DNA from: Deltaproteobacteria bacterium
Lineage (GTDB): Bacteria; Desulfobacterota; Desulfobacteria; Desulfobacterales; C00003060
DNA: 32,959 bases
Reading direction: 5' to 3'
NCBI GenBank assembly: GCA_030665585.1
Contig: DAOUZN010000005.1
Location: 1-32,959, forward strand
Under the pieces are notes generated by a model. It saw nothing but the letters and a program-made list of their open reading frames with translations. It was not told where the DNA came from and did not search any database. The translations under genes and the position numbers were made by a program. The stretch's first letter is position 1. Each line of letters opens with the position of its first letter. Below are positions 1 through 32,959 of this stretch, in pieces.

Positions 1-141
1 ACCCTCAATCGTCGCTATGATGTCATATGGACCAAAGACTGCCTCCGCTGACTTTACCCCCCTCTTTTCAGAAAGATAGCCCACGGTTTCCCTTACTTTG
101 TACGGACTTGTTACATTAACCAAAACATACGCTCTTGACAT
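1..141 (-). CDS. Lrp/AsnC ligand-binding (RAM-type) domain protein, partial (runs off the left edge)
   Basis: Hand translation of the reverse strand from ATG at 141: MSRAYVLVNVTSPYKVRETVGYLSEKRGVKSAEAVFGPYDIIATIEG; matches the stand-alone AsnC_trans_reg pattern. Confidence 0.75.
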   Translation of the reverse strand, partial: MSRAYVLVNVTSPYKVRETVGYLSEKRGVKSAEAVFGPYDIIATIEG

Positions 142-299
142 CGTTATCACCTCATTATGCAGACTAAAGGTTCTCTATACTGATAAGAATCAGCCTGTGG
201 CCGTGGCAGTCTGTTGAAGAATGAACCGATTTTTTTAATGAACCTTGTCATGGGACACTGTCAATGGAGGTTCCCATTGAGCAATTTTCATGGGTTAGT

Positions 300-800
300 T
301 TAGTGGTCAAGCTTTTCCGCACAGCTCATACAGAAGTTAGCAGTAACGGGGTTTTTCGTGTCACAATGGCTACATAGAATATGCCTTTTCACTCTTTTCG
401 CCTTTTTCGGCTCAGTTGTAGACGTTGGCTTGCCGGACTTCTTCTCCTCATAATCTCTAATAGCTTCAGCAAGTGCCTTTGCCCCAAGGTTGGAACAGTG
501 CATCTTTTCTTTCGGCAGACCATCCAGGGCCTGTGCAACGGCCTTTCTTGTTATGGCTTTAGCCTCCTTAAGGGTTTTGTTCTTGGCCATTTCGCTGACG
601 ATGCTAGATACTGCAATGGCTGCAACACACCCGAACGTCTTGAATTTCACATCCGTTAGTTTGTCATCGTTGACTTTAATGTAGAATGTCATCATGTCTC
701 CACATACTGGATTGCCAACCTCGCCGATACCGTCGGCATCCTCTATAGCACCAGCGTTTCTCGGGTTTGAGAAATGATCTATTACCCGTTCTGAATACAT
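300..800 (-). CDS. iscU: IscU/NifU N-terminal-type Fe-S scaffold with C-terminal zinc-ribbon extension
   Basis: GNPVCGD, FKTFGC and MHCSNLG motifs (three scaffold Cys and the Asp), then a basic linker and CSHC-x11-CMSC ribbon. Confidence 0.92.
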   Translation of the reverse strand: MYSERVIDHFSNPRNAGAIEDADGIGEVGNPVCGDMMTFYIKVNDDKLTDVKFKTFGCVAAIAVSSIVSEMAKNKTLKEAKAITRKAVAQALDGLPKEKMHCSNLGAKALAEAIRDYEEKKSGKPTSTTEPKKAKRVKRHILCSHCDTKNPVTANFCMSCAEKLDH

Positions 801-826
801 TTCTTATCTCCTCACAAGTTTTGAAC

Positions 827-1234
827 CTATTTATGGCTTCTAATCACATCAGACAAAGTCAACGAGTTTAGTTCATTATGCATAGCCCTCGTTGCTCTTT
901 CCCATATGCTGCGCGACAGGCAAGTCTCAGACCTGTCGCATATATCAGGGTCGCCAATACAACGAGACAAATCGATTCCGCCTTCAAGCAGCTTGACGAT
1001 TTCCCCCACAGTAATCTGTTCAGGAGGCTTTGCAAGCACGTGCCCTCCTTTGGGACCGCGCGCACTCTTGATATAGTGGGCTTTCTTCAATGGTATAATA
1101 AGTTGTTCCAAATACTTAACAGAAATACCCTCGCGTTCGGCAACGTCTCCTGTTTGCACATACCCGTCATTATAATGTTGAGCCAAATCCAACATCATTC
1201 TAATTCCATAGCGACTTCTAGTTGATAATTTCAT
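827..1234 (-). CDS. iscR: Rrf2/IscR-family transcriptional regulator
   Basis: MKLSTRSRYGIRMMLDLAQHY...GISVKYLEQLIIPLKKAHYIKSARGPKGGHVLAKP; three-Cys C-x5-C-x5-C-like segment (CIGDPDICDRSETC); start chosen at the internal ATG at 1234 rather than the longest ORF start. Confidence 0.9.
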   Translation of the reverse strand: MKLSTRSRYGIRMMLDLAQHYNDGYVQTGDVAEREGISVKYLEQLIIPLKKAHYIKSARGPKGGHVLAKPPEQITVGEIVKLLEGGIDLSRCIGDPDICDRSETCLSRSIWERATRAMHNELNSLTLSDVIRSHK

Positions 1235-1250
1235 ACAAAGGCCCCCCACG

Positions 1251-2423
1251 TTATGCTGCGGTTTTTGTCCTCCAAATTGGGGAGAGTGAACGAAGTTTCT
1301 CAACAGCGACAGGAAGCTGATCCAGCACATATTGAATCTCATCGACCGTATTAGTGCCGTTCAGGGTAAATACCGCAGACCCTTGGGCCAAGTCAGGCGG
1401 AACACCAATTGCCACTAGAACAGGAGAGGTCTTAAGGGCCTTTGAAGCGCAAGCAGAACCAGTATTCACATAAATACCTTTTTGACTGAGCATAAAAACC
1501 AACGCTTCACCTTCAATGGCTTCAATGCAAAAGCTTGCATGGCCGGGTAGCCTTTTTTCTGGATGGCCCGTATATTTTACCTGCTCAATCCGGCCATGGA
1601 CCCCCGTCACAAGCCGGTCCCTGAGTTCCTTCACATGCTCAGCTTTATGAGGCAACTCTTGTGCAGCAAGCTCCGATGCCTTGCCAAGACCAACGATGGC
1701 AGGAACATTCTCGGTTCCAGCTCTCCTGCCGCTCTCTTGGATACCGCCATGAATAAGGGGCATCAATCTCAGGTTATTTCGGAAATAAAGTGCTCCAATC
1801 CCTTTAGGCGCGCCAAGAGAGACACCAGAAAGGCTCAGCAAGTCAACATTCAATTCATTGACATCGACTGGTATGTTGCCAACTGTGGCCACAGCATCGG
1901 TGTGAAAGACAACTCCTTTTTCTCTACAGATAGCTGAAAGGTCTGATATCGGCTCAATGGTCCCAATCTCATTGTTCGCATGCATAATTGAAACAAGGAT
2001 GGTCTCAGGCCTGATTGCTCGAGACAGACGTTCTGGATCTACCAACCCATGTTGGTCTACTTGGAGAAAAGTCACTTCGAAATCCATGCGTTCCAAGAAC
2101 CTGGCAGAATTAAGAACAGAATGATGTTCGATAGCGGAAATAATAATGTGCTTTCCCTTCTTTTGCCTAGCCAGGCCTATACCCTTAATCGCAAGATTAT
2201 TTGCCTCAGCACCAGAGGAAGTGAAAATAATCTCTCCCGCTTTGGCACCAATGAGTTCGGCTACCGTTGCCCTTTGTTCATCGATGACGTGCTTGATTCT
2301 TGAACCCATGTCATAGACCGTTGACGGGTTACCAAAATGCTCGTCAAAATAAGGCAGCATGGCTTCGACGACCTGTTTCCTTACAGGTGTTGCTGCCGCA
2401 TGATCCATATAGACCGTCTTCAT
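1251..2423 (-). CDS. IscS/NifS-family class V aminotransferase fold protein, predicted not to be a canonical desulfurase
   Basis: MKTVYMDHAAATPVRKQVVEAMLPYFDEHFGNPS..., HHSVL, SIMHANNEIGTIEPI, NTGSACASKAL; canonical SGHK-x-x-GPKG replaced by SGVSLGAPKG. Confidence 0.93.
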   Translation of the reverse strand: MKTVYMDHAAATPVRKQVVEAMLPYFDEHFGNPSTVYDMGSRIKHVIDEQRATVAELIGAKAGEIIFTSSGAEANNLAIKGIGLARQKKGKHIIISAIEHHSVLNSARFLERMDFEVTFLQVDQHGLVDPERLSRAIRPETILVSIMHANNEIGTIEPISDLSAICREKGVVFHTDAVATVGNIPVDVNELNVDLLSLSGVSLGAPKGIGALYFRNNLRLMPLIHGGIQESGRRAGTENVPAIVGLGKASELAAQELPHKAEHVKELRDRLVTGVHGRIEQVKYTGHPEKRLPGHASFCIEAIEGEALVFMLSQKGIYVNTGSACASKALKTSPVLVAIGVPPDLAQGSAVFTLNGTNTVDEIQYVLDQLPVAVEKLRSLSPIWRTKTAA

Positions 2424-2432
2424 GTGAGCCCC

Positions 2433-2681
2433 CTATTTAGTCTTTTTTATATAAAGTTTGTAACAGTCGTCATCCTCCTCAATGCCAATAAATTCCTCTC
2501 CACACTTTTTACACCAGTTTGGAATGTCCTCCAACGCCCCATCATAATCCGTTAACACTTCTAAAACCTGCCCCTTTTTTAAGCACCTGAGCTTGTCGCC
2601 CGGCTCTAGAAGATGCACGGGGCACATGCGGCACACGAGGTCTAACGTGTCGTCTGAGGGCTGATTTTCCACAAATTTCAT
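2433..2681 (-). CDS. Small TusA/SirA-like sulfur-carrier protein with two CxxC motifs
   Basis: LDLVCRMCPVHLLEPGDKLRCLKKGQVLEVLTDYDGALEDIPNWCKKCGEEFIGIEEDDDCYKLYIKK aligns with the TusA pattern CP...G.VLEV..D..A..DIP.w....G.e....e. Confidence 0.75.
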   Translation of the reverse strand: MKFVENQPSDDTLDLVCRMCPVHLLEPGDKLRCLKKGQVLEVLTDYDGALEDIPNWCKKCGEEFIGIEEDDDCYKLYIKKTK

Positions 2682-2745
2682 GTCATGCTCCTTTCAGCAT
2701 TTGGGGGGGAATTAAATAATAATCTATTCTATACTATTTTGATAG

Positions 2746-2774
2746 AGAATAACCACCCTTTAGCCTGGTGTCAA
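2746..2774 (-). promoter_or_regulatory. Putative sigma70-type promoter of the tusA-like/iscS-like/iscR/iscU operon
   Basis: Reverse strand TTGACA (2774-2769), 17-nt spacer, TATTCT (2751-2746), upstream of the 2681 start. Confidence 0.5.
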
Positions 2775-2981
2775 GAATTCACGTCGCCGTCTCTGGGGCT
2801 GGTCTTGGATGGATTTGCCAAGAACGCTTGAAAAGGAACTGCCTAGCTGAGGATGCTTGAGTATGACAGGTGTTTTCTGGAAAAAGAATGCCGGGCTGTA
2901 AACAGGTTCACTTCCCTAAAAACGCGACCCCAGAGGTTCTGTAACCAAGGTGCCACATGACAGAGAAAATGCCAATTGTGA

Positions 2982-3168
2982 CAGACTCGTAAAAGGTGTT
3001 TTGCGAACGACATTGAGCATTTTGGGATAAAGGCACATGAGATATTCAGCGTTAAAAAATGCTAACTGTTTGAGGGCGTTAGCCCGAGTTTTAGCATTTT
3101 AGCTGAATATCTTAAGGGCCCCCAAAATGTTCACGGAGTGGAGTAAAATCGACTTTTTACGAAACCGT
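2982..3168. mobile_element. MITE-like/REP-like non-coding element with related inverted ends, internal long hairpin and 9-bp flanking direct repeat
   Basis: Left end CTCGTAAAAGGTG...CATTTTGGG and right end (reverse complement) TTTCGTAAAAAGTC...CATTTTGGGGG; flanks CAATTGTGA at 2973-2981 and 3169-3177; related ends at 10939-10992 and 18611-18655. Confidence 0.65.
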
Positions 3169-3585
3169 CAATTGTGAACAAAACTGGGAACGCAACAGAA
3201 AGGGAAAGCCTAGCATAGGGAAAAATGCATTATACGGGAAGACCTCAACATATTGGGGTCAGCTTGGGCCGGTAACAGCATAAGTTTCTTATCTTATCAA
3301 CGCTCGGAGCTTTTCAAACGTTTCAGACCGGTATCACAACAGCAGGCGTAGGGAGGTCCACCGCCGGTGAAAAGCCGGAAGAACAATAGGCACCTTGGCG
3401 TCGGTATACTCTCAACGCACCTGACAGGCTCATAGCTTCGCTGTTCGCCTGCGCGTAATCCCGCCCATTCGCCTTCCCTGATCAACAATGACCTGCCAAT
3501 AGAAGCCGTTACAATATGCAATGTTGTGTGTTATCTTGACTGCAAATCGAAGATTCCCTATACGTTTTGATGGTAGCCTTAAAGA

Positions 3586-5022
3586 TTGGAAAGAATCATG
3601 GAAAACCAGAAAAACAATCTGATACCTGAAGACGTGAAGCGTGTTCACCTCATCGCTATTTGCGGCACGGGCATGGGCGCCCTGGCAGGGATGTTCAAAG
3701 AGGCCGGATTGGAAGTGACGGGTTCGGATCATCACGTCTATCCGCCCATGAGTACCTTTCTTTCAGAACGTGGTATCCGGATCGCCGAAGGCTTTCGCCC
3801 GGAAAACGTGTCTCATCGGCCGGATCTTGTGGTGGTCGGTAACGCCGTCTCAAGGGACAACCCCGAGGTGAAGGCCATGCTGGACCTTGCCCTTCCCTAT
3901 TGCTCCCTTCCCCAGGCCCTGAACCGGTTCTTTATCCATGGCAAGGGCGCCTTAGTCATCACAGGGACCCACGGCAAGACCACAACCTCGGCCCTCCTGG
4001 CGTGGGTCCTAGCCATAGCAGGCCTTGATCCTGGTTTCATGGTGGGCGGCATCCTGAAAAATTTTGATCGCAATTACAACGTTGGCACTGGACCTTACTT
4101 TGTCGTGGAAGGAGACGAATATGATACGGCCTTTTTTGACAAGGGGCCAAAGTTTCTCCACTACACCCCATCCCGGGCCATTCTCACCAGCGTCGAATTT
4201 GATCACGCTGACATCTACCGGAGCTTGTCCCATGTGAAAAAGGCCTTTTTCGACTTTGTGACGGCGATGCCACAGGAAGCCCTCCTGGTTGGCTACGATG
4301 GCGATCCCATTGTGACAGAACTCACGAGCCAGGCCCCCTGTTGGACGGCATTATATGGGTTTGGGGAAAGGTCGCCTTGGCGGCTTGAAAACGTGCATTT
4401 TGATCCGCCCTGGAGCCATTTTGATGTCACCAAGCGAGGACAGCCCTTTGGCACTTTTAAGGCGCCTCTCATGGGTCGCCATAATCTGTTGAATGTGCTA
4501 GCCGTGATTGCGGTGGCTGATGATTTAGGCCTGTCAGCAGATCTCATCCACCGGGCACTGGAGACGTTTGAAGGGATCAAACGCCGGCAGGAAGTGCGCG
4601 GAATCAAAAACGGTATTATGGTGATCGATGACTTTGCCCATCATCCCACCGAGGTGAGGGAAACCCTTGCAGCAGCCCGTTCTTTTTATCCAAACAACAG
4701 GCTGGTCGCCGTGTTCGAACCACGAACCAACTCGAGCCGACGCAAGATTTTCCAAGATAGATATCCCGATTCCTTTAATACGGCAGACCTCGTGTGTATC
4801 CGAAAGCCCCCGATGCTGGAAAAGATCCCGGTTGAGGAGCGGTTTTCATCCCAGCAGTTGGCCCGAGACCTCATGGCCCTGGGAAAAGAGGCCTATTACT
4901 TTGCAGACACCGATGCCATCGTCGACCATCTCGTGACCATTGCCAAGGCCGATGATGTGATCCTTATTATGTCCAATGGCGGGTTTGACAACATTCACGA
5001 AAGATTGTTAGAAAGACTGTAA
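3586..5022 (+). CDS. mpl: UDP-N-acetylmuramate:L-alanyl-gamma-D-glutamyl-meso-diaminopimelate ligase (Mpl)
   Basis: Mur ligase motifs: HLIAICGTGMGALAGMFKEAGLEVTGSD, VITGTHGKTTTSALLAW, VVEGDEYDTAFFDKGPKFLHY, VIDDFAHHPTEVRETL; start may be the ATG at 3598. Confidence 0.92.
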   Translation: MERIMENQKNNLIPEDVKRVHLIAICGTGMGALAGMFKEAGLEVTGSDHHVYPPMSTFLSERGIRIAEGFRPENVSHRPDLVVVGNAVSRDNPEVKAMLDLALPYCSLPQALNRFFIHGKGALVITGTHGKTTTSALLAWVLAIAGLDPGFMVGGILKNFDRNYNVGTGPYFVVEGDEYDTAFFDKGPKFLHYTPSRAILTSVEFDHADIYRSLSHVKKAFFDFVTAMPQEALLVGYDGDPIVTELTSQAPCWTALYGFGERSPWRLENVHFDPPWSHFDVTKRGQPFGTFKAPLMGRHNLLNVLAVIAVADDLGLSADLIHRALETFEGIKRRQEVRGIKNGIMVIDDFAHHPTEVRETLAAARSFYPNNRLVAVFEPRTNSSRRKIFQDRYPDSFNTADLVCIRKPPMLEKIPVEERFSSQQLARDLMALGKEAYYFADTDAIVDHLVTIAKADDVILIMSNGGFDNIHERLLERL

Positions 5023-5113
5023 AGATGGGGAAAAGCAGGGTTGATATTCCCTAGATTGACTTCGTTGTAAACGATCCTGAACGTTAATTATTTGGCGGGA
5101 GGCGTCATAATAG

Positions 5114-5641
5114 ATGGCCGCAAGACGCATACTAACCTATCCTGATACGGCACTACGAGAACGGGCCGAGCCTGTCACGAATATCGACGGGAAAATTCAG
5201 GAGTTCATTGATGATATGGCCGACACCATGTACCAGGCACCTGGCATTGGATTGGCAAGCAACCAGGTAGGAGAACCATGCCGTATCATCGTATTCGACA
5301 CCTCGGCCAGGGATGAGCCAAGCGACCTTGTTGTGGTGATTAACCCGGAAATCATTGAAGTCGATGGGGTTGTTTCAACCGAAGAGGCGTGTCTGAGCGT
5401 TATCGACTATAGCGCTGATGTCAAGCGTGCGCAGCGAATCACTGTCCAGGGCCTGGACAGGGAGGGGAACCCGATTACCCTAAGAAAGGATGGGCTTTCG
5501 GCCATCGTGCTCCAACATGAGATCGATCACCTGAACGGTCTTCTCTTCATTGACCACGTGAGCAAGCTTAAACGAGAGCTTTACAAGAGAAGGTTAAAGA
5601 AAACACTAAAGCAAAGAGAATCCTCGTTACAAAGACTTTAG
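5114..5641 (+). CDS. def: Peptide deformylase
   Basis: GIGLASNQVG, EEACLSV and QHEIDHLNGLLFIDH motifs. Confidence 0.95.
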   Translation: MAARRILTYPDTALRERAEPVTNIDGKIQEFIDDMADTMYQAPGIGLASNQVGEPCRIIVFDTSARDEPSDLVVVINPEIIEVDGVVSTEEACLSVIDYSADVKRAQRITVQGLDREGNPITLRKDGLSAIVLQHEIDHLNGLLFIDHVSKLKRELYKRRLKKTLKQRESSLQRL

Positions 5642-6342
5642 GATCTGTGAGATTCCAGCGGCGCCAGAACGAGGGTGTCGCCTTCTTGCTTCACGCAAAG
5701 CCCAAACATGCGTATCGTGGTGGTCAGGGGTCTGCCGAAGAAAAAATCCATCGCGCTAGGGGCCAGGCCCAGCTTCTCTATCAAGACAAGCCGCATGTGG
5801 TCATCATAGTGCAGAAGGTCAAGGATCTTTTCCACTGCTTTCTCGGCATCCGGTCCCCGCAAGCCCTTTACGGATGCCTCCAAGATCGCATAGGAGCACC
5901 TTCGTTCATGGGCGCCTATGATCTTGAGGATTCTATCATCTGGATGGATGAGGTGTTTTCTTTGAAGGCGTGGCTTGGCCATGACCTCGTCAAATTCCCG
6001 CAGATCCCAGCATTTTAAGGCCCGGCATTCGATGGGCCTGTGGTCATAAATCTTGCATCCCTTCTGGTCATCATCGTAAAAGATACATGTCCAGGCTTCG
6101 TCCTGTCCTCTGATTTTGATCATTTCCTGTTCAAGGGCCATCAATGTTTCATCAATGTTGCGAACAACCTCACCTTTTCTCAAGGTGTAGAGGTTGTTCT
6201 TCTTCAGAACTCCCTCTTCAAGCAGGGTAGCGTCGTCCCGATGGAGGGTGGGCCCCCCTTTCATACAACAGGTCCCACAGCGAATACAGTGGGTCCGATG
6301 TTCCCCTGGCTCCACAGGCATCAAACGATTGGTCTTGACCAT
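5638..6342 (-). CDS. YkgJ-family cysteine-cluster protein (putative zinc/iron chelating)
   Basis: CIRCGTCCMKGGP...CIFYDDDQKGCKIYDHRPIECRALKCWD cysteine pattern. Confidence 0.85.
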   Translation of the reverse strand: MVKTNRLMPVEPGEHRTHCIRCGTCCMKGGPTLHRDDATLLEEGVLKKNNLYTLRKGEVVRNIDETLMALEQEMIKIRGQDEAWTCIFYDDDQKGCKIYDHRPIECRALKCWDLREFDEVMAKPRLQRKHLIHPDDRILKIIGAHERRCSYAILEASVKGLRGPDAEKAVEKILDLLHYDDHMRLVLIEKLGLAPSAMDFFFGRPLTTTIRMFGLCVKQEGDTLVLAPLESHRS

Positions 6343-6414
6343 GCCACGCCTCGACCGTGAGTGATCTACTAGGGCACGTTACCCCTGGGTTGCAAGGTGC
6401 TGGAGTTCAAACAA

Positions 6415-6445
6415 ATAACCCCGTCATCAAAGATGACGGGGTTAT
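6415..6445 (-). terminator. Rho-independent terminator downstream of cspA-type gene
   Basis: Perfect 14-bp stem ATAACCCCGTCATC / GATGACGGGGTTAT with a 3-nt loop; reverse strand continues TTTGTTTG. Confidence 0.8.
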
Positions 6446-6521
6446 CAATCCGTCGCCCCCCGGGCCCCCTGCCTTGTGAGCGGCGTCGGGGAGGGCTATT
6501 CTCTTTATCTAATTTTCCACC

Positions 6522-6728
6522 TTATACGGTTTCAACGTTCACCGCCTGCGGTCCCTTTTGGCCCTGCTCGACCTCAAATCGAACGCGCTGCCCTTCATAC
6601 AGAGACCGGAAACCACTCCCGAGGATCGAGCTATAGTGGACAAAGACGTCCTGGCCTTCGTCCATGCTGATGAAACCATAGCCCTTCTTCTCGTTAAACC
6701 ACTTTACAGTGCCTTCTGCCACGACCAT
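6522..6728 (-). CDS. Cold-shock domain protein (CspA family)
   Basis: [31 protein letters not shown]. Confidence 0.97.
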
Positions 6729-6974
6729 ATCCCCCCTTTCACAAGATTATTTAGCTGGGATATGGGTCTGATAGCAAAAAAAGCCAACAAGGTCTCTGTG
6801 CCTTGATGGCATCTTGTTCTACTCCACAAAGCTCCTATCCCAATCCACTACTTTGCCTCACCCGAAGGTGTGAAGCTCAACAACCTACTAAAATATCAAT
6901 ACTATTTTCGCATATCATAGGATGGGTTTTTGTGTCAAGCAAATCCATCACTTTTCTTCACACGACGGACGGTG

Positions 6975-7370
6975 TCATGACAGCCATCGCACATGGATCT
7001 TTCTGCTTCTGGGCCCATCAAACTCGCAAAAAAACACGCCCTGCCAAGTCCCCAAACTCAGCCGTCCCCTTTCCACAGCTATCATCTCGGAGGCCCCGAT
7101 CATGCTCGCCTTAATGTGGGCCGGCGAATTCCCCTCCAGGTGGCGGTACGCCTCATTCCACGGCACGATCTTGTTCAAGACCATGAGGATGTCTGACTTG
7201 ACACTCGGATCGGCATGCTCATTGATGGTCACGGCCGCTGTGGTATGTGGAACAAAGAGGAAGCAAACCCCATGGTCAACGCCCTCGGCCTGGATCACCT
7301 TTTCCACCTCGGCAGTGATGTCTATGAGCTCAGTCTTGGAGCGGGTCTTGACCGTCAGGGTCCTGTTCAA
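6975..7370 (-). CDS. YjbQ/UPF0047 family protein (secondary thiamine-phosphate synthase-like)
   Basis: FVPHTTAAVTINEHADPSVKSDIL...MIGASEMIAVERGRLSLGTWQGVFFCEFDGPRSRKI. Confidence 0.92.
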   Translation of the reverse strand: MNRTLTVKTRSKTELIDITAEVEKVIQAEGVDHGVCFLFVPHTTAAVTINEHADPSVKSDILMVLNKIVPWNEAYRHLEGNSPAHIKASMIGASEMIAVERGRLSLGTWQGVFFCEFDGPRSRKIHVRWLS

Positions 7371-7383
7371 GGCGCCTCCTCAG

Positions 7384-7423
7384 AAAAAAAGAGGCTCCAC
7401 CCCGCGGGTAAAGCCTCTTTTTC
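7384..7423 (-). terminator. Intrinsic terminator downstream of dsrC
   Basis: AAAAAGAGGCT...AGCCTCTTTTT inverted repeat with A/T tracts on both sides, located between dsrC and yjbQ. Confidence 0.75.
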
Positions 7424-7461
7424 GGACGTCCTAATTGTCTCACAAAATCAGAAAGTTTTCC

Positions 7462-7779
7462 CTACACGCAGCCGGTCGGCTTGGGAAGACCCGCCATCTT
7501 ACAAGCGCCCTTGCCAGGGCCAGAGGGAAACAGTTCATAAATGTGTTTGAGCTTGTAACCAGTGACCTTGGAGAAGATCCGGACCATGGGAGCGATCCCG
7601 TTCTTCTCATAATAATCCTGCAAGAATTTGATGCACTTCCAATGTTCGTCGCTGAGTTCCTCAATCCCCTCCACCGTCTTCACGTGTTGGACCCACTCCG
7701 GACACCAGTTCTTGTAATCATCAATGAAACCATCCTCATCCACAGTAAAGGTTTTCCCTTGAGCTTCAACTGTCGGCAT
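7462..7779 (-). CDS. dsrC: Dissimilatory sulfite reductase-associated sulfur carrier DsrC
   Basis: TusE/DsrC fold sequence ending GPGKGACKMAGLPKPTGCV with the two conserved C-terminal cysteines of true DsrC. Confidence 0.96.
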   Translation of the reverse strand: MPTVEAQGKTFTVDEDGFIDDYKNWCPEWVQHVKTVEGIEELSDEHWKCIKFLQDYYEKNGIAPMVRIFSKVTGYKLKHIYELFPSGPGKGACKMAGLPKPTGCV

Positions 7780-7859
7780 GCCAACGTCCTCCTTTCCTTT
7801 ATTTAATGTTCGCCATTATCTGTTCGACACCCTGCTGTCGCCCCAGAAAAATCGCTACA

Positions 7860-7888
7860 TTCATATATGAAAAAACCATCTTTGTCAA
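7860..7888 (-). promoter_or_regulatory. Putative sigma70-type promoter of dsrC
   Basis: Reverse strand TTGACA (7888-7883), 17-nt spacer, TATGAA (7865-7860). Confidence 0.5.
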
Positions 7889-7991
7889 CACGAAAAAGGA
7901 CGAGTGGGGAAATTAACCTCACCCCGTTGCCGTAGGGATTCCTTTTAGGGCGTCCCCGGTAAGCGAAAGCATCGCCCAGCTGAACGCCAGA

Positions 7992-8528
7992 TCATCGTGC
8001 TGTGACAGCCACTTCGTCACGTCCTGCATTTTCCTTCAGATACACGTTAACCATGGTATGGTGAATGGTTTCGACGTACTCGCCCACGTAGTTGGCATCG
8101 ATGGGCAGTTCGCGGTGGCCTCGGTCCACGAGAACGGCCAGTTCAATGCGATCCGGACGGCCAAAATCGATCAGGGCATCCATGGCTGCCCGCACGGTGC
8201 GGCCCGTAAAGAGGACATCATCCACCAGGATCACCTGTTTCCTATCCAATGAAAAAGGCAACTCCGTCTTCTGAACAATGGGTTGGTGGCTGATGCGCGT
8301 CCAGTCATCTCTGTAAAGATTGATATCAAGATCGCCCCTGGGAATGTCAGCCCCCTCAAGCGAAAGAATCTTTGCTTTTAGGCGATCCGCCAAAAATACC
8401 CCTCCGGTCCTGATGCCGATGAGCACCAGATTCTCCGCCCCCCTGTGCTTTTCAAGAATCTCGCCGGCCATCCTGGTCAGGATCCGGTCAATGTCGGGGG
8501 CTTTTAAGATGACTTCTTCTGTGGTCAT
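7992..8528 (-). CDS. pyrR: Bifunctional pyr operon regulator/uracil phosphoribosyltransferase PyrR
   Basis: LVLIGIRTGGVFLADRL, VILVDDVLFTGRTVRAAMDAL, RIELAVLVDRGHRELPI. Confidence 0.95.
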   Translation of the reverse strand: MTTEEVILKAPDIDRILTRMAGEILEKHRGAENLVLIGIRTGGVFLADRLKAKILSLEGADIPRGDLDINLYRDDWTRISHQPIVQKTELPFSLDRKQVILVDDVLFTGRTVRAAMDALIDFGRPDRIELAVLVDRGHRELPIDANYVGEYVETIHHTMVNVYLKENAGRDEVAVTAR

Positions 8529-8540
8529 AGTGTGGCGCTT

Positions 8541-9029
8541 TCAAAGCTGATAGAGCGTTTCATCGCGACGAGGCTTGGCCCGTTTGGTTCCTCTTCCCCT
8601 TTTTTCGCCAAACATGAACGGTTCCTCTTCTTCAAGGAGATCTCCCATCTCTGCTTCGACCTGCTCAGGATCTTCGCCAGCCTCCATCCTTCTCAGGGCC
8701 TCCTCCATGCTTGGCCCGAGGGTAACGCCTGTTGCATCCGTAAACTTGCGCATCAAATTGGCAGCCTGGCGAGGATCCTCCTCGTTCATTCCCTCGGCCT
8801 CTCGGGCCAAAAGACCCATCGCTTTTTCCATCTTGGCCTCATCCACAGGAAAATCATCCAGATCACCCTCCTTCTTTGCCCCCGTGACTCTGGCAAAGGT
8901 GGACATCTGCCTTTTCAGTTTCTTTCGTTTACACCGCGGGCAAAGGGGCTGCTTGGTCGTGTTCACGGTCTTTGAGAAGAAGTTGAACAGGGTGTTACAG
9001 TCTGCGCAGTAAAACTCATAGATAGGCAT
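8541..9029 (-). CDS. FmdB-family zinc-ribbon protein with long acidic/basic C-terminal extension
   Basis: MPIYEFYCADCNTLFNFFSK...PLCPRCKRKKLKRQMS. Confidence 0.85.
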   Translation of the reverse strand: MPIYEFYCADCNTLFNFFSKTVNTTKQPLCPRCKRKKLKRQMSTFARVTGAKKEGDLDDFPVDEAKMEKAMGLLAREAEGMNEEDPRQAANLMRKFTDATGVTLGPSMEEALRRMEAGEDPEQVEAEMGDLLEEEEPFMFGEKRGRGTKRAKPRRDETLYQL

Positions 9030-9132
9030 CGTACTTCCTTCTCACCCCCTTTGCTCTTAACGCATCGCCCAGTTTAAGGAGAATCAGGGGCAAAACGCCC
9101 TTGGTTAATATAATAGGGAAGGAAGTGGTGGG

Positions 9133-10851
9133 TCAACAGAATAATGGGACAACCGTGGGGGCGGAAGGCGGTTGAGATGTTGGCAGATACAGATTAACCG
9201 TATTGCCTCGGCCTAATTGAACCTTCAATTCAATGTGGCCATGGTGAGCTTCGATGATCTTCCGCGTCATAGGCAGGCCCAGGCCCTCGCCGAAGGTCGT
9301 CGAGGTAAGATTCGAATCAAGCAAGGCATCTCGCACACCATCTGGCATGAGGTGGCCGTTGTCAGAAATCGCGATGGATACTTGCCCCGTTTGGCGCAAG
9401 GGTCGAATGGATACGGTCACGGTGCCACGGCTTGGACCGATCATATGCATAGCGGTCTTGAAAAGCTGGTGCAAAACCCGGGTGATGCCATCCCGGTCCA
9501 GGGGCACCCGGACCGATTCTTTGGGAAAATCTCGTATGATAGCGATGTCCTTTTCGCGGAAAAGACCTCCAAATTCCTCAAGGACCTCGTCTATGATCGA
9601 AGCCAGGTCTTGCTCAACAAACGTAGGCTCGTAGTCGCGGCAATAATCCACAATCTCCTCCAAAACGCCCTCCAAGCGTCTAGACTCCTTGGCAATGATC
9701 TTCGCATATTGTCCGCCCTGTGCTTCTTCCCCGCACTGGCGTGCAAGTCTTTTGGCAAAGCCCCCGATGGCCAGCAGAGGATTACGAATCTCGTGAGCCA
9801 CTGCATCCAAGGTGTTTTGAAGGATGTCTCTGCGGCTCCGAGCCATTTCTTCAGACATGGAAGTCAACGCCCGGTCATACTGGCTCACATGGCCCAAAAG
9901 TTCCTGAAGGGAAAACTCCATAGAGGCGCTAACCCGGGCAAGGGCCTGGTTGGCCTTTTCCAGTACCGTTATCATGTCGGCCTGGGAATCAACCCGGACA
10001 CGAAGTTGTTCGGCCAGCTCTTCGACCTTGTCAAAGGTCTGTGACAGGATACTGTTGACCGCCTCTGGGTCCAGTTGAAAAAGAGTTTGAGCGCGCTGCT
10101 GCACCTCAAATAGATCCGTGGTTTGACCGAATACGATTTCTGTTGCCCTCCTTGCCATCTCCACAATCTTGCACAGGATTGGCCTGTCTGGTTTCAGGGC
10201 CTGCGGCCCGAAGTGCTTTTGGCATTCTGCCAAATGGTCTGGAAAGCGCCAGCGCCGCAAAATGAGGCTGCCGACCTCCCTATGGTTGACGCCCAAGTGT
10301 TCCTGCTCCCAGGCCATGGCCTCTTCCATGGGCAGCGTCCCTTTAGGAAACTTCTTCTTTGTCTCCTCAGGGCATGCGCTGTAAAGCATGAGTATGCCAA
10401 TCTCTGAAATCAAGGCCGCAATGAAGGCCTCCTCCGGGTACAAGTTGTTGATGGCCTGGACAGACCGGGCAAAATCCTGCGCTATCAATCCGCGGTAAAG
10501 GGACGTCTTCCAGAAATGATTATAGTCCATGCCGTCATGCTCGCCCATGGGAAAAGTATCGCGCAAAGAAAGGCTTAAGGCCATGACGCGCACCTTTTTG
10601 AAACCCAACAGGACAACGGCCTTGGAGATGGAGCTCACGCGCTCCGGCCGAGCATAAAATGCGCTTCCCACCAATTTGAGAAGCCGCGTGGTCAGACCGG
10701 GGTCCTTTTCGATGATGGCGGCCAGATCTGGTGCAGAGCTTCGGTCGTCTGAAGCGAGTTCTACTAACTGGATGGCTATGGGGGACAGAGAGGGGAGGTT
10801 GTCGCTGTCTACAATTTTTTTGAGCAATTTTGTTTTTTGGCGATTTTCCAC
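9133..10851 (-). CDS. HDOD domain fused to histidine-kinase-like HisKA/HATPase module
   Basis: N-terminal LPSLSPIAIQLVELASDD...DPGLTTRLLKLVGSAFY (HDOD); VAHEIRNPLLAIGGFAKRL (H-box); GEGLGLPMTRKIIEAHHGHIEL (G2 box). Confidence 0.88.
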   Translation of the reverse strand: MENRQKTKLLKKIVDSDNLPSLSPIAIQLVELASDDRSSAPDLAAIIEKDPGLTTRLLKLVGSAFYARPERVSSISKAVVLLGFKKVRVMALSLSLRDTFPMGEHDGMDYNHFWKTSLYRGLIAQDFARSVQAINNLYPEEAFIAALISEIGILMLYSACPEETKKKFPKGTLPMEEAMAWEQEHLGVNHREVGSLILRRWRFPDHLAECQKHFGPQALKPDRPILCKIVEMARRATEIVFGQTTDLFEVQQRAQTLFQLDPEAVNSILSQTFDKVEELAEQLRVRVDSQADMITVLEKANQALARVSASMEFSLQELLGHVSQYDRALTSMSEEMARSRRDILQNTLDAVAHEIRNPLLAIGGFAKRLARQCGEEAQGGQYAKIIAKESRRLEGVLEEIVDYCRDYEPTFVEQDLASIIDEVLEEFGGLFREKDIAIIRDFPKESVRVPLDRDGITRVLHQLFKTAMHMIGPSRGTVTVSIRPLRQTGQVSIAISDNGHLMPDGVRDALLDSNLTSTTFGEGLGLPMTRKIIEAHHGHIELKVQLGRGNTVNLYLPTSQPPSAPTVVPLFC

Positions 10852-10938
10852 TTCTCAAGCAGCCCTTTACATCCAGGCGGATAGCATACCGATCAAAGGC
10901 ATTGGTTACTGAAGTGACGCCCTTTGATAACCCCTGGT

Positions 10939-10992
10939 TGATGGTTTCGTAACAAGTCGATTTTACTCACTCCGTGAACCTTTTGGGGGCCC
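10939..10992 (-). repeat. Solo right end of the MITE-like element (inverted relative to 2982-3168)
   Basis: GATGGTTTCGTAACAAGTCGATTTTACTCACTCCGTGAACCTTTTGGGGGCCC closely matches the reverse complement of 3118-3169. Confidence 0.75.
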
Positions 10993-11044
10993 GCGACGCA
11001 AAGCAAAGGAAACACATCGAAAAAGATCGACTGAAAAGAACAGG

Positions 11045-11932
11045 TCAGCCTCCTTTCTTCAGCTTCAAGGCCTCTTCATAGACGACTCTCTTGGACAGGC
11101 CGTATTCTCTGGCCACCTCCTTGACAAGGTCGGACAGGGAGCCGTCTTGCTCATGATGCAAGCGTCGAAGATGGTTCTGGATGGATTCCCGGTCAATTTC
11201 GCCTCCCGACTCCCGGCCTGCCACCAGCAAGGTACACTCACCCTTCGGGGGACGGCTCGCTGACATTTCTTTCACCATCCTGCTCAGGGGTCCCCTGAGG
11301 ATTTCCTCGTGTAGCTTGGTCAGTTCCCGTGCCGTCACAGCCCTCCGATCCCCCATCACACCGAGGATTTCATGCATCAGCCCAACGAGTCTTTGGGGAG
11401 ATTCATAAAAAATAAGCGTTCGCGGCTCCCGTTTTAGCCGATCCAGCAACGCTCTACGTTTTCCGGGCTTCCTGGGCACAAAGCCGATGAAAACAAAGCT
11501 GTCCGTAGCAAGGCCGGAAACGCTCAACGCCGCAATGATGGCTGATGCGCCGGGAATCGGCACGACTGATACGCCCTCCCGGATGGCCTCCCGAACAAGG
11601 TAATGGCCCGGGTCTGAGATGGAGGGCGTGCCGGCATCCGTAACAAGGGCAATCGAGGTCCCGGTTTTGAGCTTCCCCAAGAGCTCCGGAGTGCGTTTCT
11701 CTTTATTATGGTCGTGGTAGGAGACAAGGCGCGTAGAAACCTTATGGCGCGTGAGGAGCTTCCGGGTCTGCCGGGTGTCTTCTGCCGCAATGAGATCGAC
11801 TTCCTTCAGGGTGCGGATGGCTCGCAGAGTGATGTCTTCCATGTGGCCAATGGGCGTGGCCACCACAAAAAGTGTCCCAAACGGCGGGAAAGCACTCTGA
11901 GTGGGTTCCTCAGTAGGCAAGCTCAAAGGCAT
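11045..11932 (-). CDS. rsmI: 16S rRNA (cytidine1402-2'-O)-methyltransferase
   Basis: LFVVATPIGHMEDITLRAIRTLKEVDLIAAEDTRQT...DAGTPSISDPG...PIPGASAIIAAL...FYESPQRL; start set to the internal ATG at 11932, giving a short overlap with yraN. Confidence 0.93.
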   Translation of the reverse strand: MPLSLPTEEPTQSAFPPFGTLFVVATPIGHMEDITLRAIRTLKEVDLIAAEDTRQTRKLLTRHKVSTRLVSYHDHNKEKRTPELLGKLKTGTSIALVTDAGTPSISDPGHYLVREAIREGVSVVPIPGASAIIAALSVSGLATDSFVFIGFVPRKPGKRRALLDRLKREPRTLIFYESPQRLVGLMHEILGVMGDRRAVTARELTKLHEEILRGPLSRMVKEMSASRPPKGECTLLVAGRESGGEIDRESIQNHLRRLHHEQDGSLSDLVKEVAREYGLSKRVVYEEALKLKKGG

Positions 11933-12314
11933 TCTTGATGATCTCGATATCCGGTTGCCCTGGCAACAGGCGGATGGCCACGACATCAAAACGGGCCCTT
12001 TTTTCAATTTGACCTGTTTTTTTCAGATATTCAAGGGCAACCATTGATATCTTGCGCTGTTTCTGAGGTGTGACAGCCAGCTTTGGATCTCCAAACCGAT
12101 CCGTGCGCCGTGCCTTTACCTCCACGAAGGCCAGCACACCGCGGTCTTTGGCAATGATATCAATTTCGCCCAACTTGCAGCGATAGTTTTTCTCAAGAAT
12201 CTTATATCCTTTTTTCTTCAAGGCTTTCACGGCTAGGGACTCGCCACGGGCGCCAGTGTGGCAGCGATTGTCGCTCGGCCTGTCGTGTTGCCGGCATATC
12301 CGATCTCTAAACAT
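11910..12314 (-). CDS. YraN/UPF0102 family nuclease-like protein
   Basis: GARGESLAVKALKKKGYKILEKNYRCKLGEIDIIAKDRGVLAFVEVKAR. Confidence 0.92.
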   Translation of the reverse strand: MFRDRICRQHDRPSDNRCHTGARGESLAVKALKKKGYKILEKNYRCKLGEIDIIAKDRGVLAFVEVKARRTDRFGDPKLAVTPQKQRKISMVALEYLKKTGQIEKRARFDVVAIRLLPGQPDIEIIKNAFELAY

Positions 12315-12335
12315 TGGCCCCTTTGAGACGCCGCC

Positions 12336-12956
12336 TCACCAATGGTTGTCGACATATTCCTCGACACCGCGGAATGTTTTTCGGTGAATCCGACAACAGC
12401 CAAAGGTGCGGATGGCTTCCCGGTGTGCTCTTGTGCCGTAGCCCTTGTGCTGACCGAAGCCAAACACGGGGAATTCCTCGTCATAAAGCCTCATGAGTCG
12501 ATCTCGTGTCACTTTCGCTATGATGGATGCTGCAGCAATAGACCGACACCGCCTGTCGCCGTGCTTCACGACCTGTTGAGGCAAGGGACATTGAATGGGA
12601 ATCGTACCGTCAACGAGTAAGTAGTCCGGAGCGGGCCGAAGATTGTCTACTGCCATACGCATGGCAAGGAGTGAGGCCTGGAGGATATTGATACGGTCAA
12701 TTTCTACAGGGTCAACAATACCGATGCCTATAGAAATGGCTTGTTCATAAATCGCCCCGAAAAGCTCTTCTCGCCTTCCAGGACTCAATCGCTTGGAATC
12801 ATCCAGGTGCTCAAGACTCACCCTTTCAGGAAGGATGACCGCAGCAGACAGCACCGGCCCTGCCAGGGGTCCCCTGCCGGCCTCGTCGATGCCGGCGACG
12901 CTTGAGAACCCTTCTTGCCGAGCTTTTTTCTCAAACGGCTCAGGATCGATGCCCAC
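12336..12956 (-). CDS. rnhB: Ribonuclease HII
   Basis: VAGIDEAGRGPLAGPVLSAAVIL...DYLLVDGT...AASIIAKVTRDRLM...FGQHKGYGTRAH. Confidence 0.97.
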   Translation of the reverse strand: MGIDPEPFEKKARQEGFSSVAGIDEAGRGPLAGPVLSAAVILPERVSLEHLDDSKRLSPGRREELFGAIYEQAISIGIGIVDPVEIDRINILQASLLAMRMAVDNLRPAPDYLLVDGTIPIQCPLPQQVVKHGDRRCRSIAAASIIAKVTRDRLMRLYDEEFPVFGFGQHKGYGTRAHREAIRTFGCCRIHRKTFRGVEEYVDNHW

Positions 12957-13060
12957 GATTCATTATCCGGAAAACTTGGTTTGAACGACTGTTGGCAGGT
13001 TCCACACGAAACAAGCCCACATGGCGTGTCTTAGAGCTTGGGGCAAAAACCGATTCAGAA

Positions 13061-13408
13061 CTAAGCTGAGCGAAGCTCCTTAATCCTGGCTGCTCTCCCT
13101 CTCAATTTTCTAAGGTAGTAAAGGCGCGAGCGACGGACACGACCTCGAGTCACGACCTCGATCTTGTCAATACTCGGAGAATGCAGAGGGAAAATGCGCT
13201 CTACGCCGATCCCATAAGATACCTTTCTCACGGTGAAGGTGGCATTGGTAGTCCCTTTTCGCTTCCTGATCACCACCCCTTTAAAAATCTGAATCCGCTC
13301 TTTCTCCCCTTCTTTGATCTTGACAAACACTTTTATTGTATCACCAGGCCTGAAAAACGGAAGATCAAACCGCATCTGTTCCTTTTCAATCGCTCTAATT
13401 GTTTCCAC
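13061..13408 (-). CDS. rplS: 50S ribosomal protein L19, probable GTG start
   Basis: [41 protein letters not shown]...[24 protein letters not shown] at 13408 preceded by GGAGG with 5-nt spacing. Confidence 0.95.
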
Positions 13409-13468
13409 ATCTTCCTCCAATCGCCGTGAGCCAAAATGCCCAAAGTGTGACCCTGCTTGAGTCAACAC

Positions 13469-14038
13469 TCAATCTCTTTGTCCCAGAAGCCTATCAAGGA
13501 CAATGGCAGCAGCCGATCGCACCGACAGGTGGTTATAACCTGTAGGCCCCATGACAGGGGCAAGGACATAATCGGCTGTTTCAATAAACTCTCGTGTCAG
13601 TCCCCACGCCGTTCCAAATATGAGCAAAAAAGGACGGTCCGACTTTAACATGCCTGACAACCCCGCATAGCTGATGCTTTCCGGGTGTGGCCGGGCATCT
13701 GTGACGACCGTGATCGGTCTGCCCTGTCCCTTGCTGGAGATCTCATCCACTGCGGCATCGAGAGAGGCCCCAATCCTAACCAGCTTCAGTGCGGTCCCGC
13801 GATCGGGGTTGTAGCTTGCCCCCACGCCTTCTGTCCAATGAGATACAATCCTTCCAACCAGTTGCCGCTGGTCTGCCAAGGGGGTCAGCACGTAGAAGGC
13901 TTGTGCACCATACGTTTTAGCCGCCCTCGATATGTCGTGCAAATCGAGGTTGCTGACCGCCGAGGCGATCACGTCGCCTTTTTTGTTATACACCGGATGG
14001 TGTATCAGGGCCAAGTAGAGGTTGCCTGAACCTGTCAA
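13469..14038 (-). CDS. SPOUT-type RNA methyltransferase (TM1570-like)
   Basis: [36 protein letters not shown]...[50 protein letters not shown]. Confidence 0.85.
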
Positions 14039-14799
14039 GACGTTGTGGAATGCCTGTCTAGGGTGATTTCTATATCCCGGTGAAGCCTTTCCAGGAACAC
14101 GATATCCTCTGGCGTCAGCGGTTGGTCTAACAACAAATCAGGTCTCTCTAGAAACGTCCGAACCAGCGAAGCCTGTCGCCTCCACTGCCTAATGGCCCCA
14201 TGGTTCCCGGAAAGCAACATGTCCGGCACATCGAACCCCTCAAAAGACCTGGGTCGTGTGTATTGCGGGTACTCCAGCAGTCCTGTTGAAAAGGAATCCT
14301 CTTGAGCGGACTGTTCGTTTCCCAGTGCGCCGGGAAGCAGTCGGCCTACTGCATCGATGACAACCATGGCCGCCAATTCACCGCCGGTGAGTACATAGTC
14401 GCCGATGGATAGTTCCTCATCTGCCAGGTCCTGACAAATTCGATCATCAATCCCTTCATAGCGACCACAGACCAAGATGAGCTCGGCACAGCGCGCTAGT
14501 TCCCGGGCGAGCCCATGATCAAAGAGTCGACCCTGCGGTGTGAGCACTAGGGTGAAAGCCCCAGGATGACTCTGCTTAGCATGCCGAATCGCCCCTGCCA
14601 GGGGTTCAGGCTTCATAACCATGCCGCTGCCACCGCCATAGGGGCGATCATCCACCGTGCGGTGGGGGCCTTTGGCAAAGTCTCTGATATCGATCGTCTC
14701 GATGGATATGCGGTTGCTTTCAACGGCCCGCTTGATGATGCCTCCCACCAGCAAGGCGGAAAACATCTCAGGAAACAACGTAAGAACCGTAACGTTCAT
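14035..14799 (-). CDS. trmD: tRNA (guanine37-N1)-methyltransferase
   Basis: [12 protein letters not shown]...[16 protein letters not shown]...[13 protein letters not shown]...[27 protein letters not shown]. Confidence 0.98.
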
Positions 14800-14802
14800 C
14801 CA

Positions 14803-15318
14803 TTAATCTTCCAGCCCTTCGGGAAGATCCACGCGCAAGATTTTCTGTTCAAGGTCAATATCGACCACCACCGAATCGATCGCTGGAATGAGCAGTTCCT
14901 TTCTCCCGTCTCTCACCGCGTAAACATCGTTGCTTCCCGTGGGCAAAATCGCTTCCACTCGGCCCAGACGTCGGTCATCCAACGTAAAGGCCTCAAGCCC
15001 CATGATCTGGTGCCAGTAGTAACTGCCTTCTTCCAGTGGAGGCAAGGAGGCGTTGTCTATGCAAAGCTGGCAGCCTATCCACGCTTCTGCCGCTTCGATT
15101 GAATCTATGCCGTCCAAGCCAAGGCGGATCACACGTTTGTGAGGACGGGCAAATGCGATGCGAAACGCGGCAAGGACCTCTCCTCCCCGGCTGACGGCTA
15201 GTTCTTGGCAGGGGGCAAACAAATCCATGGAATCACCATAGGAAATCACCTTGAGGTGGCCCTTGATCCCGTGGGTACCCACGATCTTTCCTATAGGGAT
15301 GTGGGCATCCTCACCCAT
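14803..15318 (-). CDS. rimM: Ribosome maturation factor RimM
   Basis: PIGKIVGTHGIKGHLKV...YYWHQIMGLEAFT...GSNDVYAVRDGRKELLIPAIDSVV. Confidence 0.95.
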   Translation of the reverse strand: MGEDAHIPIGKIVGTHGIKGHLKVISYGDSMDLFAPCQELAVSRGGEVLAAFRIAFARPHKRVIRLGLDGIDSIEAAEAWIGCQLCIDNASLPPLEEGSYYWHQIMGLEAFTLDDRRLGRVEAILPTGSNDVYAVRDGRKELLIPAIDSVVVDIDLEQKILRVDLPEGLED

Positions 15319-15324
15319 GACACC

Positions 15325-15555
15325 CTATTCGATGATCTCCAATACGGATCTTTTCTTGATCTTGGCGGAAGCAGCGCCCAAAATAGTCCGCATGGCGCGC
15401 GCGGTGCGGCCTTGCTTCCCGATGATTTTACCCAGATCGTCCTTAGCCACCTTAAGCTCAATGACCGAGGTCTGTTCGCCTGCCACTTCGGAAACCTCCA
15501 CGGCCTCCGGATCATCTACCAGCGCTTCAGCAATGTACTTGATCAGATCCTTCAT
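15325..15555 (-). CDS. khpA: KH-domain RNA-binding protein KhpA
   Basis: [21 protein letters not shown]...[26 protein letters not shown]. Confidence 0.93.
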
Positions 15556-15627
15556 CTTCCGCCCTCCTCACTGCGTTAGAAGAAAAAACCGACGCCGACA
15601 AAGGTGAGTTGGTTTGGAAAGACCGCC

Positions 15628-15888
15628 TTATGCACTCCCTGGTTTTTGGAAAAAACCCTCTTTCTTTAACAGATTCTTGACCGTTGCAGTCGGGATGGCC
15701 CCCTTTTCAATCCACGCCTTAATCCGATTATGTTTCAAGCGCACCGCTGCAGGCTCGCTGAGGGGATCATACGTTCCAACGAGTTCGAGAAACTTGCCAT
15801 CCCGAGGGGCCTGGTTGGAAGCCACCACGATTCGATAAAACGGCTTTTTCTTTGCGCCATACCTGGCCAATCTAATTTTAACGGGCAT
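15628..15888 (-). CDS. rpsP: 30S ribosomal protein S16
   Basis: MPVKIRLARYGAKKKPFYRIVVASNQAPRDGKFLELVGTYDPL. Confidence 0.98.
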   Translation of the reverse strand: MPVKIRLARYGAKKKPFYRIVVASNQAPRDGKFLELVGTYDPLSEPAAVRLKHNRIKAWIEKGAIPTATVKNLLKKEGFFQKPGSA

Positions 15889-15907
15889 TCGACGCTATTC
15901 CTCCTTA

Positions 15908-17236
15908 TTAGAACGGCAGCCCCCCACGACCCAGGCTACGAAGGCCACCCTTATTCAATTTCTTGATCATCTTTTGCACTTGGACATAATTCTTCAAAAG
16001 CTGGTTCACTTCTTGAACCGAGGTTCCACTCCCCTTGGCCATCCGTTTCCGCCGGCTTGCGTTGATCATATGGTGCTTGCGTCGCTCCTCAACCGTCATA
16101 GAGTCAATAATGGCTGTAATGCGCACCAATTCCCCTTCGTCCACGCTGAGCTGCTTCATTTGTTTCAGCTTGCCCATCCCGGGGATCATGGCCAAGAGAT
16201 CTTCCATGGGACCCATCTTTCTAACTTGGGCCATCTGATCACGAAAGTCTTGCAGGGTAAACTGGTTTTTTCGAAGCTTCTTTTCCAGTTCCCGGGCTTT
16301 TTTCTCGTCCACAGCGGTTTGGGCCTTCTCAATGAGAGAAAGCATATCACCCATGCCCAGGATCCTGGATGCCATACGGTCTGGATGAAATGGTTCCAGG
16401 GCCTCCAATTTCTCACCCACACCCACAAATTTTATCGGTTTTGAGGTGATGGCTCGGATAGAAATGGCTGCGCCGCCCCGGGCATCACCGTCCATTTTGG
16501 TGAGAATGACGCCACCGATATCAAGGGCATCATCAAATGCCTTAGCCATATTGACGGCATCCTGTCCCGTCATGGCATCGGCCACCAACAGGATATCAGA
16601 GGGCTGAACCGCTTCCTTGATGCGCTTCAGTTCGGCCATCAGGGCCTCGTCGATGTGGAGACGGCCCGCTGTGTCAATCAAAAGGCTGTCAAAGCCATGC
16701 TGGCGAGCCGTGCCAAGGGCCTGCCGGCAAATGTCCACCGGATCCATGTCCTGCGTAGATGGGAAAACACCCACGCCCAGTTGTTCGCCGAGCTTTTTCA
16801 GCTGATCAATAGCCGCCGGGCGATAGATATCAGCCGGTACCAGATAAGGTTTTCGGTGCTGTCTTGTCAAAACTTTGCCCAACTTGCCGGCTGTCGTGGT
16901 CTTGCCTGAGCCTTGGAGGCCCACGAGCATGACAGGGGCTGGTCGACCACTGAGGCTCAGCTCTTCGTGCCTGTTTCCCATGAGCCGGGTCAGTTCCTCA
17001 TTAACAATCTTGACAACCTGCTGCCCTGGTGTCAGGCTAGACAACACCTCCTGGCCAATGGCGCGCTCCTGAATGGCGGCAAGGAGTTGTTTTACGGCCT
17101 TGTAATGAACGTCGGCTTCAAGAAGGGCGATGCGGATTTCTTTCAGGCCGGCCTCGATATTTTTTTCTGTTAACTTGCCGTGCCCCTTGAGTCTCTTGAA
17201 GGTCAGGTTCAGTTTGTCGGTGAGATTTTCAAACAT
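15908..17236 (-). CDS. ffh: Signal recognition particle GTPase Ffh
   Basis: MLVGLQGSGKTTTAGKLG, LLIDTAGRLHIDE, TKMDGDARGGAAISI, Met-rich M domain. Confidence 0.98.
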   Translation of the reverse strand: MFENLTDKLNLTFKRLKGHGKLTEKNIEAGLKEIRIALLEADVHYKAVKQLLAAIQERAIGQEVLSSLTPGQQVVKIVNEELTRLMGNRHEELSLSGRPAPVMLVGLQGSGKTTTAGKLGKVLTRQHRKPYLVPADIYRPAAIDQLKKLGEQLGVGVFPSTQDMDPVDICRQALGTARQHGFDSLLIDTAGRLHIDEALMAELKRIKEAVQPSDILLVADAMTGQDAVNMAKAFDDALDIGGVILTKMDGDARGGAAISIRAITSKPIKFVGVGEKLEALEPFHPDRMASRILGMGDMLSLIEKAQTAVDEKKARELEKKLRKNQFTLQDFRDQMAQVRKMGPMEDLLAMIPGMGKLKQMKQLSVDEGELVRITAIIDSMTVEERRKHHMINASRRKRMAKGSGTSVQEVNQLLKNYVQVQKMIKKLNKGGLRSLGRGGLPF

Positions 17237-17282
17237 AGCCGCCTCTTTTGTAGCATAAACTTATATTACCTATTCCTCATCA

Positions 17283-18419
17283 TTGGTTGTGTCAAGAAAA
17301 TATTTTCTCTCTCAAGAAATGTTGGCAAGTGCCCCTTCTCCCGTCATGTCTGTACAACACGACGTAAGAAACTTTACCCAGGAGGCCTTCACGCGTTGGC
17401 TCGAAGATCACAACGTCGCAGCTTATCGGGCCGACCAGATCCTGAGATGGGTATACCATCGAAACATCTGTTCCTTTTCCCACATGACAGACCTGTCAAA
17501 GGATTTGAGGGAGTGGCTTTTTGGCCAGCTCGTCATCAGCCGACTGGAGCCGACACAGGTCCTGGGTTCCGTGGATGGCTCCAAGAAATACCTGTTCCGG
17601 CTTGAGGACGGGCATCACATTGAAAGCGTGCTGATTCCCGAGCGAAATCATTGGACACTGTGTGTGTCCAGCCAGGTGGGGTGCGCTATGGGATGTAAGT
17701 TCTGCCTCACCGGCCGTAGCGGCCTCTTACGCGATTTGGAACCTGCCGAGATTGTGAACCAGGTCTGCGCCGTTAAAGATGACCTGCCACACGGGAAGCC
17801 TCTGACGAATATCGTGTTCATGGGAATGGGAGAACCCCTTGCCAATTATGACAGCGTGATCCAAGCCATTGGCACCATCACCGGCAACAACGGCCTGCAG
17901 TTTTCCAACCGCCGCATCACCGTGTCTACGGCAGGCCTGGCCCCCAGGATAGAGGACCTTGGACGGGACATCACGGTGAACCTGGCCGTTTCTCTCAATG
18001 CTGCGGACAACAAGACCAGAAACCGGTTGATGCCTATCAATCGCACCTACCCTATGGAGGAGCTCCTCTCTGCGTGCGGCAGGTTTCCTCTCCTCTCGCG
18101 GCGCAGGATCACCTTTGAATACGTCTTGATGGCCGGTGTCAATGACAGGCCTGAAGACGCAAAACGCCTGGCAAAGATCCTGAGGCCCTTGCGGGCCAAA
18201 ATCAACCTGATACCCTTCAACCCCTTTGAGGGGACCCCGTTCAAAACCCCCTCGGAGGCCGCCATATGCGCCTTCCAAAAAATTCTCTTGGATCGTCACT
18301 ACACCGCTATTATTCGCCGTAGTAAGGGCGAAGACATTCATGCCGCCTGCGGACAACTCCGCGCAAGGAAGGCCCTTGGGATGGTCCCCCCACAAAGGGG
18401 AAGACAGGCTGGAGCATAA
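17283..18419 (+). CDS. rlmN: Dual-specificity 23S/tRNA adenine-C2 methyltransferase RlmN
   Basis: Radical-SAM CAMGCKFC motif, FMGMGEPLANYDSV, LAVSLNAADN, EYVLMAGVND; the start could instead be 17346. Confidence 0.96.
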   Translation: MVVSRKYFLSQEMLASAPSPVMSVQHDVRNFTQEAFTRWLEDHNVAAYRADQILRWVYHRNICSFSHMTDLSKDLREWLFGQLVISRLEPTQVLGSVDGSKKYLFRLEDGHHIESVLIPERNHWTLCVSSQVGCAMGCKFCLTGRSGLLRDLEPAEIVNQVCAVKDDLPHGKPLTNIVFMGMGEPLANYDSVIQAIGTITGNNGLQFSNRRITVSTAGLAPRIEDLGRDITVNLAVSLNAADNKTRNRLMPINRTYPMEELLSACGRFPLLSRRRITFEYVLMAGVNDRPEDAKRLAKILRPLRAKINLIPFNPFEGTPFKTPSEAAICAFQKILLDRHYTAIIRRSKGEDIHAACGQLRARKALGMVPPQRGRQAGA

Positions 18420-18610
18420 AGGTGTGCGTGCCTTTTGCCCCTGATGGTCCTTGTCCGGGCCTGTTGTCGTTGCTGTTTCCCCACTAGGCGGATTGTGCTA
18501 TAGGAACCAAAAAAAATGCGTTGGCTTTTCGCTTTTTGGGGGCAGGTGGTAGAGAATGTGATCGCCGTTCTCGATCCACCGCTGTTTTATTCCGTTACTA
18601 TGGAAAAGAT

Positions 18611-18655
18611 GAACTCGTAAAAGTGTTTTGCGAACGACATTGACCATTTTGATGG
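18611..18655 (+). repeat. Solo left end of the MITE-like element, immediately upstream of queF
   Basis: GAACTCGTAAAAGTGTTTTGCGAACGACATTGACCATTTTGATGG matches 2984-3027 with few differences. Confidence 0.75.
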
Positions 18656-18667
18656 ACAGGAGTCTGC

Positions 18668-19090
18668 ATGGATATACCGGATATGGCGAAAAAGCTGCTA
18701 GCTAAGATTGAAAAGCCTGATACAGTGGACCGGGATCTCCTTGAAGTGCTGGACTATGCCTATGGGACACAACGGGATATTGAGATCAAGATAGACCAAC
18801 CCGAATTCACCTCGGTGTGTCCGCGTTCAGGTCTTCCCGACTATGGGCGTATCACCTTTCGCTATGTTCCCAAGGACAAGATCGTCGAATTGAAGTCGCT
18901 GAAATATTACCTGTTGCAATATCGCAATGTGGGCATCTTTTATGAGCACGTGGTCAATCGGATTCTGGAGGATTTGGTACGTGTCCTTGACCCCAAGTTC
19001 ATGGAGGTCATAGGGACCTTTACGCCTCGAGGCGGTGTGACCACGACCGCTCGGGTAGAATACCGGCGGGAAAGATCCGTACAACCTTGA
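18668..19090 (+). CDS. queF: NADPH-dependent 7-cyano-7-deazaguanine reductase
   Basis: EFTSVCPRSGLPDYGRITFRYVPKDKIVELKSLKYYLLQYRNVGIFYEHVVNRI. Confidence 0.96.
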   Translation: MDIPDMAKKLLAKIEKPDTVDRDLLEVLDYAYGTQRDIEIKIDQPEFTSVCPRSGLPDYGRITFRYVPKDKIVELKSLKYYLLQYRNVGIFYEHVVNRILEDLVRVLDPKFMEVIGTFTPRGGVTTTARVEYRRERSVQP

Positions 19091-19143
19091 TGGTGCCGGG
19101 GCCTTAAGGTCTCGAGTAACAGGGCGGGAGAAAAGCCAAAACC

Positions 19144-20049
19144 GTGCGCACAAAGGCATTCATGATCGCAGCGCTCTATTTTGTGGGTTGCTTGTTCGTG
19201 CCTGGCTGCGCCACGACCCAGAAAATCACCGCGGACATCCTTGGCAAAGGACGGACGCTGAGGAAAAAAATTGCATTCTTGCCATCTGTTGACAGCTCGG
19301 GTTACGGGGGCAAAGATTTTCAAGGAGCGACTGCAGCACAACTCAAGGCTTTTCTGAGCCGCCGCTGCGACAGCCTGAGGATCATAGATTCTCGGAATAT
19401 CCGTAAGGCCTTGCAAGACGTATCTCGCTCTCCTTCAGGCCAGATCGACAACCTAGCCCTTGCCCATCTTGGCAGAATCTTTGGTCTTAGTGCTGTGTTG
19501 AAGCAAACCATCGGGCAGATGGAGTGTCTCACGGACAAGCGCGGCATCTGGGGATTCAGACGCACCTGTCGGCTCGCACGGCTCTCTTTCCGCGTCAGGG
19601 TATATGACATTCAAACGACAGCGATTCTCATGGATGAAATCGTCCGGGAGGATGTGGAAGTCTCCGAATCCGACTGGGACAACATCAAGACAGCTGATAG
19701 ATACAACAAGGGCATCGCCTATCAACTCCTTGCCAAGGTGATAGGCAAGATGGGCGAGATCATTTGCGAGCGCTTGGCCGAAGAACCGTGGGAAGGCTAC
19801 ATCATCAGTGGCTCGGACAATACATTCACGATCTCCGCCGGCACGGATGTGGGACTTGCCGCGGGGGATGTGTTAGAGGTTTTCGGCCTAGGCGAGCCCT
19901 TGAAGGGCCAAGAAGGTCAAATTTATTTGGTTTCAGGGCCGAAGATCGGCGAAATCAAAGTCACCAAGGTGAAAAGGAATCGGGCTGAGGCTACTGGCAT
20001 CCTCGGCTATGACCTTGAACAGAGCAGTTTCGTCCAGTTGAAGCAGTGA
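19144..20049 (+). CDS. Predicted lipoprotein, CsgG/FlgT-like
   Basis: N-terminal signal with lipobox FVPGC; KIAFLPSVDSSG..., C-terminal VGLAAGDVLEVFGLGEPL...IGEIKVTKVKRNRAEA. Confidence 0.6.
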   Translation: MRTKAFMIAALYFVGCLFVPGCATTQKITADILGKGRTLRKKIAFLPSVDSSGYGGKDFQGATAAQLKAFLSRRCDSLRIIDSRNIRKALQDVSRSPSGQIDNLALAHLGRIFGLSAVLKQTIGQMECLTDKRGIWGFRRTCRLARLSFRVRVYDIQTTAILMDEIVREDVEVSESDWDNIKTADRYNKGIAYQLLAKVIGKMGEIICERLAEEPWEGYIISGSDNTFTISAGTDVGLAAGDVLEVFGLGEPLKGQEGQIYLVSGPKIGEIKVTKVKRNRAEATGILGYDLEQSSFVQLKQ

Positions 20050-20051
20050 GA

Positions 20052-21053
20052 TTATAGGGGCCCTAAGATCCGATAGATAGGGATGGGCTCATCCAAACCC
20101 TTCACAGGTATGGGGGGTGTCATCGCTTCTGCCGCAAACCGGTCTGATACTTCTCTGTAAGTCGTCTCACTAACCAGTATTTCACCCCCTTTTGCCAGCT
20201 TCTCCAGGCGTGCAGCGATATTGACCGGCATACCAAAAGCCGTGTACTCCTTTTTTCTCAAAGAACCAAAGACGCCGGTCACGACCTCGCCGGTACAAAT
20301 ACCGATGCCTATGCGCAGCTCAAATCCATTGATTCGCTGCAATTGCCGGCTGATGCCTCGGCTGGTCTCCTGCATATCCATGGCCGATTCAATGGCCCTT
20401 TCAATATCGTCCTCGTGTGATACCGGGGACCCATAAATCACCATGATGCAATCGCCGATGTGTTTGTCCACCGTGCCGTTGTATCGATACGCAATTTCTC
20501 CCAGGGGGGTAAAATAGTAATCGTTCAGAAACTCCGCAATCTCTTGTGGGGGCACCTTCTGGGACATCTTCGTGAACCCTCTAATGTCACAAAAAAGAAT
20601 CGTCACTGTGTGTTTTCTGGGAGTCATGACGGTGGGGTCACTCTTGATCTCTTCATATACGGAATCAGAGATAAATTGTCTCAGCCGTTTCCTAATCATA
20701 ATCTCCTGAATCTTGCTCCGCAGTTCGATATTGTCAAAGGGCTTTGTGAGAAAACCATCAAGCCCCTCGTTGGTCGCCCGAATAGCAGATTCCATAGTGG
20801 CGTAACCCGTCAGGAGTATGCGCGTGATCTCGGGATTGAGCCTGGCAATTCGCGCAAGGGTTTCCAGGCCGTCCGGCCCGGGCATCTTATAGTCTGAAAT
20901 CACAACACCGATCTTGGAAAGGTTTTCTTGAAACAACCGTATCCCTGTCTCACCATCTTCGGCCGTGTAAACCGTGTATGGTTCGTTCTTCAGTGCCCGC
21001 TCCAGGGAGCGCCGCACCCCCTCCTCATCGTCGATAAATAAGAGACCTGTCAT
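20052..21053 (-). CDS. Response regulator receiver fused to class III adenylate/guanylate cyclase domain
   Basis: LLFIDDEEGVRRSLERAL...VVISDYKMPGPDGLE...LLTGYATMESAI...FLTKPF; VTILFCDIRGFTKMSQ...DKHIGDCIMVIYGSP...VNIAARLEKLA. Confidence 0.95.
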   Translation of the reverse strand: MTGLLFIDDEEGVRRSLERALKNEPYTVYTAEDGETGIRLFQENLSKIGVVISDYKMPGPDGLETLARIARLNPEITRILLTGYATMESAIRATNEGLDGFLTKPFDNIELRSKIQEIMIRKRLRQFISDSVYEEIKSDPTVMTPRKHTVTILFCDIRGFTKMSQKVPPQEIAEFLNDYYFTPLGEIAYRYNGTVDKHIGDCIMVIYGSPVSHEDDIERAIESAMDMQETSRGISRQLQRINGFELRIGIGICTGEVVTGVFGSLRKKEYTAFGMPVNIAARLEKLAKGGEILVSETTYREVSDRFAAEAMTPPIPVKGLDEPIPIYRILGPL

Positions 21054-21152
21054 CTTCTCCTCCTTGCTTGATGAACGCCTTAAACTGCTAACATTGTCTT
21101 TTTTTGTTTTCTGCCAGAAAAAGCGCGAATTTCACTACGAAACGCCTACAGG

Positions 21153-22133
21153 CTAAGGTTTAACATCCGAGGTCTGCAGCTCCTCAAAATAGGCCTGAAC
21201 GGCATCTCTCATCTCCTGTCGAGATTTCAAACGAATAATAGAGGACCGGAACCGGCTGCATCCCGGGAGCCCCTTAACAAACCAAGGCACACGGCTTCGC
21301 ATCATCCGCACGGCCCGGGCTTCTCCAAAATGATTCACGTTATTGTCAATGTAACGCAGGGTCCCGTGAAGACGTTCCGATAGATCGGGAGATCTGGGGC
21401 GTCTCGAGTGAAGAAGCTCAAGGGCCTGGGTAAAAATCCAGGGGTTTCCGATAGAAGCCCGCCCGACCATCACAGCGTCGCATCCGGTTTCACGTTGCAT
21501 CCTGACAACATCATCTGGTGTGCGGACATCGCCATTGCCCACGACCGGGATGGAGACACACTGTTTCAGCCGCGCGATTAGTGACCAATCGGCCCTACCA
21601 CCAAACCCTTGAAGGGCTGTCCTGGGGTGAATAGCCACGGCATCCACCCCGGCATCCTCGGCCACGCGGGTCACGGCCACAGCCTGGTCTCCCGAGGGTT
21701 CCCAACCTGAGCGGATCTTAATGGTCAGCGGGACGTCCACCACCCCGCGGACTGCTTTCAAAATCGCCCCGAGCTTTTCTGGTTGGCCCATCAAGGCCGC
21801 TCCCGCCCCTTGCCTCACGACCTTACGGACCGAACAGCCCAAATTGATGTCCAGGAGATCGGCGCCTTGGGCCTGTACAATCCGAGCTGCTTCCTGCATC
21901 ACCGCCGGGTCTGCCCCAAATATCTGGACAGAAAGAGGGCGCTCCGAGGGATGGCTTTTCAGAAGCTCTACGGTCTTCCGCCCACCGTGGACCAGACCGT
22001 TTGCGCTGACCATCTCAGTCACCACCAGGGCGCATCCTGCCTCTTTGGCCAACCGTCGAAAAGGAAGTTGGGTGATTCCAGCCATGGGAGCCAGAATGAG
22101 GGGATTTTCTAAGACCAAGCTCCCGATCTTCAT
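21153..22133 (-). CDS. dusB: tRNA-dihydrouridine synthase (DusB-like)
   Basis: LILAPMAGITQLPFRRLAKEAGCALVVTEMVSA...DINLGCSVRKVVRQGAGAALM...VVGNGDVRTPDD...GCDAVMVGRASIGNPWIF. Confidence 0.95.
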   Translation of the reverse strand: MKIGSLVLENPLILAPMAGITQLPFRRLAKEAGCALVVTEMVSANGLVHGGRKTVELLKSHPSERPLSVQIFGADPAVMQEAARIVQAQGADLLDINLGCSVRKVVRQGAGAALMGQPEKLGAILKAVRGVVDVPLTIKIRSGWEPSGDQAVAVTRVAEDAGVDAVAIHPRTALQGFGGRADWSLIARLKQCVSIPVVGNGDVRTPDDVVRMQRETGCDAVMVGRASIGNPWIFTQALELLHSRRPRSPDLSERLHGTLRYIDNNVNHFGEARAVRMMRSRVPWFVKGLPGCSRFRSSIIRLKSRQEMRDAVQAYFEELQTSDVKP

Positions 22134-22308
22134 GGACCCTGATAAATCACGAGGTTTGATATTTCAACTCCAAAGGTTACGAAGCCTATATATTGGGCCT
22201 TGATGAATATATAACGCCACATATAGTATAATCTTCTTGACAACGAGCTCCTATGTATCGTAGGGAAAACACCCAAATCATCTAAATCAGCCATCCGCAG
22301 AGATCCCT

Positions 22309-23583
22309 ATGGTGATACCCATGAAGAAAAAAGGGTTCTATGTCTTCGTCATTGTACTGGCCGCTTCTGCAGGTTGCTTCTTCTGTAAATGGTACTTTGG
22401 CCGCTGTGACATCCTCCCCCAGTGTGCGGTGGCCTCGGTGGCAGAAGCCAGGGTACGGCCTCAGAAAACGTCCATCTCCTCGACGCGGCGCATGCTGGCG
22501 GCTCAGGTTCTGGTCTTCAAATCGCGGGATTACCCCCAGGTAGAGCAATGTATGATTAACCTCAAGCATGCCGGCGTCAACACCGTCATCGTTCGCGCCT
22601 TTCAAAACCGGGGCGACCGGGTATATCGTTTTTCCCAGCCTCAGTGTAAGGCGGGAGTCTATTTCGAAACATCCCATGCGCCGGTGGTGGACCCTGTTTT
22701 GGCGAGGATCGTATCCATCGGGCATCGTCACGGGTTGAAGGTCTTTGCCTGGATGGAAACCCGCAAGATGCCCCTACACCTGGCTTACGCTGAACCCTTT
22801 ACTGCCCTCGGGTACAATTTTGAAACACGCTCCTTTGAACCGATCCGCGCGTGGAGCATCTTCGATGAGACTGTCGAGGAAAGGCTTATAGGCCTTTACG
22901 AGGACGTCGTTGGCTCCGGTATTGATGGCATTTTGATCCAGGACGACCTAGTCATGCACCAATACGAGGATTTCAGTTCAAAGGCCGTAGCCCTTTTTGC
23001 ACAGGAAACCGGCAGGGTGCTTGATCCCCAGACCCTGTACGACGGCGTGTTCCAAGACAAGGAAGGACGGTGGCTCGTGTCTCGCTATTCTGATACCTTC
23101 TGGTTGTGGGCGCGCTGGAAGAACCAGAAGCTGTTGAACCTGGCCCGAAAACTCATCCACGCGGCAAAGGCAGCAGCCCCTGAGATCGAGGTCGCCATGA
23201 ATTTCATGTACGAATCTGTGACGGCCCCAGACAACGCCCTGGCGTGGTTATCCCAGAGCCTAGATGAAGCAATGAAGCTACCTCTCGATTTCTATGCCAT
23301 CATGGCCTACCACAGGCAGATGAAAAAGGAGCTCCAACTGAGTGACGGTGCCGCCTACAACAAAATCTCCACGATGACGGCAACGCTGCTCAACGTAATT
23401 GATGATCCTCACAAGATTCTGATGAAGGTGCAGATGTCTGATTGGGACACCCGGAAACAGATTCCTGCCGACGAGGCTAATCAGGTCTTCAAGAGAATCA
23501 ATAATCAGGGGCGGGTCAGCCTCGCCTTTATTCCTTACTCCCCCAGAGTCCCCCTCCAAGTCATTGGGCATTATTTTCAGTAA
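22309..23583 (+). CDS. PgaB C-terminal-like glycoside hydrolase domain protein with N-terminal membrane/signal segment
   Basis: VQVDVF-like opening replaced by QVLVFKSRDYPQVEQCMINLKHAGVNTVIVRAFQN...LKVFAWMETRKM...GIDGILIQDDLVMHQYEDFS...MNFMYE...DFYAIMAYHRQM; no NodB-type deacetylase motifs seen. Confidence 0.7.
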   Translation: MVIPMKKKGFYVFVIVLAASAGCFFCKWYFGRCDILPQCAVASVAEARVRPQKTSISSTRRMLAAQVLVFKSRDYPQVEQCMINLKHAGVNTVIVRAFQNRGDRVYRFSQPQCKAGVYFETSHAPVVDPVLARIVSIGHRHGLKVFAWMETRKMPLHLAYAEPFTALGYNFETRSFEPIRAWSIFDETVEERLIGLYEDVVGSGIDGILIQDDLVMHQYEDFSSKAVALFAQETGRVLDPQTLYDGVFQDKEGRWLVSRYSDTFWLWARWKNQKLLNLARKLIHAAKAAAPEIEVAMNFMYESVTAPDNALAWLSQSLDEAMKLPLDFYAIMAYHRQMKKELQLSDGAAYNKISTMTATLLNVIDDPHKILMKVQMSDWDTRKQIPADEANQVFKRINNQGRVSLAFIPYSPRVPLQVIGHYFQ

Positions 23584-23866
23584 GGGAAGCCAGATAGGCT
23601 TCCCACTCTATGGGAAGCAAGTATTTCTTCTTGTTGTTGCAGTCCTTGCAGGCAGGCACGACGTTGCCCTTCTTGGATTTGCCGCCTCGGGCCAGAGGCA
23701 CGATGTGATCCATGGTCAGCCTGCGGGGAGGGAAGGATTTTCCACAGTAATAACAACGACCACGTGCCAGCTGACGCTTCCACCATTGGGACTGTCTCAA
23801 TTGGCGGGCTTTGCGCCGTTCTCGGTCGACGGCAATATCGTCTGTATCAACCATAACAGAACTCAA
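23561..23866 (-). CDS. HNH endonuclease family protein
   Basis: CYYCGKSFPPRRLTMDHIVPLARGGKSKKGNVVPACKDCNNKKK. Confidence 0.9.
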   Translation of the reverse strand: MSSVMVDTDDIAVDRERRKARQLRQSQWWKRQLARGRCYYCGKSFPPRRLTMDHIVPLARGGKSKKGNVVPACKDCNNKKKYLLPIEWEAYLASLTENNAQ

Positions 23867-24114
23867 AGTGCAAACCTCCCTGGAAATCCATGGCTACTAT
23901 CTCTTTCCGAGCCATTACACTTGCAAAGGCCAAGTGCAGATGCTTAAAGATTAATCTAGGGGGTCCGTGGTTTCAAGAAAAAAGGAGTCGGCATGAAGGG
24001 GTGGGGGCGCCTGGGCAGAGGGAAGTCCCCTTTCCAGAGGGAATCCCGCTTGCAAAGGGCCGGACGGTGCCCTATATTAAAAAAGATCATCTCCAAAAGA
24101 GTTGATAAGATCAT

Positions 24115-24141
24115 AAGGGTTCGAGGATTCAAGGGTTCAAG
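24115..24141 (+). repeat. Left arm of inverted repeat flanking a four-helix-bundle gene remnant
   Basis: AAGGGTTCGAGGATTCAAGGGTTCAAG; related to the reverse complement of 24292-24327. Confidence 0.7.
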
Positions 24142-24146
24142 TAAAA

Positions 24147-24279
24147 TGCAAGGATTATAAAGAATTAAGGTATTGGCAAAGATCCTATCAAGTATGTTTA
24201 GAAATTTACAGAATAACAAGAAGAGTCCCTAATGAAGGACACGGCCTGAGATCGCAAACAAGGAGGTGTGAAATCGTTA
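24147..24279 (+). pseudogene. Remnant of four-helix-bundle (23S rRNA IVS-type) protein gene
   Basis: Hand translation from 24150: KDYKELRYWQRSYQVCLEIYRITRRVPNEGHGLRSQTRRCEIV; no in-frame ATG (ATG at 24146 is frameshifted), similarity ends after about 43 codons. Confidence 0.75.
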
Positions 24280-24291
24280 GAAAGAAAAGCA

Positions 24292-24327
24292 CTCGACCCC
24301 TTGAATCCTTGACCCCTCGAACCCTTT
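24292..24327 (-). repeat. Right arm of inverted repeat flanking the four-helix-bundle remnant
   Basis: CTCGACCCCTTGAATCCTTGACCCCTCGAACCCTTT, reverse complement AAAGGGTTCGAGGGGTCAAGGATTCAAGGGGTCGAG. Confidence 0.7.
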
Positions 24328-24419
24328 GCATGAACTAATCGGGAGAAGAACCTTAAGAAAAGACGATATGAACGAAAACAAAGAATTTTGAGCTCTTATG
24401 ATGTAACAAACGACTCCAG

Positions 24420-25721
24420 ATGATGACACCCGTTGACGTGGAAGACACAGATATCTTGTTCACCGAATTTGACCTGTCCCAAGAGGTCTTAAAGGGCATC
24501 GATACGGCAGGGTTTAAGCGGTGCACGCCCATCCAGGCTCAGGCCCTGCCTCTGACGCTCAAAGGCGGTGATATTGCCGCCCAAGCCCAGACCGGCACGG
24601 GCAAGACAGCCACCTTTCTGATCACGATCTTGGATAGCCTTATCAGGGAACCCGGAGCCAGAGATCCTAGGCCGCGCGCGCTGATCATCGCCCCAACTCG
24701 CGAGCTTACGGTTCAAATCTGCGATGAGGCCAGACTTCTCGGAAGCCATACGGCATTCAAGGTGCTTCCGGTCTTTGGCGGTATTGACTATATCAAGCAA
24801 CAAAACGCCCTGCGCAGCGGTGCCGACATCGTGGTCGCCACACCTGGTCGTTTGATTGACTACATGAAGCAAAAGATCTTCCGGCCCCAGAACGTGCGTA
24901 TCCTGGTCATCGATGAAGCGGACCGGCTATTTGACATGGGCTTTTTAAGAGACCTCCGCTACATTCTGAGACGCTTGCCTCGTTATGGCAAACGCCAATC
25001 CATGCTCTTTTCCGCTACCCTCGCACATGCCGTGATGGAGCTGGCCTATGAGTACATGAACAACCCGCAAGAACTCTTTGCAGATCGCCAAATCACCGTG
25101 GAAGAGATCGACCACGTCCTGTACCATGTGGGCAATAACGTGAAATTCAACCTTCTTCTGGGCCTTCTAAAGCGCGAGACATGGCACCGCATCCTGATTT
25201 TTGCCAATACGCGAACCGGTGTGGAGGCGATTGCCCACAAGCTCAGAGGAAACGGCTTTGCGGCTGTCGGCACCACCGGCACGGTGGATCAGAAGAAGCG
25301 CCTAAGAATCATGCAACAGTTTAAAGCGGGACAGATCAAGATCTTGGTGGCTACCGATGTCGCCTCCCGGGGCATCCACGTTGAAGATATCGATATCGTG
25401 ATCAATTACGATATCCCACAGGATCCTGAAGACTATGTCCACAGGATCGGACGCACCGGTAGGGCCGGCAAGGCCGGTAGGGCCATTACGCTCGCCTGTG
25501 AAAAATACGTCTACTATCTGGAAGCGGTAGAAGAACTGGTCGGCAAAAAGATAGACGTCAAATGGGCTGAGGATGATTGGTACGAAGAAAACCTTGCCAA
25601 GCGGCCCCCGCGAAGACATAAGCGGCCGGTATCAGGTCGCCCCCGGCCGTGGTCTCCCTCCAAGAGGAGACAACCACGGACAAAGAAAAAACGGCCAGAG
25701 CCAAGACGTTCAAAGGCTTAG
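24420..25721 (+). CDS. DEAD-box ATP-dependent RNA helicase (RhlB/RhlE-like)
   Basis: AQAQTGTGKTATFL, PTRELTVQI, ATPGRLIDYM, VIDEADRLFDMGF, FSATLAH, HRIGRTGRAGKAG; basic C-terminal tail. Confidence 0.96.
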   Translation: MMTPVDVEDTDILFTEFDLSQEVLKGIDTAGFKRCTPIQAQALPLTLKGGDIAAQAQTGTGKTATFLITILDSLIREPGARDPRPRALIIAPTRELTVQICDEARLLGSHTAFKVLPVFGGIDYIKQQNALRSGADIVVATPGRLIDYMKQKIFRPQNVRILVIDEADRLFDMGFLRDLRYILRRLPRYGKRQSMLFSATLAHAVMELAYEYMNNPQELFADRQITVEEIDHVLYHVGNNVKFNLLLGLLKRETWHRILIFANTRTGVEAIAHKLRGNGFAAVGTTGTVDQKKRLRIMQQFKAGQIKILVATDVASRGIHVEDIDIVINYDIPQDPEDYVHRIGRTGRAGKAGRAITLACEKYVYYLEAVEELVGKKIDVKWAEDDWYEENLAKRPPRRHKRPVSGRPRPWSPSKRRQPRTKKKRPEPRRSKA

Positions 25722-26543
25722 CCCGATGCCCTTGAGCCAAAGCCCCACCGCCTTGTCCACCAATGTGTAATACTTCATCGATCCGCCCAATCCCCGTCTC
25801 CCAAAAAAGTAGTTGATCTCAAGGAAGAGAGGCGGAGTCCCCTTGTCATCATCTGGAAAGAGGAGATCAAACCCCGCAAGATCTATTCCTGTTGTCGCAC
25901 AAAAATCGTTAACGGCGGCCCTGCCTGCCTCCTGAAGCGCCGGGTCTGACCCATGATCGATAACGGCTCCGGCCTTGACACTGGTCAGAAATGACGATCC
26001 ATCTGGTTGCCGGCGCCAGTAGCTGAACAACTGAGCCCCGATGACGACAACACGCAGGCTCCGCCCATGGCAAGGCACATATGCCTGCAGCAAAAAACCC
26101 TTTTGGCCGCTTTGTTCTGCCACGTGTGCCCTCTGTAAAGCCTGTTCCAAGGCTTCGGCTGTTTCCAGCAAAACAACCCCATCTCCTTCCCCACCCCAGT
26201 CAAACTTGAAAACACAAGGAAAACCCCAGGGGTCCTGCTGGCGCTGCTGCTCGCGGTAGGAAGATACCCGGCCGAAAGGATAGGTCCGCGGAAAAGGGAC
26301 ACCCAATTTTTCAAACAGCTGGGCCTGGCCAAGCTTTCCCGGAAAATCAAAACGGGTGTCATAATTGGGAAAGACATGGGGGCAATGCTGGCGGCACATC
26401 CTGTAAAGGGTTTCAGTGCACCCCTGAGACAGGATCACGGCCCTGGCCTGACAAATGGCAGCTCGATCCTGGTCATTGGGGAGTCGACCCGCACACAGGA
26501 TGTTCTGGTGGCCCACGATGTTCGGATGAAAGGACAGGATCAT
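25710..26543 (-). CDS. RimK-type ATP-grasp family protein of unknown substrate
   Basis: PCVFKFDWGGEGDGVVLLET...FLLQAYVPCHGRSLRVVVIGAQLFSYWRR...GFDLLFPDDDKGTPPLFLEINYFFGRRGLGG; start set at the ATG at 26543, abutting the era stop. Confidence 0.8.
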   Translation of the reverse strand: MILSFHPNIVGHQNILCAGRLPNDQDRAAICQARAVILSQGCTETLYRMCRQHCPHVFPNYDTRFDFPGKLGQAQLFEKLGVPFPRTYPFGRVSSYREQQRQQDPWGFPCVFKFDWGGEGDGVVLLETAEALEQALQRAHVAEQSGQKGFLLQAYVPCHGRSLRVVVIGAQLFSYWRRQPDGSSFLTSVKAGAVIDHGSDPALQEAGRAAVNDFCATTGIDLAGFDLLFPDDDKGTPPLFLEINYFFGRRGLGGSMKYYTLVDKAVGLWLKGIGLSL

Positions 26544-26544
26544 A

Positions 26545-27441
26545 TCAGTATCCAAATTTCTTAATGGCGCCGGCATCTCGCGTCCAGTTTTTTTGCACGC
26601 GGACCCATAGCGTCAAAAAGACCTTGCATCCGACCATGTGCTCGATTTCCTCTCTGGCCTGCTCCCCGATGCGTTTCAGCTTGTTCCCTCCCCTGCCAAT
26701 GATGATGGGCTTTTGAGACTCCCGTTCCACATGGATGGTGGCCTGGATGTCAATGAGATCTTTGCCGGGACGCTCTTTGAAAGATTCCACCGTAACCGCC
26801 ACAGCATAGGGAATCTCCTCGCCCGTAAGGCGAAATACCTTTTCCCGAATCATCTCTGCTGCGATGAAACGTTCGGGCATATCCGTGACACTGTCTTCGG
26901 GATAATATCTTGGCCCCTCGGGTAGGGCGGCCACCATCTCTGTCACCAATTCGTCCACCTGGAGCCGTTCCAGGGCCGAGATAGGGACGATCGCCTTGAA
27001 GGGATAGCTTTCACGCCATTGATCGATGAGGGGAAGGAGTTTCTTCTTCTTCACGAGGTCCACCTTATTGATGGCCAGAATCACCGGCTGTCTTTTCTTT
27101 TTCAATGCCTTGAGGATGATTTGATCCGCACGACTGGTCGGCAGCGCTGCATCTGTCATGAACACCACCAGGTCCACTTCCCTCAACACCTTCAGGGCCA
27201 CCTCCACGATGCGCACATTCAAAGGCCCTTTGGCCCGATGAATACCAGGGGTGTCCAGAAAAATCAGCTGGGCCCCGGGCAGATGGGCGACGCCCAGAAT
27301 GCGGTTGCGGGTAGTCTGTGGTTTCCCCGAGGTGATGGCAATCTTTTGCCCGAGCAGCTCGTTCAACAGGGTGGATTTTCCCACATTGGGCGCCCCCACA
27401 ATGGCAACAAATCCAGACTTAAAAGGGCTCATCGGCATCAT
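26545..27441 (-). CDS. era: GTPase Era
   Basis: VAIVGAPNVGKSTLLNELLGQKIAITSGKPQTTRNRILG, FLDTPGIH, NKVDL, C-terminal KH domain IIIGRGGNKLKRIGEQAREEIE. Confidence 0.98.
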   Translation of the reverse strand: MMPMSPFKSGFVAIVGAPNVGKSTLLNELLGQKIAITSGKPQTTRNRILGVAHLPGAQLIFLDTPGIHRAKGPLNVRIVEVALKVLREVDLVVFMTDAALPTSRADQIILKALKKKRQPVILAINKVDLVKKKKLLPLIDQWRESYPFKAIVPISALERLQVDELVTEMVAALPEGPRYYPEDSVTDMPERFIAAEMIREKVFRLTGEEIPYAVAVTVESFKERPGKDLIDIQATIHVERESQKPIIIGRGGNKLKRIGEQAREEIEHMVGCKVFLTLWVRVQKNWTRDAGAIKKFGY

Positions 27442-27729
27442 CCTATTTTATCCCATGCTCATCCATAAAACGCCGCCAAGCCGGCCTGTCGCCGATCATC
27501 GTCAGTCGTTGGTACCTGCTCCATTCCTTCTTCAACGCACCCTGTTGATGATATTAGCACAATCCGCAAAGATTAAGAAACCAGCTGTTATCATACGCGG
27601 GTTTTCAAAAAAAATGTGCACCCGACCCATCTCATTCGAGCCAAGATCGTATTGAAAACCCCACTTATGGCCTTGGTCTTGCATCTCTGGGCTTTTCATG
27701 CCAGGATAAATTTTATGACTGTAGCCTTT

Positions 27730-28680
27730 ATGAGACGTCTTTTTTTGCCCACAGGTCTTGGGATCTTCTGGGCTTGTGTATTGCTGCTGGGAAGCGGATG
27801 TGGGCCGCTGCGTCGCGCTGCCATCCGCGATGTGGTCGGCGTGTTCTCGGATCCCTCGGGATCAAGTGTATTCGCCCAGGACGATGATCCTGAATTGATA
27901 CGCGAAGCCTTACCCTTTGCCCTTAAGACCTATGAGGCATTGCTCGCCGCCAACCCGAAGGATCGCGATCTGTATCTGACCACGGCGGATGCCTTTGTAA
28001 AGTATGCCAATGCGTTTGTCCACGCAGAGGCAGATAGGTTAAAAGAACTGGATTTCTCCCGTGCACAGCATCTTCGACAGCGAGCAACCAAGCTATATCT
28101 GCGAGGACGAGGTTATGCCCTGGCCGGGCTGACCCTTGATTACCCTGACTTTGAAAAGACACTGCGCCAAGATACTCAACAGATGCTCCAGGCCTTACCA
28201 ACAAAAGATGTAGCCCTGCTCTTTGCGGCGGCTGCGGGCTGGGCAGGGGCCATTTCCACGAATGTCAGCAACATGTCCCTGGTCGCGGAACTTCCTATGG
28301 TGGAGGCCATGATGCGCCGGGCACTGGAGCTCGACGAGGATTTTGACCGCGGGGCGATTCATGAGTTTTTTGTCATCTACGAAGGGAGCCGGTCCGAGGC
28401 CATGGGTGGAAGCGCGCAGCGCGCCCTGGAGCACTTCGATCGCGTCGTTACCCTCACCCAGGGCGAAAAGGCCTCGCCATACGTCGCCCTGGCGTCATCT
28501 GTGGCAGTGCGCAAACAAGATTACAAAATGTTTAAAGAGCTCCTCAACAAGGCCCTTGCCATTGATCCGGACGCAGTGCCTGAATGGCGGCTTGCCAACA
28601 CCTTGGCCCAGGAGAAAGCACGGTGGTTACTGGATCACAGCTCAGAACTTTTTCTGGATTACGAGGAGGCACAACCGTGA
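27730..28680 (+). CDS. TRAP-associated TatT-family lipoprotein (TPR-like)
   Basis: Lipobox LLGSGC; ALPFALKTYEALLAANPKDRDLYLTTADAFVKYANAFV...LRGRGYALAGL...ELDEDFDRGAIHEFFVIYEGSR; immediately upstream of dctP. The ORF starts at 27616; the start used is the ATG at 27730. Confidence 0.85.
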   Translation: MRRLFLPTGLGIFWACVLLLGSGCGPLRRAAIRDVVGVFSDPSGSSVFAQDDDPELIREALPFALKTYEALLAANPKDRDLYLTTADAFVKYANAFVHAEADRLKELDFSRAQHLRQRATKLYLRGRGYALAGLTLDYPDFEKTLRQDTQQMLQALPTKDVALLFAAAAGWAGAISTNVSNMSLVAELPMVEAMMRRALELDEDFDRGAIHEFFVIYEGSRSEAMGGSAQRALEHFDRVVTLTQGEKASPYVALASSVAVRKQDYKMFKELLNKALAIDPDAVPEWRLANTLAQEKARWLLDHSSELFLDYEEAQP

Positions 28681-29723
28681 AAAGAGTGATCCCTTGGGTA
28701 TGCGTTTATTTGCTCACGCTCCAAGTAACCCCAGCGTTTTCACAAGTGATCAAGCTCGGCACTGTCGCGCCTGAAGGCTCTCCCTGGCATGAAACCCTGT
28801 TGGAAGTAGCCCAAAAGTGGAAAGAGTTGAGCGGTGGCAGGGTGACGCTGAGGATCTATGCAGGCGGTGTGGCCGGGGACGAAAAGGATATGTTACGTAA
28901 GATGCGCATCGGGCAATTGCATGCAACGGCCCTTACGACTATCACCCTGGTCGATATTGTTCCAGACATCGAGGCTATCTCATTTCCCATGTCGGTCCGG
29001 ACGGACGGGGAATTCGATTACATTATAGAAAAGCTGGGCCCCGAATTTGAAGCCCGCTTGGCCAAGAAGGGGTTTAAGGTCCTTACCTGGAGCTCTGCGG
29101 GTTGGGCCCACTTTTTCACCAACAAACCGGTCATCACACCCGACGACATGAGAAAGCGGAAACTCTTCTTGTGGGGCTCGGATACGACCTATCTGGAACT
29201 GGTGAAGGCCTCTGGATTCAATCCTGTCCCTCTTGCCATCACCGACTTGCTGCCATCGCTGCAAACCGGTCTTGTGGACGCGTTTGCCGCACCGCCAGCC
29301 GCGGCATTGTCTTTTCAGTGGTTTGCATTGGCACCCCATATGACGGACCTTCGCTGGCAGCCCCTCCCTGGAACAACGGTCGTCTCCATAAGACAATGGA
29401 ATCGGATCCCTGCTGATCTGCGGCCGAAACTTGAAGGGGCGGCCCGCCAGGCTGGAGCCCGGCTGCAGAAGCGGGTTCGCAAATTGGAACAAGAGGCCGT
29501 CGCGGTCATGAAGAACCACGGGCTTACGGTTCACGCCGTCCCAAAGGAGGCCGAGGAAGAATGGAGCACCCTTGTTCGGGAAAAGGGATGCCCCGTCTTC
29601 GTGGGCCCACGTTTTTCTGAGGAGATGTACAATACTGTTCGCACCTTACTGGATGAATACCGCGGATCCAAGGCCTTCAGACCGCAACCGGAAGCTAATT
29701 CTCGCCTGAGATGTCCTGAATAG
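28677..29723 (+). CDS. TRAP transporter substrate-binding protein (DctP family), GTG start
   Basis: IKLGTVAPEGSPWHETLLEVAQKWKELSGGRVTLRIYAGGVAGDEKDMLRKMRIGQLHATALT; GTGA overlap with the upstream gene. Confidence 0.92.
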   Translation: MKRVIPWVCVYLLTLQVTPAFSQVIKLGTVAPEGSPWHETLLEVAQKWKELSGGRVTLRIYAGGVAGDEKDMLRKMRIGQLHATALTTITLVDIVPDIEAISFPMSVRTDGEFDYIIEKLGPEFEARLAKKGFKVLTWSSAGWAHFFTNKPVITPDDMRKRKLFLWGSDTTYLELVKASGFNPVPLAITDLLPSLQTGLVDAFAAPPAAALSFQWFALAPHMTDLRWQPLPGTTVVSIRQWNRIPADLRPKLEGAARQAGARLQKRVRKLEQEAVAVMKNHGLTVHAVPKEAEEEWSTLVREKGCPVFVGPRFSEEMYNTVRTLLDEYRGSKAFRPQPEANSRLRCPE

Positions 29724-29746
29724 AAATGCTGAGGAAACCCTAAGAC

Positions 29747-31675
29747 GTGATGAAGCCTGATCCAGGCGCCGCCATGGCGTCCGCCGGCATCTTAGGCCGC
29801 CTGGCTGTGTGGGTAGGCCGGAGTGAGGACGCTGTGCTGGCTGTGGCGCTGGTCCTCATGGCGTTGATCCCCGTCATCGAATTGGTCGGGCGTTCCTGGT
29901 TCAATATCGGTATCCCAGGTGCAACCGATTATCTCCAGCACCTCACGCTGTGGATCGGGTTTCTCGGCGCCATGCTCGCCACACGGGAAGGCAGACACCT
30001 AAAAATCGGCGCAGCGACCGACCGGCTTCCGCCCCAAATCAGCCATGTCGTTGATTGTCTGGTGGCCTTCATATCGGCTGCTGTTTGTGCCGGCTTGTTT
30101 GGCGCCAGCCTGCAGCTGGTTGTAGCGGAAGCGCCCGGATTGCCCCCCTGGACAGCGAACATTATACCTGACTTCGCGGAGCGTTGGCTCGAGCCCTTTG
30201 GTCTCTTTGAAAGCGGCGGATTGACAAAGGTCGCAGGGTGGATTCCAATCTGGGTCGCTGAAGCCATCATGCCCTTTGGCTTCGCGGTCATGGCTATTCG
30301 TTTCATTCTCCATGCATCGACACGCGGTTGGGTGAGAGGGCTGGTTGGTCTCAGTCTCCCGGCAATGATTTTGCTGCCAATCCTTGGCCCTGATTCGGCT
30401 TCACAACTGGTTCTGCCAGGGCTCATACTACTGGTCGTGGCAGCGATCCTGGGGTCGCCTATCTTCATCTTGCTGGGTGGCGCGGCGCTTCTGCTCTTCT
30501 GGGGCGATGGCGTAACGGTAGCCGCCATCCCTGTCGAGACGTACCGTATCGTGGCATCACCCATCTTTCCCACCATACCTCTCTTTACGCTCGCCGGATT
30601 CATTCTTTCCGAAGGGCGCGCCAGTGAACGCCTGGTTCGGGTTTTTCGTGCGCTCTTTGGATGGATTCCTGGCGGATTGGCAGTCGCCGCAGCGCTGCTA
30701 TGTGCCTTCTTTACAACATTCACGGGGGCATCTGGCGTCACCATTCTTGCCTTGGGCGGGCTCCTGTTGCCAGTGCTCTTGAAGGGCGGTTTCAAAGAGA
30801 GTTTCTCCATAGGATTGCTGACCTCAACCGGTAGCCTGGGTTTGCTGCTCCCCCCGAGCCTCGTCGTGATTCTGTATGGTGTGATCGCCCGCGTGCCGAT
30901 TATTGACATGTTTAAAGCCGGACTCCTGCCAGGAGTTTTGCTCATTGCGCCTATCTGTCTGTTTTGCGTGTGGCAGGGGTTTAAGACGAGTGCCGGTAGG
31001 ATACCTTTTGGCCTTCGGGAAGCCGCTGCTGCTATTTGGATCGCCAAATGGGAAGTCATTATGCCGATTCTTGTGTTGGTGTTTATCTTCGGGGGATTCT
31101 GCACCCTGGTAGAAGCGTCAGCCCTTCTGGTGGTCTATGCGTTGATCGTCGAAGCCGTCATCTACCGCGATCTGAGTTTGCAACAACTCGTAACTATGTT
31201 CGTCAAATGTGGTGCTCTAGTTGGAGGCGTGCTTATTATTCTCGGTGTGGCCATGGGTTTGACGAGTTACCTGGTCGACGCCCAGGTTCCCATGCACGCG
31301 GCCGCCTGGGGAACCAAGCACCTTCACAGCAAGTGGGTATTCCTCTTGGCCTTGAACGGGGGGCTGATCGTGGTGGGATGTTTGATGGACATCTATTCCG
31401 CGCTGATCGTGGTCGTACCTCTGATACTGCCCATGGCCGAGTCATTCGGCGTCCATCCCGCCCATCTGGGTATCATCTTCCTGGCCAATCTGCAGTTGGG
31501 CTATCTCACACCGCCAGTGGGAATGAATCTGTTCCTCGCCTCCTTTCGATTTGAAAAGCCCTTGACCAGTGTGTCCCGGAATGCCATTCCTTTTCTCTTG
31601 ATGATGGCTGTCGTGGTGTTGCTTATCACCTATATTCCCTGGCTGAGCATCGGCGTGCTGGAACTGTTGAAGTAG
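29747..31675 (+). CDS. Fused DctQ-DctM TRAP transporter permease
   Basis: N-terminal DctQ-like four-TM segment (GATDYLQHLTLWIGFLGAMLATREGRHLKI) followed by DctM (PLFTLAGFILSEGRASERLVRVFRALFGWIPGGLAVAAALLCAFFTTFTGASGVTILALGGLLLPVLLK). Confidence 0.94.
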   Translation: MMKPDPGAAMASAGILGRLAVWVGRSEDAVLAVALVLMALIPVIELVGRSWFNIGIPGATDYLQHLTLWIGFLGAMLATREGRHLKIGAATDRLPPQISHVVDCLVAFISAAVCAGLFGASLQLVVAEAPGLPPWTANIIPDFAERWLEPFGLFESGGLTKVAGWIPIWVAEAIMPFGFAVMAIRFILHASTRGWVRGLVGLSLPAMILLPILGPDSASQLVLPGLILLVVAAILGSPIFILLGGAALLLFWGDGVTVAAIPVETYRIVASPIFPTIPLFTLAGFILSEGRASERLVRVFRALFGWIPGGLAVAAALLCAFFTTFTGASGVTILALGGLLLPVLLKGGFKESFSIGLLTSTGSLGLLLPPSLVVILYGVIARVPIIDMFKAGLLPGVLLIAPICLFCVWQGFKTSAGRIPFGLREAAAAIWIAKWEVIMPILVLVFIFGGFCTLVEASALLVVYALIVEAVIYRDLSLQQLVTMFVKCGALVGGVLIILGVAMGLTSYLVDAQVPMHAAAWGTKHLHSKWVFLLALNGGLIVVGCLMDIYSALIVVVPLILPMAESFGVHPAHLGIIFLANLQLGYLTPPVGMNLFLASFRFEKPLTSVSRNAIPFLLMMAVVVLLITYIPWLSIGVLELLK

Positions 31676-31757
31676 GGCGCATCCACAACAGACCATCATC
31701 GGATCTTCTCCCAAAAAACCGGTCCCCAAGACCTTTCAATTCCCCTCTCAATGCCAG

Positions 31758-31861
31758 GTGTGTAAAAACGTTACAGTAAATCAGCCCAAAAACTCGCCAG
31801 GTTGTAACCCTTTGTTACAGTGAGCCCCTCCATGTTGGCCAAGTGGTAAGAGTTTACACAC
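31758..31861. repeat. Short inverted-repeat-bounded segment downstream of the TRAP operon
   Basis: Perfect 9-bp inverted repeat GTGTGTAAA (31758-31766) / TTTACACAC (31853-31861), plus an internal GTTACAGT direct repeat. Confidence 0.4.
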
Positions 31862-32134
31862 AAGAGTCCCCCAAAAAGCCTTAAAACCTTGACTTTCCAT
31901 GCCTTTGGTACTAGGAACTATCCAAGTAAACCCTTCCACCTTTCACTTTCGGAGGCAGTGCCCATGAAGACCAACCTCAAATGGAGCCTACCTGGCTCCT
32001 GACAGAGCATTGACGGCCCTGTTGGGAGCCTGAATTCTTATCTCTCGCAGAATGCACGGAGGCTCAGAGCTGTTGAGCCCATTTCCAGAGAGGGGACCGC
32101 TTAACCTGCGATCCTGCAGCTGCAGGAGATTCCT

Positions 32135-32250
32135 ATGGAGATAAGTGAGCTCTCATCCGCTGCCATCCATGTGTATAAGGAACTCGGTCCGGGGTCATAG
32201 CTTGAACTGGTCAGAGAATGCGACCAGTCTTCTATGAACGATAGGGAATG
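32135..32250 (+). pseudogene. Degenerate GxxExxY-family protein remnant
   Basis: MEISELSSAAIHVYKELGPGS*LELVRECD: start matches the GxxExxY N-terminal pattern, then TAG at 32198-32200 and loss of similarity. Confidence 0.6.
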
Positions 32251-32482
32251 ACACAACGCACTTTCGGAGACCGAGAATCGTTGGCTCCGGTTGAGCGAAT
32301 CGAGAAGGGGATTTTGCTTATCCTTGGCCAGAAGGTCATGCAAGATCGTAGTAAAAGACGGGGGGAAGGGCTTCTTTCTTTACAGATTGCAGTCAATTAT
32401 TCGGGCCTAAGACAATAGGCCTTTCAGGGAAATGTGAAGAATGAAGACCTGACCCTACTGGCTATGCACAAGATTTGAAAAG

Positions 32483-32953
32483 ATGAGTCTTACGAAGAAG
32501 ATATCAACACAAGTGCTTCTCGCCTTAAAGGATGCATTGGTCAATGTATACTGGCGCAAAAAGGACTTAAGGCAGTTCATTGAGCTAACACTAGAGAATT
32601 CTCTGATCGTGTCAACCATTGATTGAACCGAGAATACAAAATATGAAAGTGTTTCAGAGCTCATAGACCGGATGGCCAAAAGACAGGATATTTATCAAAA
32701 TGATCTTTTGAGACTTATTGAAGAGACTGCGAGTTTCAACGATTTTGACCACTTGAAATACTGGGACGACTCTGAAGAAAAAATAAAGAAGGCGCAAGAG
32801 GCAGTCAAGAAGCTCAGGAATCAAACAAAGGGGTACTTCGATACGATAGAAGAGCTCAAAAAGGCGGAGGAGCGAAGAGAAAAGACAAAGGAGAAAATTC
32901 AAAAAAGCATTGCATATCAGCAAAAACTTGACGAACTATACTGGGCGTCATAA
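32483..32953 (+). pseudogene. N-terminal fragment of a restriction-endonuclease-like protein, interrupted by TGA
   Basis: MSLTKKISTQVLLALKDALVNVYWRKKDLRQFIELTLENSLIVSTID*TENTKYESVSELIDRMAKRQDIYQNDLLRLIEETASFNDFDHLKYWDDSEEKIKKAQEAVKKLRNQ...QKLDELYWAS*; same frame continues after TGA at 32624-32626. Confidence 0.6.
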
Positions 32954-32959
32954 ATACTT

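Follow-up and report, generated by a model that had tools for sequence, protein, structure and literature searches.

A lysine-less IscS homologue encoded with TusA-like and IscU proteins in a deltaproteobacterium, and its relatives in bacteria and archaea

The window, as the whole 32,959-nucleotide stretch of deltaproteobacterial DNA analysed here is called, carries an IscS/NifS homologue without the catalytic lysine (Lys-less; homologues that retain it are termed Lys-bearing). The open reading frame list and translation place the gene on the minus strand (Table 1); the initial annotation had given the same position and no strand. In minus-strand order the genes are TusA-like, Lys-less IscS, Rrf2 and IscU, separated by gaps of 9, 16 and 26 bp, and the Lys-less gene is the second of a predicted tight tusA-like/iscS/rrf2/iscU operon. 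This arrangement agrees with the IscU partnership proposed initially; the TusA-like gene directly upstream had been missed. The remainder of the window is mostly housekeeping in content (Mur ligase, deformylase, RNase HII-L19-TrmD-RimM-S16-Ffh, Era-like GTPase, TRAP transporter), and an Rfam search of the window found no element.

Upstream of tusA, an AT-rich dyad (TATAGTCTACnnAATTAGTATAGAT-like) overlies the -10 element of a TTGACA-type promoter, both in the window (2725-2774) and at loci L039, L043, L040, L042, L175 and L128. The dyad was not significant by shuffling when the window sequence was taken alone; its presence in relatives is suggestive, and it is a possible operator for the Rrf2 protein, which would regulate the operon.

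Table 1. Positions in the window of the predicted operon, its genes and the codons discussed in the text
Feature	Position	Strand	Basis or remark
IscU scaffold (NifU_N), extended at the C-terminus by a zinc ribbon	300..800	-	retains Asp and all three ligand Cys
Rrf2/IscR-type regulator, 135 aa, three Cys in cluster-binding region	827..1234	-	profile match
Lys-less IscS/NifS homologue, 390 aa	1251..2423	-	Aminotran_5 5e-78; AlphaFold pLDDT 92.7; TM about 0.92-0.97 to IscS/Nfs1
Val351 codon replacing substrate-binding Arg354	1371..1373	-	alignment
Lys328 codon, +3 from loop Cys	1440..1442	-	Lys/Arg in 68/76 Lys-less vs 11/110 Lys-bearing
Cys325 codon, loop cysteine kept (E. coli Cys328)	1449..1451	-	Cys in 76/76 Lys-less proteins
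Val201-Ser202 codons (His205-Lys206 in canonical IscS)	1818..1823	-	V201 1821-1823, S202 1818-1820; alignment
Ala179 codon replacing Gln183	1887..1889	-	alignment
Ala72 codon replacing Thr76	2208..2210	-	alignment
TusA-like sulfur carrier, 82 aa	2433..2681	-	PF01206 7e-16; 9 bp upstream of IscS start
Putative operon promoter TTGACA-17-TATTCT, weak dyad 2725-2751 over -10	2746..2774	-	several relatives have a comparable layout before tusA

Active-site residues were compared by aligning the protein with E. coli IscS and with 186 homologues. The key residues of the E. coli reference sequence (K206, C328, H104, Q183 and R354) match the published numbers. The motif SGVSLGAPKG, the reverse complement of plus-strand positions 1800-1829, puts Val201 and Ser202 in the places of His205 and Lys206, as had first been read from the DNA, and the alignment bears out two further initial readings: replacement of the Gln of the DA(T/V)Q motif by Ala (Q183 to A179) and retention of the loop cysteine (C325, equivalent to E. 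coli C328). Other readings stood in part. Both arginines had been described as lost; the substrate-binding Arg354 is indeed Val351, but the Arg of the SLGR motif does not qualify as a catalytic loss, many Lys-bearing relatives reading FSLSI or TLSE. The phosphate-binding region is altered in the window protein (T76 to A72), but this change marks only a subset, with Ala in 32 of the 76 Lys-less proteins and Thr kept in 42. Residues kept with respect to E. coli IscS are H104 (H100), D180 (D176), N155 (N151), S203 (S199) and C328 (C325). As the Schiff-base lysine, His205, Gln183 and the substrate-binding Arg354 are all gone, the protein is most likely unable to make sulfur from cysteine.

The overall fold is kept, as had been claimed from the sequence: the protein matches PF00266 at 5e-78, and its AlphaFold model (mean pLDDT 92.7) matches human Nfs1, E. 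coli IscS and Archaeoglobus fulgidus IscS with TM values of about 0.92-0.97. The sole segment of the model with pLDDT below 50 is residues 326-328, directly after the loop Cys. The curated NCBIfam cut-offs were missed for both NifS (498.3 vs 530.75 bits) and IscS (397.9 vs 643.2 bits).

The loss of several active-site residues could by itself be the mark of a sequencing error or a decaying pseudogene. Close relatives of 79-85% identity, from the same genus and order, nevertheless have the same losses: the His-Lys pair is replaced by Val, Ala, Ile or Pro followed by Ser, Gln by Ala and Arg by Val, and the NTGSACASKAL loop is invariant. The dN/dS ratio against seven relatives was 0.045-0.092 (Nei-Gojobori). 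These values, together with intact frames, the same losses in many independent assemblies and a conserved operon, effectively rule out error or decay. Judged by these sequence comparisons, the gene is a conserved one under strong purifying selection. The initial interpretation of the concerted loss as repurposing rather than sequencing error is supported by that selection, by the relatives with the same losses and by the operon with IscU.

Homologues were drawn from GTDB genome contigs, from genomes of the window's phylum and from genomes of an ANME-2 archaeon's phylum. The 186 non-identical homologues read comprised 76 Lys-less and 110 Lys-bearing proteins, and all 29 new loci from the search of the window's phylum were Lys-less. 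Lys-less homologues span Desulfobacterota, Archaeoglobus-type archaea, ANME-2, Chloroflexota, Omnitrophota, Aquificota and Hydrothermarchaeota. The loop Cys, His104 and Asp180 are each kept in 76/76 of these proteins, and substrate Arg354 is lost in 76/76 and Gln183 in 75/76. Replacements of the His-Lys pair are diverse (ND, PA, VS, NQ, IS, SQ, HL, HR and more), so that no new conserved catalytic pair has taken its place.

Since the PLP-stacking His and the Asp are still present, the PLP pocket is not wholly erased, and PLP or PMP could still bind; recombinant A. fulgidus IscS reportedly carried PMP. The K206A variant of E. coli IscS is inactive yet still binds some PLP (PMC9978102), so the absence of the lysine is no proof that PLP is absent. 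These points would fit a protein with residual or altered PLP/PMP chemistry, in which the cofactor is held non-covalently, or another lysine such as Lys328 acts as the base, and a slow or different reaction takes place; Lys or Arg at the third position after the loop Cys, found in 68 of the 76 Lys-less proteins and 11 of the 110 Lys-bearing ones, would fit it too. Such chemistry is improbable, because the substrate Arg and the Gln are gone along with the Lys in essentially every member, and in E. coli IscS loss of either K206 or Q183 (K206A, Q183E) abolishes activity (PMC9978102). Lys328 was the only candidate near the loop for a replacement Schiff-base lysine and was rejected as not universal (Arg, Gln, Leu or Glu in 19/76 Lys-less proteins), and no invariant Lys was found in alignment A2.

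An adjacent gene predicted to encode a TusA-like protein is the feature that best separates Lys-less from Lys-bearing homologues. On the same strand and within 2 kb, tusA was found beside 61/76 Lys-less genes vs 2/110 Lys-bearing ones, and both of the latter (L087 and L110, from Hydrothermarchaeota) are tandem neighbours of a Lys-less copy. Fifteen of the 76 Lys-less genes are without a nearby tusA, among them the crystallised A. fulgidus copy (L226); in two of the fifteen the contig or locus stops short, and one of these two is an incomplete view of the window. Nearby iscU genes accompany 66/76 Lys-less genes. Where a genome holds both kinds (for example G090 and G450), tusA is beside the Lys-less copy, and the Lys-bearing copy has iscU alone. 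The two Hydrothermarchaeota-type loci (L087:4582-7970 and L110:4586-7973) are unusual in their gene content, encoding in a row an IscS with Lys changed to Arg, TusA, a Lys-bearing IscS without Gln183, IscU, and another IscU-like protein whose ligands are altered (HPLCDD, NxCCK).

The catalytic Cys-Pro is 100% conserved among the TusA partners (n=60), as are the three Cys and the Asp among the IscU partners (n=63). The window TusA (P0003) scores above the PF01206 cut-off (58.3 vs 28.6 bits) and below the NCBIfam TusA cut-off (34.7 vs 78 bits); it keeps the catalytic Cys-Pro in a CPVH motif, the second Pro of CPxP being His. The window IscU (P0002) has the three ligand Cys, the Asp and the Lys of the IscS-binding loop, and thiols are retained in all three proteins. 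The equivalent of E. coli IscU K103 is a Lys in 98% of the partners, and charge reversal of K103 breaks binding to IscS (PMC2854127). On the IscS side, the C-terminal residues L377/R378/S381/P382 are invariant in alignment A2. The Lys-less protein probably still forms the IscS dimer, and IscU would dock via this conserved C-terminal region. The residues of E. coli IscS that contact TusA, W45 and E49, are S41 and H45 in the window protein; the exact E. coli TusA-IscS interface is therefore not conserved, and these docking residues proved uninformative. In the E. coli complex, TusA Cys19 lies about 4 Å from IscS Cys328 (PMC2854127), and one IscS dimer can carry IscU and TusA together in a heterocomplex (PMC11302665).

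Several IscU proteins carry additional segments. The window IscU (300-800, minus strand) has a zinc-ribbon tail (CSHC...CMSC) that is present in most close relatives too. A Thermoplasmata IscU gene (L089:3703-5268) has a long intein-like insert between NPVC and CGDMM, and an ANME-2 IscU, beside a Lys-less IscS, is fused to a thioredoxin reductase-like flavoprotein domain (L072:7133-8518).

A tree was built with the active-site columns removed, and the best tree has two changes between the Lys-bearing and Lys-less states. One Lys-less clade, the archaeal ND clade, is nested among Lys-bearing archaeal IscS proteins and contains A. fulgidus; the other, mainly bacterial and with 41 members (SH-aLRT 99), contains the window protein. 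Simple orthology with A. fulgidus IscS was set aside as the best tree separates the two proteins, although a single Lys-less clade, and so a single origin, was not rejected (AU p = 0.42). The A. fulgidus precedent named in the initial annotation is real, 4eb5 reading SSNDIYGPKG (PMC7585200), but a shared clade is not what the best tree gives. Because the Lys-less trait changes twice, perhaps once, the tusA association, though seen in many genomes, reflects few independent events, and independent-pair tests had no power with two changes.

Lys-less IscS proteins are already known from A. fulgidus, from Methanosarcina acetivorans (IscS1) and from an Aquificales-type PDB entry. The A. fulgidus IscS2-IscU pair (PDB 4eb5, 4eb7, 4hvk; D199K mutant 4r5f) is likewise Lys-less, with HK changed to ND, Gln to Ala and Arg to Leu, and as in the window the loop Cys is kept and IscU is encoded next door. 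The A. fulgidus protein is about 46% identical to the window protein and belongs to the separate archaeal clade, and the crystallised copy, unlike the window gene, has no adjoining tusA. L226 matches this protein (4eb5) exactly over the fragment tested; a second, paralogous A. fulgidus iscS-iscU operon (L225) carries tusA, and no Rrf2 gene was detected near A. fulgidus iscS in the stretches read. A. fulgidus IscS has no desulfurase activity, and its Cys ligates the [2Fe-2S] cluster of IscU (PMC7585200). M. acetivorans IscS1 resembles the window protein in being without the catalytic Lys and encoded beside IscU1; it is archaeal, and the paper names four neighbour genes of unknown function and no TusA (PMC7585200).

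The Aquificales-type entry 9wfy, which reads TAHLMYGPKG, is a Lys-less IscS that shares a large clade with the window protein but has Leu at the Lys position where the latter has Ser; 9wfe, 9wfb, 9wf8, 9wew, 9wer and 9wep, of the same series, have canonical residues at several of these positions. No publication on the 9wep-9wfy series was found among the open-access papers searched, and neither tusA nor iscU was found nearby in the two Aquificales loci read. In the Aquificales drafts G454 and G455 (L090, L109) a Lys-less protein was the sole IscS/NifS-type protein found, and a SufB was likewise not detected; as these assemblies are incomplete, the observation is tentative. The E. coli system has the same fold and partners and the same loop Cys, and structures of IscS in complex with TusA and with IscU have been solved (3lvj, 3lvl). 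However, E. coli IscS is an active PLP desulfurase from which TusA accepts sulfur, whereas TusA is the proposed donor in the window module. In E. coli, tusA also lies outside the isc operon. The MIS minimal ISC system (IscS and IscU) shares with the window a two-component core and an operon that lacks HscAB and ferredoxin, and differs in being described with a cysteine desulfurase (PMC12192291).

Whether the genome also encodes a canonical IscS or SufS-type protein had been raised in the initial annotation. Two Lys-bearing NifS/IscS-type proteins (C76, C74) are indeed encoded in the window genome (1.88 Mb, 83% complete), along with one SufB, five TusA-like genes and a second IscU-like gene. 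With two such proteins in the cell, and IscS being a dimer, the Lys-less protein could be a regulatory pseudo-subunit that forms a heterodimer with a Lys-bearing IscS/NifS. This is very unlikely: the Lys-bearing copies are on other contigs and only about 46% identical to the Lys-less protein, and no Lys-bearing NifS/IscS-type protein was found among the strong PF00266 matches of the archaeal genomes G575, G482, G492, G501 and G590, each of which has a Lys-less copy. The lack of a Lys-bearing partner among such matches in the last four genomes and in A. fulgidus argues against a heterodimer role.

The explanation preferred here, which we consider rather probable, is that the window protein is a catalytically dead IscS that serves IscU as a platform, as a sulfur relay and/or by ligating its cluster, the sulfur coming from TusA persulfide or from sulfide. 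Its inactivity and its partnership with IscU are well-supported predictions, and from the gene association and retained thiols we infer a relay of sulfur from TusA to IscS. In such a relay the invariant loop Cys would take persulfide sulfur from TusA and hand it on to IscU. Alone or together with the relay, C325 may provide a fourth ligand for the [2Fe-2S] cluster that forms on IscU, in the manner of the A. fulgidus crystal complex. Sulfur would enter by way of TusA, loaded by another desulfurase or with inorganic sulfane sulfur, or as sulfide. A counterpoint to a TusA-fed relay is the opposite direction of sulfur flow in E. coli, where IscS passes sulfur to TusA.

The protein might instead do no more than hold IscU and ligate the cluster, in which case the sulfur would come from inorganic sulfide and TusA would have another or a regulatory role. 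The cluster ligation seen in A. fulgidus is consistent with this, as is the restoration of IscU-dependent Fe-S assembly by H2S in E. coli without IscS (PMC13015791), and dsrA was found in almost every Lys-less Desulfobacterota genome tested (all the relatives except G090). We regard this more limited role as unlikely, if still worth serious consideration, since it leaves unexplained both the strong bias of tusA towards Lys-less genes and the complete conservation of the TusA catalytic Cys. Furthermore, no dsrA was found in the window genome, which is 83% complete, or in G482, G492, G501 and G590, and sulfide from sulfate reduction is therefore not the general explanation. The sulfide-rich cell envisaged in the initial annotation has indirect support from the tested Desulfobacterota relatives, G090 excepted, but finds no dsrA to support it in the window genome or in several archaea.

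Returning to the dead IscS as platform, relay and/or ligand, the question it addresses is where sulfidic anaerobes, several of which are without a canonical IscS/NifS-type desulfurase, obtain the sulfur of their Fe-S clusters. No earlier description of the breadth of Lys-less IscS and its TusA/IscU association, or of a TusA/Lys-less IscS/IscU module, was found in open-access papers, most subscription papers and preprints being outside the search. The co-occurrence of these genes across oxygen-avoiding bacteria and archaea suggests that Fe-S assembly in them is supplied by something other than a cysteine desulfurase of its own. A tentative generalization, which may or may not hold and which we would not yet favour, is that a desulfurase-free ISC module operates in many anaerobic bacteria and archaea, where a dead IscS would receive sulfur from TusA rather than from cysteine and relay it to IscU. 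If this is true, the TusA/IscS/IscU module or SufBC would be the sole route to Fe-S clusters in lineages without any Lys-bearing IscS. A. fulgidus, the best-studied precedent, has so far been treated as an oddity; a widespread Lys-less IscS, in which the Cys is never lost and tusA is strongly associated, would turn that oddity into a defined three-protein module with a sulfur route that can be tested with purified proteins.
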